Shown here piece after piece: positions 1-64,000 of a stretch of 64,000 nt of DNA. Each line of letters opens with the position of its first letter. Position 1 is the first letter of the stretch. The translations under genes were made by a program, and so were the position numbers. The notes under the pieces are model-generated. The model was not told the origin of the DNA. It ran no database searches and worked only from the letters and a program-made list of their open reading frames with translations. The DNA is taken from NCBI GenBank assembly GCA_903970555.1, contig CAJCJD010000040.1, positions 1-64,000 of the forward strand, read 5' to 3'. This DNA comes from Vulcanimicrobiota bacterium. Its GTDB lineage: Bacteria; Pseudomonadota; Gammaproteobacteria; Xanthomonadales; Rhodanobacteraceae.

Positions 1-20
1 CTTTTGCGGAGAAAGCCATC

Positions 21-257
21 ATGCCTATCGTTACGATCCAGATTACCCGTGAGGGCTCGGGTCCCGGCCGCGATGCCGCGACCACTGAGGAAAAGGCCGC
101 CTTGATCAAGGGCGCCAGCCAGCTGATGCTGGATGTATTGAACAAACCACTCGATGCAACCTTCGTCGTGATCGAAGAAGTCGAGATGGAGAATTTCGGT
201 TGGGGCGGATTGCCAGTCGCCGATTTCCGAAAGCAACTTGCAGCGAAGAAGAAGTAA
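21..257 (+). CDS. 4-oxalocrotonate tautomerase family protein
   Basis: This is a 78-residue protein of the 4-oxalocrotonate tautomerase family. These small enzymes use an N-terminal proline, exposed after removal of Met, as the catalytic base for keto-enol tautomerisation. Seen: the protein starts MPIVTIQ, so Pro is residue 2 of the translated product, followed by the beta-alpha-beta pattern and a segment (TFVVIEEVE) typical of the second strand. A GGAG sequence lies just upstream of the ATG. The length is slightly above the usual 60-75 residues because of a lysine-rich tail. A strong hairpin follows the stop codon, so it is probably transcribed alone or as the end of an operon that begins left of the window. 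The substrate cannot be read from the sequence. Confidence 0.9.
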   Translation: MPIVTIQITREGSGPGRDAATTEEKAALIKGASQLMLDVLNKPLDATFVVIEEVEMENFGWGGLPVADFRKQLAAKKK

Positions 258-263
258 CACCGT

Positions 264-293
264 CCCGCCGCGCAACGCTTGTTGCGCGGCGGG
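264..293 (+). terminator. Strong hairpin after the tautomerase gene
   Basis: A perfect 13-bp inverted repeat (arms 264-276 and 281-293, loop GCTT) starts 7 bases after the tautomerase stop. The tract after it is only weakly T-rich (CATCCTTATCTT), so termination efficiency is uncertain, but position and strength fit an intrinsic terminator. Confidence 0.7.
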
Positions 294-315
294 CATCCTT
301 ATCTTGATTCCGTGA

Positions 316-1605
316 ATGGCGATGTTCATGTCGGCTCAAATGAACGTAGGCGGGTACAAACCGGGCGCCGAATCCGTGAGGATGAGCTATGCGGAGCGCA
401 ACGCGCCTTATTGGAGGCGCAATCTCGTTATCTGCGTGTTTGGTTCCTTCACCACGCTCGTCAGCCTCAGCATGTTGCTGCCGTTTTTGCCGCTGTATGT
501 GCAGCAGTTGGGTGTCCGTTCGTCATCGGCGATTATCCAGTGGTCCGGTATCGCGTTCGGGGCCACTTTCTTAGGTACAGCGGTTACTGCACCAATATGG
601 GGGCGTCTCGCCGATCGTTTTGGGCGAAAGCCGATGCTGGTGCGCGCTGCCATTGGCATGGCGGTGGCGATGTCCCTGATTGGTCTTGCGCACAGTGTGG
701 TCGAGTTAGTGTTGCTGCGCTTGGTTGCGGGTTTGATCGGTGGTTATGCGTCCGCATCGATCGTCATGGTCGGAACCCAGGCGCCACGTGAACGCGCGGG
801 TTGGGCTTTGGGTGTGCTATCCACCGGTGCGTTGACGGGCAACCTTGTTGGACCTTTGGTGGGCGGATTTTTGCCGGCTTGGGTGGGTATTCGCGGCACG
901 TTTTTTGTTGGTGGTGCGATGATCGCCGTGGCGGCGCTGGCCACCATTTTTCTGATTCACGAGGATTTCGATCACGACGCCGACGTCAGGAAATACGCAA
1001 CGGCAAAAAGTGCCTCGCGTGCAAAAACTTCCCACGCTGTCATTGCCGCGCTGCTAGCCACGGCGATGATGGTGCTGCTTGCCAATATGTCGATCGAGCC
1101 CATCATCACGGTGTATATCGGCCAACTCGGTGTGCCCCATGCTCATCTCACTCGCATTGCCGGCATCGTCATGGCTTGCTCAGCCTTGGGTAGCATGCTC
1201 ACGGCGCCACGTCTTGGCGCACTGGCGGATCGCATCGGCAGTTGGAACGTGATCATCGGTTGTCTTGCAGCGACGGGATTGGTGATGGTGCCGCAAGCGT
1301 TTGTCACGCAATGGTGGCAACTGGCCGTGCTGCGTGTCGTGATGGGAATGACCATCGCTGGCTTGCTTCCCGCTATTGCCAAGTTGGTGCGTCATTCGGT
1401 GCCGGAACACAACTCCGGGAAGACGCTGGGCTATCTGCAGTCATCGCAGTTCGCGGGGCAGGTGATGGGGCCTTTGATCGGCGGACAGATCGGTGCGTGG
1501 GTAGGACTACGCGACGTGTTTTTTGTGACCGGTGCATTGTTGATGCTATGCGCGGGTCTGAGTCAGTGGGCGAGACGCCACGAGACGAAACACGTTATCG
1601 GTTGA
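316..1605 (+). CDS. MFS multidrug-type transporter
   Basis: A 12-helix major facilitator superfamily permease of about 429 residues in the inner membrane, probably a proton-driven drug or metabolite exporter. Seen: hydrophobic segments along the whole length, the MFS loop signature GRLADRFGRKP between helices 2 and 3, and a partly conserved second copy (GALADRIGSW) at the start of the second half, as expected from internal duplication of the fold. The start is uncertain. Several ATGs lie at 316-340, and ATG 382 (MSYAERNAPYWRRN) would give a tail more typical of the family; none has a convincing ribosome binding site. The gene is alone on this strand and converges with the diguanylate cyclase gene. 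The substrate cannot be assigned. Confidence 0.85.
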   Translation: MAMFMSAQMNVGGYKPGAESVRMSYAERNAPYWRRNLVICVFGSFTTLVSLSMLLPFLPLYVQQLGVRSSSAIIQWSGIAFGATFLGTAVTAPIWGRLADRFGRKPMLVRAAIGMAVAMSLIGLAHSVVELVLLRLVAGLIGGYASASIVMVGTQAPRERAGWALGVLSTGALTGNLVGPLVGGFLPAWVGIRGTFFVGGAMIAVAALATIFLIHEDFDHDADVRKYATAKSASRAKTSHAVIAALLATAMMVLLANMSIEPIITVYIGQLGVPHAHLTRIAGIVMACSALGSMLTAPRLGALADRIGSWNVIIGCLAATGLVMVPQAFVTQWWQLAVLRVVMGMTIAGLLPAIAKLVRHSVPEHNSGKTLGYLQSSQFAGQVMGPLIGGQIGAWVGLRDVFFVTGALLMLCAGLSQWARRHETKHVIG

Positions 1606-1680
1606 TGAGCGTTTGGTATCACCCGGCGCAAGGCGTGGTCGAGAACGCTTTCGTCGAGGCGGCGAGAGCGACATTCCGAT

Positions 1681-4605
1681 TTAGTCTGGAGCTACCCAGC
1701 TTTCACTAGCGAGCACAACGCGATTGCGTCCTGCGGTCTTGGCCATATACAGCGCGGCGTCGGCGCGCCGGATCAGGTCGAATCCGTCGGGGTCTTCCGG
1801 TCGCAGCCAAGTCACGCCAATCGAGCAAGTCACTTCCACCCGCACGCCGTCGCCGCTGAATGGTGCTTGAGCAATATGTTGGCGCAACGTCTCGAAGGGT
1901 ACGGGGTCATCATGAAGCACGCCGGGTAGCACGGCCAGGATCTCCTCGCCGCCGTAACGGCCCAATGTGGCGCCTGTCGAGAGCGCCTCGCGCAGCCGAA
2001 TGGCGGCTTCGATCAGCACTGCGTCGCCGGCCAGATGACCATACTGGTCGTTGATGCGCTTGAAGTGGTCAAGGTCGATCAGCGCTACCGCCAGGGGCTG
2101 TCCGTGTTCACGCGCGTCCAATATGGCGTGTTCCAGGTTTTCCAGCACGCGCGATCTGTTGGGCAGGCCGGTCAGTGCATCGTGCGTGGCTTGTTGCCAC
2201 AGTGCAGCGCGTGCTTCCTCCAGTGCTTGCTTGTCCACTTCCAGCTCGCGCGTGCGCAGTGCCACCAGATGTTCGAGCGTGCGTGCACGCGCGCGCAGAT
2301 GCCGTGTGCGCAGTTGCAGCGCCAGCAAGATGCCCAGTGCAAATAGCAGCAAACCGATGACAACAGCTGCGGGTCGCTGCCACCAGGGCGGTACGATGCG
2401 CAAAGGCAACTGCACGACTGGTGAGGCTTGGCGGCTATCGGGATCGTAGGCCATCACTTCGAACACGAAGTTGCCAGGTGGCAGTGGCGGATAGTCGACT
2501 TGTGGTCGATCCGAGGTGACCCAGTCGCGCTCCAATCCCTGCAGCCGATAGCGGTATTGCAGCGTTTGGCGAGTCACCGCACCTAGCGTGGCAAGGCGCA
2601 GGGTCAGTGGCTGTTCGGATGCGTAGTGGAAGCGGTAAGCGGATGCCGGCGGCTGTGGCACGTCACCATGGGTTAGTGCGGAGACGACCACTTGCAGTGG
2701 GTTGGACATCGCCAGTGAAGCTGGACGAAGGATGTGCGAAATGCCGTTGCTGGTGCCGATCCATATCGAGCCATCGGTGTCCTCGAAGAAACCATTTTCG
2801 GCGATGTCATCCCAGATCAAACCATCGTCTTCGGTCAAGCGGCGCCAATGCTGGCCGTTGAAGAGTTCCACGCCATCGGTGCCGCCGATCCATAACCAGC
2901 CGCGGCGGTCGTGTTGGATGAAATAAATGTGTGTGTTGTCGAGGAGGTCGTCCGCCGTGTGTTCCATCTCTATGACGTCTGCACTGGTCACGTGGCCATG
3001 CCATATGCCGTCGAAATTGCCGGTCAGGTAAAGATCGCCGGTAGGCAACACGTCCAGGTGCCTGAAATTCTGACTGGGAGGCACGCCGGTAACGTGCACT
3101 TGTGTCCACCGACTGTGATCGAGACGAAACAGGCCCGCCTCACTGCTGAACCACAGACGACCTTGCGTGTCTTCTTTTGCATCGCTGAATACGTTGTCGG
3201 GGATCACACCGCTACCGGCGCGCTGCAGCGTGTGGCCGTCGTAGACATAGACCCCGCGCTCGGTACAGAGCCATGTCAGCCCATGACTGTCCACCAGCAT
3301 GTTGTGGATATAGGCGGGCGAATGCGCCACTACCTCGGTAGTACCCGAGGATGCGCGGTAACGCACCAGCTCTCCCGAGTAATAAGTCGTCAGCATGTCG
3401 CCGCCGGGGAGCGGCTGGAGTGCCGTGGTTTCCTGCGCAAGCGGCGGCGCCTTCAATGGCCACGGCATGAGTCGCGTGGCACCAGGCGCAAGCACGCTGC
3501 CGCCTAGCTCATCACCAACCCACAATGTGCCGTCGCTGGAGCGTGAAATTGCCCAGCTCGGGCTGCTGTCCAAGCCTTGCGCGATCTGCCAGCTCTGGAA
3601 CTGACCGTAGCCACGCCACTGCAATACGCCGTGGCCGTAAGTGCCGATCCATAGCACATGGCTGCGGTCGTACAGCAGCGCGTCGATACCGATGTTGGGT
3701 AGTCCGTTACCCGCGTCGAAAATATGCCAGCTGTGGCCATCCCAGCGTGCCAGCCCATCATCGGCGCGAGTGAGTACGCGCCCCTGATCGTCTTCAATGA
3801 TGTCCAGATACGCCGTGACTACATGCGCGCCCGGCAGGTCGTGGCTCGTGAACACCGCGGTGCCGGGAGACAAGGCGCGGATGTAACGCGGACTACGGAC
3901 CCAGAGCGTGCCATCGCGGGCGCGGAGATAGGACGTCCAGGTGTCTGCGGGAATGCCCTCGTTCGCGCCCCATATATGCAACTGCTCGCCGGTCAGCTGG
4001 CACAATGATTTGCCGCAGCCGAACCATAGCGCATGCCCATCGGCGAAGACGCTTGCAATATCCGCTAGCTCCGGCGTCGCGCGCAGAGCCGCGGCGTCGA
4101 AACGTGGGCGTGCATGCCATGCCGCACCCGCGGTTTCGATCACCCACAGATGATGCTGGCTTACCGCGTAGATACGGCCATCCAGATCGGTGAGCGTCGC
4201 GCCCGGATCGATCGGCAGCGGGGGTGTTTTTTCGCCGAACGGCGCGAAGCGTTGACTATCGCCTACATAAAGTTCAGTGCGCGTGCCCACCCACAGCCGA
4301 CCCGCGGCATCCTGGTGCATGGCCGCGATAAAACTGCTGCGCAGCCCGTTCGCTGCACCGATGCGCTGGAACATGCGACCGTCGAAGCGGAAGAGTCCGT
4401 TCTCGGTGCAGGTATACACAAAGCCTTGACGGTCTTGCAGCAGGCAATTGTCTTCAAGACTGCCAAGCCCCTGGGATTGAGTGAAGGAGGCGAGGCTTAG
4501 GGCTTGGCCATGAGCATGAGTTGTCAGGCCCAGCATGACGATCCACGCGAGGATTGCGCACACTCCACGCCAACGGCGTCGAGTCCGCAAAGATCCGCCC
4601 GTCAT
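1681..4605 (-). CDS. Beta-propeller sensor diguanylate cyclase (GGDEF)
   Basis: A large membrane sensor of about 974 residues that should make cyclic di-GMP from GTP. Order of parts: signal peptide or N-terminal membrane anchor; roughly 600 residues of two-component-regulator-propeller repeats (recurrent LWVGT, LWIGT and IWIGT motifs) forming a periplasmic beta-propeller; a Y_Y_Y-type beta-sandwich (near YRYRLQGLERDW); one transmembrane helix; a coiled coil; and a C-terminal GGDEF domain with an intact GGEEI active-site motif near residue 880. No RxxD inhibitory site is visible where it would precede GGEEI, so product inhibition may be absent. The start was set at ATG 4605, which gives a clean signal peptide; an upstream ATG at 4686 adds 27 atypical residues. 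The ligand is unknown. The gene stands alone. Confidence 0.9.
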   Translation of the reverse strand: MTGGSLRTRRRWRGVCAILAWIVMLGLTTHAHGQALSLASFTQSQGLGSLEDNCLLQDRQGFVYTCTENGLFRFDGRMFQRIGAANGLRSSFIAAMHQDAAGRLWVGTRTELYVGDSQRFAPFGEKTPPLPIDPGATLTDLDGRIYAVSQHHLWVIETAGAAWHARPRFDAAALRATPELADIASVFADGHALWFGCGKSLCQLTGEQLHIWGANEGIPADTWTSYLRARDGTLWVRSPRYIRALSPGTAVFTSHDLPGAHVVTAYLDIIEDDQGRVLTRADDGLARWDGHSWHIFDAGNGLPNIGIDALLYDRSHVLWIGTYGHGVLQWRGYGQFQSWQIAQGLDSSPSWAISRSSDGTLWVGDELGGSVLAPGATRLMPWPLKAPPLAQETTALQPLPGGDMLTTYYSGELVRYRASSGTTEVVAHSPAYIHNMLVDSHGLTWLCTERGVYVYDGHTLQRAGSGVIPDNVFSDAKEDTQGRLWFSSEAGLFRLDHSRWTQVHVTGVPPSQNFRHLDVLPTGDLYLTGNFDGIWHGHVTSADVIEMEHTADDLLDNTHIYFIQHDRRGWLWIGGTDGVELFNGQHWRRLTEDDGLIWDDIAENGFFEDTDGSIWIGTSNGISHILRPASLAMSNPLQVVVSALTHGDVPQPPASAYRFHYASEQPLTLRLATLGAVTRQTLQYRYRLQGLERDWVTSDRPQVDYPPLPPGNFVFEVMAYDPDSRQASPVVQLPLRIVPPWWQRPAAVVIGLLLFALGILLALQLRTRHLRARARTLEHLVALRTRELEVDKQALEEARAALWQQATHDALTGLPNRSRVLENLEHAILDAREHGQPLAVALIDLDHFKRINDQYGHLAGDAVLIEAAIRLREALSTGATLGRYGGEEILAVLPGVLHDDPVPFETLRQHIAQAPFSGDGVRVEVTCSIGVTWLRPEDPDGFDLIRRADAALYMAKTAGRNRVVLASESWVAPD

Positions 4606-4874
4606 GTCACCCGACCATGCTTTCAACGCCTCATGTCTCTCTGTCAGCCTCGTGCTTCCCGAGCACGCCACGCGGGTCTGTCTCAAACAATAGCGCAGGT
4701 TGGCGTTCTGACGTAGGTTTTTGAGTTGCCCGAGAAGCTAAGGGGCAGATGGGCATCATGGCCATCTAAAACTCAAGGCTGATGAGGTTGGGATGGGGCA
4801 ATGGCTGCTTTCGACGAAGCATCTTCAGAAAGATGCCGGGCCCCGTGGGGTAGTCGAAATGATGCTATGCCGCC

Positions 4875-4910
4875 GAGGAATCGCTCTGCGGCATGCAGGA
4901 GCGATTCCTC
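4875..4910. repeat. REP-like palindrome or terminator downstream of the BlaR-type gene
   Basis: A perfect 12-bp inverted repeat (GAGGAATCGCTC at 4875-4886 and GAGCGATTCCTC at 4899-4910) encloses a 12-base loop. It lies 36 bases beyond the stop of the minus-strand BlaR-type gene. There is no T tract on either side. The GGAGCG...CTCGTAG style resembles the dispersed palindromic elements common in xanthomonads and pseudomonads, but only one copy is visible here. It could serve as terminator, mRNA stabiliser or REP element. Confidence 0.55.
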
Positions 4911-4946
4911 GTAGGTAGACAAGAACATCAAGATGAACTTGCAGGC

Positions 4947-6494
4947 TTACGGTCGACGGAAAGCACCGTAGATGGTGCCGTTGGCGTCGAGCACAAAGCC
5001 CACTTCCTCCGTGCCGTTCTCGTGGCGAACCAGATATTTGTCCCATCCTTGGGGAGTGACTCCAATGAACTCATGCGATGTCACCGGGCCAAGCTTGCCT
5101 AGAAAGGATTCGGCCATCGGCTTCTGCTCACGGATGGCCTTCGCCAACTCCGGACTTAGCCGTGGTGCGTCGGGATTTTCACTAAGCACGATCTGCAAAA
5201 CCTGTTCGCTATCAGGATAGGGTTGCTGAGCACTCACTCGTGCAGCGAGCGCGTTCTCGATAGTCTGTGCCGCTGCCGCATCAATACGTGCAGCGCTGAT
5301 GTGATGGCCATTCTGATAGAACTCCATCGTGGTGGTTTGGCCTCGCGCATCCACCACAAAATTCAGATGCACCTTGACCATCTTTGCGAAGAACTCGGTG
5401 TTGCTGCTCGGATAAATCGGAAGGAACCGCTGCCCGGTGAGCTGCAAAGAAAGCTGCGATCCATCCAACTTCACCGTCATCACCGAATTCGGCCCGAATC
5501 TGTAGAAACCCACATAGCCGGCAAGCACGGCGGGGCTTACATTCACCTCGTGCTCTGCCGAGGTGTCTGCAGCATCCGGCGGCGTTACTTGTGCGGCGAA
5601 TGCCGCCATCCCCACCGACGCACCGATCATTGCCAGCGCGGACAGGCGCGCCCATTTCCTTGGTTTCAGCAACATGATTTTGATCCTCTGCTCAAGAAAC
5701 GATCCGGACTCCGACATGGCAGCCACAGCACCGATATAACTGGATTGGTTCTGCCCCACTTGAATCAGCGTTTCGCAGTACTCCGCCACATCGCGGCCGC
5801 TGCGCAAGACGCGCGCGTCGCAATCCACCTCGATGGCGCGGCGCAGCCGATGGAATTGCCACCACAACGGCAAGTTCCAGGGCATCGCAACTAGCAGGCA
5901 TAGCGCGATGGTGAGCATCTGCGGGTCGCCCGCATCCAGATGGGATTGCTCGTGGGCGAGCACGGACTGCTGCCGGGCGGCCGACTCCTGCAGCAGCCAC
6001 GCCGGAATGACGATACGCGGGCGCAACAAACCGACGACGGCGGGCCCTACATCCGGTGCGATCAACACCGACGCCCCACTGAAAATCCCTGTTACCCAAA
6101 GACGCTTGCGCCAATAGAGCAGGCAGCCGCTGAATACCAGTCCCGCCAGCACCACCAGTGAGATGGCCAGCCAAATGCGATGAAACATCGCGTCGACCTG
6201 ACGAGGCTGCGCATCACTATTTGGCATGCCAAGATCGAGGAACGCCATTGGCACGTGCACCGATGTCACGTCACGCAACGCGAACGATTTTTCAGTATTC
6301 GCCGGTTTGATCAGATCGGGAACCTGGATGGTGACGTTGGGAATGATCAACGGCAGCAGCAACGAAGCGATGATCGTGGTCATCCATATCCATCGTCTCG
6401 AGGTTCCGCGCTGTTTTGCTGCGTATTCGGCTATCAGCGCTGCTGCACTAAGCAGTACGCCGACAATCAGTACATAAACGATCATGGCCAGCAT
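4947..6494 (-). CDS. BlaR1/MecR1-like M56 membrane metallopeptidase
   Basis: A 515-residue membrane sensor of the M56 family. In the classic system an external signal activates a zinc protease that leads to cleavage of the partner repressor. Seen: transmembrane segments around residues 4-24, 36-55 and 107-127, then the zinc motif HEQSH (H181, E182, H185), another hydrophobic segment, and a helix near residue 315. The C-terminal periplasmic part is not a penicillin-binding domain: it has no SxxK/KTG pattern and instead resembles the beta-rich DUF3471-like tails of esterases (YVGFYRFGPNS). So the signal is probably not a beta-lactam bound as in true BlaR1. The start ATG (6494) overlaps the stop of the BlaI-type gene by one base (TGATG), showing translational coupling. 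Confidence 0.85.
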   Translation of the reverse strand: MLAMIVYVLIVGVLLSAAALIAEYAAKQRGTSRRWIWMTTIIASLLLPLIIPNVTIQVPDLIKPANTEKSFALRDVTSVHVPMAFLDLGMPNSDAQPRQVDAMFHRIWLAISLVVLAGLVFSGCLLYWRKRLWVTGIFSGASVLIAPDVGPAVVGLLRPRIVIPAWLLQESAARQQSVLAHEQSHLDAGDPQMLTIALCLLVAMPWNLPLWWQFHRLRRAIEVDCDARVLRSGRDVAEYCETLIQVGQNQSSYIGAVAAMSESGSFLEQRIKIMLLKPRKWARLSALAMIGASVGMAAFAAQVTPPDAADTSAEHEVNVSPAVLAGYVGFYRFGPNSVMTVKLDGSQLSLQLTGQRFLPIYPSSNTEFFAKMVKVHLNFVVDARGQTTTMEFYQNGHHISAARIDAAAAQTIENALAARVSAQQPYPDSEQVLQIVLSENPDAPRLSPELAKAIREQKPMAESFLGKLGPVTSHEFIGVTPQGWDKYLVRHENGTEEVGFVLDANGTIYGAFRRP

Positions 6495-6868
6495 CACGGC
6501 TTCTCCTTGTCGGAGTGATCGGCTAACAGTTGGCGCATGCGCTTGATCTGTTCCGGGCTCAATTTCTGATCGGAAACGAGGTGCGAAAACAGCAGTTCTG
6601 CCGAGCCTTTGAATAGTTTGTCGGTCAAGTGCTGCAGGGCGTTCTTGCGTGCCGCTTGTTGCTTCACGCTTGCGAAGTAGCGATGCCCGCGGCCCTCTTC
6701 GTCGTGCCCTACGTAGCCTTTGGCTTCCAACGTGCGTAGCACGGTCAGCACGGTGGTATAGGCAAGCGGATCGCTCAATCGCTCGCGCACTTCGGCAACG
6801 ACCGAGGGGCCGTGATCCCACAGCACCTGCATGACGTCCGCTTCACGATCGGTAAGGGAGATCTTCAT
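6494..6868 (-). CDS. BlaI/MecI-family transcriptional repressor
   Basis: A 124-residue winged-helix repressor of the BlaI/MecI/CopY family. It should bind a dyad operator as a dimer and be inactivated by the M56 protease encoded immediately downstream. Seen: the N-terminal SLTDREADVMQVLWDHG pattern, the recognition region AYTTVLTVLRTLEAKGYV, and a C-terminal helical dimerisation part. ATG 6868 was chosen because GGTGGG sits just upstream; a GTG three codons earlier (6877) is also open but is badly spaced. The gene is preceded by a near-consensus promoter overlapping a perfect palindrome (6881-6900), so autoregulation is very likely. No beta-lactamase gene lies next to it. The regulon may be only this pair, or may include distant genes. 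Confidence 0.92.
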   Translation of the reverse strand: MKISLTDREADVMQVLWDHGPSVVAEVRERLSDPLAYTTVLTVLRTLEAKGYVGHDEEGRGHRYFASVKQQAARKNALQHLTDKLFKGSAELLFSHLVSDQKLSPEQIKRMRQLLADHSDKEKP

Positions 6869-6880
6869 CGCACCCACCTA

Positions 6881-6927
6881 TCTACTATGGATGTAGTAGA
6901 TCCTAGCGCGATCTGTGCCTTTGTCAA
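6881..6927 (-). promoter_or_regulatory. Promoter and BlaI-type operator of the repressor-sensor operon
   Basis: Reading the minus strand: a perfect -35 box TTGACA (plus coordinates 6922-6927), a 16-base spacer, and -10 box TAGGAT (6900-6905). A perfect 7+6+7 palindrome, TCTACTA-TGGATG-TAGTAGA (6881-6900), follows. BlaI-family repressors bind TACTAC/GTAGTA dyads, so this is the expected operator, placed at the transcription start. A second partial half-site (TAGTAG, about 6937-6942) lies just upstream of the -35 box. Confidence 0.85.
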
Positions 6928-7076
6928 CTAGATCTTTAGTAGGTGCGCGAATCTGCTTCGAAACGCAGGGCAGGCGGCAACGTGAGAAGGAGCTGTGTTG
7001 TTACGGTCGAGGTCGGCGATGCCGACCTCGACTACACTGCATGCGCTGGAATGCTTCCATCAGCGCACGAGTTGAA

Positions 7077-7688
7077 TCAGGGTGTTTTGCCCGAGTGGAT
7101 GTTCTGCACGATAGACAGCGATTTTTTCACGTGCTGGTCCGGCGTAAGGTGATCGGCGTCGGAGGAAAGCGTAGCGACGATCTGTCCGTTGCTGGCAATG
7201 ACAAAAGTCACCCGTTGAATAAACGCATGATCGATCGCAGTGCCGCGCACATCATTCACACCTGACTGCGCGGCAGTTGTCTTGAGGTCGTAAGAGGCTG
7301 CGACCTTGCTGTCGGCATCGGAAGCGACCGGAAATTTTCCTGCGCAATAACTCGGATCAGATGAAAACTGGTTGAGCCGCTTGATGCTGTCGGCCGACAC
7401 ACCAATGATGGTGGCGCCAGCTGCAACGAACTTGTCCTTATTGTCCGCAAAGGTGTGCGCTTCCAGATCGCAGCCGCCGGTGTACGCGGAGGGATAGAAG
7501 TAAAGTACCACCGGCCCCTTTTTCAGGGCTTCTTTCAGGGAGAAGGTGAAATCCTTGCCGGCCAAGCTGGCTTCCAGAGTGAAATCGGGAGCCGCGGTGC
7601 CTGATTTGAGTGCAGCAAAGGATGGTACTGCCAAGAGGAGTGCAGCCAGCGCACTAACGGCAACGGGTAACGCAAAACGCTTTTTCAT
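7077..7688 (-). CDS. Exported Bcp/PrxQ-like peroxiredoxin
   Basis: A 203-residue thiol peroxidase of the AhpC/TSA superfamily that should reduce hydroperoxides in the periplasm. Seen: an N-terminal signal peptide ending about ...AVPSFA, then a thioredoxin-like fold with the peroxidatic motif YPSAYTGGC. Cys73 would be the peroxidatic residue and Thr70 the usual active-site Thr. The proline normally between Thr and Cys is replaced by Gly. Cys115 (SYCAGKFP) may be the resolving cysteine. Most PrxQ proteins are cytoplasmic, so the signal peptide is noteworthy though not unique. The gene stands alone, about 85 bases from the YnfA-like gene on the same strand. Confidence 0.88.
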   Translation of the reverse strand: MKKRFALPVAVSALAALLLAVPSFAALKSGTAAPDFTLEASLAGKDFTFSLKEALKKGPVVLYFYPSAYTGGCDLEAHTFADNKDKFVAAGATIIGVSADSIKRLNQFSSDPSYCAGKFPVASDADSKVAASYDLKTTAAQSGVNDVRGTAIDHAFIQRVTFVIASNGQIVATLSSDADHLTPDQHVKKSLSIVQNIHSGKTP

Positions 7689-7771
7689 GACAAATACCCT
7701 CTAGATAGATGATCAGCTTAGCAAAGAGCATGTTCGTAAGTCCGTGGTGATCGCCGGACCGCAGCAGACAC

Positions 7772-8104
7772 TTATGTATGAGGTTGCACGACGATGATTG
7801 CCATGCCCAAGAGCGCTACGCACGCACCGGCAACATCCCAGCGTGTCAGCGCCGCGCCATCGACAAATCGCAACCACAACAATGCGACCGCAATGTAGAT
7901 GCCGCCGTAGGCAGCGTAAGTTCGTCCGGCTGCCGCTGGGTGCAGTGTGAGCAACCACGAAAATAGTGCGAGCGATATCGCGGCCGGTACAAAAAGCCAT
8001 CCGGTTCTTCCTTGCTTCAACACCAGCCAAGGCAAGTAGCAGCCCACGATTTCGGCCAGCGCCGTGAGGATAAACAACGCCGTTTGTCTCAAAAGATCGA
8101 GCAT
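7772..8104 (-). CDS. YnfA-family (UPF0060) small membrane protein
   Basis: A 110-residue inner-membrane protein of the YnfA/UPF0060 family, related in fold to small multidrug resistance transporters. Seen: four hydrophobic helices and the family hallmarks [14 protein letters not shown] in helix 1 and [14 protein letters not shown] in helix 3, ending in a short polar tail (VVQPHT). The length matches the family (about 108 residues). Family members have been linked to drug efflux, but the substrate here is unknown. It is probably transcribed by itself. Confidence 0.93.
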
Positions 8105-8345
8105 TTTTCTTCCTGGTCTTTGTTCGGAGCGACTTGCCTGGATGATTTTCGTCTAGTTTTGACTCACCTCCCAGCAGTGCCGGCATCGAAGATCGGCCCT
8201 GTGAGGCAATGGTGCGTGCCCGAAAAAATCCACGGTAGCTGCCGCTGCAGGCCCGATGCGGCATGCAAGATTGGAAAGTGGGGTTCCATCTGATTTCTCG
8301 TCTTGATCGCACAACGTTAGCCGAAGGCCAAAACGGAGAAGCGTT

Positions 8346-9254
8346 ATGAAGCTGTGGGCCATTGTTTTTTGTCTGTTGACTGTATGCGCAAGCGCGTATG
8401 CGAACACGACGGTTTGGCAGCCCGTCGCCGGACACACGCAAATTGCGATATGGCCAGGAGTGGCGCCTGACTTGCAACCAGTTCCAGGGGCGGAGACCGA
8501 AACGAATGGCGCGGTGACCAACGTAACCCAGCCTACGATGACGGTCTATGCCCCGAAGGGGAAAAATACGGGTGCGGCCGTCGTTGTCTTTCCGGGTGGC
8601 GGCTTTCAGATCCTGGCCATCGACCTCGAAGGTACCGAGATCTGCGACTGGCTGACATCCAAAGGCATCACGTGCGTGTTGTTGAAGTATCGCGTGCCGA
8701 GCGAGCCCTATAACTGGCGATGCGATTGTCGCCCGCACAATTTGGCGACATCGGTGCCGTCGCTGCAGGATGCTCAGAGAACGCTGAGGTTGGTGCGTTC
8801 TCGTGCTGCGCAATGGCACATCGATCCCCGCAAGATTGGCGTGATCGGATTTTCAGCGGGTGGATATCTGGTGGCGGAAGTTAGTACAAATTTCAAGCGT
8901 CGCTTGTATACGCCGGTGGATGCCGCAGACAAAGAAAGCAGCCGTCCTGATTTTGCGGTGGCAATTTATCCGGGACATCTCGCAACCGATGACGATACGT
9001 TGAATCCCAATGTTCGCGTCTCCCGCGATACGCCACCCACATTTTTAGCGCAAGCAGAAGACGACCATGTGGATGGTGTACATCAGTCGCTGGTTTACTA
9101 CGCCGCACTGAAAGACGCTGGCGTGCCGGTGGAGATGCATCTTTACGCCCAAGGCGGGCATGCTTTCGGCCTCCGCCGAACGCAGTTTCCGATTACCGGC
9201 TGGCCCCAGCTGGTTGACGCGTGGCTGCGGACGATCGGCATCGTGCAAGATTGA
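8346..9254 (+). CDS. Exported alpha/beta hydrolase (esterase, acetyl-xylan-esterase-like)
   Basis: A 302-residue secreted esterase of the Abhydrolase_3 / COG0657 type. Seen: a signal peptide ending near ASAYA, the oxyanion motif FPGGGF, the nucleophile elbow GFSAGG with Ser170, a candidate acid (EDDHVDGVHQ region) and a catalytic His near the end (GGHAFGLRR). Relatives remove acetyl or other acyl groups from plant polysaccharides or small esters; the substrate here is unknown. A GGAGAAGCGTT sequence sits immediately before the ATG, giving a good ribosome binding site. The gene stands alone, with 240 bases to the divergent YnfA-like gene. Confidence 0.85.
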   Translation: MKLWAIVFCLLTVCASAYANTTVWQPVAGHTQIAIWPGVAPDLQPVPGAETETNGAVTNVTQPTMTVYAPKGKNTGAAVVVFPGGGFQILAIDLEGTEICDWLTSKGITCVLLKYRVPSEPYNWRCDCRPHNLATSVPSLQDAQRTLRLVRSRAAQWHIDPRKIGVIGFSAGGYLVAEVSTNFKRRLYTPVDAADKESSRPDFAVAIYPGHLATDDDTLNPNVRVSRDTPPTFLAQAEDDHVDGVHQSLVYYAALKDAGVPVEMHLYAQGGHAFGLRRTQFPITGWPQLVDAWLRTIGIVQD

Positions 9255-9814
9255 GCACCAAGGCGATCTCCCAATATTTGTATGCGTTGAAAATCGAGCC
9301 GATGGAATGAAAAGCCTCATCTCAAATGTGGACGCAGGCTCCTGCAGAAAGCGCGGCGCGGAGTGACCGATTTGTCATTCCTTCAAATCGCTTTGCCCCC
9401 GTCAAATTCGTTAAGGGGTATAAACCCAGCTGTGGATGAGCCGCCCGGTAACTTTTGCCTGCCAGGGCCACAAAGCAGGTTGCATCGTTGAGCTTCAGCG
9501 GCGATTCGGAGTTTGTCGTGCCAGCCATGCTCGGCCATGGGGAAATTTGATATCCAAAACTGCGGGCCACGGATGTAGCGGAGTCAGGCGACTGCTATGC
9601 AGGCAGTATTTGGCATGGTCTATGCTTCAGCACAAGCGATACGGATATTTGGTGGCGCCACGGGATTGGAATCCGCGTCGCATGATTTTGCGATCGGGGC
9701 TATACATAGAGTTCACGCCAAGAATTAAAAGATTTGTGAGACGGGCCGATATATGTACGATTTGGCCGGGCAAGAATCTAACGGCAACTCATCTCGCCAA
9801 AAGGGGCACGGAGA
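9255..9814. other. 560-base intergenic region, no gene recognised
   Basis: Lies between the esterase and the MASE1 protein genes. Open frames here are short, lack ribosome binding sites and show no recognisable protein features. It presumably holds the esterase terminator and the promoter of the MASE1 gene, but I see no clear hairpin or consensus promoter. Confidence 0.5.
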
Positions 9815-11455
9815 ATGGGTAAGGGAATGTGGAAGAGCGAAGGGCTAACGCAGCTCGCCATAGGCGTGGGCTATGCGTTGGCGTTCTTCGCGCTGCATCC
9901 TTTATCCGATGCCCATTGGCATCTTTACGCGGGCTTGCGCCTGATCTGCCTGTTGCTGGTCCCGTATCGTTACTGGTTTGCGCTCTTCGTAGGCGAGGCG
10001 TTGCCCAACGCTTACGTGGTGTACCCGTGCCTCGATATGTTCGGGCCCATGTGGGTCGCTGTTCGCATGGTGCCGCCGATCATTCTTGCTATGCCTATCG
10101 TATGGTGGTGCAAGAGTCGGCTCTCGATCTTCCCCACTAAACATTCGGTAGACATCAAAACGCTGTTGGTGTGCGTGCTGCTGTCTGCAACGGTGTGGAC
10201 CGGGTACAGCTATCTGGCGATATCCGTGGTGCACGTGGCGTCAGGAACATTTACCGCCGTTCCCCTGATGGCTGCCGGCTACTTCGTAGGCAATTACCTG
10301 GGCCTGCTATCCATCGTGCCGTGGGCACTCATGGCGAGGCACGACTACAAGCCGGGTCACCTACAGGAGCAGCTGACTCAGCTCTTGTCGAGCAAGCTGA
10401 TCCCCGATGCGCTGGGCATTCTGGCGCCGATGATCTTGCTTCTGTGCTGGATGAGCCTAAGGGCCGGCGCGCAGGAAAAACAGATTATCGAGATGGCGAT
10501 GTTCCTTCCGGTCGCATGGCTCACACTCAAACACGGGTGGCGAGCAGCAGTCCTGGGTGGCACGTTGGTCATCGCATGCAATGCATTACTTCATCCCGAT
10601 ACGCCCGACCCTGTGCTGATCGAGACGCAGTTGTTCCTTGGTGTTGCCATCACGTGCCTGTTCGCGCTTGGCGCACGTATCAGTGCGCAGCTCCTGCAAG
10701 AGGAAGAAGAGCGGCGTGAGGCGCTGGAACTTCAGCACGTTGCGCGTCAGACCCTTCACCTCAGCGAAAGGCGGATGCGGCAAACCTCGCAGCAGTTGGA
10801 GTTCATCGCCGGGAACCTGCATTTGACCCACAGCCGCGTGCTGGAGCACATGCGTCGCATTCTGCCGAATGTCGAAAGCCAGGGTTTCTACAAGCAGGCC
10901 GTGTCTGCACAAAACCAGGTCTACCGTTTAGCTGAAACCCTCCACCCCATTGCATGGCGTGAACGTGGGTTGCCGGCTGCCCTCAACGAAACGATTGCAC
11001 GCGCACTCGACGAAGCGGGCATCGCTTATTCGTGCCACATCACGGGACGTGGGCTTAGCCAGCTTGAACCGTCTGTACTCACGGCCACCTATCGGATGGC
11101 CTGCGAGGCCATCGTGCATGCTTGCTCACGACTGTCTTGTACGAGAGTTCGACTCGTGCTTCGTGGCGGTCTCACGGGTGGAAAGCGCTGGGTAGTGCTT
11201 CGCGTGGAAGGAATTGTCGAGCCAGACGGCTCCAATCCCGAGGACGTCTCCGAAGAGCGCCGCAGGCTGGCCTCGAAGCTTGGAGCCAGTGGGTTCGATG
11301 TGTCGGAGATGCGTAGCCATGTACGCATATTTGACGGTGATCTGCACTTGCGCCCATCAAAGGATCGGACGCGAATCACCGCGCTACTGCATGACAGCGC
11401 GAAAGAGGCGCGGAGGTTTAAGTCCTCCGCACCTTTACGCTTGGTGGTGAAGTAA
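9815..11455 (+). CDS. MASE1-domain sensor protein with degenerate histidine-kinase module
   Basis: A 546-residue inner-membrane protein. Residues 1 to about 290 form an eight-helix MASE1-type sensory domain. A coiled coil follows (LLQEEEERREALELQHVARQ), then a region laid out like a NarL/LiaS-type histidine kinase. That catalytic half looks degenerate. No dimerisation His box of the usual form is visible, the N box reads YRMACEAIVHACSRL (His where Asn is expected), and no GxG ATP-lid motif follows. It may therefore act as a pseudokinase, a sensor scaffold or a phosphatase partner. No response regulator gene is adjacent. The start ATG is the first of two (MGKGMW) and has GGGGCACGGAGA upstream. 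Confidence 0.75.
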   Translation: MGKGMWKSEGLTQLAIGVGYALAFFALHPLSDAHWHLYAGLRLICLLLVPYRYWFALFVGEALPNAYVVYPCLDMFGPMWVAVRMVPPIILAMPIVWWCKSRLSIFPTKHSVDIKTLLVCVLLSATVWTGYSYLAISVVHVASGTFTAVPLMAAGYFVGNYLGLLSIVPWALMARHDYKPGHLQEQLTQLLSSKLIPDALGILAPMILLLCWMSLRAGAQEKQIIEMAMFLPVAWLTLKHGWRAAVLGGTLVIACNALLHPDTPDPVLIETQLFLGVAITCLFALGARISAQLLQEEEERREALELQHVARQTLHLSERRMRQTSQQLEFIAGNLHLTHSRVLEHMRRILPNVESQGFYKQAVSAQNQVYRLAETLHPIAWRERGLPAALNETIARALDEAGIAYSCHITGRGLSQLEPSVLTATYRMACEAIVHACSRLSCTRVRLVLRGGLTGGKRWVVLRVEGIVEPDGSNPEDVSEERRRLASKLGASGFDVSEMRSHVRIFDGDLHLRPSKDRTRITALLHDSAKEARRFKSSAPLRLVVK

Positions 11456-11467
11456 ATTCACCTCGAA

Positions 11468-11923
11468 TCAGCCACCACCTGCAGAACAGGTGTACACGCT
11501 GCTGCACGTATTTTCGACAGCGAAGGTCGTCGTGCCATTGCTCTGAGGCGTAGCAGTAACAGTCGTTGTTGCGTCGCTATAGACGGTCTGTGTCGTGGAC
11601 GACGATGACGTCGACGACGGTGATGTGGTGACATTTTGCGAATCCACACCTACAGGAAGCACAACGGTTGAACCATTGGCAGCGCCGACTGCGGCATGCA
11701 CGGTGCCATTCAAATCATTGACCTGAATGTACTTAATGCCGTTCAGAAAAAACACGTACACGTGCCAATTCGGACTCGCGCTGAGATCCGTGGCGTTTGG
11801 CCACGACTGACCTAAGCCCGTGGATGGCGTTGATGTTTGCGCAAAAGCCGACGTTGTCAAACCAAAAGCAACGAGAATCGCTAGTGAGGCTTTGCGAGCT
11901 ACTTTCCCCTGGATACTGGACAT
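11468..11923 (-). CDS. Exported Ser/Thr-rich hypothetical protein
   Basis: A 151-residue protein that I do not recognise. Seen: a signal peptide (basic start, hydrophobic core, cleavage near TSAFA|QT), a middle part with several aromatic residues (NWHVYVFFLNGIKYIQVNDLNG), a serine/threonine-rich stretch (SPSSTSSSSTT) resembling a linker or wall-spanning segment, and a C-terminal Cys pair (CSSVYTC) that could form a disulfide. ATG 11923 was chosen because AAGGGG sits 7 bases upstream; an upstream ATG at 11953 adds ten residues without a binding site. It converges with the MASE1 gene, with only 12 bases between the stops. Periplasmic or secreted location is an inference. Confidence 0.7.
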   Translation of the reverse strand: MSSIQGKVARKASLAILVAFGLTTSAFAQTSTPSTGLGQSWPNATDLSASPNWHVYVFFLNGIKYIQVNDLNGTVHAAVGAANGSTVVLPVGVDSQNVTTSPSSTSSSSTTQTVYSDATTTVTATPQSNGTTTFAVENTCSSVYTCSAGGG

Positions 11924-12182
11924 GGAAATCCCCTTCTTGAATTGGTAGACCACCTACCGGGAGATGAAATGTAGCAGGGGAAACGCAGGCGGACACATCA
12001 ATACACGCGCGTAGCGACGGTGATTTAGCCGCAGCTAAGTCAGCAGGCGAGTGCCTTCACGTTTGCTAGACATTGCTGACTTTTTTGCTCGATCCAGTTT
12101 TCTTGTTCGGCTTTCTACTGACTGCTCAATCCATATGTGAGCACGGTATTCGCGGGGTATGGTTATTATCGTCAACGTGCCA

Positions 12183-12815
12183 TTACGCGTTGCTTCGCGT
12201 TGACTTGAGACGCTGCCGATGCGCGGCTTGTTTCGCGCGATTGCCGCACATGGCCATGCTGCACCAACGGCGGGCGTGTCCACGCGTGTGGTCTGCGAAC
12301 AACAGCGTACACGTTGGGCCTTCGCATGCTTTGACGTGCGAGAAATCTTCCTCGCAGACCAAATGCGCCAACGATTCGGCGATTGGAAGCAGCAATGCTT
12401 CTGGCGACGTCCAACGTCGCGATCGCAATAAGCGAAATGCGGCAGATTCATCGTTCCCGTTGGCAACGATTTCGTCGAATCCTTCATCGCGCTTCAGCAA
12501 TTGATTGAGCGGTTCAAGCTCCGACAAATCTGCTGCAGTCAGCCGGTGTCCTTTGTGTTCTTTGACGAACGCCCGGAACCACTCTCTCAGGCTTCGAGCT
12601 TGCGCCGCCAGGCGATCAATCTCTCCCGGAATCGCGCGCACGCGCATCGAGCTGATCACTTCGTCAGGCACAAAGCGCGCCTGTTGGAGCCAGCTGAGCA
12701 GTCCTTCTCCGTCTTCGAGCCAATCGATGGGTGTATCCACCGGGGTGGCCACGGAGTTGAGGAAATCCAGTCCGAGCGAGTCGGCGAGGAAAAGGGCGGG
12801 AATCGGCTGCGTCAT
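12183..12815 (-). CDS. ABATE/CGNR zinc-finger transcriptional regulator
   Basis: A 210-residue protein of the ABATE family. Residues 1 to about 155 form the presumed ligand-binding ABATE domain. The C-terminus is the CGNR zinc finger: Cys164, Cys169, Cys185 and Cys190 with the name-giving CGNR motif at 190-193, followed by a basic helix (RAKQAAHRQR). Members are thought to be DNA-binding stress regulators, but few have been studied. It is divergently transcribed from the hydrolase cassette starting at 12970. The 154-base gap carries repeated TAACCTC/GAGGNNGTTA elements, so it probably controls itself and that cassette. A GGAGAACCTT sequence precedes the ATG. Confidence 0.9.
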   Translation of the reverse strand: MTQPIPALFLADSLGLDFLNSVATPVDTPIDWLEDGEGLLSWLQQARFVPDEVISSMRVRAIPGEIDRLAAQARSLREWFRAFVKEHKGHRLTAADLSELEPLNQLLKRDEGFDEIVANGNDESAAFRLLRSRRWTSPEALLLPIAESLAHLVCEEDFSHVKACEGPTCTLLFADHTRGHARRWCSMAMCGNRAKQAAHRQRLKSTRSNA

Positions 12816-12836
12816 AAGGTTCTCCTGGTGGCCAAA

Positions 12837-12908
12837 GTAACCTCTTAGAAAGCACTTGACAAGTTACTTTCGTTTGAATAACCTCTCAAATGACATTGAG
12901 GCGGTTAC
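12837..12908. promoter_or_regulatory. Putative CGNR-regulator operators and cassette promoter
   Basis: The divergent gap holds GTAACCTCT (12837-12845), TAACCTCT (12879-12886) and an inverted copy GAGGCGGTTAC (12898-12908). A consensus -35 TTGACA (12856-12861) is followed after 17 bases by TAACCT (12879-12884) as a -10, reading toward the hydrolase cassette. The second repeat coincides with this -10, which would suit repression. Which protein binds is inferred from position only. Confidence 0.55.
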
Positions 12909-12969
12909 GTAAATTTCAAGCCCACGAACTGCCTCCGATCTCGGTCCTGACCGCATAGGAGTCGCCAAA

Positions 12970-13662
12970 ATGAGTAACGAGAAAGCAACTGTGGTGCTGG
13001 CCCATGGCGCATGGGCGGATGAGTCGAGCTGGAGCAAGGTGGTTACTCTACTCCAGGCTAGAGGCATTAAGGCAGTTACGTTCCGCCTGCCGCTCTCGTC
13101 GCTGGCTGACGATGTGGCCGCCCTCGACGGCGTGTTGGAACAGGTGGACGGCCCCGCGGTGCTGGTCGGTCACGCTTACGCCGGCGCAGTGATCGCGGCC
13201 ACGCACAGTGCCAAAGTGCGGGCGTTGGTCTATATCGCCGCGCTGGCTCCGGATCAGGGCGAGACGGTCGCCGATGTGTTCTACCGCAACGAGCACGATG
13301 ACAAGGCACCCAAACTTGCTCCAGGGAGCGACGGGCTGATCTGGCTGCCGACCGACGCCTTTGCTACGGCGTTTGCGCAACACGCAACGCCGCAGGAACA
13401 AAAATCCCTCGCGGCGGCGCAGCTTCCCATTTCGCCGGCATGCATCACTGTCCCGGTCGGGCATCCGCTCTGGAAGGAGGTGCCTGCCTGGTATCTCCTG
13501 GCGGAGCAGGACCACATGATTCCTGAAAAAACGCAGCGCTTCATGGCCGAACGCATGAAGGCGCGTATCAGCGCTTATCCCGTCGACCACCTGCCAAGTG
13601 TTACCGCGCCTGAGCTCGTTGAGGCGGTGATTGTCGACGCGGTGCGAAACACTGACGGTTGA
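12970..13662 (+). CDS. Alpha/beta-hydrolase-fold protein lacking the nucleophile serine
   Basis: A 230-residue protein of the alpha/beta-hydrolase superfamily, similar in layout to EstC/salicylate-esterase-like proteins. Seen: the N-terminal oxyanion segment LAHGAWADESSW, the nucleophile elbow and a late His (DHLPS). The elbow reads GHAYAG instead of GHSYGG, so Ala69 replaces the nucleophilic serine and another Ala replaces the second Gly. A canonical serine-esterase mechanism is therefore not possible. Either another residue serves or the protein has a binding role. A strong ribosome binding site (AGGAG) precedes the ATG. It is the first gene of a four-gene cassette (two hydrolase-fold proteins, an SDR, DUF427) divergent from the CGNR regulator. 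Confidence 0.85.
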   Translation: MSNEKATVVLAHGAWADESSWSKVVTLLQARGIKAVTFRLPLSSLADDVAALDGVLEQVDGPAVLVGHAYAGAVIAATHSAKVRALVYIAALAPDQGETVADVFYRNEHDDKAPKLAPGSDGLIWLPTDAFATAFAQHATPQEQKSLAAAQLPISPACITVPVGHPLWKEVPAWYLLAEQDHMIPEKTQRFMAERMKARISAYPVDHLPSVTAPELVEAVIVDAVRNTDG

Positions 13663-13772
13663 CCGGATTTCGATCCATGTTTTCACAACAAAGCATGTAC
13701 GCCGTGTTTCTCGTGAAACGGTTCTAGTCATTTCCCCCTTACATACCAATCCCTTCCAAAGGAGAAGTCACC

Positions 13773-14627
13773 ATGTCTGCCATTCGTTATCGCCGCGCCA
13801 ATGTCGATGGTCTATCCATTTTTTATCGCGAAGCGGGCAATGCAGGTAAACCAAAGTTGCTGCTGCTCCATGGCTTTCCGACCTCTAGCCATATGTTCCG
13901 CGATCTCATTCCGCTGCTCAGCGACTCGTTCCATATCATTGCGCCCGATCTCCCTGGGTTCGGTCAGTCGGATATGCCATCCCGAAGCCAATTCACGTAC
14001 ACGTTCGACAACATCGCCAATACCATCGATCGCTTCACAGAAGTCGTTGGGTTTGATCGCTTCGCTGTCTATGTCTTCGACTATGGCGCGCCAACCGGCT
14101 TTCGTATTGCCGCCAAGCATCCGGAGCGCATCACCGCGATCATTTCGCAAAACGGCAATGCCTATGTGGAAGGTCTCAGCGATGGTTGGAATCCCATTCG
14201 CGCGTATTGGGAAAAACCGTCCGATGCAAATCGCGAAGCGTTGCGCGGCTTTCTGAAACCGGAAGCGACACGTTGGCAGTACACCCATGGCGTCGCCGAT
14301 GAGTCGCTGGTTTCACCCGATGGTATCGCGCTCGATAACTACTATCTGGCGCGCGAGGGATCCGACGACGTCCAATTGGATTTGTTTCTCGATTATCAGA
14401 GCAACGTTGCTCTTTATCCGACATTTCAGGCTTATTTCCGCCAGCATCACCCGCGCTTCTTGGCGGTATGGGGCAAGGGCGATCCGTTCTTCCTGCCACC
14501 AGGTGCAGAAGCGTTCAGGCGCGACATACCCGATGCACAGGTTCGTTTCTTCGACACCGGGCATTTCGCGTTGGAAACGCACGCGAACGACATTGCCGAC
14601 GCCATCCGCACATTCTTAGTGGCCTAA
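13773..14627 (+). CDS. Alpha/beta hydrolase with Asp nucleophile (epoxide hydrolase/dehalogenase-like)
   Basis: A 284-residue alpha/beta-hydrolase-fold enzyme. Seen: HGFPTSSHMF (oxyanion region), DLPGFGQSD, a nucleophile elbow VFDYGAP with Asp103 in the nucleophile position, and a late catalytic His (DTGHFALETH). An Asp nucleophile is the mark of haloalkane dehalogenases, fluoroacetate dehalogenases and epoxide hydrolases, where an ester intermediate is hydrolysed by a His-activated water. The exact substrate cannot be read from sequence. An AAAGGAGAAG ribosome binding site precedes the ATG. It is the second gene of the cassette, 110 bases after the first, probably co-transcribed. Confidence 0.87.
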   Translation: MSAIRYRRANVDGLSIFYREAGNAGKPKLLLLHGFPTSSHMFRDLIPLLSDSFHIIAPDLPGFGQSDMPSRSQFTYTFDNIANTIDRFTEVVGFDRFAVYVFDYGAPTGFRIAAKHPERITAIISQNGNAYVEGLSDGWNPIRAYWEKPSDANREALRGFLKPEATRWQYTHGVADESLVSPDGIALDNYYLAREGSDDVQLDLFLDYQSNVALYPTFQAYFRQHHPRFLAVWGKGDPFFLPPGAEAFRRDIPDAQVRFFDTGHFALETHANDIADAIRTFLVA

Positions 14628-14660
14628 CAGAACGATGACAACTCGCGACGGGAGAAAGCC

Positions 14661-15431
14661 ATGTCCAACGCAACAGCAATAGTTACCGGCGCAAGCCAGG
14701 GTATTGGCCGTGCAGCGGCGATTCGTTTAGCCAAGGACTTTAATGCCGTCGTGCTCGTCGCGAGAAATCGTGATCATCTGTTGGAGACTGCCGAAGCCGT
14801 GAAGGCGAAGGGTGCCGAAGCGCTTATCGTGGATCTCGATCTGGCGGAACAGTCTGCGGCGAAGATCGTCGTTGAGAAAACACTGGCGACTTTCGGCCGC
14901 ATCGATGCACTACTCAATATCGCGGGAGCCGTTCCCCAGATCGACCTTTTCGACATGACGGATGAGCAGTGGGACGCCGGCATGGCACTGAAGCTACATG
15001 GTGCAAGGCGATTGACGATCGAAGCGTGGCCAGCGCTCAAGCAAGCCAACGGTTCCGTCGTGTTTACTTCAGGCAACTCGGCGATCTTCCCGAAAGCTCC
15101 GTATGCCGCAGTGGGCACGATCAACGCCGCCATCGCTGCGTTGGCAAAGGCATTCTCGGACCGGGGTATCACGGATGGCGTGCAGGTCAACAGCGTCCTG
15201 CCGGGGCCTGTGATGACAGGCCGGCGACGTTCCTATCTCGAACATTGGGCGCCTTTGCACAACATGACGGTCGACGAAGCCATGGAGCGTTTTCCGCGCG
15301 ATGCGGGCATTTCGCGGTATGGCCAACCCGAGGAGATTGCGGAACTGATGGCCTTCCTGGTGTCACCTGCGGCCCGGTGGATGACTGGCTCCATGCTTCG
15401 CATGGATGGTGGGGAAGTGAAGTCGGTCTAG
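14661..15431 (+). CDS. Short-chain dehydrogenase/reductase lacking the YxxxK pair
   Basis: A 256-residue protein with a Rossmann fold. Seen: the cofactor motif TGASQGIG near the N-terminus, NIAG in the middle, and a catalytic-type Ser (Ser137 in FTSGNS). In the active-site helix the canonical Tyr-xxx-Lys is not present. The local sequence is PYAAVGTINAAIAAL, where alignment by the following helix puts Val151 and Asn155 at the Tyr and Lys positions; Tyr148 is three residues too early. Such divergent SDRs may bind NAD(P) without normal dehydrogenase activity. Third gene of the cassette, 33 bases after the hydrolase, with a GGGAGAAAGCC binding site. Confidence 0.85.
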   Translation: MSNATAIVTGASQGIGRAAAIRLAKDFNAVVLVARNRDHLLETAEAVKAKGAEALIVDLDLAEQSAAKIVVEKTLATFGRIDALLNIAGAVPQIDLFDMTDEQWDAGMALKLHGARRLTIEAWPALKQANGSVVFTSGNSAIFPKAPYAAVGTINAAIAALAKAFSDRGITDGVQVNSVLPGPVMTGRRRSYLEHWAPLHNMTVDEAMERFPRDAGISRYGQPEEIAELMAFLVSPAARWMTGSMLRMDGGEVKSV

Positions 15432-15562
15432 TTTGGAGAGCCAGCGGAGGAGGGGGCTACCCACTGACCTGATTTCTCGAGCTTGAACGCGGTGCTATTC
15501 GTCCCATCTTTAAAAAGGTGGGGCGGTATCTGCCCATCATCATTCCACGAGGAGGCACGACC

Positions 15563-15961
15563 GTGACGAACTCAACTTCTCCCGCCAGCAGGCCCGCCAA
15601 AATACCCGGGCCGGATCACCCGATCACCGTCGAACCGAGTACGCGCCGCGTCGTCGTCAAAGTCGCTGGCCGTGTCGTCGCGGATACGCGCAACGCGCTC
15701 GTACTGAAAGAGGCGAATTATCCTGCTGTGCAATATATCCCGCGCGAAGACGTCGATATGAGCTTGCTGGAGCGGACGGAGCACGCGAGCTATTGCCCGT
15801 ACAAGGGTGAGGCCAGCTATTACAGCATTCCATCGGGTGGCGAGCGCGCAACGAACGCTGTCTGGACCTATGAGCATCCTTACGATTCCGTTGCATCGAT
15901 AAAGAACCATGTCGCGTTCTATGCCACTCGCATCGATGGGATCGAAGAGCTTGAGGCCTGA
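15563..15961 (+). CDS. DUF427-domain protein
   Basis: A 132-residue protein of the DUF427 family, small beta-rich proteins of unknown function widespread in bacteria and fungi. Seen: the family pattern RVVVKVAGRVVADTRNALVLKEA, PREDVDMSLLERT, CPYKGEASYY and a closing AFYATRID segment. The start was set at GTG 15563 because GGAGG lies 7 bases upstream; an earlier ATG at 15518 has no binding site. It is the last gene of the cassette with the two hydrolase-fold proteins and the SDR. It probably uses the same promoter, although a gap of 131 bases precedes it. Confidence 0.9.
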   Translation: MTNSTSPASRPAKIPGPDHPITVEPSTRRVVVKVAGRVVADTRNALVLKEANYPAVQYIPREDVDMSLLERTEHASYCPYKGEASYYSIPSGGERATNAVWTYEHPYDSVASIKNHVAFYATRIDGIEELEA

Positions 15962-16111
15962 TTTTCTTCCGTCGTCTGCAAACGGAAAGGCTTCATTCGT
16001 GTTCTTGACGGTAAAGCGCCTCGGGTAACGTGGCATTTGTCCAAAGAGTCGTTGCAAATTGAAGCCGAGTCTCTGCAATGCGTTTCCATCGCAGAGACTC
16101 GGAACGTTCTC

Positions 16112-16987
16112 TTAGCTGAGCCGTTGGAGATCGGAGATAAGTCCAGGCCCTGTTGGACGCCAGCCCAGTTGCTCTTGCGTCCACTGACTCGACGCGGGAA
16201 TGTCGAATGCAGCGAAGTGCGCGAGCCAGCCAAAATGATCGGCCGCTTCTTCGGGAGACTTGCTGACGACAGGCACGTTCAGATGCTTGCCGATGACTTC
16301 GGCAATGTCGCGAAGCGGAACGCCTTCCTCATCGACCGCGTGATATCGGGCCCCTGCGGAACCTTTCTCAAGTACGAGCCTATAGAGATGAGCCGCATCA
16401 AGCCGATGCACTGCAGGCCAGCGGTTCTGCCCGTCGCCGACGTATACCGAGACACCTTTCTCGCGCGCCACATCGATCAGATAAGTGATAAGCCCTTGTT
16501 TAACCGGATCGTGGACTTGCGGGAGCCGCATTACTGAAACGCGCACACCCAGCGCTTGCACGGACGTCGCAGCCTGCTCCGATGCGATGCGCGGAATTTC
16601 GGAGTCGGGCGCATCTTCCTCGGTCGTAAGGCGGCCCGGTGTGCGAGCAATCCCCGTACCGGAGGTGACAATGAAGGGGCGATCAGAACCAGCGAGTACT
16701 GAGCCGATTGCTTCAATGGCACGCCTGTCTGTTTCGCAGTTAGCTTGGAATTTCGAGAAGTCATGAATGAATGCGGTGTGTATCACGGCATCCGCAGCGG
16801 CGGCTCCGCTGCGCAAGCTATCGAGATCTTCCAGTGAGCCGCGATGCACATCCGCGCCTGCCGCGACAAGCGATGCGGTAGCCGCATCCGACCGCGCGAG
16901 GCCGAGTACCTTGTGCCCTGCGGCGATCAATTCATCGACAACGGCTGAGCCGATGAATCCACTTGCACCGGTGACAAAGACACGCAT
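16112..16987 (-). CDS. NAD-dependent epimerase/dehydratase-type (extended SDR) protein
   Basis: A 291-residue extended SDR. Seen: an N-terminal nucleotide-binding motif TGASGFIGSAVV, LARSDAA after the second strand (Arg favours NADP), and a central active-site region around residues 110-145 (SGTGIAR). A C-terminal segment (DVAREKGVSVYVGDGQNRWPAVHRLDAAHLYRL) is typical of the NAD(P)-binding epimerase/dehydratase relatives annotated as SDR family oxidoreductases. The usual YxxxK is not obvious, so the chemistry is uncertain. It is divergent from the XRE-type regulator at 17088, with 100 bases between the starts that include a palindrome, a layout typical of a regulator and its target gene. Confidence 0.82.
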   Translation of the reverse strand: MRVFVTGASGFIGSAVVDELIAAGHKVLGLARSDAATASLVAAGADVHRGSLEDLDSLRSGAAAADAVIHTAFIHDFSKFQANCETDRRAIEAIGSVLAGSDRPFIVTSGTGIARTPGRLTTEEDAPDSEIPRIASEQAATSVQALGVRVSVMRLPQVHDPVKQGLITYLIDVAREKGVSVYVGDGQNRWPAVHRLDAAHLYRLVLEKGSAGARYHAVDEEGVPLRDIAEVIGKHLNVPVVSKSPEEAADHFGWLAHFAAFDIPASSQWTQEQLGWRPTGPGLISDLQRLS

Positions 16988-17055
16988 AGTGAAACCCTTT
17001 TTATTGGACCAAGGGCTACTCTCGGCGCATAATCTATCGGGGTAAAGTAGTGGCT

Positions 17056-17069
17056 TTATACGGGTATAA
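17056..17069. promoter_or_regulatory. Palindromic operator candidate between epimerase and XRE regulator
   Basis: TTATAC-GG-GTATAA is a perfect 6-bp inverted repeat with a 2-base spacer, 18 bases before the regulator start codon and inside the 100-base divergent gap. A helix-turn-helix dimer would fit it. Binding by the adjacent XRE protein is an inference from position. Confidence 0.5.
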
Positions 17070-17087
17070 CGACTAACAGGATACGTA

Positions 17088-17927
17088 ATGCCTGTCGCAA
17101 ACGAAAACTTGCTGGGAATCTATCTCAGGGATCGGCGCACGAAACTCGATCCGGCAGCATTGGGCTTTGCCGCGACACGCAGACGTACGCCAGGGCTGCG
17201 GCGCGAAGAAGTGGCGCAGCGCGCGAATGTCAGTCCAACCTGGTACACGTGGCTTGAGCAAGGGCGTGGTGGTGCGCCTTCGGCCAACGTGCTCGATCGC
17301 ATCGCACACGCCTTGATGCTGACGGAAATCGAGCGCGAGCATATCTTCCTGCTCGCTCTGGGGCGTCCGCCTGAAGTTCGTTATCGCGCAGTCGAAGGTG
17401 TCACGCCACGATTGCAGCGCATACTCGACGCGCTGGAGTACAGCCCTGCCTTGGTGAAGACCTTCACGTGGGACATCGTTGGATGGAATCGCGCAGCGGC
17501 GGCAGTATTAGGCGACGGTAGAGAACTTGCACCCGAGCATCGCAACATTCTGCGCAGAATCTTCTGCGATCCTCAGGTTCGGGCGAGGCAGACGGATTGG
17601 GAAAGCGTTGCACGCTTCGCGGTAGGCGCATTTCGTGCGGATGTAGCGCGCGCCGGAGCATCCAAAGAAGTGGAAACGCTTGTCGATGAGTTGAGTCGAA
17701 TCAGCCCCGAATTCGAAGCGATATGGCGCGACCATGACGTGCGCGAGCATGGCGAAGGCATCAAATCGCTGAAGCATCCGCTTGTGGGTGTGATCGCATT
17801 GGAATATTCGGCGTTCGCTGTCGATGGCAGGCCCGATCTCAGCATGGTGATCTACCATCCGGCGACGCCCGAGGATGTGCAGCGGGTCAAAACGCTGATG
17901 AAATCCCTGCCTAAAAAAGCCAGGTAA
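17088..17927 (+). CDS. XRE-family regulator with MmyB-like ligand domain
   Basis: A 279-residue transcription factor. Residues 1 to about 85 form a Cro/C1-type helix-turn-helix (LRREEVAQRANVSPTWYTWLEQGR) and the rest is an MmyB-like PAS-type ligand-binding domain (for example TFTWDIVGWNRAAAAVLGD). Proteins of this type typically control a neighbouring SDR or oxidoreductase gene, and here the divergent neighbour is the epimerase-like gene at 16112-16987. The ligand is unknown. AGGATACGTA gives a ribosome binding site. The gene converges with the autotransporter gene and is separated from it by a strong hairpin. Confidence 0.92.
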   Translation: MPVANENLLGIYLRDRRTKLDPAALGFAATRRRTPGLRREEVAQRANVSPTWYTWLEQGRGGAPSANVLDRIAHALMLTEIEREHIFLLALGRPPEVRYRAVEGVTPRLQRILDALEYSPALVKTFTWDIVGWNRAAAAVLGDGRELAPEHRNILRRIFCDPQVRARQTDWESVARFAVGAFRADVARAGASKEVETLVDELSRISPEFEAIWRDHDVREHGEGIKSLKHPLVGVIALEYSAFAVDGRPDLSMVIYHPATPEDVQRVKTLMKSLPKKAR

Positions 17928-18000
17928 GCTATTCCAACACTCCGCTACGTTGTACATCGCGCCAAGGTTGCTGCCGCACGCGCCGCGAATGGATGGATTT

Positions 18001-18038
18001 GGCGCTCCCGAGGGCTTACAGCCCCTACCGGGAGCGCC
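18001..18038. terminator. Convergent hairpin terminator
   Basis: A perfect 10-bp stem (GGCGCTCCCG at 18001-18010 and CGGGAGCGCC at 18029-18038) with an inner GGGC/GCCC stem lies between the convergent XRE gene and the autotransporter gene. ACGTTTTAGC follows on the plus strand and an A/T-rich stretch lies on the other side, so it may stop transcription in both directions. Confidence 0.75.
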
Positions 18039-18048
18039 ACGTTTTAGC

Positions 18049-21000
18049 TTAGAACGTCCACGTGAAGCTCATGCGGGCCGACTGGTCCTTGGCGTGGCTG
18101 GCGAATTGGCCGTTGTAACTGACGTCGGCGGAAAACGACGGTGCCAACGCGAAACTCACACCGCCATCCACCACGCCGGCATGATGCGCCAACGGCACGC
18201 CTGCGACTTGGAAGGCATCGCCGCCGCTTTGGAATTGCAGGGTGCTAGCGGATGCCGTCGCGCCCCATGCTTGCTGCCAGGCCACGCCAGCATGCGCGTT
18301 GATATCGCCGCGGGCATCGAGCGCAAACACGCCACGAACACCTAGCGCCGCATCGGTCGAGGAGCTGGTGTTTGCGTTGATGTTGAGCGCGGCGGCACCG
18401 CTGTTTTCTGACGCTGCGTCTGTATGCAGTTGCACACGTGCAACATTTAGGTAGGGCGCGATGGAGTTACGGCCGATGGTGAAAGCGTAGCTGCCATCGA
18501 CATAAGCCTGAGCAGTGTCGGCGTCGTAGTGACTTCCGTTGCTGCTCGAAAAATTGCCGAACGCGACATCGCGATTGGTATTCACGCTTTGCCACGCATA
18601 GGCTGCGCCGCCTAGCAATTGGAATGCACCCGCATGCACGCTGCCGTAGATGCCGAAGTGCGTGCCGGTGGTATGCGAGGACGAATCGAGTGCGTCGACG
18701 CGTGCACTGTTCTGACTTGAGCCAATCACTGCACCGAGACGAGCAATGCCCAGGGGCAGATCAGCACCAACCAGCAATCCGCTGCCATCTGCTTGCAGGC
18801 GTGCGGCATCGCCATTGCTATCGTTTGCGCCCCAATGCCCCCATCCGGAAGTCCAGGCGGTCACGCCACCATCGGTGGCAGCGCTCAGTCCGTTAGCGCC
18901 GTTGCTCAGGCCGAGGAGGTGATTGTTAATGGCGTCGCGGATGTAACGGCTATCGTCGATCAGCGCAGTGCGAGTGCTGGCATAGATCTGGCCCGAGAGC
19001 AGGTCAAAAGCATGCTGCGCCGTCAGCGCGTCGGTCTGCACCAAGGCGTTATAGACAGAGCTGTTCCAGCCGAGCGCTTCGACAGCGTTGGCGGTGGCCT
19101 GTTGATTTGGAGTCGCTGCAACGCTGACGAAGCTGATGTCGTTGCGCTCCAGCGACAAGGTGACGTTGTTGCTGCCATAAGTGAGTACAGGAGTCAGGAA
19201 GGTAAGACTCGAGGTCGCCGATGCAAATTGACCTGTAACGCCCTGGCCTGCAGTGAGAATGATGTAGTTTGTGCGGGGAGTCCAGGTGCCGGCCTGTGCC
19301 AATACCAAGGTGCTACCGCCTTGGATGGTTGCCTTGCCGCTGACTGCGAGTAGATCAGATTGACCACTGGGCGTTGCATCAATGTTGAGCGTACCGCTCG
19401 CGGCCTGCGTGTAGTTGCCCTGGATCGTCAGCGTGCCGATCGATCCGCCAGGCCACACGGTGCCGTTGTTCACCACGTTGCCGTCAATCGTGCCGTGTCC
19501 GCGTAGGGTGCCCGCTGTGGCGACGGTGACATTGCCGTCGAGCGTTGCCGAAGGAGTAGTGCTGTCGCCCACCTCAAGGGTGCCGCTCTGCACGGTGGTG
19601 GCACCACCGAAAGCATTGTTGCCATCGAGCACCAGTGTGCCACCGCCGGTCTTGGTGAGCGTGTAGCTGCCACCGGTTTCCGTCACATTGCCAACTTGGG
19701 TTGCAGTGTTGCCGCTATCGACTTCCAGGGTCGTATTGCCTTGCACACTGATCGGATTGCTGATGCTGAGATCATTGGCGTACGTCACCGCCGCGCCTGT
19801 CGTCACCAGTGTTCCGGTGCCGAGTGCCGCATTGTTGCCCAGTACAAGATTGCCGCCATCCAGCGTGGTCGTGCCGCTATAACTGCTGGCGCCGTTCAAG
19901 GTGGTCGTGCCTGCGCCAATCATCACGCTTGCGAAATTGGAAATCGCACAGCTGTAGCTGAAGCTGTTGCCGGTGCCAGGCGTGATAGTGAGGGTGCTGG
20001 TACCCGTACCACCCGAAATATTGCCGTTGATCTGCGCCGTGCCACCGAGAATCTGCAAGCTGCTGTTGCCGCTGCCGAGGTCAACGGCAAGATTGCTGCT
20101 GTCGGCAGTGATCGTGCCGTAATTGATCACCGTGGCGTTGTTGCCGCCGGTGTAAACCGCCGCCGCGGTGCTGCCGCCGCCTTCAAGCGTGCCACCGGCA
20201 AGATTGGTGATGGTCACCGTATACGCATTCGCCGCGCCCGTGACGGCGATCGCCGAATCGCTTTGGCCGCGAATCAGCCCACTGTTGGTCACGCTGGTAT
20301 TGCCGTAGATGCCCTCGATCGGAATCGGCAGATCGGTAGTCGGATCTTTGTCGATGCCGGCGAGCGTAATGCCGCGACCGATGCCGGTGTTGGCGGTGCC
20401 GTCGGCATTGGTGGCGGAGTTGAGGCCGAGGATCGTGCCGGAGTTTACGATGGTACCGCCGCCGACCGTGATGCCTTCGCTATTGTCGTCGTAGGCGTGC
20501 AGCGATTCGATCGTGCCGGTGTTGGTAATATTGACCAGTCCGTCGACGTCGACACCATCGCCATCGCGGGTCACGCCGTTACCGATAATCGTACCGTGGT
20601 TGACGACCGTCACGAGCTCATTGCCGTTGAAGCCATCGATGTTCATACCCGAGCCATCGTCACCCTGAATCACGCCACCCGCATTATTGGTGACCGACAT
20701 GGTGTAGGCGCCATTGGTGGTGACGTCGGTATTGCCACCCGTAATGCCATGACGCGCACCTTCGATCTTGCCGCTGGTGTCGTTGACGACGCTGATTCCC
20801 GTATTGCTTTGCGCATCGACGCCATCGCTGCTATCCGTGCTGCCGGGATTGTTGGTCGCCAGGATAAGGCCGTTGTTGTAGACCTGACCGTTGATCCCCG
20901 GACGCGCAGCGTCAGCCTCGTTCGCTTCGATGATGCCGCCGGCATAGTTGTTGACGATGTTTGTGCCGGACGTGATGGCGTTGAAATCGATGGCCTGTGC

Positions 21001-21447
21001 GCCGCCAGCCGACTGGTTGAGTGAATTGAGCGTGCCGTAATTATTGAACGTGACATTGCTGTTCGACTTGTTCATCTGGATGACGTCATCGTCAGCCGTC
21101 TGCATCAAAGCGCCTGCATTATTGGTCACGGTGAGCGTAAGGCCACCGGTATTGTCGCGAATGTCGCGCGCTGCATTTGAGCCAGTAGCGGTTTGCTCCA
21201 GGATGCCGCTGTTAACGATGGTGGCATTGCCGGTAACGGTAATGGCATTGCTTCCGCTGGTCGCTACGATTAGCGACGCACCGCTATCGATGGTCCCCGT
21301 GTCACCGGTGGCCAACGTTTGCGCCGTGGTATTCGTGCCTGTAGTTATCGTGAAACTGGCTGCGGTGGGTGTCGGGTTCTTGGCGGCCGCTTGGCCATAG
21401 TCAAACAACGCAATGAGAATGACGGCAGTGAGCGCTTTCTGCTTCAT
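18049..21447 (-). CDS. Type V autotransporter with passenger beta-helix and beta-barrel
   Basis: A 1132-residue classical autotransporter exposed on the cell surface. Seen: a signal peptide (MKQKALTAVILIALFDYGQAAA), then a long Asn/Thr/Gly-rich passenger with repeated VTNSGTI / VNHGTI-like strands typical of a right-handed beta-helix. One or two passenger-associated-transport repeats follow (TKTGGGTLVLDGNNAFGG...SGTLEVG), and about 280 C-terminal residues form the outer-membrane beta-barrel, ending in ...SFTWTF with the expected terminal Phe. No protease motif is apparent, so an adhesin or aggregation role is more likely than an enzymatic one. ATG 21447 was chosen for the clean signal peptide; ATG 21480 adds eleven residues. 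It lies downstream of the Tad locus and DUF2968 gene on the same strand. Confidence 0.92.
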   Translation of the reverse strand: MKQKALTAVILIALFDYGQAAAKNPTPTAASFTITTGTNTTAQTLATGDTGTIDSGASLIVATSGSNAITVTGNATIVNSGILEQTATGSNAARDIRDNTGGLTLTVTNNAGALMQTADDDVIQMNKSNSNVTFNNYGTLNSLNQSAGGAQAIDFNAITSGTNIVNNYAGGIIEANEADAARPGINGQVYNNGLILATNNPGSTDSSDGVDAQSNTGISVVNDTSGKIEGARHGITGGNTDVTTNGAYTMSVTNNAGGVIQGDDGSGMNIDGFNGNELVTVVNHGTIIGNGVTRDGDGVDVDGLVNITNTGTIESLHAYDDNSEGITVGGGTIVNSGTILGLNSATNADGTANTGIGRGITLAGIDKDPTTDLPIPIEGIYGNTSVTNSGLIRGQSDSAIAVTGAANAYTVTITNLAGGTLEGGGSTAAAVYTGGNNATVINYGTITADSSNLAVDLGSGNSSLQILGGTAQINGNISGGTGTSTLTITPGTGNSFSYSCAISNFASVMIGAGTTTLNGASSYSGTTTLDGGNLVLGNNAALGTGTLVTTGAAVTYANDLSISNPISVQGNTTLEVDSGNTATQVGNVTETGGSYTLTKTGGGTLVLDGNNAFGGATTVQSGTLEVGDSTTPSATLDGNVTVATAGTLRGHGTIDGNVVNNGTVWPGGSIGTLTIQGNYTQAASGTLNIDATPSGQSDLLAVSGKATIQGGSTLVLAQAGTWTPRTNYIILTAGQGVTGQFASATSSLTFLTPVLTYGSNNVTLSLERNDISFVSVAATPNQQATANAVEALGWNSSVYNALVQTDALTAQHAFDLLSGQIYASTRTALIDDSRYIRDAINNHLLGLSNGANGLSAATDGGVTAWTSGWGHWGANDSNGDAARLQADGSGLLVGADLPLGIARLGAVIGSSQNSARVDALDSSSHTTGTHFGIYGSVHAGAFQLLGGAAYAWQSVNTNRDVAFGNFSSSNGSHYDADTAQAYVDGSYAFTIGRNSIAPYLNVARVQLHTDAASENSGAAALNINANTSSSTDAALGVRGVFALDARGDINAHAGVAWQQAWGATASASTLQFQSGGDAFQVAGVPLAHHAGVVDGGVSFALAPSFSADVSYNGQFASHAKDQSARMSFTWTF

Positions 21448-21645
21448 GAAGTGGCTGTCCCCTGGGTTATCGCAACCCATAATCTTTGAGGGGCTGTGCG
21501 CACTTTTGATGACAATGAAATGACATCGTCAGATTATTGTCAGCGATGGCATCGCTCGGGCGTAAGGCTCTATTTCATACGTCAATCGCAGGCGAGGGGA
21601 GCGTAAGCTTTTACGTCGGCTACTCGGTCGATACGCGGTCGGCAA

Positions 21646-22371
21646 TTACGGCGAACTGGAAGCTGTCTGAGGGCCGGTGGAAGGTGGCGTAGATTCCCCC
21701 GGGGCAGGTGCGGCAAGTTTTTGTTCCGCAGGTGGCAGGGTCAGCGAAGGGTTGGATTGTTGCATCTCCAATGCACGGATGCGTTCTCTGACCGTGTCCA
21801 GTTCGCTGTTGGATGCGCGCAGGTCGGCGGTAAGCGATGAACTTTGCTGCGTGGCCTGCTGCTGTTGTATTGCCACTTGCTGGGCCTGTTGGCGTTGGTA
21901 TTCGGCATCCTTTTCCAGGTTCTGCAAACGTTGCTGATTCATCGCGACCAGGTGATCGGTGTATTGCTTGGTTGCCTGCAGGCGAAGAGTATCGAGATCG
22001 ACCTTGGCCAATTGCTCCGTCTGCGTCACGAAGGTGTGATAGATATTTTCCGCGCCATCGTAGTCATCGGTGCGGATGACGCGCCAGAAATCCTTGCCGT
22101 GAAAGAGCGCGACGTAGTAGTTGAGCTTGTCAGGCTGGAACAGCAGGCTGGCGCCGTAGCTGCCGTTATAGGTCGTACGCATTTCGGTCAGTTGGTGGTT
22201 GCTGATCAACTGGTGAAAATCATCCAGGATGCCGCTTGGCGTTTGACTGGTAGGAACGCTGCTAGCAGGCGCGGGATTGTCACCAGCCCACGCTGTGGCG
22301 CAGCCCAACGCCGTCACGAATATCAATAACAGACGATGAGACTTGTTGGCACTGCGAATCACTGCACTCAT
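21646..22371 (-). CDS. DUF2968-family exported protein
   Basis: A 241-residue protein with a signal peptide (cleavage near ATAWA), a conserved DUF2968 core (LTEMRTTYNGSYGASLLFQPDKLNYYVALFHG in part) and a long Gln-rich predicted coiled coil (residues about 130-200), then a Pro/Ser-rich tail. DUF2968 proteins occur in Burkholderiales and Xanthomonadales and have no established function. It follows tadG by 45 bases on the same strand, so it may be the last gene of the Tad transcript and act in the periplasm. An AGGGAACCCAAG sequence precedes the ATG. Confidence 0.85.
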   Translation of the reverse strand: MSAVIRSANKSHRLLLIFVTALGCATAWAGDNPAPASSVPTSQTPSGILDDFHQLISNHQLTEMRTTYNGSYGASLLFQPDKLNYYVALFHGKDFWRVIRTDDYDGAENIYHTFVTQTEQLAKVDLDTLRLQATKQYTDHLVAMNQQRLQNLEKDAEYQRQQAQQVAIQQQQATQQSSSLTADLRASNSELDTVRERIRALEMQQSNPSLTLPPAEQKLAAPAPGESTPPSTGPQTASSSP

Positions 22372-22416
22372 CTTGGGTTCCCTTGATAGTCGTATTTGTC
22401 AGTGGGCGGTGGCCCG

Positions 22417-24534
22417 TCAATAAACCAGTTGTACGCGATGGCATTCGAGCGACTGCATGTTCACGGTGTTCTGACCGATATCTAGCCCCAGCGTATTGGT
22501 CAGGATCGGGCTGAGCACGCTTGAGCCGAGGTCATTGAGCGGCGTCTGCAGTGCTTGCAGCAGGAAACTGAGTAGACCGACGAAGGCATTCGAGTTGGCG
22601 CCGGTGCCACCGCCAGAGATTGCGCTGCTGATTAGCGCGATGCACTGATTGGTGCCTCCAAGCGCACAGCCGGCTTCATTGAGTATCCCTGAAAGTGCCC
22701 CATTCACGCCGCTAAGCAAACTACCGACATCGGTGAGTAGGCCCGGCACATTTAGCTCCACGGTGTTGCCCAGAAGATCGGTCACACTGGACGTAACATT
22801 GCCGAGCAGCCCTTGAAAGCCTTGGGATGCCGTCTGCACTTCGTTCAACGCCTGTTGAGCGCGCTGCAGATTGGAGTTGGTGGTAGTGGTGTTGTTCCAG
22901 AGATCCGTCGCGATCTGCGTGGCGGTCTGCGATGAGCTAGCGGGTGGTTGTGTCGCGGAGTTAGTCAATAGGGCGGCGGTGAGGGCGGTGACTAGATTGT
23001 TGACGCTGGTGCCGATGGCGAGCGAATTGGTCTGCGGAATAATCGCGGTTTGACCTGCTGCAAGCGTTCCGCTGCCACTAGCCGGTAAGGCATTCGTGAC
23101 GATGGACGTATTCAGGCTGGCCAAATTGGTTGTGCCAAGCGATACCTTGAACAGCTGCTGCGGTGTACTCGCTCCCGGAATACTGTCGCAACCCAACGCT
23201 GTGGAAAAAGCGCCGGCCTGCGTGATGTTTCCAACGCACATCTTCAACACGGATGCGTTGACGGCGACAGTGGCTTGCGGCTGACCGGCGCTATTCGTGG
23301 TGTTGCAAAGGCTGGTTAACGTGGCCTGGGCGTTCACCAGGTCGACCGCAATCGGCAAGTTGACGGAAAGATAAATAAGGCCGCCGAGTAGCGATGTGCC
23401 GTTGGTGGGCGTGGCGATATCGATAAAAGTGCGAATCTGAGCCGTGTATGCCGTGGTACCGACGCCGCCGATACCAACAGATGGCGGCTCGATCACACTC
23501 GTCGACGCGGTGACGTTGATACCCAGCGGTGTGGTGATATTGATCGGCGAGCCATAGATGGCATGCCCGTTCGTCGCCACGCCGATTGCCGCATTCAACA
23601 GCTGCAGCGCGTTGACCTGCGTGTTCAGTGCGGACTGCGCTGTGCCGTCTGGCCCAATGATCTGAGCAAACAGTCCAGTAGGAGTGCTTCCAGTCGAACC
23701 CAGCGTAACGTTCAACGGAATATTACCCACGGCTGCATTAATCGCATTGAGTAGGCTCACATTGGCGCTGGTCAGTTGCTGTTGGCCACCGACGGTGACG
23801 ATGGCATTCAATACGTCGATCAGCGCATGCGTATTCGTTTGCGCGGCTAGCAATGTGTTCAATCCGCCAACGGTGATATTGGTAGGCACGGTGATGCCGA
23901 GCTGCTGTAACAGGCCGGCCGGCGTGATCGTGACGTTGGCTAGCCCCTGGTATCCCACTAGCGACGTACCATTGAGATTGATCCCTATGCTCTGCAGGAA
24001 CTGCTGCAACGTGGCGGCGCCATTTACGCCCACCAAGGTTGAGCCGATTGAAAAAGCGGCTGCGGGGCTAACTTGTGTGGCGACTGCCTCCGTATTTACA
24101 CCCGGCAACGAACTGGTAAATGCGAAGAAAGGTGTCACCGGCCGTGCTGCAACAACCTTGACTGCGTTTGGTGCCGTACTGCTTGCGGAAGTAGAGAAAT
24201 GATCCACGATCCCGGCATTGGCGACGGGATCCCAGGTGCCGCAGGTAATGGTCAGCGTTCCGCCAAAACCGTTCTCCGTGCCTGCATTCCCGCGCGCCGC
24301 CGTATTGTCGGTATTGGCCGCATTGCAGTCTTGCAATTGTTGCGCGCCAGCCAATGATGAAAGGTCCGCCACCTTCTGTGTGTCGCGCTTGGCCCAATAC
24401 AGGTAGCCGATTTCGATAAGTCCAAGCATGCCGACCAAGCCGATCAGCATCAGCATCATATTGATAGCCATCGAACCTGACTGTCGTCGGCCGTGGCTAA
24501 CGCCTGTCCGCGGGCTGGCGCCTAGCATCGACAT
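22417..24534 (-). CDS. tadG: TadG-like pilus assembly protein
   Basis: A 705-residue protein with the TadE/TadG-like N-terminus: a basic stretch, QSGSMAINMMLMLIGLVGML forming the single transmembrane helix, and YWAKRDTQKVADLSSLAGAQ just after it, as in DUF2134-type TadG proteins. The long remainder is exported, rich in Ala, Asn, Thr and Val, and of low complexity. TadG is a minor component of the Tad (Flp) pilus secretion system. The large size and the repeated LNT/LTN-type segments are unusual compared with many TadG proteins. The gene follows the DUF3613 gene by 6 bases. Confidence 0.85.
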   Translation of the reverse strand: MSMLGASPRTGVSHGRRQSGSMAINMMLMLIGLVGMLGLIEIGYLYWAKRDTQKVADLSSLAGAQQLQDCNAANTDNTAARGNAGTENGFGGTLTITCGTWDPVANAGIVDHFSTSASSTAPNAVKVVAARPVTPFFAFTSSLPGVNTEAVATQVSPAAAFSIGSTLVGVNGAATLQQFLQSIGINLNGTSLVGYQGLANVTITPAGLLQQLGITVPTNITVGGLNTLLAAQTNTHALIDVLNAIVTVGGQQQLTSANVSLLNAINAAVGNIPLNVTLGSTGSTPTGLFAQIIGPDGTAQSALNTQVNALQLLNAAIGVATNGHAIYGSPINITTPLGINVTASTSVIEPPSVGIGGVGTTAYTAQIRTFIDIATPTNGTSLLGGLIYLSVNLPIAVDLVNAQATLTSLCNTTNSAGQPQATVAVNASVLKMCVGNITQAGAFSTALGCDSIPGASTPQQLFKVSLGTTNLASLNTSIVTNALPASGSGTLAAGQTAIIPQTNSLAIGTSVNNLVTALTAALLTNSATQPPASSSQTATQIATDLWNNTTTTNSNLQRAQQALNEVQTASQGFQGLLGNVTSSVTDLLGNTVELNVPGLLTDVGSLLSGVNGALSGILNEAGCALGGTNQCIALISSAISGGGTGANSNAFVGLLSFLLQALQTPLNDLGSSVLSPILTNTLGLDIGQNTVNMQSLECHRVQLVY

Positions 24535-24540
24535 GGCTGC

Positions 24541-24861
24541 TTATCGTCCACCCTCGTCGGTCTTGCTTAGTGTGGTTTCGTAGAACTCGGGAATGGGATG
24601 TTCGAAGCTCTTCAGGTAGCGGCGATAGCTTGCCGTGGCTTCGTCACCCAGCATCGGTAGAGGCTTGCCCGCCTGTGCGCCGCTTGCTTGAAGTTGCAGC
24701 ACGTAGCGCGTGGTGTCGCCAACATCAGCCGGATAAAATGGTTTGTCCGCGGTGGGTGGTGTTGCCGTAGGCGGTGTTTGGCCGCTTGGTGCTTGCTGGG
24801 CGACGGCACTGCCCGATACGGCAAGCCACGCGACTAGGCCGATAGCGTTGCGCATGTTCAT
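24541..24861 (-). CDS. DUF3613-domain exported protein of the Tad locus
   Basis: A 106-residue protein with a signal peptide (cleavage near GSAVA|QQ), a Pro/Thr-rich linker, and the DUF3613 core (DVGDTTRYVLQLQASGAQAG...MLGDEATASYRRYL). DUF3613 genes are found almost only inside Tad loci of beta- and gammaproteobacteria, so a periplasmic accessory role in pilus assembly is likely. Its start overlaps the tadD stop by 4 bases (ATGA); GAGG lies 7 bases upstream. Confidence 0.87.
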   Translation of the reverse strand: MNMRNAIGLVAWLAVSGSAVAQQAPSGQTPPTATPPTADKPFYPADVGDTTRYVLQLQASGAQAGKPLPMLGDEATASYRRYLKSFEHPIPEFYETTLSKTDEGGR

Positions 24862-25694
24862 GGATGAGCCTCGCTGGATGAGGCGCTGCTGAAATGATCG
24901 AGCAGCGACGAAGGAATGCCTTGGGCTGGCGTAGCCAGTGCGGCCTTATCGTTTGCAGATGGCGGGATTGGATCTGCTTCAGCATCGAATCTAGCCTGCG
25001 TGCGCAACTGCAGAGCCATTTTGCGCACGACTTCTCTCGTTGCCGCCGGAAGATTGGCGCGCTGCATGATGGCCTCGGCTTGCGAGTCGTCGCCACGCAG
25101 CGATGCCCACAAGGCAAGGTTGGAGATAACCTTGGCGTTCGTCGGCTCAAGTTCCGCAGCTTCGGCGAGCGGTTCGTGAGCAGATGCAACGTCGCCGGCG
25201 GCGAGCCCAGCGTAGCCGAGGTCGTTTAAGTAGGTAACATTGACGGGCTCGATATGCGTGGCTTGCAGAAGATCCTTTTCCGCTTCGCTATAGCGTTTGT
25301 CACTTGCCGCGATCAAGCCTAGACCGTGCCATGCGGGGCCGGCCTCCTCGTTGTGCAGCATGCCTTGGTAAACCTTGCTCGCGGCATCGTTCTGGCCTGT
25401 TTCGCGCAAAGCTTCTGCCTGCAAGCGCTGCAACTCTGGCGGGTTGCCGTAGCGCAGGCGGAAGGCATCGATATGCGCCAGCGATGCGTAGTACGCGCCT
25501 TGCTGTTGCATCTGACGGATCAGATCAAGGTACATGCCTTTGTTGTCGGTCGCCGGTTTGGATGGCTCGGCCAGATTTGGTGCGGTCGCGCGATTGGGAT
25601 AACCGTTGTGAAATGCAGCGCAGCCGCCTAGCGACATGCCGCCGAAGGCCATGAACACGATTCCGATGCGGTATGTCACGGGGCGCATGTTCAA
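24858..25694 (-). CDS. tadD: TadD-like TPR lipoprotein
   Basis: A 278-residue protein with a lipoprotein signal (lipobox LGGC, Cys about residue 25) and tetratricopeptide repeats through the middle (for example AWHGLGLIAASDKRYSEAEKDLLQATHIEP). TadD is a TPR pilotin-like factor that helps the RcpA secretin and other parts of the Tad machine assemble. Translation is coupled both ways: the start overlaps the tadC stop by 4 bases and the stop overlaps the DUF3613 start. Confidence 0.9.
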   Translation of the reverse strand: MNMRPVTYRIGIVFMAFGGMSLGGCAAFHNGYPNRATAPNLAEPSKPATDNKGMYLDLIRQMQQQGAYYASLAHIDAFRLRYGNPPELQRLQAEALRETGQNDAASKVYQGMLHNEEAGPAWHGLGLIAASDKRYSEAEKDLLQATHIEPVNVTYLNDLGYAGLAAGDVASAHEPLAEAAELEPTNAKVISNLALWASLRGDDSQAEAIMQRANLPAATREVVRKMALQLRTQARFDAEADPIPPSANDKAALATPAQGIPSSLLDHFSSASSSEAHP

Positions 25695-26647
25695 TGTCCT
25701 CTCAACTTGGCCAGGGTGCTAGCGAGTGAAATCACGGCTGGGCCGGCCAGCACTAGCATCAGGGCCGGAAGCAGGGTAAGCATCATCACCAAGGTCATCT
25801 TCACAGACAGCTTGCCGGTGCGTTCCTTCATAGTCATCTTGCGCTGCTCACGAAGCCGCTCGGCAAACTGCCGCAGCGGCTCTTGCACTGCGCCGCCATG
25901 CGCATGCACCTGAATGATGATCTGCACCAGGTTTTGCAGATTGTGATTGTCGAATGAGTCGGCCAGACGCCGTAGCGATTGCGCGCGCTGTCGTCCGTGT
26001 GCGTAAGCAACGTTGGCATCGTGGATTTCGCGCCCGAGCAGTGGCAGCACTACGCGAAAGCGTTCGTCGATGATCTGCAGGCTCTGGTCCATGCTGACGC
26101 CGATACCTTGCAGCAGGCGAAGCAAGTCGATCAGTAGCGGTAGTTCGTTATCAACGCGTTTGCGAAGATTGCTGGCCCAAGCATTGAGGATGAACTTCGG
26201 CAGCAACAGCCCGCACGCGAAGGCAGCGAGCAGAGCGGGCACAAGCCGTGGACCACCCGATGGCAACCAGAGCAGCAATACCAGCGGCAGCGCGATCGCG
26301 AGTGCCAGCCGCAAGCCGAGATAGATGGCACGCCCCGCTGATGTATTTCGATTGGCCTGATCGAGCAGCAAGCGGTCTTCGGACGTCAGCAGAAGGCGAC
26401 CGATGCGGCCGCTTTCGAAGCGTCGTCCCAGCGCTTCAAGCGCCTGCAGGCCGCGTTGCCACCAGCGACGCTCCGTGCCTGTTTCCGCCTCGACAGCAGG
26501 TGTCGCAGCTTGCTGTTTTAGGGCGCGATCAATGGCTTGCGCCACTTGTTCTTCTTGACGCGAACGTTGCAGCAAGATTGCGCCGATCAGCGCCAGACCC
26601 AGCAGCAGAGAAACCGCAGAAAGCGCTAGAAGAATGGGCGCGCTCAT
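25691..26647 (-). CDS. tadC: TadC inner-membrane platform protein
   Basis: A 318-residue type II secretion F-family protein. Seen: an N-terminal helix, paired helices near the middle, the GspF-like motif around LLIDLLRLLQGIGVSMDQSL, and two C-terminal helices (MTLVMMLTLLPALMLVLAG). With TadB it forms the inner-membrane platform on which the TadA ATPase works. ATG 26647 was chosen because it overlaps the tadB stop by 4 bases (ATGA); the upstream in-frame codons lie inside tadB. Confidence 0.93.
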   Translation of the reverse strand: MSAPILLALSAVSLLLGLALIGAILLQRSRQEEQVAQAIDRALKQQAATPAVEAETGTERRWWQRGLQALEALGRRFESGRIGRLLLTSEDRLLLDQANRNTSAGRAIYLGLRLALAIALPLVLLLWLPSGGPRLVPALLAAFACGLLLPKFILNAWASNLRKRVDNELPLLIDLLRLLQGIGVSMDQSLQIIDERFRVVLPLLGREIHDANVAYAHGRQRAQSLRRLADSFDNHNLQNLVQIIIQVHAHGGAVQEPLRQFAERLREQRKMTMKERTGKLSVKMTLVMMLTLLPALMLVLAGPAVISLASTLAKLRGH

Positions 26648-27570
26648 AGCGATTTCGCCAGGCGATAAAGCAAGCCGCCACCCAACAGCTCCAGTCCAAG
26701 CGCCATCAGTAACACCTTGTGCCCTAGCGGCTGCGTGAACATCGGCATGAAGAAGGCGGGGTTCGTAAGTGTCATGAAGGTCGCAACAGCGAGCGGCAGC
26801 AAGCCGATTACCCATGCGGAAAGGCGCGTCTCGGCAGTAATAGCCTTCAATTCCTGGCGTGCCTGGCTGAGATCGCGCATGAAGTCGCTCATGCGCTGCA
26901 ATATCTGATCGGCGCGGCCGCCCATGCGCATGCCCGTGCCCAATATCACGTGCAGCAATTCCAGCTCTTCCATTCGATAAGGACGCGCTGCTGTCTGCAG
27001 TGCGCGGTCCAGATCGAGCCCCGCTCGCACCGATTGCATGGCGTGGTCGAGCACTGCGCGTAACGGCATTTGCACGGTGGCAGTCGTCGCCTGGAATGCC
27101 ATCGGCAAACTATTGCCGATATGCGACATGCGAACCAGACCGTCGAGGAAATCAGGCAGCTGCCGGACAAATTGCTGCTGCAGTTTTTCGGTGCGTGCGC
27201 GTAGCCACAGCAACACGCCTGCCACATACAGTCCCATTAGCAGTGGCACTATCCAAACACTACCAATGCGCCACCAGCCCACAAGCGCGATGGCCACGCC
27301 AATTACGCCGAGAAGCATCGGCATGCGCCAGCCTGTGGCTAGTCCTGCACGCAGGAACAAAGCATCTGTTCGAAGCTCGCCTTTGTCGGGTGATGGCATC
27401 GTCGTCGCAGTTGGAGCAGGGCGATGCGTTTCAGTGACGGTAGCAAGGCTTTGCTCGATATGCGCCAGACTCCTGCGCGATTGTCGACGCGCTTCGGTAC
27501 CCCACCACAGCTCCACGGCGCCGGCAAGCATCAACAGGACGATGCTCATGATGGCAAGCCCCTGGATCAT
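26644..27570 (-). CDS. tadB: TadB inner-membrane platform protein
   Basis: A 308-residue GspF-family membrane protein and partner of TadC. Seen: an N-terminal membrane segment, two central helices (VIGVAIALVGWW and VPLLMGLYVAGVLL), the family segment QFVRQLPDFLDGLVRMSHIG, a helical cytoplasmic part ending LSQARQELKAITAETRLSAW, and a closing helix. The start overlaps the tadA stop by 4 bases. Confidence 0.93.
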   Translation of the reverse strand: MIQGLAIMSIVLLMLAGAVELWWGTEARRQSRRSLAHIEQSLATVTETHRPAPTATTMPSPDKGELRTDALFLRAGLATGWRMPMLLGVIGVAIALVGWWRIGSVWIVPLLMGLYVAGVLLWLRARTEKLQQQFVRQLPDFLDGLVRMSHIGNSLPMAFQATTATVQMPLRAVLDHAMQSVRAGLDLDRALQTAARPYRMEELELLHVILGTGMRMGGRADQILQRMSDFMRDLSQARQELKAITAETRLSAWVIGLLPLAVATFMTLTNPAFFMPMFTQPLGHKVLLMALGLELLGGGLLYRLAKSL

Positions 27571-28928
27571 GGCATGCCCCCGGCTTCGCGCAGAAAGCGC
27601 CGATAGGGTTCCAGCTTAGGCGTATGCGGTTGAAAACCAAGTCCCGGCCAGCGATCGTGCTCCACGCCTTCAAGATCGATCACCGACTCGTGGTGATACA
27701 TTTCTTGCGTAGTGATCACGTCGTCGCCGGTTCCGATCACTTCCGTGATCGATGCGATGACGCGGCGCCCATTGCCCAGGCGCGTAATCTGGATGATGAA
27801 ATCGATGGCGCTGGCGATCTGCCGGCGCAAGCTGCCTTCATTGCCCTGGAAGCCGGCGAAGCCGCAAAGCATTTCCAGGCGATACAAAACATCGCGCGGC
27901 GAGTTGGCGTGGATGGTGGACATGGAGCCGTCGTGGCCGGTATTCATCGCTTGCAGCATTTCCAATACTTCGGAGCCGCGAACTTCGCCCACCACGATGC
28001 GATCCGGCCGCATACGCAGGCTGTTGCGCACCAAGTCGCGAATGGTGACCGCTCCATCGCCCTCGAACCCGCCAAGCCGGCTCTCCAGCCGTACGACATG
28101 CGGATGGTTGAGCGATAGCTCAGCGGTGTCTTCCACCGTAATGACACGCTCGGTAAATGGAATAAAGCTCGCCAATGCGTTGAGCAGCGACGTCTTTCCT
28201 GAACTGGTGCCACCGGAGATCACGATGTTGCAGCGTCCCATCACCGCTGCACGCAGCAGCGCATGAATTGGGCGGTCGAACATATTTCGCGTTAGCAGAT
28301 CGTCCGGTGTGAACGGGTCTTTGCGGAACTTGCGGATGGAAACGCTAGGGCCCGATACGGACAGCGGTTCGATAATGGCATTTAGGCGGCCGCCGTCCGG
28401 CAAGCGTGCATCGACCATGGGGTTGGATTCGTCGAGCCGACGCCCCAGCGGCACCAAAAATCGACGCACGATGCGCAGTAGATGCCGGTCATCCGTGAAG
28501 CGTGCCTGGTCGCGTTCCAACACGCCCCGGCGTGACACGTACACATCCTTATAGCCGTTGACCAGGATGTCCTCGACTTCCGGGTCGTGCAGCAGGTCAT
28601 CGAGCGGACCGAAACCAGTCAGCTCCTTGACCAATGCGTCAGAAATCTTGCGCATCTCCATCTCATTGATGGGAATGTGCCATTCATGGATGAAGGTTGC
28701 AGTTTCGATCTCCACGTATTTGGTGGTGGTATCCAGCGACCAGGGCGTGATGTCCAGGTGCTGGTCTTCGATGCGGTTGAGCAGGAACTCATGCGCGCCC
28801 GCCAGCACGTCATAGAACTGTTGGGTTTGCTCGAAAGGCGTTTCGCGTCGTTCGGCGGAGATGGCGGCATCGATATCCCGAAGGACATCTGAAAGATCGC
28901 CGGCTGCAGGTTTCATGGCGTTTTCCAT
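27567..28928 (-). CDS. tadA: TadA/CpaF secretion ATPase
   Basis: A 453-residue hexameric ATPase that powers extension (and probably retraction) of the Tad pilus. Seen: an N-terminal helical domain, Walker A GGTSSGKTSLLN near residue 235, an Asp box region (ERVITVEDTAEL), Walker B DRIVVGEVRGSE near residue 307 and a His box (GHDGSMSTIHANS). All catalytic motifs are intact. Two starts compete: ATG 28928 (MENAMKP) with a good GGGGGA site 7 bases upstream, and ATG 28916, which overlaps the tadZ stop as ATGA. The first was chosen because it has the better ribosome binding site. Confidence 0.93.
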   Translation of the reverse strand: MENAMKPAAGDLSDVLRDIDAAISAERRETPFEQTQQFYDVLAGAHEFLLNRIEDQHLDITPWSLDTTTKYVEIETATFIHEWHIPINEMEMRKISDALVKELTGFGPLDDLLHDPEVEDILVNGYKDVYVSRRGVLERDQARFTDDRHLLRIVRRFLVPLGRRLDESNPMVDARLPDGGRLNAIIEPLSVSGPSVSIRKFRKDPFTPDDLLTRNMFDRPIHALLRAAVMGRCNIVISGGTSSGKTSLLNALASFIPFTERVITVEDTAELSLNHPHVVRLESRLGGFEGDGAVTIRDLVRNSLRMRPDRIVVGEVRGSEVLEMLQAMNTGHDGSMSTIHANSPRDVLYRLEMLCGFAGFQGNEGSLRRQIASAIDFIIQITRLGNGRRVIASITEVIGTGDDVITTQEMYHHESVIDLEGVEHDRWPGLGFQPHTPKLEPYRRFLREAGGMP

Positions 28929-30193
28929 CGATGATCCCCCTTGTGATGAAACAGCCTTTTCCAACGAGACGACTCGGTGTGGTCTTCTGCGCCGATATGC
29001 AATTTCGCGAGCAGTGGCGTTAGCGCGTGGATATAGGCATCTTTCGGCGCCATCTGATGGAGTAGGAGCCCCTGATTGGCGCTGCTGCGCAGTGCGCGAC
29101 TGCGATCGGGAAGAGCGGCCAGCAGAGGCAACTCGAACCGTTCGGCGATCTGCCTCGCGCTGATGCCACACTCTTCGTCGTGCCGATTGACGATCAGCGA
29201 CACGCGTCGATCGCGCGCGTTGTGCTGCGCAAGCTGATGTAGACATGTGTCCAACGACACCATCGAGGCGATGCCTTGATCGGCGACCAGCCAGATTTCA
29301 TTGGCGGACTTTAGTAATTGCGGCGATAGTTGCTGAAGCGATCGACCACCTAAGTCGCACAGCACTAGCTCGAAAAGGGTGAGCAGGCGATCTATCAGTG
29401 CGCTCGTTTCGGCAGTGTTGAGCGTCTGTTCCTGAGTTTGCGAGATCACGGCCAGCCCGCTTCTGTGGTGCGGAATCGCCGTGCGGATCAGCGTGGCATC
29501 GATGCGCGTGGCGTGACGTAGCGCGTCTTCGTAGTGAAAGTCACCCTTGGCGCCGACATACAGCGCCGCGTCACCGTGTGGAGCGCCAAGATCGAGCAGA
29601 AGGGTATGCGGTGCGATCGTGTCGCTCGGCATCGTTCCGGCAGACTTCGCTGGCATCGACAATGCGCCAAGATGTGCGGCCAGCGTGCTCGTGCCGACGC
29701 CGGGCCTGACACCCCATAGCAGCACCAGCTGTCCGGGCTTTTGTATCGCCGGGGTTAGTGGTGTTTGCTGTGTTTCGGCGTTTTTTAGCGCTTGGCTCAG
29801 CAGCGTGTGTATCTCCTCGTCCGAGGCATCCATGTCGATGAAGTCGCGCACGCCCGCACGCAGCGCGGCGAGCACTCCGGCAGCGCGATCCGCTGCCGTA
29901 GACCCCACGCCTATCAACGGCAGATTCGCTGAAAGCGCGCTCAGCCGACGTGCCAGAGACGTTGAGGCATCCGCCGTCTCGCAGGCGTAGTCGAGCAAGA
30001 CCAGGCGATGATCGTTCTGCAGTTGTGTCCATTGTTCTGGCGAAAAATGGCGGCTGTCCTGCCAATGCACGGTCGCTACATTGCGCAGTCGCGCGGAAAG
30101 GCGATGCGCACGTTGTTCGTCGGGTGAGTAGAACAGCAGCTTCACGCCGAGCTCCAGCTTGCCGAAAGGAAGGATCGAAGCAGCCGTCTGCAT
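28913..30193 (-). CDS. tadZ: TadZ/CpaE-like MinD-family localisation protein
   Basis: A 426-residue protein with an N-terminal receiver-like domain and a C-terminal MinD/ParA-type ATPase domain that positions the Tad machine, typically at a cell pole. Seen: the nucleotide-binding loop reads GVRPGVGTST near residue 160. The signature Lys of the deviant Walker A is Arg-Pro here, and the second Lys is Thr, as is common for TadZ proteins, so ATPase activity may be weak or absent. ATG 30193 was chosen because AGGGG lies 8 bases upstream; a GTG at 30202 is too close to that site. The ribosome site overlaps the rcpA stop codon. Confidence 0.88.
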   Translation of the reverse strand: MQTAASILPFGKLELGVKLLFYSPDEQRAHRLSARLRNVATVHWQDSRHFSPEQWTQLQNDHRLVLLDYACETADASTSLARRLSALSANLPLIGVGSTAADRAAGVLAALRAGVRDFIDMDASDEEIHTLLSQALKNAETQQTPLTPAIQKPGQLVLLWGVRPGVGTSTLAAHLGALSMPAKSAGTMPSDTIAPHTLLLDLGAPHGDAALYVGAKGDFHYEDALRHATRIDATLIRTAIPHHRSGLAVISQTQEQTLNTAETSALIDRLLTLFELVLCDLGGRSLQQLSPQLLKSANEIWLVADQGIASMVSLDTCLHQLAQHNARDRRVSLIVNRHDEECGISARQIAERFELPLLAALPDRSRALRSSANQGLLLHQMAPKDAYIHALTPLLAKLHIGAEDHTESSRWKRLFHHKGDHRWKTP

Positions 30194-30204
30194 GACACGC
30201 ACCC

Positions 30205-31572
30205 CTACCGGGAAAAACCGGGCAGTTGATCGGAGCCGGCAGGACTGAGCAGGAAGGAGCCCCAGACGGGCATGGACTTTTGTTCCTCGCGTTCGCCGGG
30301 CAATGGAAGCTTCACGCCACGGGCCACGGCATGCACCAGATGCGGTGTCACCATGATCACCAGCTCCTTGTCTTGCTTGCTGTACTGCATATCGCGGAAA
30401 AACGCGCCGATGACCGGAATGTCGCCGAGCAGCGGCATCTTGTTCATCTGGCTGGTAACGTCCTGGCTGACCAGACCGCCGATAACAAAGGTTTCGCCAT
30501 CGCCGAGTTCAACCGTGGTGTCGGCGCGTCGCGTCGTGATGGCAGGGACCGATACGCCGCTGATGACGACTTCGTTGGTGTAATCGAGCTCACTCGCTTC
30601 CGGAGCCACTTTCAAGGCGATGCGATCGGTTGCGAGTACGGTCGGCGTTAAAGTGAGGCCCACGCCGTACGGCTTGTACACGATGGCAACGGTGCCGAGT
30701 CCTTGCGGCTCGGGTATCGGCAGTTCACCGCCGGCGAGAAAGCTCGCGCTCTGCCCGGACAGCGCGACAAGTGTCGGTTCAGCGAGCACGCGTGCCAGGC
30801 CATCGCTCTGTAGAAGGCTTAGATCGCTGAATAGATTGTGCGTGGTGGAATTTAAAATAAGGTTGAAGGCCGAAGAAATCGGCTGGGTAGCATTAAAGGT
30901 GACGCCGCCGATCTGTGAAGTGCTATTGCTGCTGCTGGCCGTCTGCGTGCCTACCTGTACAGAGCTGAGCGATGTCGGTGCAAACGTTCCGAAAGTGAAG
31001 CTGCCGTTGCCATTGCTCTTGACCAGGTTGAGGCCGATCTGGCTCATCGCGGTTTTATCAAACTCCACTACCTTGACGTCGACTTGCACCACTTCACCAC
31101 TGTCAATGGTGGAGGTATCGGCCACGTTGGTTTTCACATCATCGGCCGTTGCGGCGCTTAGCGCTTGCTGATGGTCAAGCAGGCTTGGTGCTTCACCGTG
31201 AAGCAGGGCCGTTCCGTCCTCTTCGTCAACCTGTGTGGTTGCGCTGTTTTCAAGCTTCGACTGCACGGCGCTACGCACCAGTACCACGACGCGTTGCGGT
31301 TGAGGCTGCCCACGATGCCAAAGCAGTAATACCGTCTGTCCGGCGCGCTTTCCAACCAATAGCACTTCGCCGTGCGTCTTCAGCGTGAGCACGTCGGCTA
31401 CGCTCGGGTCCGCAATGGCGATTCGCTCAAGATCGTTGGGAAGCTGCCATGGGCGTTGTTCGTGGGTTTGAAGGAGCACGTCAGCATTTGAGCTGGCCGC
31501 CATCAACGACGTTGCCGCAGTGATCAATGCACCGGCACTGAGTAGTCGTAGCAAATACGCATGGCGCATCAT
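30205..31572 (-). CDS. rcpA: RcpA/CpaC outer-membrane secretin
   Basis: A 455-residue secretin forming the outer-membrane channel for the Tad pilus. Seen: a signal peptide, an N-terminal pilus-assembly domain (ERIAIADPSVADVLTL...), a BON-like region, then the type II/III secretin domain. The secretin signature lies near residues 360-420 (LGDGETFVIGGL and MPLLGDIPVIGAFF, then ELVIMVTPHLV). The start overlaps the rcpC stop (ATGA); two consecutive ATGs are present. Confidence 0.94.
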   Translation of the reverse strand: MMRHAYLLRLLSAGALITAATSLMAASSNADVLLQTHEQRPWQLPNDLERIAIADPSVADVLTLKTHGEVLLVGKRAGQTVLLLWHRGQPQPQRVVVLVRSAVQSKLENSATTQVDEEDGTALLHGEAPSLLDHQQALSAATADDVKTNVADTSTIDSGEVVQVDVKVVEFDKTAMSQIGLNLVKSNGNGSFTFGTFAPTSLSSVQVGTQTASSSNSTSQIGGVTFNATQPISSAFNLILNSTTHNLFSDLSLLQSDGLARVLAEPTLVALSGQSASFLAGGELPIPEPQGLGTVAIVYKPYGVGLTLTPTVLATDRIALKVAPEASELDYTNEVVISGVSVPAITTRRADTTVELGDGETFVIGGLVSQDVTSQMNKMPLLGDIPVIGAFFRDMQYSKQDKELVIMVTPHLVHAVARGVKLPLPGEREEQKSMPVWGSFLLSPAGSDQLPGFSR

Positions 31573-32588
31573 GGCGAATGGCTCCCGGCGGTCTGTGCGC
31601 CGTCATTCCGTTGGGTTCCGCGGATGATTTCCAGGCCAGGATTCAATTCGACGTGGCGACGGTAAGCGATGCGTGGTGCCACTGCAGTTTGGCCGGCGAG
31701 ACCGGAGCCATCGATACCGGCAAACGCATCGTTTTCTGGGGATGCCAACGTTGGATGCTGTTCGTTTGAAAGATACGCAAGCGGTGAAAGCACGACAGGA
31801 GGTGTTGGGAATAGCTCGTTGTCCGGTCTGTTGGTGTCGCCCGGATAGCGAAGCGCCAGCGTGAGCTTGCCGTTCTGCACGCCAAGCAGCAGTTGATCGA
31901 TTTCGGCGACCGGCACCGCAAGCACGGCGGTGCGCGCCGCCTCAGTATTATCCGGCTTAGGCTGCGACGATTCGCCGTTGCTTGCAGTGGGCTTGCCGGG
32001 CGCTGCTTCGGGAATGGGAAGGTTCTTGTCGCCGTAGGCCAATACGCGAAGGCGCGAAAGTAGCAGGCGGGTCTGGCTCAGGTCGCGATTGGGCCCGGTG
32101 TTTGCACTTGGTGGATTCTTCAGGCTTAAGAACACATCCACGTAGTCGCCCGGAACGACGTGATTGCCAACGCCGGCTACTTCATCCACTGGCACGGCGA
32201 GTGCTCTCTCACCCGGCATCAGCTGCATCGCCATGCCGTGCGCGAGCAGGGTGGTAGTGATCGGTGTGCCAGCCGGTACGCTCACCAGCAGCATGTGGCC
32301 AGCAATGGCATTCACATCGTCGAAGCTTCCTTGTGGCGCCTGAGCCTCGTTGACGACATGCAACGACGATGCGGAAATGATCTGACCGGCGGCCAACGCG
32401 TCTGCGGCGACCACCACGGGTGTCCCCGACGCCTGATTTGTGTTGGGCATTGTCGGTGAAGCCGCATGGCTTGTGGCCGAAGCCGCTGTCTGTTGCGCAT
32501 TGTGACGTCCCAGTCCAAACGCCACGACCGCCAGCGCGAAGGCGAATACGACCAGTAAGAGCGCCACGATTCGAGTTATTTTCTGCAT
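31569..32588 (-). CDS. rcpC: RcpC/CpaB periplasmic Tad assembly protein
   Basis: A 339-residue protein with one N-terminal transmembrane helix (IVALLLVVFAFALAVVAFGLG) and a SAF domain (TPVVVAADALAAGQIISASSL). The RcpC/CpaB continuation follows, including the motif VAGVGNHVVPGDYVDVFL. RcpC/CpaB proteins work in the periplasm with the secretin. A Pro/Asn/Ser-rich insert follows about residue 190. The gene follows tadE by 33 bases and is coupled to rcpA. Confidence 0.92.
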   Translation of the reverse strand: MQKITRIVALLLVVFAFALAVVAFGLGRHNAQQTAASATSHAASPTMPNTNQASGTPVVVAADALAAGQIISASSLHVVNEAQAPQGSFDDVNAIAGHMLLVSVPAGTPITTTLLAHGMAMQLMPGERALAVPVDEVAGVGNHVVPGDYVDVFLSLKNPPSANTGPNRDLSQTRLLLSRLRVLAYGDKNLPIPEAAPGKPTASNGESSQPKPDNTEAARTAVLAVPVAEIDQLLLGVQNGKLTLALRYPGDTNRPDNELFPTPPVVLSPLAYLSNEQHPTLASPENDAFAGIDGSGLAGQTAVAPRIAYRRHVELNPGLEIIRGTQRNDGAQTAGSHSP

Positions 32589-32621
32589 CAGTGATGTCTC
32601 CGGGTCGCTGGGCTCGCGCCC

Positions 32622-33143
32622 TCAATCGCCAGTAAGGTCGAGTTGAACGGTTGCAGAGCTGCGCATTACTGCGCCCATCACCCAGCCATAAATGGCCTCG
32701 GTGCCCGGAAAGAACGGGTGCGCGTTGTAGTTATAGGAAGCGACTACCGTCACGCACTCCATCGCCGGCGTGCTGGGGCAGGCGCTAGGCGTGGAAACAG
32801 CGATCGCCGAATAGGACGTGGTGCTTGGTGCCGAAGGGGTCGCGCAGTTTGTCGCGTCACCCGAAAAAGTCAGTAGCCATTGCATGGACGCTTGCGCCGC
32901 ATTGCAGGCACTGGTCGCGCGCTGGGCGGTTGTTCCGTAATGCAAGGCGGCGCGCGCGCCTTCTGCCGCCGCTAGTGTCAGCGTTTGCTGTGCGGCGAAG
33001 ATCATGACGCCCGAGAACGTCAGCAATAATAAAGGCAGCACGCCGAACAGAAACACCAGAGCGAATTCGATCGCGACCACACCCTGTTGACCGCGCAAGC
33101 TGCGGATATTGCTGTGCCGCTGGATTGAGGGTGATCTATGCAT
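32622..33143 (-). CDS. tadE: TadE-like minor pseudopilin
   Basis: A 173-residue protein with the TadE signature: a basic N-terminus, then GQQGVVAIEFALVFLFGVLP running into a single transmembrane helix, followed by an exported part. The conserved Glu five residues into the mature helix fits processing by the TadV peptidase. ATG 33143 was chosen because GGAG lies 6 bases upstream; a GTG four codons earlier (33155) is poorly spaced. It sits between tadV and rcpC, whereas in the Aggregatibacter locus tadE lies near the end. Confidence 0.85.
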   Translation of the reverse strand: MHRSPSIQRHSNIRSLRGQQGVVAIEFALVFLFGVLPLLLLTFSGVMIFAAQQTLTLAAAEGARAALHYGTTAQRATSACNAAQASMQWLLTFSGDATNCATPSAPSTTSYSAIAVSTPSACPSTPAMECVTVVASYNYNAHPFFPGTEAIYGWVMGAVMRSSATVQLDLTGD

Positions 33144-33158
33144 ACCTGTCTCCACCCC

Positions 33159-33668
33159 TCACCAATGCGCCAGTGCGGGATCAAAGAGCACGATTAATGC
33201 GCCAACCGCCAAGCACGCTGCATAAGGCGTGCCGTGTCGTGTTTTCGACTCGGATGCACCGTCTTCCTGATGCGTGACATGACCGCCTTGCACGGCATGT
33301 GACATGCGAAAGCGATATAGAAGAACGGCGGCAGCGTGAAAGCCTGCCAGGACGCTTCCGATGATCCAGATAGGCAGAAGTGCTTTCGCGCCGAATAGAA
33401 ATCCCAGTACGGCGAAGAACTTCACATCACCCGCGCCCATCCAGCCGACTGCATAAACAGGCAGCAATATGAGCAGGCCAATAAGAAAGCCACTAAACGA
33501 AGGCCAAGGAGGTGCGATTCTGCCGAGAGCCCAAAGCGTGCCGAATAAAACTGTAGCCAACAGCAATGCGATCAACAGCCATGCGTTCGGTACGCGGCGC
33601 GCGTAGAGATCGCTGATGGCTATCAGCAGGCAGAAGGGCGCGACCAATATCGACAGTGGGGTCGGCAT
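33159..33668 (-). CDS. tadV: TadV prepilin peptidase (A24 family)
   Basis: A 169-residue aspartic prepilin peptidase that cleaves the Flp prepilin and TadE-like pseudopilins. Seen: several transmembrane helices and both catalytic aspartates, Asp20 (AISDLYARRVPN) and Asp81 in the GAGD motif (GWMGAGDVKFF). It lacks the methyltransferase half of PilD-type enzymes, as expected for TadV. A cytoplasmic, partly charged loop (HVTHQEDGASESKTRHG) interrupts the last helices. Confidence 0.94.
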   Translation of the reverse strand: MPTPLSILVAPFCLLIAISDLYARRVPNAWLLIALLLATVLFGTLWALGRIAPPWPSFSGFLIGLLILLPVYAVGWMGAGDVKFFAVLGFLFGAKALLPIWIIGSVLAGFHAAAVLLYRFRMSHAVQGGHVTHQEDGASESKTRHGTPYAACLAVGALIVLFDPALAHW

Positions 33669-33740
33669 CGTGGAACTCCGTCCGTTGAGCCTCGTCCAGG
33701 TTTGTCGCTTGGCGGTGAATCGGGCGCAATAATAGCCTGT

Positions 33741-33758
33741 GCGTCAAAATATTGACGC
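33741..33758 (-). promoter_or_regulatory. Hairpin between flp and tadV
   Basis: GCGTCAA-AATA-TTGACGC is a perfect 7-bp inverted repeat in the 164-base gap between flp and tadV. A partial terminator or processing site here would explain higher levels of pilin than of assembly proteins, as is typical for Flp systems. No T tract follows, so an RNA-stability role or a protein site is equally possible. Confidence 0.4.
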
Positions 33759-33832
33759 GCAACTTAGTTGAGCAATTTAAACGCCGTGAACGACGTTATC
33801 TGTTATTGGCCCGCCGCCAATTGCGATTAACC

Positions 33833-34018
33833 CTACGATGCGCTCGCTGCCGAGGTCACCGCTGTGGTCAATTGCGTCATCAGCGTCCCATATAGAGTTT
33901 TTAACTGCGGCAGAAACACGGCCACCAAGGCCGCTGCAACGATGCAGGCCAAAATGCCGTATTCCAGCGCGGTAATGCCGTCTTCCTCAACGAGGAACTT
34001 GCGAATTGAGTTATTCAT
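33833..34018 (-). CDS. flp: Flp-type pilin
   Basis: A 61-residue type IVb Flp prepilin, the major subunit of the Tad pilus. Seen: a short basic leader (MNNSIRKFLVEEDG), the processing site DG|ITALEYGIL with Glu5 and Tyr6 of the mature form, as required by TadV, then one hydrophobic helix and a small Ser/Thr/Ala-rich tail. ATG 34018 was chosen because GGGGG lies 4 bases upstream and because the leader then has family length; an upstream start at 34069 adds seventeen unlikely residues. It is the first gene of the Tad operon, preceded by a long leader that can form several stems. Confidence 0.95.
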   Translation of the reverse strand: MNNSIRKFLVEEDGITALEYGILACIVAAALVAVFLPQLKTLYGTLMTQLTTAVTSAASAS

Positions 34019-34462
34019 AAAACCCCCGGGGCCTATTGCCCATGCGTCATTTGATTGACTAAGACACACGAATCACAGACACGCACTGACCGATGGCTCG
34101 CGAAGGCGGATCGCGGGCTGACCTTTGCCAGGCCTACGGCGACACCAAGCGGTTGGATCGCCGTTTTCCGGATTGCTAAAGGGTTCTTACTGGACTCCCC
34201 GATTTCGATGCTAGGTATGAGATTGTCGAGGTCATGTGAATGATTACTCATCGCTAAATACACAAATGCGCTAATGGCGCTTTGCGAAAATCATTCGGTT
34301 TTACCCTTATTTCCTGTCGCCAATAACCATGTAGACGCGCGCATTTAAAATGCGTATCACGCCATACAGGGTGTGACACCAAAATCGGTGCTGCTTCGAA
34401 AACGAGAGTGTGCGTGTTGGATGTACTCCGTGTGCGCACGTCGCTGTCTCGTAAAAAACGAA
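34019..34462 (-). promoter_or_regulatory. Leader and promoter region of the Tad operon with candidate structured RNA
   Basis: This 444-base gap separates flp from the upstream glycosylase gene. The notable part is 34091-34164. It contains a 7-bp stem ACGGCGA/TCGCCGT (34136-34142 with 34158-34164), a nested CCAA/TTGG stem and a GCGG loop, and a second stem CGCGA/TCGCG (34099-34103 with 34111-34115). Between them lies GGCTGACC...GCCAGGCC, which can pair further. On the minus strand this would be a compact structured 5' leader ending about 70 bases before the flp start. It does not match the conserved core of the c-di-GMP-I riboswitch. I could not identify a clear promoter. Confidence 0.5.
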
Positions 34463-35077
34463 TCAGCTTCGTTGCGCCGCCGTACCCGATACATAGCGAT
34501 TGCCAGGGATACTCCAACGAAATGGAAGATCCTTGCCGACGCTGATGCCGATGCGCGGTCCGCCTGCAAGGCCTTTAGGGGGTGCCATGCCATCGTCGAC
34601 GATGGTGAAGCCCTCATCGCCACTGACCAGATCGATTCCGTTTTGGGTTCCGCTGATGCCCATCGCTTGAGCGAGGCGCGCCGGGCCGCGACATAGATCA
34701 CGATCGTGCCTTGCCGTTGGGCGCGCCGCACGCATTTGCTCAAGCCCCTGCAGTGGTTCCAGCGCGCGGATGAGTACACCGCAACCATGGCCCGCAGGAC
34801 CGCTCACGCAGTTAGCGCACCAGTGCATGCCGTACGTGAAATAGACGTACATATGCCCTGGAGGGCCAAACATGATCGTGTTGCGTGGCGTCTGTCCACG
34901 ATACGTGTGTGACGCTGGATCGACAGCGCCGATATAGGCTTCCACTTCCACGATGCGACCGGCCCGGCCATCCGATGCTGCCAAGACTTTGTTTAGCAGT
35001 CGTGGCGCTATCGTGGTGGCGGCGCGATTGAAGAAGGCTCGTGACAAGGGTGTGCCTGGCCAGAGCTTCGACGTCAT
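34463..35077 (-). CDS. DNA-3-methyladenine glycosylase (AAG/MPG family)
   Basis: A 204-residue base-excision repair enzyme of the AAG/MPG family that removes 3-methyladenine and other alkylated purines from DNA. Seen: RIVEVEAYIG, where Glu46 matches the water-activating Glu of human AAG, then HTYRGQTPRNTIMFGPPGHMYVYFTYGMHWC, which corresponds to the family core. Near the C-terminus are GGPRIGISVGKDLPFRW and a final segment that closes the fold. ATG 35077 was chosen; a GTG at 35092 overlaps the stop of the upstream gene. It follows the Mug-type glycosylase gene directly, a repair pair. Confidence 0.92.
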   Translation of the reverse strand: MTSKLWPGTPLSRAFFNRAATTIAPRLLNKVLAASDGRAGRIVEVEAYIGAVDPASHTYRGQTPRNTIMFGPPGHMYVYFTYGMHWCANCVSGPAGHGCGVLIRALEPLQGLEQMRAARPTARHDRDLCRGPARLAQAMGISGTQNGIDLVSGDEGFTIVDDGMAPPKGLAGGPRIGISVGKDLPFRWSIPGNRYVSGTAAQRS

Positions 35078-35092
35078 TTCTTTTCTTACCAC

Positions 35093-35617
35093 TCAGGCTC
35101 TCCGATGAGTGTCGTCTATATATGCAGACAGCTGACGGTACGCTTCGACCAGGCGATCGAGGGCAAATGCGCGATTTCTTCCACTGGGATTGGGCAGTAT
35201 CCAAACCACAGCGCCTTCCATGCGAGTCGGCTGCAATCCCCAGGCGATCTCGCGTTGACCTGAAAGCCCGGCGTACGCAGCCTTACCTAGAAAGGCAACG
35301 ACGCGTGGCGCATAGCGTGCGATCTTCTGCTGGAATTGCGCGGCGGCAGCGGTGAATTCTGCCGGCGAAAGCTGATCTGCACTTGCGGTGGGTCGCTTCA
35401 CGACCGACGTTATGCCGCATCCGTATTGGAGTATCGCGCGGTCTTGCTGCGGCGAAATTTCCTCAAGGGTAAAGCCCGCCAGATGCATGACGCGCCAGAA
35501 GCGATTACTTCTACCGGCGAAATGATGTCCCGTCGCGGCCGCTGTCATGCCGGGGTTGATACCGCAGAACAGCACCTTGAGATGTCCGGCAATGATGTCG
35601 GGGAGTTCGTCAGTCAC
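35093..35617 (-). CDS. mug: G/U(T)-mismatch uracil-DNA glycosylase (Mug)
   Basis: A 174-residue enzyme of the Mug/TDG family that removes uracil or thymine opposite guanine. Seen: the active-site motif GINPG (residues 19-23, with Asn21 as the expected catalytic residue) and the second motif NPSGRNRA near residue 142, both typical of Mug. The start is GTG with AAGGTCTGCT upstream. Its stop overlaps the possible GTG start of the downstream methyladenine glycosylase, so the two are probably one operon devoted to base-excision repair. Confidence 0.92.
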   Translation of the reverse strand: MTDELPDIIAGHLKVLFCGINPGMTAAATGHHFAGRSNRFWRVMHLAGFTLEEISPQQDRAILQYGCGITSVVKRPTASADQLSPAEFTAAAAQFQQKIARYAPRVVAFLGKAAYAGLSGQREIAWGLQPTRMEGAVVWILPNPSGRNRAFALDRLVEAYRQLSAYIDDTHRRA

Positions 35618-35700
35618 AGCAGACCTTGCAACGTCGGGGAGCGATCACGATCGGAAAAGGAATGGATGCTTCCCTCGCGGATACGAATCGCATCAACCAT

Positions 35701-36330
35701 TCATCCGCAGATGACCTTCACTGCGTTCTGCGCGAGCATCCGCAGGTTCTCCCTCGACGTGCCGGAGCGAGCGCGGATGGCCATGGTATGCATCGTCGCG
35801 GAGGCGAGTAGGGCGAGGGCTTGGGGATCAGCGTCTTGCTTCAATTCTCCGGCGCCACGCGCCTGTTTGAAGCGCGCTTCGAAATCAGCGTCGAGCGCAT
35901 GGAAACCGTCCGCAACAATGCGTTGAATCTCTGGATTGCCGGGGGCCTCGGTAATGGCTGTACCAACGACAAAACATCCAAGCACCTGGTCATCGCCAGA
36001 GAAGTAAATGGACAGTGCGGCGTCGTAAACCCGCATCAATGTCTCGGACAACGTTCCGTCGGTCTCGAATGCTTTGCGCATCGCAGCGAATTTGAGTTCC
36101 CAGTAGTCGCTCAGCGCTTTGACATAGATCTCGTGCTTATCGCCGAACGCCGCGCGAAGGCTCGGCCGGTTCATGCCGGTCGCAGCAGAGATGTCGTCCA
36201 GCGAGGTGCCGGCATAACCGGTCTTCCAGAACGCTTCCGCTGCCTGCCGAAGGGCGGTCTGGGGCTCGTAGGCGCGCGGTCGACCACGGGGCCTTTTTTC
36301 AGCTTTATCTTTTTTTGTTCCAAGTCGCAT
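35701..36330 (-). CDS. TetR/AcrR-family regulator of the efflux operon
   Basis: A 209-residue repressor with an N-terminal TetR helix-turn-helix (TSLDDISAATGMNRPSLRAAFGDK) after a basic arm (KRPRGRPRAYE) and a C-terminal ligand-binding domain. It is divergently transcribed from the EmrA/EmrB/NodT-type operon that begins at 36443, the usual arrangement for a local repressor of a drug pump. The 112-base gap carries a promoter overlapping an inverted repeat (36338-36378). The inducing ligand is unknown. Confidence 0.93.
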   Translation of the reverse strand: MRLGTKKDKAEKRPRGRPRAYEPQTALRQAAEAFWKTGYAGTSLDDISAATGMNRPSLRAAFGDKHEIYVKALSDYWELKFAAMRKAFETDGTLSETLMRVYDAALSIYFSGDDQVLGCFVVGTAITEAPGNPEIQRIVADGFHALDADFEARFKQARGAGELKQDADPQALALLASATMHTMAIRARSGTSRENLRMLAQNAVKVICG

Positions 36331-36337
36331 AAAAAGA

Positions 36338-36378
36338 TTGACCTCTCAACTTCGTCGGTATTATTATCCGAAACGGTA
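36338..36378 (+). promoter_or_regulatory. Promoter and TetR-type operator of the efflux operon
   Basis: TTGACC (36338-36343) is followed after 18 bases by TATTAT (36362-36367), a good sigma-70 promoter reading toward the efflux genes. Overlapping its downstream edge is TATCCGAAACGGTA (36365-36378), an imperfect inverted repeat (CCG-AAA-CGG) where the TetR protein could bind. Binding is inferred from position. Confidence 0.55.
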
Positions 36379-36442
36379 CAAAATTCAACATTGCTTGGAA
36401 TCGGGTCTGGGCCTCGTTCCTGCAGTCATTGAGGAATCTGTG

Positions 36443-37555
36443 ATGAGTCAGCAATCGGATGAAATAGTCGCCGGGGCGGGCGCGGGCGATCGCCCCAAGA
36501 TCGCGCCCCGGAGCCTGAGGGCGAGGTTGCGTTGGCCTTTGATGCTGGCGTTGCCGGCGTTGTTGGTGATCGGAGGCGGGGCCAAATATCTCGCCGGGGC
36601 GCGGGATGTGGTCACCGATGATGCCTTCGTCGAGGCCGCGAAGGTTTCCATCAATGCCCGGGTTCCTGGTCAGGTGGTGAAGATCGCGGTGAGGGACAAC
36701 CAACAGGTGCACGCAGGCCAGTTGTTGTTCCAGATTGATCCGGAGCCCTACAAGATTGCCGTGGAACAAGCCGCGGCTCGGCTCGGTAGCGCGCGTCTCC
36801 AAATCGAAGCGTTGAAGGCGACGTATCGCAAGCAATTGGCTGATGTCGAATCGGCCAAGGCTTCGGCTGACTTCGACGCGCGTGAATACGAACGCCAGAA
36901 GGCACTTCTTGCTTCTGACTTTTCTTCGCGCTCCGCCTACGAACGTGCCGAAACGGATGTCACCGTCGCGCGGCAGCAGATCGCGTCGGCGCAGCAGCAG
37001 GTCTCCAACACTATCGCTGAATTGAATGGCGACCCCAACATCGACGTCGATCAGCACCCAACGGTGCGTGAGGCGCAGGCGCAATTGGATCGTGCGCGGC
37101 TCGACCTCTCCTACACCACTATCACGGCGCCGGACGATGGCGTCGTCACCAAGGTGGACGATCTGCAGGTTGGCGATTTCGTCAATAGCGGTGCCACCGT
37201 GTTTTCGATGATGTCGAGTCGACGTATTTGGGTCGAGGCAAATTTCCGCGAAACCGGTTTGACGTATATGCGACCGGGGCAGGGGGCGACCGTCGATGTG
37301 GATACCTATCCCGGACATTCATTCAAGGCGCATGTGGTCAGCATCAGCCCCGGAACAGGATCGGAATTCGCGGTATTGCCGCCTGAAAATGCGACCGGCA
37401 ACTGGGTGAAGGTGGTGCAGCGTTTGCCGGTGCGGTTGGAGTTGGACAATATCGATCCACGATGGCCGTTGTATTCGGGCATGAGCGTTACCGCGCAGGT
37501 TGATACGCGGCAGCACGGCCATGCGGCAAGTGCTGCCAACGGAGCAGGCCAGTGA
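36443..37555 (+). CDS. HlyD/EmrA-type membrane fusion protein
   Basis: A 370-residue periplasmic adaptor of the EmrA family. Seen: one N-terminal membrane anchor (about residues 32-52), a biotinyl-lipoyl-like segment (VSINARVPGQVVKIAVRDNQQVHAGQ), a central coiled-coil hairpin (residues about 100-195), the second half-lipoyl (YTTITAPDDGVVTKVDDLQVG) and a beta-barrel end. It links the inner-membrane pump to the outer-membrane channel. ATG 36443 was chosen because GAGGAATC precedes it. Its stop overlaps the GTG start of the permease gene by 4 bases (GTGA). Confidence 0.93.
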   Translation: MSQQSDEIVAGAGAGDRPKIAPRSLRARLRWPLMLALPALLVIGGGAKYLAGARDVVTDDAFVEAAKVSINARVPGQVVKIAVRDNQQVHAGQLLFQIDPEPYKIAVEQAAARLGSARLQIEALKATYRKQLADVESAKASADFDAREYERQKALLASDFSSRSAYERAETDVTVARQQIASAQQQVSNTIAELNGDPNIDVDQHPTVREAQAQLDRARLDLSYTTITAPDDGVVTKVDDLQVGDFVNSGATVFSMMSSRRIWVEANFRETGLTYMRPGQGATVDVDTYPGHSFKAHVVSISPGTGSEFAVLPPENATGNWVKVVQRLPVRLELDNIDPRWPLYSGMSVTAQVDTRQHGHAASAANGAGQ

Positions 37556-39048
37556 ACACCGCTCTCAATCCCGGCGCCACGTTAACGTCTCATCGATTCT
37601 TGATCATGGCCGCGATGCTTGCGACCTACATGCAGGCGATGAACATATCGATTCCGAATGCAGCGGTGCTGTATTTGGAGGGTGCTCTGTCGATGACCGA
37701 CGATGAGCTTGGCTGGGTTTTTACTTCCTACATCGCTGCCAGTGCGGTTGTCTTGCCGATAACGCATTGGCTAGCCGGCAAGTATGGGAGGAAGGCTGTC
37801 TTTCAGATATCGATCACGCTTTTCAGCGTTGGCCTGATACTCGACACGCTGGCGACGACACCGCTGCAATTCGCAGCCGCGCGCATCCTTCAAGGGGCCG
37901 CGAGCGGTACGCTTGCTCCGCTATCGATATCGATATTGCTCGATGAACTGCCGCCACTACGGCACGGCCACATCGGCATTCTGTGGAGCGTGACGGCGCT
38001 GCTTGGGATGCTTAGCGGCCCAGGCATCGGCGGCTGGCTCAGCGAATATGCCGGATGGCGTTCGATCTTCTATATCAGTCTTCCGTTGGCCGCATTCATT
38101 GCGTTGACGATGGGGCTGTACCTGAAGGAAAAGAAGGCAGAGAAAAGTCCGCCATTCGATTTCTTTGGGATGGCTGTTTTCTCCATGGGCGTTATCGGAT
38201 TGCAGATGTTGCTCGACCGCGGCGAGCGCATGGAGTGGTTTGCCTCGCCGGAGATCTGGGCGGAGGCCATCGCATCGGTGCTTGGCTTCTATCTCTACAT
38301 CGTGCATGTGCTGACGAAAGACGAACACTTCCTGCACAAGGATTTGTTCAAGGATCGCAACTTCGGCGTTTCGACGGTGATTTTCTTCGCCTTAGGCTTC
38401 GTGCTGCTGCCGACCTTGGCGCTGACCTCGCCGATGCTTGAGGAGTTGCTCGGCTATCCGGCGCACACTGCGGGGGACATTACGATTCCGCGAGGCGTCG
38501 CATTGGTGGGTACCTTGCTGCTGACGTGGAGTCCGCCTGCACGTATCGATAACCGGTTGTTTGTGATCGTTGGCTTGGGCCTCGGCATCTATGGCAACTG
38601 GCAGATGCTCGGCTACTCACCGTTGATGGACGGGTGGCCTGTGGTTTTGGCGGGTGCCACGCAAGGTGCTGGCCTGGGCATGCTGATGCCTGCGCTCACC
38701 AGGTCTGCCTTCAGCACGCTGAATCCGAAATTTCGCTCGGAAGGCACGATGTTCTTCAATTTGTCGCGCCTCTACGGCAGCACGATCGGCATTGCGATCG
38801 TGCAGATCTTCTTATTCAACAACACTCAGGCCATGCATTTGGCCCTCGCCAAGAACCTTCGGCCCTATCGCATCGGTAGCGATGAGGCCAGCTCTATGTC
38901 GGTGCAGGGACTCGCGATGATGAACGACCTGGTCACAGGCCAGGCGGCAATTATCGCGATCATCGACCAATTCAAGATCCTGCTGGTGGCGCTGCTGATC
39001 GTGAGCCCGCTTGCTTTGCTCTTGCGCAAGCCGCGTCCTGCCAACTGA
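37552..39048 (+). CDS. EmrB/QacA-type DHA2 MFS efflux permease
   Basis: A 498-residue, 14-helix major facilitator of the DHA2 family, the inner-membrane motor of a tripartite efflux pump. Seen: helix 1 MAAMLATYMQAMNISIPNAA, the loop GKYGRKAVFQ (motif A), ARILQGAASGTL in helix 4, and a C-terminal pair of extra helices. It starts with GTG, overlapping the stop of the adaptor gene. The motif C region is LSGPGIGGWLSE, expected for proton-antiport exporters. Typical EmrB substrates are hydrophobic acids and uncouplers, but specificity here is unknown. Confidence 0.93.
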   Translation: MNTALNPGATLTSHRFLIMAAMLATYMQAMNISIPNAAVLYLEGALSMTDDELGWVFTSYIAASAVVLPITHWLAGKYGRKAVFQISITLFSVGLILDTLATTPLQFAAARILQGAASGTLAPLSISILLDELPPLRHGHIGILWSVTALLGMLSGPGIGGWLSEYAGWRSIFYISLPLAAFIALTMGLYLKEKKAEKSPPFDFFGMAVFSMGVIGLQMLLDRGERMEWFASPEIWAEAIASVLGFYLYIVHVLTKDEHFLHKDLFKDRNFGVSTVIFFALGFVLLPTLALTSPMLEELLGYPAHTAGDITIPRGVALVGTLLLTWSPPARIDNRLFVIVGLGLGIYGNWQMLGYSPLMDGWPVVLAGATQGAGLGMLMPALTRSAFSTLNPKFRSEGTMFFNLSRLYGSTIGIAIVQIFLFNNTQAMHLALAKNLRPYRIGSDEASSMSVQGLAMMNDLVTGQAAIIAIIDQFKILLVALLIVSPLALLLRKPRPAN

Positions 39049-39066
39049 CAATCCTGGAGTCGCCAC

Positions 39067-40536
39067 ATGAAACTGATTAGACCGAGTCTGTTGGAGCGCA
39101 TTGCTCGAACGCTCATGCTTGCCTGCGCCACGCCCGTGCTTCTATCCGCGTGCATGGTGGGGCCTGACTTTGAAAGACCGGCTGCGCCTACGTCGCAACA
39201 CTACGACGCGCGGGCCGAACAGCAACTCAATGCGCCCAACAAGAGTGCGGATGTTCCGCATGTCGACCTCGGCAAGAGAGTCGATGGCAATTGGTGGTTG
39301 GCGCTTGGCTCCGCGAAGTTGGACACGGTGATGCACAAAGCCATCGTCGGCAATCTCGATCTGGAAGCGGCCGACGCGACAATCGCCCAAGCGAACGAAG
39401 CGGTTGCTTCCGCCGCGGGCGGGCTGCGTCCGCAGGTTGGGTTTGGCGCGCAGGGTGGTCGTCAGCGGGCGAACTATGGCTACGACAACACTACGTCCAA
39501 CTTCTACTCGGTTGGGCCGCAAGTGAGTTTCGATTTCGATATTTTCGGCGGCACAAAACGCTTGGTCGAGGAGCGGGCGGCGCTTGCCGAACTTCAGCAA
39601 CATCGGTTTGACGCGGCCTATCTGACCGTCACCGGCGACGTCGCCACTGAGGCGCTCCAGCTTGCATCCGCACGAGCGCAGATTGACGCGGTGCAAATCC
39701 TGATTGCTGACGATCAGAAGAACCTTGAACTCGTTCGCACGGCGCATCAGCATGGCAGCACTACGCAAGTGGATATCGCGCTGGCTACCACGCAGCTCGC
39801 ACAAGATGAGACCCTGCTGCCGCCGCTTGCTCAACAACGGGACGTGGCGCGGCACGCACTGTCGATCCTGGTGGGAAAAAGTCCCGGTGAGTGGGTGGCA
39901 CCGGATTTCGATCTGAGTGATTTCACACTGCCGGAGGATATTCCCGTTAGTTTGCCCTCCGATCTTGCGCGCGACCGGCCGGATATTCTCGAAGCAGAAG
40001 CGCAACTTCATGCAGCGAGTGCCGCCATCGGCGTGGCGACGGCGGATATGTATCCGCACTTGCAGCTCTCCGCTTCGCTCACCCAAGCAGGCCCTGGCAT
40101 CGGGACGCTTTGGGGTGTTGCAGCGGGTTTGACCGGGCCGATCTACGAGGGTGGAAGGCTCAAGGCGAACCGTCGCGGCTCTATCGACGGCTACAAGGCA
40201 TCCTTCGCCGACTACCAGCAGACTGTTATCAAAGCATTAGGTCAGGTGGCCGACGTACTGCAAGCGATCAACCACGACAGCGAAGAATACACGGCACAGG
40301 AGCGCGCATTAAGCGCCGCCGAGCAAAGCCTGCTGCTGGATCGAAAAGGCTATCAAGTCGGCGAAATCGGTGTGCTGGGTGTGCTGGACGCTGAGCGCGC
40401 CTACGAGCGCGCGTTGATCGGCCAGATCCAGGCGAAGACAGCGCGCTACCTCGATACGGTGCAACTTTCCGTTGCCCTGGGCGGCCATTCCAACGGTGCT
40501 TTCGAGCAAAGAGTGGCGTACCGTGAGAAACCCTAA
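39067..40536 (+). CDS. NodT-family outer-membrane efflux lipoprotein
   Basis: A 489-residue TolC-like channel of the NodT family. Seen: a lipoprotein signal with lipobox LLSAC (Cys about residue 29), then VGPDFERP, the family's characteristic start, and two outer-membrane efflux protein repeats with long helical hairpins (for example YKASFADYQQTVIKALGQVADVL). It completes the tripartite pump with the adaptor and permease upstream. The 18-base gap after the permease gene contains a GGAG site. Confidence 0.94.
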   Translation: MKLIRPSLLERIARTLMLACATPVLLSACMVGPDFERPAAPTSQHYDARAEQQLNAPNKSADVPHVDLGKRVDGNWWLALGSAKLDTVMHKAIVGNLDLEAADATIAQANEAVASAAGGLRPQVGFGAQGGRQRANYGYDNTTSNFYSVGPQVSFDFDIFGGTKRLVEERAALAELQQHRFDAAYLTVTGDVATEALQLASARAQIDAVQILIADDQKNLELVRTAHQHGSTTQVDIALATTQLAQDETLLPPLAQQRDVARHALSILVGKSPGEWVAPDFDLSDFTLPEDIPVSLPSDLARDRPDILEAEAQLHAASAAIGVATADMYPHLQLSASLTQAGPGIGTLWGVAAGLTGPIYEGGRLKANRRGSIDGYKASFADYQQTVIKALGQVADVLQAINHDSEEYTAQERALSAAEQSLLLDRKGYQVGEIGVLGVLDAERAYERALIGQIQAKTARYLDTVQLSVALGGHSNGAFEQRVAYREKP

Positions 40537-40627
40537 TTGCCCGGATGAATACCTTTCACCCAGCATCTCAGCGGGCTGAGTCATCACTCGCCCGTGCCGC
40601 AGATGCCTTACTTCAAGAGGCACAAAC

Positions 40628-41560
40628 ATGCATCCCTTCGATAGCACAAGAATTTCGCTTGCCCATGGCGCGGGATCCATCCCAGCGGTTGGGTTCGGTA
40701 CGTTGATCCCCAATGCCGTCGCGGCCAAGCAGGCCGTCAAAGTCGCGCTGGAAGTTGGATTTCGGCACATCGATGGGGCAGAGGTCTACCGCAACGAAGA
40801 TGTGGTCGGCGAAGCGATGCACGAGGCCTTTGAAGCGGGAACGGTCAAGCGAGAAGAAATTTTCGTGACCACGAAGCTATGGAACAACAATCATCGCCCC
40901 GATCGAGTGAAGCTCGCGTTCGAAGCAAGTCTACGTCGTCTTCAGCTCGACTACCTCGATTGCTACTTGGTGCATACGCCCTTTGCGTTCCAGGCAGGAG
41001 ACGAACACTATCCAATGAACGAACGTGACGAGCCAATCTATGATAAGGATGTAACGCTGGCCGAGACATGGCAAGCGATGGAGCGCCTCGTCGATGAAGG
41101 AAAATGCAAGTTCATTGGATTGTCCGATGTCACACTGGACAAGGTAAAGGAGATCGTTGCGATTGCACGCATCCAGCCTGCCGTCGTGCAGGTCGAGAGC
41201 CATCCTTATCTTCCCGAACAGGAATTGCTCGACTTCTGTCAGCAGCACGGAATCGTGTTGCTCGCCTACGCGCCCTTGGGTCATGGCATGGAACCGAGAA
41301 TAACGAACGACCCGGTGATCAAGGCCATCGCTCAACGTGTCGGCAAGACCCCGGCGCAAGTCGCGTTGGCTTGGGCCGTGCAGCGCGGCACGGCATTCCT
41401 CACCACGTCAACCAATCCTGTGCACATCCGAGAAAATTTCGATATTTCCCCGTTGCCCGAAGACGCCATGACGGAAATACAGCATGGCATCACGACGAAC
41501 CTCCGATTGAACGCCGTGGTAGAGACTGGAATGCCCGGATTTGTGCCTCGAAACCCGTGA
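40628..41560 (+). CDS. Aldo/keto reductase
   Basis: A 310-residue NADPH-dependent aldo/keto reductase (TIM barrel). The catalytic tetrad is intact: Asp49 and Tyr54 (HIDGAEVYRNE), Lys83 (TTKLWNNNH) and His116 (LVHTPF). The cofactor-binding C-terminal region contains VGKTPAQVALAWAVQRG and TSTNPVHIRENF. It probably reduces aldehydes or ketones in detoxification; the exact substrate is unknown. CAAGAGGCACAAAC precedes the ATG. It follows the efflux operon by 91 bases and may be transcribed separately. Confidence 0.93.
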   Translation: MHPFDSTRISLAHGAGSIPAVGFGTLIPNAVAAKQAVKVALEVGFRHIDGAEVYRNEDVVGEAMHEAFEAGTVKREEIFVTTKLWNNNHRPDRVKLAFEASLRRLQLDYLDCYLVHTPFAFQAGDEHYPMNERDEPIYDKDVTLAETWQAMERLVDEGKCKFIGLSDVTLDKVKEIVAIARIQPAVVQVESHPYLPEQELLDFCQQHGIVLLAYAPLGHGMEPRITNDPVIKAIAQRVGKTPAQVALAWAVQRGTAFLTTSTNPVHIRENFDISPLPEDAMTEIQHGITTNLRLNAVVETGMPGFVPRNP

Positions 41561-41670
41561 ATGAGGGAAAGCTACGGCAATAGCATTTGCACTCGCTGTA
41601 CTCAGGTAATAGAAACCTCTAAAGCTTCGGTCTGATTTCGGTCCCTGCAACACAACGATGCGGAGGGAGC

Positions 41671-43149
41671 GTGTTCGGCGCTCATAGCCCAAAAGATCGC
41701 TCGTTCAAGGTAGTAATCATTGGGGCCGGCTTTGGCGGGCTTGCGGCGGCTATTCGCCTGAAGCAGAAAGGGGAGCATGATTTTGTAGTGCTGGAGCGTG
41801 CCGATGATGTCGGGGGCGTGTGGCGCGACAATCGATATCCTGGGTGTGCATGCGATGTTCAGTCGCATTTGTATTCCTATTCCTTCGCGCCCAATGCGAG
41901 TTGGAGTTATCAGTTTTCTCCGCAGCCAGAAATACTTGATTATCTGCGGCGCTGCGCGCAGAACTTCCAGATCCTGGAGCGCATCCAGTTCAACACGACG
42001 GTTCGAAATCTACATTGGAGCGAAGAATACGGTGAATGGATTGTCGATACCGCGCATGGGGAATACCGGGGCCGCTACGTTTTTGCAGGTATGGGAGCGC
42101 TTAGCGATCCGAAGATCCCCGCATTGAAAGGGATGGGTGACTTCAAGGGGCAGATCTTTCATTCGGCCCAATGGCCAAGGGATGTGAACCTGGGAGGCAA
42201 GGCTGTTTGTGTGGTCGGGACCGGGGCGTCGGCCATTCAGTTCATTCCGCAGATTCAACCCATCGTCTCGAAGTTGTATCTCTTTCAACGTACTGCAGCC
42301 TGGGTCGTCAAGCGCGGTGACTTTGCGATCGCGCAGAACGCCAGGAAGCGTTTTCGTCGATTTCCATGGCTGCAGCGATGGGCTCGCCTCAGCATCTACG
42401 TGCAACGCGAGTTGCTGGCGTTCGGATTTCGTCATCCGAGGGTGATGCGATTGGTTCAGATGCAAGCCATCAGGCACATGCACGCCAGTATCAAAGACCC
42501 GGCGTTGCGACAGAAACTCACGCCTCGTTACACGATGGGTTGCAAGCGCATTCTTGTTTCAGATGACTACTATCCAGCGCTGGCGCAACCGAACGTGTGC
42601 GTCGTTCCTTCAGGATTGGAGCGCATCACGGAGCATGGCGTCGTCGGCGGTGACGGCATCGAGCGTAAGGTCGATGTGATCATTTTTGCTACCGGTTTTC
42701 AGGTGCAGGATCTTCCGTACTCCCACTACATCTATGGGCGAGGTGGCAAATCGCTGGCCGATGTCTGGCAGGGTAGTCCTCGTACTCTTACAGGCACCAT
42801 GGTCAGTGGCTTCCCTAGTATCTTCCTGCTGCACGGACCGAATACGGTTCTTGGACATACGTCCATGATCTACATGCTGGAGACTCAGGTAGAGCAAGCG
42901 CTTCGCCTCATGGGGCGTGCAGAGCAGTTGGGCGGTGCCATTGTCGAAGCTAGTGCGGAAGCGCAGAAGCGTTTCGTGACATGGGTGGACCGAAAGTTAC
43001 GCGGGACGGTCTGGGCGAGCGTCGGCTGTAGTAGTTGGTATATGGACAAGACGGGGCGCAATGCATCGATCTGGCCGAGCTACACGTTTATCTACAGGAG
43101 CCGTGCACTCAACATTCGACCGGTAGATTACGAGTTTCGTCAGTTGTAG
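41671..43149 (+). CDS. Flavin monooxygenase of the Baeyer-Villiger type
   Basis: A 492-residue FAD/NADPH monooxygenase. Seen: the FAD-binding motif GAGFGGLAAA at the N-terminus, the Baeyer-Villiger fingerprint FxGxxxHxxxWP (Phe158 to Pro169, FKGQIFHSAQWP), and a second Rossmann motif GTGASA for NADPH. A later ATG motif (FATGFQ) is as expected for class B enzymes. Such enzymes insert oxygen into cyclic or linear ketones, giving esters or lactones. The start is GTG with GGAGGGAGC directly upstream. No partner enzyme (esterase, alcohol dehydrogenase) is next to it except the aldo/keto reductase upstream. Confidence 0.9.
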   Translation: MFGAHSPKDRSFKVVIIGAGFGGLAAAIRLKQKGEHDFVVLERADDVGGVWRDNRYPGCACDVQSHLYSYSFAPNASWSYQFSPQPEILDYLRRCAQNFQILERIQFNTTVRNLHWSEEYGEWIVDTAHGEYRGRYVFAGMGALSDPKIPALKGMGDFKGQIFHSAQWPRDVNLGGKAVCVVGTGASAIQFIPQIQPIVSKLYLFQRTAAWVVKRGDFAIAQNARKRFRRFPWLQRWARLSIYVQRELLAFGFRHPRVMRLVQMQAIRHMHASIKDPALRQKLTPRYTMGCKRILVSDDYYPALAQPNVCVVPSGLERITEHGVVGGDGIERKVDVIIFATGFQVQDLPYSHYIYGRGGKSLADVWQGSPRTLTGTMVSGFPSIFLLHGPNTVLGHTSMIYMLETQVEQALRLMGRAEQLGGAIVEASAEAQKRFVTWVDRKLRGTVWASVGCSSWYMDKTGRNASIWPSYTFIYRSRALNIRPVDYEFRQL

Positions 43150-43189
43150 AAATAGAGAGGAACAGATTACCTGCGTGTTGGATGTGTGG

Positions 43190-43437
43190 CCCCTTAGCCC
43201 AAACATTTCGTTGATGGCAAACAACATATCGCTAGTGTTTCACTGTTGCTCATACTTGCCGTTGAGCTTGGTCCAAGCATCCAACTTCATGCCGTCTACG
43301 CCGGTGGTGAGATACGGGCCCACTGGCGAACAGCCGGGACGCGACTTGGCCCGCACCAAGTGCTGCTGTCCCTGCTGGTCGACCTGCGTATCGCGATCGG
43401 AAACGTCATTTATTGACATCGCACAGGAAGTGTCCAA
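43190..43437 (-). pseudogene. Remnant of a fumarylacetoacetate-hydrolase-family gene
   Basis: The minus strand encodes a stretch closely resembling the middle of FAH-family hydrolases: INDVSDRDTQ, then a GQQHLVRAKS segment, PVGPYLTTGVDG and LDAWTKLNGKYEQQ. At 43240-43242 a TGA stops the frame. The reading frame then continues NTSDMLFAINEM, the expected next part of the family (NTSDM...). Both ends lack the rest of the enzyme: upstream the frame is closed by a TAA, and downstream it runs into the antisense of the monooxygenase gene without further similarity. So this is a truncated gene fragment with an in-frame stop. Intact relatives hydrolyse diketo acids, for example in sugar-acid or aromatic degradation. 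Confidence 0.75.
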
Positions 43438-43530
43438 GGCCTTTCGAGGCAAAGTGGGTAAAAAATCTACAAACAATTAGATGTCCGCTTCCCAAAGTGA
43501 GCATAGTGTGTAAGCACCCATGGAGTCCTT

Positions 43531-44460
43531 ATGTCAAAGCGATCACTTTGTGCCGTACTGTTGATGTTCGCCGTCACGAGCATTGGCGCTGCTCCCGTTG
43601 CATCGCCACTGGAGCTGCTGGTGCTAGGGTCTGGTGGTCCCGGTGCAACAGGGAGAGCGGGTGCCGGATACATCGTGTTAGTCGATGGCGAACCTCGCAT
43701 TGAGGTTGATGCGGGGCCTGGGACATTTGTCCGGCTGGGCGAGGCAAAGCTGTCGTTGGCCAAGATCGACATTGTGTTGCTAACGCATTTGCATATCGAT
43801 CATACCGGCGAGTTGCCCGGGTTTTTCAAAGCGCGTGCAGTTTCAGGTGATGGCCCGGTCAACGTCCAGGTCTTTGGCCCCACAGGGCATCGTGGTAACG
43901 GCGACCAGGCCACCTTCCCATCGACCAGCCGCTTTATCGATCTATTGTTCGGCCCCGAGGGCGCATACAGCTATCTGCGCGATTTTGCTGAGCCGCTGAC
44001 GATCGATGCGACAAATGTCGATGCATCCGCAACGGCTCCTAAGACACCGAAAGTCATTTATTCAGAGAATGGCCTGAATATCAGCGCGATAGCCGGTCAC
44101 CATGGCGATGCGCCCGCGGTGATCTATCGCATCGACTATCGCAATCAAAGCATCACCTTCAGCGGTGATATCGACGCCAACGGTATCGACAATCTGCGTC
44201 GTATCGCACAGCGCAGCAGTCTGTTGGTGTTCAATTGCGTCGTGCTTGATCCACCGGGTTCTCGGCCTGTGCTCTACACCCTGCACACTCCGCCCAAGAC
44301 GATTGGCGTGGTAGCCGCCGACACCGGAACAAAAAGACTTCTGCTCAGCCATTTGTCACCCTCGATCGATCAACAGAGGGCAAACGTGGAGGCATCCATT
44401 CGCAAGCACTACCGAGGGCCGATAGTATTCGCCGAAGACGGCATGCGCTTGCAGCTTTAG
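43531..44460 (+). CDS. Exported MBL-fold metallohydrolase
   Basis: A 309-residue metallo-beta-lactamase-fold protein with a signal peptide (cleavage near GAAPVA). Seen: the zinc motif HLHIDH (His86, His88, Asp90, His91), a later His-Gly-Asp motif (AGHHGDAPA), a metal-binding Asp in FSGDIDANG and a final His (LLSHLSP). The layout resembles the RNase Z/arylsulfatase-like branch rather than true beta-lactamases, so the substrate may be a phospho- or sulfo-ester or lactone. A GGAG site lies 5 bases before the ATG. Confidence 0.87.
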   Translation: MSKRSLCAVLLMFAVTSIGAAPVASPLELLVLGSGGPGATGRAGAGYIVLVDGEPRIEVDAGPGTFVRLGEAKLSLAKIDIVLLTHLHIDHTGELPGFFKARAVSGDGPVNVQVFGPTGHRGNGDQATFPSTSRFIDLLFGPEGAYSYLRDFAEPLTIDATNVDASATAPKTPKVIYSENGLNISAIAGHHGDAPAVIYRIDYRNQSITFSGDIDANGIDNLRRIAQRSSLLVFNCVVLDPPGSRPVLYTLHTPPKTIGVVAADTGTKRLLLSHLSPSIDQQRANVEASIRKHYRGPIVFAEDGMRLQL

Positions 44461-44771
44461 GAGATCTCTTGGTATTGCGCTAGGCATCGCCGATAGGCGC
44501 GATGGAGCGAGCAGTTTGTGGAAAGGGAGTTGGCTACTCACGAGGGAAAAACGCCAAAGTCTGTGCCACTTTGGGAGCCAAAGTACGTGTAGCCAAGCGC
44601 TGTTATTTAGGCACCTTGCTTGTCGTAGACTAGCAAAGCATGCGTGCGAATGGCTCAGTTAGGTACCCTGCGACCGATACCTTCCTTAAACCGGCTGGAT
44701 TGCAGCTCTGTCATCGCGAGCCTGGTTCCTAGAGTCAGGCGCGAAAGGTCTCTGATCAGATAGCTTCGTCT
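44461..44771. other. Intergenic region with repeated CCAAAGT element
   Basis: Convergent gap between the MBL-fold gene and the receiver gene. CCAAAGT (44554-44560), inverted ACTTTGG (44568-44574) and CCAAAGT again (44578-44584) form an inverted pair plus a direct copy within 31 bases. No coding sequence with a ribosome site is visible. The repeat could be a protein-binding site or a weak terminator. Confidence 0.4.
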
Positions 44772-45146
44772 TCAAGGCGTGATCAACGTGCGACGTGACA
44801 ATGTCAAGGCGTGTATTGCGGCACTTAGGGCGTTGACATTGAAGGGTTCACGAATCGTGATTTCCTGATCGTAAGGCGGACGAACCATGCAGCGGGAACG
44901 GCCTTTGGCAAGAATGATGTCGATATGACGAAGCTTGAGTATATCCAGCAACGTATAAGCCATTTCGTCGCAAAAGTTGACGTCGACAATGGCAATGTCG
45001 TATTTGCCAACATTCGCCTTGGGCACCGCCGCACCTAAGTCACCAATGCAACTGCAGTCGTAGCCCAGTTCGCCAAGAGTCTTTTGAAGTTCGCTGGCAA
45101 GGGCTTCGTTATCTTCAAAGACGATCGCTCGAAAGTTAGTCTTCAT
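44772..45146 (-). CDS. Stand-alone receiver-domain protein with altered switch residues
   Basis: A 124-residue CheY-like receiver with no output domain. Seen: acidic pocket Glu11-Asp12 and phosphoacceptor Asp55 (IVDVNF). The conserved Lys before Pro-Phe is replaced by Glu100 (IREPF), and the switch Thr/Ser region (ILAKGRSR) is not canonical. It may be poorly phosphorylated or act as an unphosphorylated adaptor. It lies 18 bases downstream of the GNAT gene on the same strand, so the two probably form one transcript. AGGCCGC is the only purine-rich upstream site. Confidence 0.75.
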   Translation of the reverse strand: MKTNFRAIVFEDNEALASELQKTLGELGYDCSCIGDLGAAVPKANVGKYDIAIVDVNFCDEMAYTLLDILKLRHIDIILAKGRSRCMVRPPYDQEITIREPFNVNALSAAIHALTLSRRTLITP

Positions 45147-45164
45147 GCGGCCTCCATTAATAAC

Positions 45165-45731
45165 TCAAAGATCAGCGACGTAGAGGTGTCTTGAATCATC
45201 GCAAGGGTCGATGGTTTTCTGGAAGCCCAGGTGTTTGGCTAGATCGAAGATCCAAGTGTCTTCGGTTGACGCGATGGAAAATAATCGTTTGAAGCCATTG
45301 CTCCGTGCCAGATCCATAAGATTTCGAATAAATATCGAAGCCAAACTCTGGGCATGCCAGTCGTCGCTAACCGTCGCAATGCACTCGCAGCAATCGCTAC
45401 TTTCTGACGTTTTGTAGTGGCACACTCCCACTTTGCGAGGTTCGCCGCCATCGCAAGTCAGTGCCACGAATGCGACGCCTTTGTAGTATTCGGCCGTAGC
45501 CAACTGATCGAATCGGTCAAAGCTGGCTTCGTCTTTCACGCCAAGGAAGCGAAAATGGCGGGTGGGCGTGGACAACTGACTTATGAAACTGTTTTCGCTC
45601 TCGCTGTCTTGGAAGCAGATCGGAAGCATCTGCACTTGGACACCATCCTCAAGCGTTTCAATCCAGTTGTCGCCCTTTGACGAGCGAATCTCGGTATCGC
45701 AGGCCGGATAGGGAATGGGCATGGTAGACAT
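45165..45731 (-). CDS. GNAT-family acetyltransferase
   Basis: A 188-residue protein with a GNAT N-acetyltransferase core. Seen: the central strand AFVALTCDGGEPRKVGVCHY, an acetyl-CoA loop-like region (VSDDWHAQSLASIFIRNLMDLARSNGFKRLFSI), and a closing strand-helix (DLAKHLGFQKTIDP). The Q/RxxGxG/A loop is weak (WHAQSLAS). ATG 45731 was chosen because GGAGG lies 6 bases upstream; the earlier ATG at 45773 is open but unsupported. The substrate is unknown. Probably co-transcribed with the downstream receiver gene. Confidence 0.75.
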   Translation of the reverse strand: MSTMPIPYPACDTEIRSSKGDNWIETLEDGVQVQMLPICFQDSESENSFISQLSTPTRHFRFLGVKDEASFDRFDQLATAEYYKGVAFVALTCDGGEPRKVGVCHYKTSESSDCCECIATVSDDWHAQSLASIFIRNLMDLARSNGFKRLFSIASTEDTWIFDLAKHLGFQKTIDPCDDSRHLYVADL

Positions 45732-45819
45732 GGCGCGCCTCCGGGAATGATTCGAAAAGACGACCGTTGGCATTCTCTATGGATACATCCACGGAGGTGT
45801 GACGGCGCGGCATGCTGCG

Positions 45820-46653
45820 CTATTGGCGATGTGGCCTCGCCTGATCCTCCGGCGTGGTATTCCAGTAGCCGTTACGGCCATAGTGCCGATAGATGCTCTC
45901 TTCTTCCTGACGACTGAATGCCACTTCCGAATCGTAAAGCGGCGCATCTTTCACCTGCTGTCGTGTCAGGTTCACGTCCACCATGTGATCGGACCAGCTT
46001 ATGTGACGAATCCACTCCGGCACGATGAGAACTTGATGACTGCCAAACCAGTTACTGGTGTTTATCACGATATATCGAATGGCCCAGGTGCGTTCATCGA
46101 CGAGCATGTCATGGACATGACCGATATCGCCGTCCTTTGCTTCGATGTGGTAACCGGCCACTTCTTTGCAGCTGCGCAGATGAGGATCTTCATGCTGGGC
46201 TTTGTCTGAGCTAGATAGTTCCTGCTCACGCTTCGCGCTTAGCGACCGGTAAGAGTCATCGGCGGTATCGTCGCCCATTTTCTTCAACATGCTATAGGGA
46301 TAGGCGCCACCGCCCCACAGGCCGCTCCCGCCCCAGTAGTACGGGTAGCCGTAGTAACCGAGGTAATTCATTTCATGCTGTCTTGAGACAGGTTTGTCGG
46401 TGTCGATATCCGGGCTGTCCTTGACCTGTTGCTGGGTGATCGTGACCGGAAGTATTTTTTGGCCCCAATCGGGACGACCGATCGATATCGGGGAAATAAG
46501 TACCTTCCGATTGGGGAGCCACGCACTGGTATCGACAACGAGGTATCGAATGACCCACGTGCTGTCGTCGAAATAAAAATCTTTGACGTGGCCGATATCG
46601 TCATCGGTGGCGCGGATTGAGTATTTCTCAAGATCTCGCAAGCTACGTAACAT
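45820..46653 (-). CDS. Double PRC-barrel domain protein
   Basis: A 277-residue protein with two PRC-barrel domains, residues about 5-75 (YSIRATDDDIGHVKDFYFDD) and about 165-240 (YHIEAKDGDIGHVHDMLVDE), joined by a Gly/Tyr-rich linker. The two copies align well over GHVxDxxxDxxTWxIRYxVxxTSxW, showing internal duplication. PRC barrels bind proteins or RNA; similar double proteins are common stress-related genes in soil proteobacteria but lack a defined role. AGGAGTAACGCATC precedes the ATG. Confidence 0.88.
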   Translation of the reverse strand: MLRSLRDLEKYSIRATDDDIGHVKDFYFDDSTWVIRYLVVDTSAWLPNRKVLISPISIGRPDWGQKILPVTITQQQVKDSPDIDTDKPVSRQHEMNYLGYYGYPYYWGGSGLWGGGAYPYSMLKKMGDDTADDSYRSLSAKREQELSSSDKAQHEDPHLRSCKEVAGYHIEAKDGDIGHVHDMLVDERTWAIRYIVINTSNWFGSHQVLIVPEWIRHISWSDHMVDVNLTRQQVKDAPLYDSEVAFSRQEEESIYRHYGRNGYWNTTPEDQARPHRQ

Positions 46654-46870
46654 GATGCGTTACTCCTACGAACATTTAATGCATATCCCATGGTTCGGTA
46701 TTTGCCATGGGGTCTGCTCTTATTTCCTGCCTGTGCGGTAGATTGGCGCTTACTTGTGTTTTAGTCGGTACGCGAACGTACACAGCAGCCACGCAAAACC
46801 TCGTACAGGCCCTTTAAATGCGGTCAAAAGGTCCTGCTGCGGCAAGAACATGTTTTAACAACAGTCGCGG

Positions 46871-47614
46871 TCAATGCTTCGCCTCGTCGTGGTTGCCACG
46901 CTGCCTCGACCCTGTCTTGACGGATGCCACGCGTTGCGTGGATCTGGGCGTGGAGGCGCGTTGTTGTGTCGAAGGGCCGTGACTTACGTTGGTCGTGGAG
47001 TGCGAGTGAATCGCTGACGTGCGAGCGTGCTGCGGAGCCGATGCCGCTGAAGACCTCGTCGAGTGTGTGGTGCGGACCGATGCAGCGTTCGTTCGCTGCG
47101 GACTTCCCGCGACTCGGGCGTGGCTGGCGTAGGTTGCCTCGCGTGATTGGCCGGCTGCGCTGCGACCCGGGTTTACACCATACGAGCCATTTCGTGGCGA
47201 CTCAGATCGATACTGAGGTGCGAAGTGGCTCCAGCGGTCACGCTGGCCGTACCACGGCCGATTGCGGTAATAGTCGTTCCAATAGGTTCCAAACACGAAG
47301 GTGACTATCGGTATGCCGATCTGGACGCCGTAGCTAGGTATCAGTACGAGCTGGCCGCCATACTCTTCCTGTAGATAGCCGCCAGGCACCCATCCTCGAT
47401 TGTCACCGACCTCAACGTCACACCATGACCAACCACCGATGCAGCCTTCGATGGCTACCGGAGACCCCGCGCTCAACATGAAAACACCCGGATAGCCATA
47501 GTCGGGGCCGGCGTACATCTGCACATTACCCCTCACATAACCGCCTGATGCGAACGCCGAAGCGCTTGTGAAAAGAGATAGGGCTGCCACAGCCATTAAA
47601 TTCATGCGTTTCAT
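46871..47614 (-). CDS. Exported bacterial SH3-domain protein
   Basis: A 247-residue protein with a signal peptide (MNLMAVAALSLFTSASAFA), a bacterial SH3 domain (RGNVQMYAGPDYGYPGVFMLSAGSPVAIEGCIG in part, then WVPGGYLQEEYGG), a hydrophobic Tyr-rich middle (TFVFGTYWNDYYRNRPWYGQ) and a Ser/Arg/Gln-rich tail. The SH3 domain usually binds cell-wall peptide stems, so a periplasmic wall-associated role is likely. The tail (after about residue 135) is low complexity and basic. Confidence 0.87.
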   Translation of the reverse strand: MKRMNLMAVAALSLFTSASAFASGGYVRGNVQMYAGPDYGYPGVFMLSAGSPVAIEGCIGGWSWCDVEVGDNRGWVPGGYLQEEYGGQLVLIPSYGVQIGIPIVTFVFGTYWNDYYRNRPWYGQRDRWSHFAPQYRSESPRNGSYGVNPGRSAAGQSREATYASHARVAGSPQRTNAASVRTTHSTRSSAASAPQHARTSAIHSHSTTNVSHGPSTQQRASTPRSTQRVASVKTGSRQRGNHDEAKH

Positions 47615-47969
47615 CGTCGTGTGCCCATTAGGCCGAGAGCATCAGGTATAGGCCTTCATCGCTGCGAACACAGTACGCTGGCGCGCACTGCGTGACGACG
47701 TATCTCGTCTTCAGAGAAGGCCGTTGACGGAAACAAGATGCTTGTGCCGAGGCACGTGCTGTCGATCTACATGATTTGAATCGAATTCACATGGTGAGGG
47801 TGGCGCCGCAACCGGGATAACGCTTACGCGACACCACCCTTCCAACTGGCACCGTAGACAGCGCGTACTGCAAGGAGGCTCTTCCTGCGTTACGCGCTGA
47901 GACGATGCAACATCGCGCCAGGGCGGGATCATCGGGCGCTAAGTGTGGGGATCGCTATCTATAGCGAGT
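47615..47969. other. 355-base region without a supported gene
   Basis: Between the SH3 gene start and the small basic protein gene (both minus strand). The short open frames have no ribosome sites or recognisable features. The part nearest 47615 should hold the promoter of the SH3 gene. Confidence 0.45.
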
Positions 47970-48134
47970 TCAGTGGTCGTTCTTTTTCTTGTCGGTTGGG
48001 ACCTTGCCTACGTATTTTTGGAATCTTCCAACTCTCTTTACGAAGTGTCCGGACACGACTGTCCCACCTGGTCCGATCAATTTTCCAACCGGTTCTTCTT
48101 TGACGTTCTTTTTGTTGTCTTCAATACGATTCAT
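47970..48134 (-). CDS. 54-residue basic small protein of unknown function
   Basis: A 54-residue open frame with good gene-like features, which I do not recognise. Seen: start ATG 48134 preceded by AGAAGG at 8 bases; a charged N-terminus (MNRIEDNKKNVKEEP), a glycine-rich centre (GKLIGPGGTVVSGH), an aromatic basic stretch (FVKRVGRFQKYVGK) and a Lys-rich end (PTDKKKNDH). There is no signal peptide or transmembrane helix. The LIGPGG string resembles a KH-domain loop, but the protein is too short for that fold. The neighbours are stress-type genes, so a small stress protein or nucleic-acid-binding peptide is possible. Confidence 0.6.
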   Translation of the reverse strand: MNRIEDNKKNVKEEPVGKLIGPGGTVVSGHFVKRVGRFQKYVGKVPTDKKKNDH

Positions 48135-48780
48135 GTCCATAACCTTCTCATACTGCGAAATGTCGACAGGTCATTTATAGCCGTGCAAGCAGGGGGCGAC
48201 GGTGCGGTAGCAAACAGACCACCTTTCTTCATGGCAGGTAATGTGAACGTTGACGTTGAAGAGAGCTTTTATTGACCTCCTTGGCGCCACACAACACTCC
48301 CAATGAGAAGGCGATCGCCACGGACGAGTAGTTGGGATTAGTGCGGGATTTTCATGGATGATCGATGGCGTGGAGATCTAGTGATGAAAACGGCAGCTAT
48401 CCCTCAATACAACATTACGCACCATACGCCCAACGCAAATCGCCGAGCCTGTCATCGCGATTATCGCGGCGACGATTCCCATTGCGAAGTTGAAATAGAT
48501 CCTTCGCGGCCAGGTGTGTGTACAGGGGATGTCAGGAACTCGCCACTGAAGAAAGATTGCTATTTCCCAGTAAAGGCGATTGCTTGAATCCATTGGCACG
48601 TGGCTTCTTTACCGCGGCGCCGTGAAGCGCCTCATCTTCTATGTACATCTCCGTACAGAACAACACGGACGTTACGCCTACGATCCAGCGGATATGACGC
48701 CATTTCCAATCGCCGTGACGCATACGGTACGTCGAAATACATTTGCTGAGCGTGGCTGATGCGCGTGTCAGGAGGTAGCC
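48135..48780. other. 646-base region before the OmpR-type regulator
   Basis: Contains only weak short frames. A minus-strand frame at 48378-48599 (73 codons) has one hydrophobic stretch (MGIVAAIIAMTGSAICVGRMV) but no convincing ribosome site, so I did not call it. The end near 48770 holds the AGGAGG ribosome site of the OmpR-type gene. No recognisable RNA element. Confidence 0.4.
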
Positions 48781-49638
48781 ATGACTCTACGAGACCGACA
48801 GTCCGGCCTGATTCTTTTGGTCGAAGACGATCGTCAAATCGCCGAAATGGTGGGCGTATTCCTTGAGCGACGAGGTTACTCAGTGGACTATGCCGCCGAC
48901 GGCATGACGGGCTTGAATCTGGCTGTTTCCAACAGTTATGACGCGATCGTGCTGGACCTGCGATTGGCCGGTATAAGTGGTTTGGAAGTCTGTCGCAGGT
49001 TGCGTCGCGAGGCCAGAAAAGCCTATCCGGTGCTAATGCTGACAGCGTGCGACACGCTGGAGGACAAACTGCAAGGCTTGGACGCCGGTGCGGACGACTA
49101 CATGGTCAAGCCGTTCGAGATTCGCGAGCTGGATGCTCGTTTGTACGCATTGATTCGTCGAAATCGGCGTCAAGTTTCCAATGAGAAACTCACTGTCGGC
49201 AACATGACGCTCGACCCGGAAGCGATACGGGTGACCCGAGACGGGAAGGAGCTCCGCGTAACGCCAACCGGAATAAAAATACTCGCGATCTTGATGCGCG
49301 AATCACCGCGTGTGGTCAGCCGACGGGATATCGAGCGCGAGATATGGGGCGATGCGTTGCCTGATTCAGACACGTTGCGCTCGCATATCTACAACCTTCG
49401 GCAGGCCATCGACAGGTTATTCGATCGGCCGCTGTTGCACACGGTACAGTCCTCCGGTTACCGCATAGTGGACTTAAGCGCGGTGCTGCCATTGGATGCG
49501 ACCATGGTGACATCGTTGCCGTTGCCTCGATTCGACTCTGTTCGCTTTCGTACCGACGGTGAGATGCCCGTCATGCAAACTGACCCGCATCGGAGCGCAG
49601 GGCTGCTGGAAGTGGAAAGCATCTCGGCAGGGAGTTGA
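48781..49638 (+). CDS. OmpR-family response regulator
   Basis: A 285-residue two-component regulator. Seen: an N-terminal receiver with Glu15, Asp16/Asp17, phosphoacceptor Asp59 (IVLDLR), Thr88 and Lys110-Pro-Phe all intact; then an OmpR/PhoB winged helix (about residues 128-225, LRVTPTGIKILAILMRESPRVVSRRDIE). About 55 residues of unknown function follow (MVTSLPLPRFDSVR...), longer than usual. A perfect AGGAGG site precedes the ATG. No histidine kinase is adjacent, so it is an orphan here. Confidence 0.93.
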   Translation: MTLRDRQSGLILLVEDDRQIAEMVGVFLERRGYSVDYAADGMTGLNLAVSNSYDAIVLDLRLAGISGLEVCRRLRREARKAYPVLMLTACDTLEDKLQGLDAGADDYMVKPFEIRELDARLYALIRRNRRQVSNEKLTVGNMTLDPEAIRVTRDGKELRVTPTGIKILAILMRESPRVVSRRDIEREIWGDALPDSDTLRSHIYNLRQAIDRLFDRPLLHTVQSSGYRIVDLSAVLPLDATMVTSLPLPRFDSVRFRTDGEMPVMQTDPHRSAGLLEVESISAGS

Positions 49639-49681
49639 CACGGCACGCTGCGCTCCGAACCTTGTTTGCCTGGAGAATGTC

Positions 49682-50077
49682 ATGCGTAACACACTGTTTT
49701 TCCGAAAGTCCATGCTCATTGCTAGCATAGTGATGACCTTTGCCGTCCTGCCCCTCCCTCAGGTGATGGCACAGGACACGACGGCTTCTTCGCCATCTTC
49801 TTCCAGCAGTTCGAGCAATGAGACTGTTTCCGATAAGACCGACGACTCTTGGATTACCACCAAAGTGAAATCCGAGTTGCTGGACACCAAGAACGTCAAG
49901 TCAACCGACATTTCTGTGACGACGACAGAAGGTGTGGTCGCGTTGTCCGGTACGGTTACCTCTACCCGGGAGAAGATTCACGTTATTCACGTCACAAAGC
50001 TGGTGAAGGGTGTCAAGAGCGTTGATGCGAGCGCGCTGAGCGTGGTTCCCGCAAGTAGCGCTGGTGGCAGTCAGTAA
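49682..50077 (+). CDS. BON-domain periplasmic protein
   Basis: A 131-residue exported protein with a signal peptide (cleavage near QVMAQD), a Ser-rich linker, and one BON domain (residues about 55-118, SWITTKVKSELLDTKNVKSTDISVTTTEGVVALSGTV in part). Proteins such as OsmY with BON domains help periplasmic stress survival; this one has a single copy. GGAG lies 7 bases before the ATG. It follows the OmpR-type gene by 43 bases and may be its target or co-transcribed with it. Confidence 0.9.
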   Translation: MRNTLFFRKSMLIASIVMTFAVLPLPQVMAQDTTASSPSSSSSSSNETVSDKTDDSWITTKVKSELLDTKNVKSTDISVTTTEGVVALSGTVTSTREKIHVIHVTKLVKGVKSVDASALSVVPASSAGGSQ

Positions 50078-50331
50078 CTGAGTGTTAGTTCTGTGCAGCT
50101 GGCTACAAATCAGTGGCATAAGGCGACAACGTTGGTACCGATGGCTTAATGCCACTTCCTCTAGCTGTGCCGCGCGACTGCCACTGCCCCGTTTGCAGCA
50201 CATGTGCCGGATCCGCTCCTGGCTGGCTTGGTTTGGCTCTCCGACCCTGCGTGCCGCGATCTTAGCGGCTGCCGAGCGTGGGTGTGTTGTGCCTTTAGCG
50301 CCCTTTGCGGTCGATCTATAGGAGATTTGTC

Positions 50332-50529
50332 ATGGGAACAAAATACGAAGTACGACCTGATGGTCCGGTGATTTGCAAATCTTGTGCTTCGAAAGGGAAC
50401 TCGGTGGAGATGAAGGCACACGCGATCAACGTGTCTCACACTGATGTATCGGACCGTACGGAGGATACGGGGCTGAAGTCGTATCGATGCCCTGAATGTG
50501 AAAGTGTTTCCTACTTCCGAGTCAGTTGA
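50332..50529 (+). CDS. Small zinc-ribbon protein
   Basis: A 65-residue protein with two Cys pairs, CKSC (residues 15-18) and CPEC (about residues 52-55), spaced like a zinc ribbon. The region between is polar (KGNSVEMKAHAINVSHTDVSDRTEDTGLK). No family could be named with confidence. Start ATG 50332 has GGAG 8 bases upstream. It lies in the stress-gene island on the same strand as the BON gene. Confidence 0.7.
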   Translation: MGTKYEVRPDGPVICKSCASKGNSVEMKAHAINVSHTDVSDRTEDTGLKSYRCPECESVSYFRVS

Positions 50530-50709
50530 TTGCATTCAGACTCAAAGACGAGTTTGATCGTACTGAGACCCCTCAGCTTCAGGCCATATTTGTAAAGGAC
50601 ATGTCTGCAGTGAGTCGGCGACTTGTCTGTAGCTGGCTTGTGAAAACGCGATAAGCGCCCCGCGAAGCAGTCCGTTAAACTAGCGGTGCCCGCCATCATG
50701 GTCATCGCT

Positions 50710-51597
50710 ATGAAACGCCGCTTGGGAATCATCAGACGGACCTTTTCATCGGCGTTATCCGGATTTAGTGACGGGGAGCTGATGACGCGGGCGGCTGCGT
50801 TGGCTTTCTATTGCGCGCTATCTTTCGCGCCCCTACTGATTCTTCTGGTATGGCTGCTCTCGGTGCTGCACAGTGGATGGCGGCGCGATCTGACTCATTC
50901 TCTAACTGGCGTTATCGGCAAGGGAGCTGCGGATGCAGTTACCGATGTGATCGATAACGCGAAGAGTCGTCCGCATATTGGAAACGTCGCCGGCGCTATC
51001 GGCTTAATCGTCATGCTGTTCACGGCGTCGGCGGTATTTGCACAGCTTCAGGCGACGTTGAATCGGGTATGGCGAGTTAGGACGAAGCCTGGGGCTGCGG
51101 TCAATGCGTGGTTGCGCGCTCGGGCACTTGCTTTTGCGCTGCTCGTGGGTCTCGCTTTTATGCTCATCGTGTCGTTTGTGGTCAGTGGCGTCATTCACTT
51201 CGTTGTGCCAAGACATACGCTCGCCTGGCAGGTCAGTGAGAATGTTGTGTCACTGCTGATATTCGTGCTTGTTTTTGGCGCAATCTACAAGATCTTGCCT
51301 GACGCAAAGATCGATTGGTTGGATGCATTCAACGGTGCGGTCCTGACCGCCGTGTTGTTTATGGTGGGAAAATTCGCGATCGGTTTCTACATTGACCATA
51401 GTTCTGCGGAAGGGGCTTATGGCCCGGCTGGTGCGTTTGTTGTCGTGCTTACGTGGGTTTATTACTCATCAATCATTGTGCTGGTTGGCGCCGAGTTGAC
51501 GCGCGTGCTCGCCGATGCGCGTGGCAAGCCAATTCAGCCAGACGAACATGCGGTAGTGATCGACGCCCCATCGCAGGGATTTCCTCCCAAAAAGTGA
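50710..51597 (+). CDS. YihY/BrkB-family membrane protein
   Basis: A 295-residue inner-membrane protein of the YihY/BrkB (formerly RNase BN) family. Seen: six hydrophobic helices, the family start AAALAFYCALSFAPLLILLVWLL, the middle LDAFNGAVLTAVLFMVGKF, and the conserved YGPAGAFVVVLTWVYYSSIIVLVGAEL near the end. The function is unsettled; it has been linked to serum resistance in Bordetella and to transport. ATG 50710 gives a family-typical N-terminus; GTG 50686 would add eight residues and is also open. Confidence 0.9.
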   Translation: MKRRLGIIRRTFSSALSGFSDGELMTRAAALAFYCALSFAPLLILLVWLLSVLHSGWRRDLTHSLTGVIGKGAADAVTDVIDNAKSRPHIGNVAGAIGLIVMLFTASAVFAQLQATLNRVWRVRTKPGAAVNAWLRARALAFALLVGLAFMLIVSFVVSGVIHFVVPRHTLAWQVSENVVSLLIFVLVFGAIYKILPDAKIDWLDAFNGAVLTAVLFMVGKFAIGFYIDHSSAEGAYGPAGAFVVVLTWVYYSSIIVLVGAELTRVLADARGKPIQPDEHAVVIDAPSQGFPPKK

Positions 51598-51905
51598 ACG
51601 CGCGAAACGGATCGGTGTCCTAAATCGCCGATATGGTGGAATGTCGTGTGGTGATTTCGCGTCTAATCCATTTTATAGAGGCAAGTCGTCATTCAGGCGA
51701 TAAAAATGTTTTTCTTTCGTCCAGCTTTGATTTAAGAAAAATCATTTGCGATTTTTCCTTGGTGAACGCCGTGTATTTCTAGGTGCGACAGCGTACGGAC
51801 AGCTGTCTGGCCGCAGTCCTATCGTGTGCAGTGCGATGGAGATGGTAGGGAGACCGTGACGCATCCGCAATTTGTCAAAGACTGGCATTCACGATGGAGA
51901 AAATG
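51598..51905. other. Intergenic region with AT-rich hairpin
   Basis: Contains an 8-bp inverted repeat GAAAAATC...GATTTTTC (51736-51743 and 51750-51757) in an A/T-rich stretch about 140 bases past the BrkB-type gene. It could be a weak terminator, or a regulatory site upstream of the RcnB-like gene. No gene is seen. Confidence 0.4.
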
Positions 51906-52250
51906 ATGAAAACGAAACTGATTTTGGCGATAAGTGCTGCGCTCGTGCTATCTACCGCAGCGAGTGCTGCACAGACCGATGATCAAAGCCGCGGAGATAC
52001 CGTTCAAACTGTTAAAACGGTTACCACCGTTCAGCATATCAACGGTAGCAACGCGACGTGGTACAGGCAGGGTGGCATCGTGCCTGATGCTTATCGTGGC
52101 GATAACTATGCCGTTCAACACTGGCAAGACGAGCACTTGAACGAGCCCTCGGAAGGGTCGCATTGGGTGCGCGGCAACAATGGTGATTTTCTTCTGGTCG
52201 ATAACGGAACGGGCACGATTACCAATATCGTCCAGAGCACCCAGCATTAA
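51906..52250 (+). CDS. RcnB-family exported protein
   Basis: A 114-residue periplasmic protein resembling RcnB (nickel/cobalt homeostasis factor). Seen: a signal peptide (MKTKLILAISAALVLSTAASA) and the RcnB-type core: YRQGGIVPDAYRGDNYAVQHWQDEHLNEP followed by HWVRGNNGDFLLVDNGTGTI, the pattern of the family's repeated WxxHxL...YHWV motif. A metal role is inferred from the family only; no RcnA gene is present. ATG 51906 was chosen because GGAG lies 6 bases upstream. A strong bidirectional terminator follows. Confidence 0.8.
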   Translation: MKTKLILAISAALVLSTAASAAQTDDQSRGDTVQTVKTVTTVQHINGSNATWYRQGGIVPDAYRGDNYAVQHWQDEHLNEPSEGSHWVRGNNGDFLLVDNGTGTITNIVQSTQH

Positions 52251-52285
52251 ATCGCGGCTTGTATGCGATTGCTCGTAGCCTAGTT

Positions 52286-52320
52286 AAAAACGGACCCGCG
52301 CAGATCAAGGGTCCGTTTTT
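52286..52320. terminator. Bidirectional terminator shared with the end of the Crp-like gene
   Basis: AAAAACGGACCC (52286-52297) and GGGTCCGTTTTT (52309-52320) form a perfect 12-bp repeat with an 11-base loop. A T run on one side and an A run on the other give both strands a T tract. It terminates the RcnB-like gene. The stop codon of the convergent Crp-like gene (52305-52307) lies in the loop, so its last codons (KTDP) are encoded by one arm. Confidence 0.9.
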
Positions 52321-53051
52321 ATAGTCCGCAATGGATGAGCTGCAATGCTTGGAAGTAGTCGATCGTATTCTTTCTTGACGACGGCGTAGCATTCGCAAGT
52401 GCGCCGCTCGAGACCAGCTCGATCAAGTACCGTAATATGCCCACGGCGGTATTCGATAAGGCCAGCACTTTGTAGATGGCCCGCAGCTTCGGTGACGCCT
52501 TCGCGACGTACGCCAAGCATGTTGGCGATCAACTCCTGCGTCATCACCAATTCCTTGGAATGCAGGCGATCAAGACTCAAGAGTAGCCAGCGGCAAAGCT
52601 GCTGATCCAGCGAGTGGTGTCGGTTGCATACTGCCGTTTGCGACATCTGCGTAATAAGAGCCTGGGTGTAACGCAGAAGCAGGTGCATCACGATTCCTGC
52701 TCGATTGAACTCTCTCAGAACCATGTCCGCTTTAAGTCGAAAGCCCTTTCCCGCGCTTTGAACAAGAGCACGGCTTGGTGTGGATGCCCCGCCCATAAAG
52801 AGCGAAATTCCAACGATGCCTTCGTGACCCACAACGGCAATTTCAGCAGAGGCACCGTCTTCCATCACGTAGAGCAGCGAGACGATCGATGTGGTGGGGA
52901 AGTAGACGTGCTCAACCCGGCTGCCGGATTCATAGAGCACTTTTCCAAGAGGCATCTCGACGGATTCCAGATACGGCATCCATCGCGCCCATTCGGCATC
53001 TGGCAAGGTGGCCAGAAGCTGATTTTCTCGCGGATCGGAAGCCAATGACAT
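52305..53051 (-). CDS. Crp/Fnr-family regulator (copy 1)
   Basis: A 248-residue transcription factor with an N-terminal cyclic-nucleotide-binding-like domain (residues about 20-140) and a C-terminal winged helix (LVMTQELIANMLGVRREGVTEAAGHLQSAGLI). The phosphate-binding Arg/Ser motif of true Crp is not seen, nor the four Cys of Fnr. It ends with a conserved CECY pattern shared with the second copy at 54204. The convergent terminator overlaps its stop. The stimulus is unknown. Confidence 0.9.
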   Translation of the reverse strand: MSLASDPRENQLLATLPDAEWARWMPYLESVEMPLGKVLYESGSRVEHVYFPTTSIVSLLYVMEDGASAEIAVVGHEGIVGISLFMGGASTPSRALVQSAGKGFRLKADMVLREFNRAGIVMHLLLRYTQALITQMSQTAVCNRHHSLDQQLCRWLLLSLDRLHSKELVMTQELIANMLGVRREGVTEAAGHLQSAGLIEYRRGHITVLDRAGLERRTCECYAVVKKEYDRLLPSIAAHPLRTIKTDP

Positions 53052-53282
53052 GTCGATCTCCAGCGCACCTCATGTAGACAGTGATTTGCTTCAGGCTCGT
53101 TCTAGGTGTCGGTTTGAAACTATTACGAGGGACACATTTTTTAGCATTGCTGCGTACGGAAGCGTACCGACTTGCAACAGTTATAGCACGCATAGTCACG
53201 ACAAACCCGTTATCGAGAAGAACGATGCGCATTAATAGAAAGATCACATTTGTCGCGTTTCGTAACCTCTAGGGTTAAGAAA

Positions 53283-53768
53283 GTGGCTGATCTCATTGTC
53301 GCCAGATTTGACACTCAGTTCGCAGGCATGGCTGTCTATGAACGGTTATTAGCGCGCGGCGTGCGGCGCGACCAAATTGCCTTGAGCGTTGACGAGAGTG
53401 TGGGAAATTCGGCCGCAAGTTCAAGCGCTCCAACGACAGTAATATCGAGCATCAGTCACCTTGGTAAGCGAGAGGAACGAAGTGCTGCGGGGAAAACGCG
53501 GCGCGCCTCCAGCTTCCGCTCCCCAGGAAATCCGACGAGTCCAAAAACGTTTGGGTACACGGTCGTTACGATCCAACTTTCAGGCGTCCTTTCGGCGGAT
53601 CAGGTCCGCCACTTTTTAGATGACTCGGGCGCAAAATCGATCGTTAGAGAGAGTGGCGCCTTGTTGGCCGAGAATCCAAGCATGTGGCCTGAGATTGGGC
53701 ACGCGTCGAATATCGACGTGCAGAGAGCCATCGCGGCTGTTAAGGGTGGCGAAGCGAGGCCTGTGTAG
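53283..53768 (+). CDS. Hypothetical protein with stress-protein-17M-like ends
   Basis: A 161-residue protein that I cannot place with confidence. The N-terminal part (VARFDTQFAGMAVYERLLARGVRRDQIALSVDE in part) and a later VVTIQLSGVLSADQVRHFLDDSGAKSIVRESG look like the two halves of a YflT/DUF1269-type alpha-beta fold (FAGMAVYERLL, then HFLDDSGAKSI). A Ser/Arg-rich disordered linker lies between. GTG 53283 was chosen because AGGG lies 8 bases upstream; a TTG at 53250 is open. It is divergent from Crp copy 1. Confidence 0.55.
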   Translation: MADLIVARFDTQFAGMAVYERLLARGVRRDQIALSVDESVGNSAASSSAPTTVISSISHLGKREERSAAGKTRRASSFRSPGNPTSPKTFGYTVVTIQLSGVLSADQVRHFLDDSGAKSIVRESGALLAENPSMWPEIGHASNIDVQRAIAAVKGGEARPV

Positions 53769-54203
53769 TTGCGGCTTTGTACAACCGAGTTAGTACGGTT
53801 CTGCGCTGAAGTCACGGAGTGCGCCGGAGGTATAGCGTCGCCAGAGTGGGCATCAGGATCGATTTCCGCCCGCTTCAAAGTTGTGGACTTGGCCGCACGT
53901 GTGCTTCGATGCCGTGCCTTCCATCCTGCACAAACGGACTATGTCCGTAAGCGCACAGATACAAATGCTAAAACCATCGATAGTTCTTGGGCATCGCCGG
54001 GAAGCACTGGATTGGCTGGGATGCCCTCATGGGAAGGATTGCCCTTAGGTGGGCAAGGATGCCCTTATGAGGGTGGCATGCCGTATCGCAGGTAATCAGC
54101 AAGAAGCGAAGTAGTTATCCCGCATTGACCTACGCCTTCTCCTCGAGCATCTGATAGGGATCTTTCGATCCAAGTTGCTACGCCCTTATATAGGAGCACG
54201 CAC
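53769..54203. other. Intergenic region with short tandem imperfect repeats
   Basis: The notable part is 54019-54080. It holds GGATGCCCTCATGGG, GGATTGCCCTTAGGTGGG, GGATGCCCTTATGAGGG and GGCATGCCGTAT: four imperfect copies of a GATGCCCTTATG-like unit spaced about 20 bases apart. Units 2 and 3 can each fold into a short hairpin. The last repeat lies about 125 bases before the start codon of Crp copy 2, so it may be a regulatory array in its leader. No supported gene is seen in this stretch. Confidence 0.45.
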
Positions 54204-54935
54204 TTGACGACTAAAAGCGAAAGGCACGTGGTTAATAGATTGATCGACGACCTTCCACCCAAGGAGCGGACAAGTGCGCTCGGGTTTTGTGATGTTGTAG
54301 AACTGGCTTTCGGAAATATTCTTTACGAAACAGGTTCGACTATTCGCCATGTGTACTTTCCGCTAAACGGCTTCGTATCACTGGTGACGTTACTGGATGG
54401 TCGTCAGCCACTTGAGATGGCGCTGATAGGAAATGAGGGCATGGTTGGCGTCACGGTGGCTCTGGGCGTAGCCGCAGCGCCTATGCGCATCATTGTTCAG
54501 GGTTCTGGTCAAGCGTTGCGGATGAAAGCGGCGGATCTTGCGCAGGTACTGGACGAATGCGCGACGTTGAGGCAAGTGTTGAATCGCTATCTGTACGTAA
54601 CGTTGCGGCAGCTGCCACAAATGGCCGCTTGTACACATTTTCATGAAATCGAGCCACGTCTGGCTCGTTGGCTGCTCATGACACACGATCGATCGTCCTC
54701 GGATAGCTTCCATCTCACTCACGCGTTTCTTGCCGACATGCTTGGTGTTCGTCGAAGCGGTGTCACCGTTGCCGCAGGTTCGCTGCAATTGAAAAAGCTG
54801 ATCGACTACCGCAGGGGGGAGATCACAGTCCTCAATCGCAAGGGTCTGGAAAAGGCGTCTTGTACCTGCTACCAGACGCTTATCAATGATTACGATAAGC
54901 AGCTAGGTCGAGGCCTTCGCATAGAGCGTCATTGA
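54204..54935 (+). CDS. Crp/Fnr-family regulator (copy 2)
   Basis: A 243-residue paralogue of copy 1 at 52305, with the same layout: an effector domain (HVYFPLNGFVSLVTLLDG in part), the winged helix (FHLTHAFLADMLGVRRSGVTVAAGSLQLKKLIDYRRG in part) and a terminal CTCY motif. The start is TTG 54204 with AGGAG exactly 7 bases upstream, so a TTG start is well supported. Two near copies within 2 kb suggest local duplication and divergence. It has its own leader with repeats and no close partner gene. Confidence 0.9.
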   Translation: MTTKSERHVVNRLIDDLPPKERTSALGFCDVVELAFGNILYETGSTIRHVYFPLNGFVSLVTLLDGRQPLEMALIGNEGMVGVTVALGVAAAPMRIIVQGSGQALRMKAADLAQVLDECATLRQVLNRYLYVTLRQLPQMAACTHFHEIEPRLARWLLMTHDRSSSDSFHLTHAFLADMLGVRRSGVTVAAGSLQLKKLIDYRRGEITVLNRKGLEKASCTCYQTLINDYDKQLGRGLRIERH

Positions 54936-55079
54936 AAAATGCCGTCGACCAATGGCGTCATCACGGTTTTAAACCGTGCTCATGGCCACCGTGAGAGAGT
55001 CGTCATTAGGGCGCAGTCGCGCTAACAAGTAGTGTGCGCCGCCGTACGGTAATTTTTCCAGCTTGCGCGTAGCGTTCAC

Positions 55080-55099
55080 CTGTCGCAATCAAGCGACAG
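55080..55099 (+). promoter_or_regulatory. Hairpin reaching the csbD ribosome binding site
   Basis: CTGTCGC-AATCAA-GCGACAG is a 7-bp inverted repeat. Its downstream arm runs into the Shine-Dalgarno AGGAG (55098-55102) before the csbD ATG at 55109, so folding would partly hide the ribosome site. This fits translational control, for example by temperature or a small RNA; it is an inference from geometry. Confidence 0.5.
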
Positions 55100-55108
55100 G
55101 AGATTGTC

Positions 55109-55282
55109 ATGGATAAGAATCGAATTGAAGGTACCAAGCACGAGATCAAGGGCGCCATTAAGGAAGCTACTGGGAAAGTTACGGGAAACGCATCCAAGGT
55201 CGAGGCTGGCAAGCTTGAGAAGCAGGTCGGCAAGGTTCAGAAAGAAATTGGTAAGGCGCACGATGAACTTCGTAAGCATTAG
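55109..55282 (+). CDS. CsbD-family stress response protein
   Basis: A 57-residue hydrophilic protein of the CsbD family, a group induced by general stress. Seen: MDKNRIEGTKHEIKGAIKEATGK at the N-terminus, a match to the family's repeated KGxxKExxGK pattern, then a Lys/Glu-rich helix. There is no signal peptide, so it is cytoplasmic. AGGAG lies 6 bases before the ATG, partly inside a small hairpin. It is one of several stress-type genes in this island. Confidence 0.9.
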   Translation: MDKNRIEGTKHEIKGAIKEATGKVTGNASKVEAGKLEKQVGKVQKEIGKAHDELRKH

Positions 55283-55417
55283 CGATTGGCTGACCGCATA
55301 CCCGTCAGTTGTTGTTTATTCGCCTCATCAGTGCCGTTGGCAGCGGCATCTAGGGTTAAGCGATAGCTGAAGGGGTTTGGCGGTCTTGCGCCGCGCTTAC
55401 TCACGTCGGAGAACGGT

Positions 55418-55594
55418 ATGCTGTATTGGGCCATGATCTTTTTTATCATTACTATTTTCGGGGCGCTCTTCGGATTCACCACAATCGCCGTCGGTGCGGC
55501 TAGTATCGCCAAGATCTTTTTTGTGGTTTTCCTTGTTCTATTTGTAATTTCCATGACTTTTGGTGGAGTGCGTCGCCGGGGTCCTCACAGCTAA
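55418..55594 (+). CDS. DUF1328 small membrane protein (YtjA-like)
   Basis: A 58-residue protein of the DUF1328 (YtjA) family with two transmembrane segments. Seen: [20 protein letters not shown] for the first, the [16 protein letters not shown] centre typical of the family, [15 protein letters not shown] for the second, and a basic tail (VRRRGPHS). GGAG lies 6 bases upstream. The function is unknown; members are often found with stress genes such as csbD. Confidence 0.92.
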
Positions 55595-55656
55595 CCGCAT
55601 GAGGAATCGCCATGGGTTGTTCGAAAGTCCTGGGTGACCAGAACATGTCGTGCACA

Positions 55657-56763
55657 TCACGGGGTCGCGTTTATTTGCTGCCTTGCAAATGCAGCGTTAC
55701 CGACTAGGCTCGACAGCGGCACTAGCTGGCTGAGCAGGCGCCCCCATTGAGTGATTGCAGCCGCGCCGACGAATACCACATCGCCTGGACGCACCCGAAA
55801 GTTGTCCGCTAGCGCAAACGCTGCCGGCGATCGTGCATTGAGATGAAACACGGTCGCAGGTTCGCGTGCCAGATCCTTTACTCCACGAATGACATACACC
55901 GATTTTCCGCTGGAGGTCACCGGATCCAAACCACCTGCGCGGCCCAATGCCTGAGTAAGGCTCAGATCGCTGGTCTTGAAGGTAATTGCCAGCGGTCGTA
56001 TTACTTCGCCCATGACATAGACTTCTTTGTTGTCGTTGTACGAGAGGAACAAGCGATCACCGGGCTTTAAGTAGATGTTCCGGGCGGAGGTCGTTCCTTC
56101 GATTCGATTGAGGTCGATATGGTAATCACGGCCATCGCGCGTCAAAACCAGGTCAGAGAGGTCGGCCTGTGAGGTGTTGATGTTGGCGCTGCCAAGCGCC
56201 TGTGCAAGCGTCAGCGGTATGGTGGTCAACGGCTGCGGGTCGGTTTTTGTAAATGCGCCTTCCAGGGTGATGAGCTGGCTTCCGTAGCCGATCACGCTGA
56301 CGTCGACCTGCGGATTCTGTATGTACTTAGCCAGTTGGCGAGTGATTGTCTCGCGTAGCTCTTCAATATTCATACCGGCAGCTTTGAGCGTGCCTACGTA
56401 GGGGTAGAACAACGTGCCGTCCGAACGTACAAGTCGCCCATTGGCGAGTGTCTGTTGCTGGGAGCCGGCGGGCGACGTCAATTCGGGGTGTTCCCAAACC
56501 GTAATGTAAAGGGTGTCGCCGACGCCAATGCGATAAGGTTCCGGCTGATAGCTGAGCAATTCAGGCGCAATCGCTTGTGTTGATGCGGTGCCTTCGTTCG
56601 CTTCCAGCCACTCTGTCGTGATCTGCACCATGCGAACGTGCCCAGTTTCAGGCGCATTGCCGTGCGTTAACGCGCGCGCAGACATGTGTTGCCCGGGAAC
56701 AACCGCGCAGCCTTGTACAAACAGGGTTGTTATGAAGATCGCCAAGACGATAAGCGCTTTCAC
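55657..56763 (-). CDS. wza: Wza/GumB-type polysaccharide export lipoprotein
   Basis: A 368-residue outer-membrane lipoprotein of the polysaccharide export family. Seen: lipobox FVQGC, then the polysaccharide-export domain (PYRIGVGDTLYITVWEHPEL), SLBB-type repeats (ITLEGAFTKTDPQPL and VYVMGEVIRPLAI) and a C-terminal amphipathic helix (about residues 335-355) that would form the pore in Wza-like channels. It is on the opposite strand to the phosphatase and kinase genes, with a 340-base divergent gap, unlike the usual wza-wzb-wzc order. Confidence 0.93.
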   Translation of the reverse strand: MKALIVLAIFITTLFVQGCAVVPGQHMSARALTHGNAPETGHVRMVQITTEWLEANEGTASTQAIAPELLSYQPEPYRIGVGDTLYITVWEHPELTSPAGSQQQTLANGRLVRSDGTLFYPYVGTLKAAGMNIEELRETITRQLAKYIQNPQVDVSVIGYGSQLITLEGAFTKTDPQPLTTIPLTLAQALGSANINTSQADLSDLVLTRDGRDYHIDLNRIEGTTSARNIYLKPGDRLFLSYNDNKEVYVMGEVIRPLAITFKTSDLSLTQALGRAGGLDPVTSSGKSVYVIRGVKDLAREPATVFHLNARSPAAFALADNFRVRPGDVVFVGAAAITQWGRLLSQLVPLSSLVGNAAFARQQINATP

Positions 56764-57103
56764 GGGAGTGGCCTTTATGCAGTGTTGGCTTTCGAGAAAA
56801 TCCCCGCAAAAGGCTAATTATTTGCTGAACCATGGTCTGTGCGGCAGCGTACATAGCTATTGGATGCAACGGCCTATACTCGTTCGCACTGTCTAAAGTG
56901 AACGAGAGAATTGGCTCAACGAAACTCCATGGGAATGTGGCAGGTCATGGAGAGCCAAGTATCAATGCTTGAAAGAGGGAGCCTTGCATTCAGTGATTAA
57001 GGAGCTCGCATGTACCTGTGGTCGTGTCAGGGATCGACTATCAAGCGGAGCTGCATATAGCTCCTAAACATCGTCGGTAAAAGGCGGGAGTCCACCGAAA
57101 TAC
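56764..57103. promoter_or_regulatory. Divergent promoter region of the exopolysaccharide locus
   Basis: This 340-base gap between wza and wzb must hold promoters for both directions. It has A/T-rich stretches and a short repeat GAGCT...AGCTC (about 57043-57062) near the wzb end. An AAGGAGCTCGC site at about 57000 precedes a 16-codon frame (57010-57060), too short to judge. I could not assign a clear -35/-10 pair or a regulator site. Confidence 0.4.
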
Positions 57104-57538
57104 GTGTTCAAACATATTCTAGTTGTATGCATAGGCAATATCTGTCGCAGTCCCACGGCCGAATTTCTTTTCCGCCAGCAATTGACGCATCGCAGCGTCC
57201 GCGTCAGTAGCGCTGGATTGGGTGCACTGGTGGGCCGCCCGATGGATGGGCATGCCATTGAGATTTTGAAAGAACATGGAGTGGACGCGGAAGAACATCG
57301 TGCGCGACAGATCGATCCTTTGATGCTGCGCGAAGCTGACTTGATATTAGCGATGGAACGCAGGCACATGGCCGCGGCGGCGCGACTGGCGCCCGAGTCC
57401 AGTGGGAAGTTGTTTTTGCTAAGTAAATGGCTTGACGCTGGCGACGTGCCAGATCCGTACAGACAGCCGCGGCATGTGTTCGAGCACGTTTACAACTTGA
57501 TCGAATGTGGCGTGGGAAGTTGGCTGCGTTATCTGTGA
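57104..57538 (+). CDS. wzb: Low-molecular-weight tyrosine phosphatase (Wzb-like)
   Basis: A 144-residue LMW protein-tyrosine phosphatase. The P-loop C-x5-R-S is intact (Cys9 and Arg15 in VCIGNICRSPTAE), and the general-acid Asp117 lies in DVPDPYRQ. In exopolysaccharide systems Wzb removes phosphates from the C-terminal tyrosines of the Wzc kinase, setting chain length. The start is GTG. Its stop is 28 bases before the kinase start, so both are surely co-transcribed. Confidence 0.92.
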   Translation: MFKHILVVCIGNICRSPTAEFLFRQQLTHRSVRVSSAGLGALVGRPMDGHAIEILKEHGVDAEEHRARQIDPLMLREADLILAMERRHMAAAARLAPESSGKLFLLSKWLDAGDVPDPYRQPRHVFEHVYNLIECGVGSWLRYL

Positions 57539-57566
57539 ATGTTTAAGCATCCTTAGGAAGCGTGTC

Positions 57567-59771
57567 ATGACCACCAAACAGACTTTTTCGCCGCGCGATG
57601 ACGATATCGATGTCCGCGCTCTGCTTGGTACTGTGCTCGACAACAAGTGGTTGATTGTTGCAATTACCGCCACGGTCTTCGTCATCAGCGTGCTCTATGC
57701 GGTGCTGGCCACGCCGATCTATCAAGCCAGTGCGGTTGTGCAGGTCGAGCAGAAGACGCCAAGCCTCCCTGGACTTGAAGATCTTTCGCAGACCCTAGGC
57801 ATTTCGACGTCAGAGGCGGTCACCGAGATTCAACTTCTTACCTCACGCCTTGTTATTGGGCAGGCAGTCGAAAATCTCAAACTGGATACCGAGAGTGAGC
57901 CTAAACACTTTCCGTTGATTGGAGCCTTCCTCGCACGGCGTTTCGCCTCAGCACAGCCGGGGGATGTTGCGGCGCCGCTCGCTGGCCTGAATCGTTATGA
58001 CTGGGGCGGTGCGCAGTTGGATATCTTCCAGCTTGAGGTTCCAAACGATCTTCTCGATGAGAAATTACTGTTAGTTGCCGGCGCGCATGGTGCTTATACC
58101 TTGCAAGATGGCGACGGCAATGTGCTGGTGCGTGGGGTCGCAGGTCAGCTTGCAACGGGGCATGGCATCACCATGCAGGTAAAAACACTGCGTGCCAACC
58201 CAGGTACACATTTCGACGTCAAACAGCAATCGCATTTGGCGACAATCACTCAGCTTCAGAAGGACATCGAGGCGACGGAGCAAGGCAAGGACTCCGGCAT
58301 CGTCGAGCTTACCTATAACGACACCGATCCCGTGCTCGCGACTGCACTGCTCGATCAAGTCACCGCCTTGTATGTGCGCCAGAACGTCGATCGTAGCGCG
58401 GCCGAGGCGGCGAGCAGCTTGAAGTTCGTACAAGAGCAGCTGCCAAAGGTTAAAGTGGAATTGGAGCGCGCGACGCAGGCGCTGGATACCTTCCAACTGC
58501 GCGAGCATTCCGTCGACATCAGCATGCAGACGCAATCTTTGCTCGATCAGAACGTGCAGCTGGACACTGATCTTGAGCAATTGCGTATGCAAATGTCCGA
58601 TACACAACATCATTTCACGCCGGAGCACCCGCAATACAAAGCCCTACAGCAACAGATCGGTCAGCTGGAAGGAGAGAAGGGGGCTTTGCAGAAGCAGATA
58701 GGGCGGCTACCTGACACACAACAGGAGCTGCTGCGACTAACTCGCGATGTCACGGTGAGCAATCAGACCTACACCAGCCTGTTAAACCAGGCACAGCAGT
58801 TGGACATCGCTCGAGCCGGCTCAGTGGGCAATGTACGTGTGATCGATGTGGGCGCAGTGAACATCGCCAAGCCTTGGTGGCCAAGACGGATTTGGGTAGT
58901 GCTGGGCGGCTTTGTGCTTGGCGGCTTCCTTGCATTGGCTTTCATCTTTCTGCGTCAATTGCTTAATCGCGGCGTGGAAGATCCGGCAGCGATCGAGCGA
59001 CTTGGGCTGCCGGTCTATGTGTCCATTCCGCTCAGCAGCATGCAGCGCAAATTTTCCTTCCGGCTCAAACATCGCCAGGCTGGAAATCAGCAGCGCCTGC
59101 TGGCGTTGAATGCTCCGGGTGACTTGGCTACCGAGGCACTGCGCAGCTTGCGCACAAGCCTGCATTTCGCGCGGTTAGAATCAAAAAACAATGTACTGAT
59201 GATTGTCAGTTCCAGTCCTGGCGTGGGCAAGACGTTTGTAGCCTCCAACCTTGCGGTAGTAATTGCACAGGCTGGCCAACGCGTGCTGCTGATCGACGCG
59301 GATATGCGCAAAGGCGCGTTGCACAAAACGATCGGCGGCAAAGCAGAGCAGGGACTGTCGGAGCTAATCGTCAGCCAGACGGATTTCAGCAAGGCGATCC
59401 GCAGCGTCGATGGCGTCGAAAAGCTTTCCTTCATCGCCAGGGGCAAGCTCCCGCCGAATCCTTCCGAGCTACTGATGCACGCCAATTTCACAGCACTGCT
59501 CGAGCGGCTCAAGCCGCGTTTTGACCTGATCATTATCGATACGCCGCCGATTCTCGCGGTGACCGATGCTGCCGTCATTGGCCATCACGCGGGAACCACC
59601 TTGATGGTCGTGCGATTCGGGATCAATCAGGTGCGTGAAATCGCGCTGGCCAAGCAGCGTTTCGAACAGAACGGTGTGGTGATCAAGGGCGCCATCTTCA
59701 ATCTCGTGGAGAAGCGCAGCGCTGGCTACTACGCCTATGCGTACTACGCATACACCACGGCCAAGGCGTAG
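57567..59771 (+). CDS. wzc: Wzc-type bacterial tyrosine autokinase
   Basis: A 734-residue inner-membrane tyrosine kinase and polysaccharide co-polymerase. Seen: a first transmembrane helix (residues about 31-51), a Wzz domain, a long periplasmic coiled coil (about 265-430), a second helix (about 440-465) and a cytoplasmic BY-kinase domain. The kinase has Walker A SSPGVGKT near residue 550, Walker A' LLIDADMRKG near 575, Walker B LIIIDTPP near 655, and a C-terminal Tyr cluster (GYYAYAYYAYT). ATG 57567 was chosen for AGGA 8 bases upstream. Partner of the Wzb-type phosphatase. Confidence 0.94.
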   Translation: MTTKQTFSPRDDDIDVRALLGTVLDNKWLIVAITATVFVISVLYAVLATPIYQASAVVQVEQKTPSLPGLEDLSQTLGISTSEAVTEIQLLTSRLVIGQAVENLKLDTESEPKHFPLIGAFLARRFASAQPGDVAAPLAGLNRYDWGGAQLDIFQLEVPNDLLDEKLLLVAGAHGAYTLQDGDGNVLVRGVAGQLATGHGITMQVKTLRANPGTHFDVKQQSHLATITQLQKDIEATEQGKDSGIVELTYNDTDPVLATALLDQVTALYVRQNVDRSAAEAASSLKFVQEQLPKVKVELERATQALDTFQLREHSVDISMQTQSLLDQNVQLDTDLEQLRMQMSDTQHHFTPEHPQYKALQQQIGQLEGEKGALQKQIGRLPDTQQELLRLTRDVTVSNQTYTSLLNQAQQLDIARAGSVGNVRVIDVGAVNIAKPWWPRRIWVVLGGFVLGGFLALAFIFLRQLLNRGVEDPAAIERLGLPVYVSIPLSSMQRKFSFRLKHRQAGNQQRLLALNAPGDLATEALRSLRTSLHFARLESKNNVLMIVSSSPGVGKTFVASNLAVVIAQAGQRVLLIDADMRKGALHKTIGGKAEQGLSELIVSQTDFSKAIRSVDGVEKLSFIARGKLPPNPSELLMHANFTALLERLKPRFDLIIIDTPPILAVTDAAVIGHHAGTTLMVVRFGINQVREIALAKQRFEQNGVVIKGAIFNLVEKRSAGYYAYAYYAYTTAKA

Positions 59772-59808
59772 CTGGCTCGATCAGATGCGCTTTCATCCAG
59801 GAATTTGC

Positions 59809-59916
59809 ATGACTCTGAAAGTTACCCCGCTCGATATCGGACATTCGCTGCAGGCATCCATGGCATTGCAGCCACCCGCGATTGCAGCGGCCGGACGCTC
59901 GATTGTTGGTGCGTGA
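59809..59916 (+). CDS. 35-residue small open frame before the flippase gene
   Basis: A short frame (MTLKVTPLDIGHSLQASMAL at its start, ending RSIVGA) with AGGAA 7 bases before its ATG, ending 8 bases before the flippase ATG. It could be a tiny protein, a leader peptide coupling translation of the flippase gene, or the remnant of a longer gene. There is no recognisable domain, and its real existence is uncertain. Confidence 0.35.
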   Translation: MTLKVTPLDIGHSLQASMALQPPAIAAAGRSIVGA

Positions 59917-59924
59917 GACTCGCT

Positions 59925-61253
59925 ATGTCCTCCCTCTCGTCAAGCAGCCGTCTTTCAAGCTATCTGCCGGAAGGTTGGGTTCGCGCGCTGAGTGCAATTT
60001 CAATGTTGTGGATCACCACGGCCGTCGGAGCGGGGGTAGTTTTTCTTACGCAAGTCTTGCTTGCACGTGAACTGGGGCCGGCGAAGTTTGGGCTCTTCAC
60101 GTCATCGCTGGCGACTATCACCATGGTCGCGCCCTTGGCGGGTTTTGGGTTGTCACAGTATTGGCTTCAGGTTTACGGCGTGGAAGGGTGGGCGGCCAAT
60201 CGTTGGCTCCTTCCTTCGTTGCGTTTTATTACAGCGAGCACGCTATTGACGTTGTCGATCATCGTGGTTTGGTCGCTAACTGGCGCACCAGCGGACGCCA
60301 GGGATACGCTGCTTCTGCTCTTGCCTGTGGTGTTGGGCATCTTGGCGGTGAATTTGCTCGGTAGCCAGCAGCGATTGGAGGAGCGCCACCATGCACTCGC
60401 TCTATGGCAGCTGATGACGCCGGGTAGTCGACTGATGGTCGCAGTCTTGCTGTTGCTGATCCCCACCTTGGCTGGACGCTTCGTGGCTGTCGGATTTGGT
60501 GCAATCTCGCTGGCCGTCGCGTTGCTGGCACTGCCTCCGTTGCTCACGATGCTACGTGGCGGGATGAAACTGAAAGGCCATGGGACCCGGCCGGAGGCAA
60601 CGGCGGCTGCCGCGCCGCCTAGTGTCATGCATCTGTGGTCGCAAGCCTGGGCCTATGGTCTCCAAGCGGTGCTCTATCCAATCTTTTTCCAGATCAGCAC
60701 CGTGTTGCTCAAATACCTCAATGGCAATACGCAGGCGGGCATCTTCGGTGTTGCGCTGGGCGTAATGACCGCAATTTATTTGATACCGGCTACGCTCTAT
60801 CAGAAATTTCTGCTTTCAAAGCTACATCGTTGGGCCGTTCACGATCCTAAAAAATTCTGGATGGTGTATCGACACGGCAATATCGCGATGCTTGTCTCTG
60901 GTGTTTTCATTGGTCTGCTTCTCGTAGCGGTTGCACCGTGGCTGGTGCCGATGGCTTTTGGCGAAAGCTATCGACCAGTGGTTAAGGTGCTGCTTGTGCT
61001 CGCGCCATGTGTACCGATTCGCTTTCTATCTACCTCAGTCAGTTCGGCACTCCTTAACGAAAAGCACATGCGTTTTCGAGTGTATGCGATGGGGTTAAGT
61101 GCGTTGCTTGTTATCGTGCTCAACGTGCTGCTCATTCCCCAACACCACGAGATGGGTGCGGCTATTTCAACTGTCATTGGCGAGGCAGCGATGTTGCTGG
61201 CTTTCTATGTTGGCGTGCAGCTTTTCCACACGAACAGGGAGGGGCGAGCTTGA
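59925..61253 (+). CDS. Oligosaccharide flippase (Wzx-like, MATE/MVF superfamily)
   Basis: A 442-residue membrane protein with 12 or more transmembrane helices of the polysaccharide flippase type. Seen: QVLLARELGPAKFGLFTSSLATITM in the first helices and GLGVALGVMT-like segments later (IFGVALGVMTAIYLIPATLYQKFL). Wzx proteins move lipid-linked repeat units across the inner membrane. ATG 59925 was chosen because upstream in-frame residues overlap the small frame at 59809; the ribosome site is weak. The glycosyltransferase start overlaps its stop (TTGA). Confidence 0.87.
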   Translation: MSSLSSSSRLSSYLPEGWVRALSAISMLWITTAVGAGVVFLTQVLLARELGPAKFGLFTSSLATITMVAPLAGFGLSQYWLQVYGVEGWAANRWLLPSLRFITASTLLTLSIIVVWSLTGAPADARDTLLLLLPVVLGILAVNLLGSQQRLEERHHALALWQLMTPGSRLMVAVLLLLIPTLAGRFVAVGFGAISLAVALLALPPLLTMLRGGMKLKGHGTRPEATAAAAPPSVMHLWSQAWAYGLQAVLYPIFFQISTVLLKYLNGNTQAGIFGVALGVMTAIYLIPATLYQKFLLSKLHRWAVHDPKKFWMVYRHGNIAMLVSGVFIGLLLVAVAPWLVPMAFGESYRPVVKVLLVLAPCVPIRFLSTSVSSALLNEKHMRFRVYAMGLSALLVIVLNVLLIPQHHEMGAAISTVIGEAAMLLAFYVGVQLFHTNREGRA

Positions 61254-62317
61254 GCATTGATCTGCAGGTGAGAGACAAGTTGCGGCCGGTGCGCCATATC
61301 GCTTGGTCTACCTGGGCGCACAGTGGCGAAGATTCACGTGGCCCATCCATGGTTCCGATCTATCCGTCAACCGGTCATGGACACATGCGCATGGACATCT
61401 TGGGTTGGATGGATGGTCTGCAAGTAACGAGGCATCCTGTCTCGATCGCACCAGCAACCATCCGTGATGCTAGCGCGATAGATGCTGGTAACAGAGCACC
61501 GGTAAGCGTAGTAGTGCCGTGCTTTCGTTGTGCAGACACCATTAGTAGTGCGGTGGCTTCGGTTGCCGCCCAGGTGGTGCTTCCAGCGGAAGTGTTGCTG
61601 GTGGATGACGCGAGCGATGATGGGACACTGGAACGACTCAAGGAAATCGCTCAGTGTTATCCAGACGGATGGATCAAGGTCCTCGCAATGCCACGCAATG
61701 GCGGACCTTCCGGAGCGCGTAATCTGGGGTGGGAGCATGCCACTCAAGCCTGGATCGCTTTTCTCGATGCCGATGACAGTTGGCATCCCCAGAAATTGAG
61801 GTTGCAGCTCGAAGCACTGGCCGAAGACCCACGAATAGCACTGCTTGCCCACAGAATGAATGTGCAGGCGCGTTCCGATCCGCCGCCTGCATTGCGTTAT
61901 CCATTGCGGGTGGGGGTGTCTCCCCGGCATTTGCTAACGCTGCGCAGCCCGTTTCCAACTGCCTCAATCATGTTGCGCCGTAATTTGCCGTTCCGGTTCG
62001 ACGAAAGCCGCCGGCGCGCCGAGGATTTCCTGCTGTGGGCGCAGATCCTTCTCTCCGGTTACCGCTGCGCCAAGATCAATCAAGTGCTGGCTTCATGGCA
62101 CAAAGCACCGTTTGGAGCGGGTGGTCTCAGCGGTGATCTGGGGGCCATGTATAGGGCAGCCGTGGACACGCGAAAGACCTTGTATGCACAGGGGCTGATT
62201 GGTCAGCCACAAATGTATGTTGCTCACGCGATCAGCCTCCTGCGCTATGCGCGGCGACGCTTGCTGACTTTCGCACGCCATCGTGCCGGCGCATTCGGCG
62301 CTAAACGCCGCCATTGA
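61250..62317 (+). CDS. Glycosyltransferase family 2
   Basis: A 355-residue GT-A glycosyltransferase of family 2 with an unusual leading segment of about 80 residues before the catalytic domain. Seen: VSVVVPCFRCADTISSAVASV, the nucleotide-binding LLVDDASDDGT, GGPSGARNLGWEHA and the DXD region FLDADDSW. The C-terminal part (RRRAEDFLLWAQILLSGY) matches the acceptor-side motif ED. It probably adds a sugar to the exopolysaccharide repeat unit. It starts at TTG, overlapping the flippase stop (TTGA). The acceptor and sugar are unknown. Confidence 0.88.
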   Translation: MSIDLQVRDKLRPVRHIAWSTWAHSGEDSRGPSMVPIYPSTGHGHMRMDILGWMDGLQVTRHPVSIAPATIRDASAIDAGNRAPVSVVVPCFRCADTISSAVASVAAQVVLPAEVLLVDDASDDGTLERLKEIAQCYPDGWIKVLAMPRNGGPSGARNLGWEHATQAWIAFLDADDSWHPQKLRLQLEALAEDPRIALLAHRMNVQARSDPPPALRYPLRVGVSPRHLLTLRSPFPTASIMLRRNLPFRFDESRRRAEDFLLWAQILLSGYRCAKINQVLASWHKAPFGAGGLSGDLGAMYRAAVDTRKTLYAQGLIGQPQMYVAHAISLLRYARRRLLTFARHRAGAFGAKRRH

Positions 62318-62333
62318 CCCAGAGCCGGTGACC

Positions 62334-63377
62334 ATGAATTCAGCCACATCGTACTCCGATAACTCCGTTGCATTGGGCTCGCGCACGATGCTTAGCCTGA
62401 TGTTTCTTACGGTGGCGTGCCTCTTTGCCGATGTGCTTATCGGTATGCGCGGTGTCGGTGTTGGCACCGATACGTATAACTACGCCATGTACTTCCTGTC
62501 ATCACGCGATGGCATCGCTCCAACCCGCTTTGAGCCGGGGTTCGTGCTGGTTACGCGAACTCTCAGTGCCACTGGAATGAGTGTGAACGGGTATCAGTGC
62601 TACTTGTTCGCCATATTGCTGACGACGGCGATTGTGGCGGCACGACACTACCACAAGTATCTGGATAGTGAGCGCAGTTTTCTGACGTTTCTATCCGCCG
62701 GGTTGATGTTTCTATTTTTGTCGCCGATGTTTGTGAATGCATCGATCAACGCGGTAAGGCAGGGCTTGGCGGCTCTCTTGGTATTTACGGCGCTGCTCGC
62801 ATTTCATCAGCGGCATTGGCGAAATTTTTTCGTGTACGGCGTGCTGGCTAGTAGTTTCCACTACTCCTCTTTGCTGTATCTGGCGTTCGCGCCAATGCTG
62901 TTACTCAACACTCGTATATTGAGAATTGTTGCAGCATTGTCGTTCGTGGCTTATTGCACGGGTTTAACCCTTATCTTAGTGCGTTCGACAGTCCCGTTTG
63001 TCTACAACGCAGTCATGGATTACAGCCTTAGCGCTACCTATCGCGCGGGGGTGCGCATAGATTTCGCGGTGTTTTCCATCTTCTGGTACCTGCTTCCGCT
63101 GATGATGTCGCGGTTGGTGCGCGAGCCATTTAGACAACGCATTAAGGACAGCACGGCTGTCTATATGGTGATGTTGCTTCCGTTCTTCGTGCTTGGATGG
63201 GGCAACTTCTCTAATCGGTATCTATTGCCGGCGTATCTGGCGACATCACTGATCGTTGCAGCGATCTTTTTTCACAGCCGTATTTCCCTTCTGCGCAATC
63301 CGGTCCTGTTGCGTGGTGGCTTGCTGGTTTCCTGTGGAGTCTTCTGCTACTACGTAGCTCATCAGGTTATTGTATGA
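62334..63377 (+). CDS. EpsG-family polysaccharide polymerase (Wzy-like)
   Basis: A 347-residue polytopic membrane protein of the EpsG family, a Wzy-type polymerase that joins repeat units. Seen: about ten hydrophobic helices, the periplasmic loop GVGTDTYNYAMYFLSSRDG after the first helix (family motif with D-Y), and a central NAVRQGLAALLVF. ATG 62334 lies 16 bases after the glycosyltransferase stop; an upstream GTG at 62283 is open but overlaps that gene. The stop overlaps the next gene's ATG by 4 bases. Confidence 0.87.
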   Translation: MNSATSYSDNSVALGSRTMLSLMFLTVACLFADVLIGMRGVGVGTDTYNYAMYFLSSRDGIAPTRFEPGFVLVTRTLSATGMSVNGYQCYLFAILLTTAIVAARHYHKYLDSERSFLTFLSAGLMFLFLSPMFVNASINAVRQGLAALLVFTALLAFHQRHWRNFFVYGVLASSFHYSSLLYLAFAPMLLLNTRILRIVAALSFVAYCTGLTLILVRSTVPFVYNAVMDYSLSATYRAGVRIDFAVFSIFWYLLPLMMSRLVREPFRQRIKDSTAVYMVMLLPFFVLGWGNFSNRYLLPAYLATSLIVAAIFFHSRISLLRNPVLLRGGLLVSCGVFCYYVAHQVIV

Positions 63378-64000
63378 ACGCTTCGCTCTGGGATTGTGCG
63401 GATACGGCTGTCCACGCCACCACAGTCAAGCGGATCCAAATCAATGCGGCGCCGAGTGCGGGGGAGGTGGATTTCTCGCCGCTTGGCGGCCACGGGCACG
63501 GTTTCGCATCGCTCGACCCGGTATCCATTGCAGACCTGCTGCGAAACGCCTTCGTCTATCCGCCGCATTCGATCTATCGGGATGTGAAAGTCGCCATTTC
63601 GGGGTTCAATCCGACGCAGGACTTGCACGGAAATCCGCAATTTCACTTTCCATATCAGTCTTCCGCGGCATCGGCGCGACCTTCGACACGTACGGCTAAC
63701 GGAGCGGTGCTGTTGGAAACGTATCATCGCTTGTTGTGCGATGCGGTATCGCGATCGACAGCAGGCATGCAATCGCCATGGCTTCTACAGAGCGGCGGGA
63801 AAGATTCCACCTCTATGGCGATAGCCCTCGCCGAGGTCAAGCCGCAAACCACGTGCATAACCTATCTCGGTGGTCGCGAGGAGAACGAAGTCGACTCCGC
63901 CCGATTCGTCGCGCATCAATTGGGGCTTCGCCACGAACTGTTGGTTTGCGACCCGGGGCGTGCCTACGACCGTTACTTGGCACTCGTGCCTCGAATGCCT
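63374..64000 (+). CDS. Asparagine-synthase-like PP-loop protein (partial)
   Basis: The first 209 codons of a protein that continues past the window end. The PP-loop ATP-pyrophosphatase motif SGGKDS lies at residues 140-145, with the usual flanking strand (WLLQSGGKDSTSMAIAL) and a YLGGREENEVDSARFVAHQLGL segment as in asparagine synthase C-terminal domains. The N-terminus does not begin with Met-Cys and shows no class II glutamine amidotransferase domain, so it is not a full AsnB. Within an exopolysaccharide locus it may amidate or otherwise modify a sugar acid. The start ATG overlaps the polymerase stop. Confidence 0.82.
   Translation, partial: MNASLWDCADTAVHATTVKRIQINAAPSAGEVDFSPLGGHGHGFASLDPVSIADLLRNAFVYPPHSIYRDVKVAISGFNPTQDLHGNPQFHFPYQSSAASARPSTRTANGAVLLETYHRLLCDAVSRSTAGMQSPWLLQSGGKDSTSMAIALAEVKPQTTCITYLGGREENEVDSARFVAHQLGLRHELLVCDPGRAYDRYLALVPRMP

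Follow-up and report, generated by a model that had tools for sequence, protein, structure and literature searches.

Tomato methylketone synthase I (ShMKS1; PDB 3stt-3sty) is presented in the available text of PMC11644291 as a decarboxylase with Ala-His-Asn, and the corresponding text of PMC10548524 assigns to cofactor-free dioxygenases a His-Asp base, a dispensable serine, and members in which this serine is naturally an alanine. Among proteins with the SDR fold, AerF (PDB 6jh7) is called a double bond reductase in its title; BacG (YwfH; PDB 3u49) is entered as "Reductase," with its reaction given, in the accessible part of PMC9147277; and for isopiperitenone reductase and its relatives the excerpted text of PMC4988501 links a Tyr/Glu exchange to ene versus keto reduction. 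Our literature search, with subscription journals mostly outside its scope, covered the cassette described here, CGNR regulators, and K-G-x-N SDRs, and returned nothing beyond PMC2954205, which concerns the ABATE/CGNR protein Jann_2411.

Here, we studied a locus on contig CAJCJD010000040.1 (the window is the whole stretch analyzed, 64,000 nucleotides) in which a regulator stands beside two alpha/beta-hydrolase-fold proteins and an SDR. Many bacteria from soil or associated with plants carry this mobile gene set, which has two rewired enzymes. Across the open reading frames, Pfam matches were to Abhydrolase_6, Abhydrolase_1, adh_short_C2, DUF427/NTP_transf_9, and ABATE plus zf-CGNR.

Regulator, candidate operator, and make-up of the gene set

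The regulator, P0005 (12183..12815, minus strand), is divergent from the enzymes and is an ABATE-CGNR zinc-finger transcription regulator, both domains of the family being present (PF07336, 2.8e-20; PF11706, 1.5e-18). A homologue at 45% identity or more occurs in 65 of the 80 Ala-hydrolase loci; a P0005 match with an internal stop (L044) was dropped before counting. The gene set is headed by a conserved candidate operator/promoter (12838..12908, plus strand) of the form TAACC-N13-TTGACAAGTTAC, with TAACC at 12838-12842, TTGACAAGTTAC at 12856-12867, a second TAACC at 12879-12883, and GGTTAC at 12903-12908; TTGACA inside TTGACAAGTTAC is -35-like. The core ACAAGTTA was found in 62 of 68 regulator/hydrolase intergenic regions vs. 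0.3 expected from mononucleotide shuffles, counting regions of 40-400 bases with a divergent full-length regulator and leaving out the others. The operator/promoter is not among the results of a generic promoter scan. The genome has a single exact copy of TTGACAAGTTAC, and a wider regulon was rejected, the five one-mismatch sites being at chance level (17 sites for the reversed control pattern vs. 6).

A search with the motif only yielded 20 sites, of which the regulator adjoins 19, the Asp-nucleophile hydrolase 14, and the Ala hydrolase six. From these counts, the regulator and the Asp hydrolase form the core of the set and the rewired enzymes are frequent add-ons; P0001, which adjoins six of the 20, is thus accessory.

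An earlier note on this DNA had described a four-gene set that included DUF427. This grouping is unsupported: a DUF427 gene at 45% identity or more occurs in one of the 80 Ala-hydrolase loci, and none was matched in the 13-kb stretch of genome G174 containing the copy from the same genus, which together rule out DUF427 as a pathway member. The SDR itself is present in 42 of the 80 loci. P0004 (15563..15961, plus strand; PF04248, 6.8e-35) is a neighbor only; read by eye, the sequence places its likely start at the GTG at 15563, after a GAGGAGG-like site, rather than at 15518. Clustering of open reading frames, muddied by shadow ORFs, also found TMEM175-type and HAD-II neighbors.

The SDR, P0003 (14661..15431, plus strand), might not share the pathway of the hydrolases, because it is present in only those 42 loci and its divergence correlates weakly with that of P0001 (r = 0.24, vs. 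0.82 for P0001 and P0002). It could be a loose neighbor acting elsewhere, with the regulator, P0001, and P0002 alone forming the unit, as the lack of any SDR match in the same-genus 13-kb stretch would also have it. However, the SDR adjoins P0002 on the same strand in 39 of the 42 loci (in the order of tracked genes, between which untracked genes may intervene). Further, at one locus (L112) the SDRs lie after P0002 within an operon that has an operator of its own, and another (L120) keeps the regulator, operator, P0002, and SDR without P0001. We consider a loose SDR unlikely, although it is the most plausible of the alternatives weighed here.

A hydrolase clade with alanine at the nucleophile position

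P0001 (12970..13662, plus strand) is the alpha/beta-hydrolase-fold protein in which GHAYAG had been noticed, with Ala69 in the place of the nucleophile; the reading frame and the residue are real, and the motif starts at residue 67. Asp181, Asp206, and His207 are kept, and all four residues are present in 90 of 90 hydrolase rows at 50% identity or more, whereas all 48 rows below 50% have Ser69 together with Ser or Gly206. Asp206 is thus paired with Ala69 (90/90 Ala rows vs. 0/48 Ser rows). These rows comprise 86 and 46 distinct sequences, respectively; the window and L001 are identical and are both inside the 88- and 90-row counts, and matches that cover <80% of P0001 or contain internal stops, such as the frameshifted L118 copy, were left out. 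The Ala69 rows were collected by means of queries that themselves carry Ala, keeping the 80 best out of at least 535 relatives; intermediates at 46-50% identity did not appear in this sample but may exist. In a tree of the hydrolase rows, the Ala rows form one branch with support of 100/100, in which rows from Actinomycetota and Acidobacteriota are interspersed among those from Pseudomonadota. The Ala69 codon (n = 86) is GCC in 65 cases, GCG in 11, and GCT in 10.

A model of P0001 (pLDDT 95.9; L119 was left out of the folding alignment) lies nearest the HNL/SABP2/MKS1 group among the 50 structural matches listed. Ranks 1-40 are taken by HNL, SABP2/MES, PNAE, PytH, BioH3, and MKS1 together with the bacterial hydrolases 8hfw and 6tj2, at Z scores of 24.2-28.1, with the next entry at 22.0; ShMKS1 structures score 24.2-25.6 (rmsd 2.8-3.1, 224-226 aligned, 16-17% identity). 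The Ser nucleophile of the serine esterases of the HNL/SABP2/MKS1 group is absent, all 90 clade rows having Ala69. The Ala-His-Asn of MKS1 is not matched either, since Ala and His are present with Asp181 for Asn (90/90); P0001 may nonetheless operate like MKS1.

Other chemistries can be considered for such an active site. For instance, P0001 could still be hydrolytic, with water activated directly by His207/Asp206: the strict pairing of Asp206 with Ala69 would be expected if the pair had rebuilt a base, but direct activation without a nucleophile differs from the mechanisms of both MKS1 and HOD, and we regard it as improbable. P0001 could also be a HOD-like oxygenase that needs no cofactor, in which His/Asp would deprotonate a hydroxy-enone and Ala69 would favor O2 in the oxyanion hole. 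According to the available text of PMC10548524, some such dioxygenases carry an elbow Ala and His-Asp alone is needed; however, P0001 falls structurally in the HNL/SABP2/MKS1 group and no result indicates an N-heteroaromatic substrate; we consider this the least probable of the alternatives. The 50 structural matches listed contain no HOD-type dioxygenase, which does not bear on the question either way. P0001 is most likely a His/Asp acid-base enzyme acting on a small molecule.

The Asp-nucleophile hydrolase and the SDR with a replaced tetrad

The nucleophile Asp103 that the earlier note saw in the middle hydrolase, P0002 (13773..14627, plus strand), is confirmed and lies within VFDYGAP; by alignment, Asp103, Asp237, and His264 are invariant in 28 of 28 rows. 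The best PDB matches are of the DhaA type. In haloalkane dehalogenases, the Asn of HGNP and the Trp after the nucleophile have halide-binding roles, and epoxide hydrolases have two cap-domain Tyr. P0002 has HGFP and Asp-Tyr (F35, Y104) where DhaA has HGNP and Asp-Trp; with both halide-binding positions different, we rejected haloalkane dehalogenase as its function.

In P0003, VGTIN does stand where Tyr-xxx-Lys is expected (Val151 to Asn155), as first noticed, but the change extends beyond those two positions to the whole tetrad, with Lys111 for Asn, Gly138 for Ser, Val151 for Tyr, and Asn155 for Lys. Of 50 cassette-type SDR rows (48 distinct sequences), 49 are KGVN and one KGIN, and none has N-S-Y-K; the partial L121 SDR is inside this count and outside the SDR alignment. 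The Rossmann cofactor motif TGxxxGxG is present (TGASQGIG at residue 9; G10, G14, and G16 invariant). We rejected Tyr148 as a shifted catalytic Tyr, because some homologues have His, Leu, Ala, Phe, or Thr there. In a profile search at 1e-45 across 200 genomes, the SDR was matched in its own genome only.

The same tetrad pattern is found in AerF (K-G-S-N) and BacG (K-G-N-N), whereas FabG 2p68 and 3t4x are N-S-Y-K. AerF is the best PDB match to the SDR family profile (1e-39), and it ranks third behind 3t4x and 3ucx when the single P0003 sequence is the query. The P0003 model (pLDDT 88.9; L120, L118, and L119 left out of the folding alignment) is no nearer AerF (Z 30.7) than ordinary ketoreductases, the 50 listed rows spanning 30.6-32.2. 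K-G-x-N also occurs in uncharacterized SDRs (seven of 12 other relatives), and therefore need not signify C=C reduction; NF004779 had one match above cut-off, which is K-G-G-N (L124), and a weaker one that is N-S-Y-K (L125). By analogy with AerF and BacG, P0003 is most likely an NADPH C=C reductase.

A comparison of subfamilies, as the earlier note proposed, found both substitutions fixed (90/90 hydrolase rows, 50/50 SDR rows). Being fixed in orthologues, they are not due to chance, and this conservation rules out an isolated mutation or sequencing error. Cassette homologues with an intact Ser or YxxxK, which the earlier note would have taken as a sign of isolated mutations, did not appear (Ser69 in 0/90 Ala-clade rows, Tyr or Lys in 0/50 SDR rows); this outcome favors a distinct set, and for this reason the note's "unusual reaction sequence" stands. 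We do not favor its other suggestion, that two members serve only to bind substrate. With the P0001 nucleophile and the whole P0003 tetrad missing, and with P0002 the commoner enzyme at operator sites, both proteins could be catalytically dead and bind substrate or NADPH in the service of P0002, whether as a chaperone, a sensor, or subunits of a complex. However, all 90 rows retain His207/Asp181, and the replacement pattern of P0003 recurs in two proteins described as reductases, AerF and BacG. Further, P0002 does not need P0001, because P0002 homologues stand beside 14 operator sites and at nine of these the 3-kb locus lacks a P0001 homologue. We judge dead partners improbable, more so than a loose SDR and less so than either alternative chemistry for P0001. 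The fixed, conserved replacements suggest instead working enzymes with changed chemistry.

A possible pathway and its relation to known systems

In the mechanism we propose, the CGNR/ABATE regulator would bind the repeated (A/G)GTTAC-type half-sites present in the motif, which overlap the promoter. P0002, the constant enzyme, would hydrolyze an electrophile such as an epoxide, and P0003 would carry out NADPH-dependent reduction of C=C bonds (conjugate reduction) in the manner of AerF/BacG via its K-G-x-N active site. P0001, having lost covalent catalysis while keeping the His207/Asp181 pair with an extra Asp206 beside the histidine, would use acid-base catalysis to decarboxylate, isomerize, or cleave (C-C lyase) a carbonyl-type substrate, as ShMKS1 does. 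Jointly, the three enzymes would degrade or detoxify unsaturated small molecules of a single family, possibly of plant origin. We see about an even chance that the set is a horizontally spread, inducible module of this kind with the enzyme roles as proposed. More tentatively, and with somewhat less than even confidence, we propose that P0001 is the first member of a bacterial family of acid-base enzymes that have the alpha/beta-hydrolase fold but no nucleophile. The family would be marked by coupled Ser69Ala and Ser/Gly206Asp changes, would have spread horizontally across at least three phyla with a CGNR regulator that recognizes a defined operator, and would often work with a K-G-x-N SDR dedicated to C=C reduction; bacteria of soils and plants would thereby possess a previously undescribed route of degradation or detoxification.

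Apparently degenerate active sites here become testable enzyme families, one of them a large bacterial clade without the serine, a loss parallel to that of MKS1. K-G-x-N may flag ene-reductases among many SDRs annotated merely as oxidoreductases. For the CGNR/ABATE regulators, which only four papers in the literature searched mention as "CGNR zinc finger," the results supply a possible operator and an enzyme that may often be their target. Jann_2411 and P0005 have the two-domain family in common, whereas the accessible part of PMC2954205 gives no operator or target enzymes to set beside the P0005 motif. P0002 shares the Asp-nucleophile alpha/beta-hydrolase core of haloalkane dehalogenases and epoxide hydrolases.

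ShMKS1 is like P0001 in its MES/HNL-group fold, Ala for the nucleophile, and retained His, but it is a plant enzyme with Asn as the acid where P0001 has Asp181 plus Asp206. HOD-type dioxygenases, as far as the available text goes, share the His-Asp base and natural Ala with P0001 but act on N-heteroaromatics, unlike anything indicated for it. AerF and BacG have the SDR fold and K-G-x-N in common with P0003; AerF is 29% identical to it over 249 residues, Val151 is Ser in AerF and Asn in BacG, and there was no trace of a peptide-antibiotic gene cluster in the annotated cassette neighborhoods inspected. Finally, isopiperitenone reductase, in the excerpted account, has its catalytic Tyr replaced, as P0003 does, and acts on the C=C rather than the C=O bond as a reductase; in that enzyme the Tyr alone is changed (to Glu) while Ser, Lys, and Asn remain, whereas in P0003 all four are changed.

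The cassette and the replaced nucleophile

In the source genome (4.5 Mb, 247 contigs), an ABATE-CGNR regulator, P0005 (12183..12815, minus strand), is divergent from four plus-strand genes. P0001, an Abhydrolase_6 protein (12970..13662), is the first of the enzyme genes and is followed by P0002, an Abhydrolase_1 protein (13773..14627), P0003, an SDR (14661..15431), and P0004, a DUF427 protein (15563..15961). The open reading frames bear out the active-site residues reported in the earlier note: Ala69 at the nucleophile position of P0001, Asp103 in P0002, and Val151 and Asn155 in P0003. The gene set is sparsely distributed; orthologues of P0001 (E <= 1e-50) and of the SDR (E <= 1e-55) each occur in 3 of 398 phylum-sample genomes, own genome counted, and P0001 has its closest named relatives in Dyella and Lysobacterales loci.

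Among 32 P0001 loci compared from the own-genome search and an order sample (200 genomes), HAYAG is found in the four that share at least 60% identity, including that of the source genome, and GHS in the other 28. A contig scan found at least 535 P0001 relatives; the best 80 were kept, and every one has Ala at position 69. With further genomes added, Ala69, Asp181, Asp206, and His207 are found in 90/90 rows at 50% identity or more, and Ser69, Asp181, and His207 in 48/48 rows below 50%, where position 206 is Ser in 45 and Gly in 3 (86 of the Ala rows and 46 of the Ser rows are distinct sequences). One branch separates all Ala69 rows (support 100/100; 100% of 200 bootstrap trees). The split by identity and the single branch show that nucleophile loss in this clade is old and fixed, and Ala69 is accompanied by a second switch at position 206, adjoining the catalytic histidine. 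Seven positions, including these two, discriminate the Ala from the Ser group (>=97% vs. <=10%; 88 vs. 30 rows). Near-full-length matches at 45%-60% identity were absent from three order-level samples (200, 199, and 150 genomes); three locus rows at 52%-56% identity (L119, L115, and L110) all have Ala69. Phyla are intermixed in the tree, which fits the expectation after horizontal transfer, and some rows are metagenome bins, possibly misassigned.

Locus architecture and a candidate operator

Across the 80 P0001 loci, where counts are lower bounds and contigs sometimes end early, P0002 is present in 74, the regulator in 65, the SDR in 42, a TMEM175-type protein (PF06736) in 19, a haloacid-dehalogenase-II-like protein in 17, and DUF427 in one. 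Tracked genes most often run regulator, P0001, P0002, SDR (25/80), and of the 42 loci that bear the SDR, 39 place it next to P0002 among the tracked genes. More than 2.5 kb past P0002 is available in 31 of the 38 SDR-less loci. The copy in a same-genus genome includes the regulator, P0001, and P0002; the 13-kb stretch that holds it has no match to the SDR or DUF427. Over 37 four-gene loci, protein distances of P0001 correlate at 0.82 with P0002, 0.68 with P0005, and 0.24 with P0003, the last reached by 39 of 2000 permutations. Given its frequency, its absence from the same-genus copy, and this low correlation, the SDR is the most loosely attached member. One locus (L120) lacks P0001 and keeps regulator, operator, P0002, and SDR.

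Several loci show further variation. The TMEM175-type gene often lies between or beside P0001 and P0002 (L066:7286-7885 and 18 other loci), and in Variovorax sp. IB41 two K-G-V-N SDRs follow P0002 in tandem, on the opposite strand from P0001 (L112:10684-12272). On a Streptomyces sp. NBC_00984 plasmid, an unannotated P0001 match split in two frames (L118:6241-6928) looks like a decaying copy beside annotated P0002 and SDR genes. Downstream from the cassette in the window lie a divergent pair, the NAD-dependent epimerase-like P0006 and MmyB-type HTH regulator P0007 (16112-17927), found in 0/80 cassette loci at 45% identity or more, and a repeat-rich, by eye autotransporter-like ORF of 1143 aa (18049-21480).

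The core ACAAGTTA occurs in 62 of 68 regulator-Ala hydrolase intergenics vs. 0.3 expected (20 rounds of mononucleotide shuffling), a set that includes close relatives and hence is not fully independent. The operator consensus is TAACC, 13 bases, TTGACAAGTTAc, and a second TAACC; of the six intergenics without the core, four have TTGACAGGTTA, one has TTGACTAGTTA, and one lacks TTGACA. Since TTGACA is the sigma-70 -35 consensus, the candidate operator probably overlaps a promoter, one absent from the output of a simple promoter scan. The exact 12-mer occurs once in its own genome. A motif-only search with TAACCN{12,14}TTGACARGTTA gave 11 and 9 sites in 179 and 170 genomes, and its reversed control 0 and 3. 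Of these 20 sites (own genome included), 19 have a regulator homologue in the surrounding 3-kb locus (three partial only), 14 a homologue of P0002, and 6 one of P0001. P0001 is absent from 9 of the 14 with P0002; for five of those nine genomes or their relatives (G046, G081, G095, G121, and G135), the whole-genome best P0001 match is below 50%. On the best description, the CGNR regulator and P0002 form the module itself, and the two enzymes with altered active sites are frequent additions to it.

One motif site without P0002 (L157) faces an ORF that by eye resembles an FAD-dependent oxidoreductase. In Neorhizobium petrolearium, an operator-like site (L119:2086) near the regulator precedes a flavin reductase family gene (2158-2811), a possible extra target. 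P0002 relatives in L177-L179, under the same operator, have N-termini resembling signal peptides by eye, so that some family members may be exported.

Predicted chemistry and comparison with known enzymes

Asp103, Asp237, and His264 are retained in 28/28 P0002 rows (the window plus 27 of 84 homologues found). The top PDB matches are mostly haloalkane dehalogenases, covering the N-terminal half. Membership among these was rejected because Phe35 and Tyr104 replace the Asn and Trp of DhaA; we infer an epoxide-hydrolase-like action.

The AlphaFold2 model of P0001 is confident (pLDDT 95.9), and its top 40 structure matches (Z 24.2-28.1; the next entry falls to 22.0) comprise hydroxynitrile lyases, SABP2, MES16, polyneuridine aldehyde esterase, the pyrethroid hydrolase PytH, BioH3, methylketone synthase I, and two bacterial hydrolases. 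The family profile matches MKS1 sequences weakly (3sty, 9.3e-5). ShMKS1 is described as decarboxylating 3-keto acids with Ala-His-Asn in place of Ser-His-Asp (PMC11644291). Cofactor-free dioxygenases of the same fold are described as requiring His-Asp alone, with Ala for Ser in some members (PMC10548524). P0001 retains both residues, His and Asp, so that acid-base chemistry is the economical reading.

In the SDR alignment, which includes outgroups, the tetrad (positions 111-138-151-155) is K-G-V-N in 49 and K-G-I-N in one of 50 cassette-type rows, and N-S-Y-K in FabG 2p68 and 3t4x; twelve other relatives have K-G-x-N (seven) or N-S-Y-K (five). The change is all-or-none, with four positions altered or zero in every row compared. 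Within the tetrad, AerF (K-G-S-N) and BacG (K-G-N-N) differ from P0003 only at the third position. AerF is the top PDB match of the family profile (1e-39), only third in a single-sequence search, and tied with ordinary SDRs in fold comparison. BacG acts by adding hydride to a C=C bond. BacG, entered as a reductase, converts epoxy-3E-H2HPP to epoxy-4S-H4HPP, as its source describes (PMC9147277), and Tyr/Glu swaps in plant SDRs are described as abolishing native activity and switching between ene reduction and ketoreduction (PMC4988501); by this analogy, P0003 is predicted to reduce C=C.

We give the combined mechanism proposed here about an even chance, and rate a C=C reductase role of the SDR somewhat higher than any exact P0001 reaction. 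The conservation of both altered enzymes in sequence argues for function, and the precedents in known enzymes argue for chemistry over binding alone.
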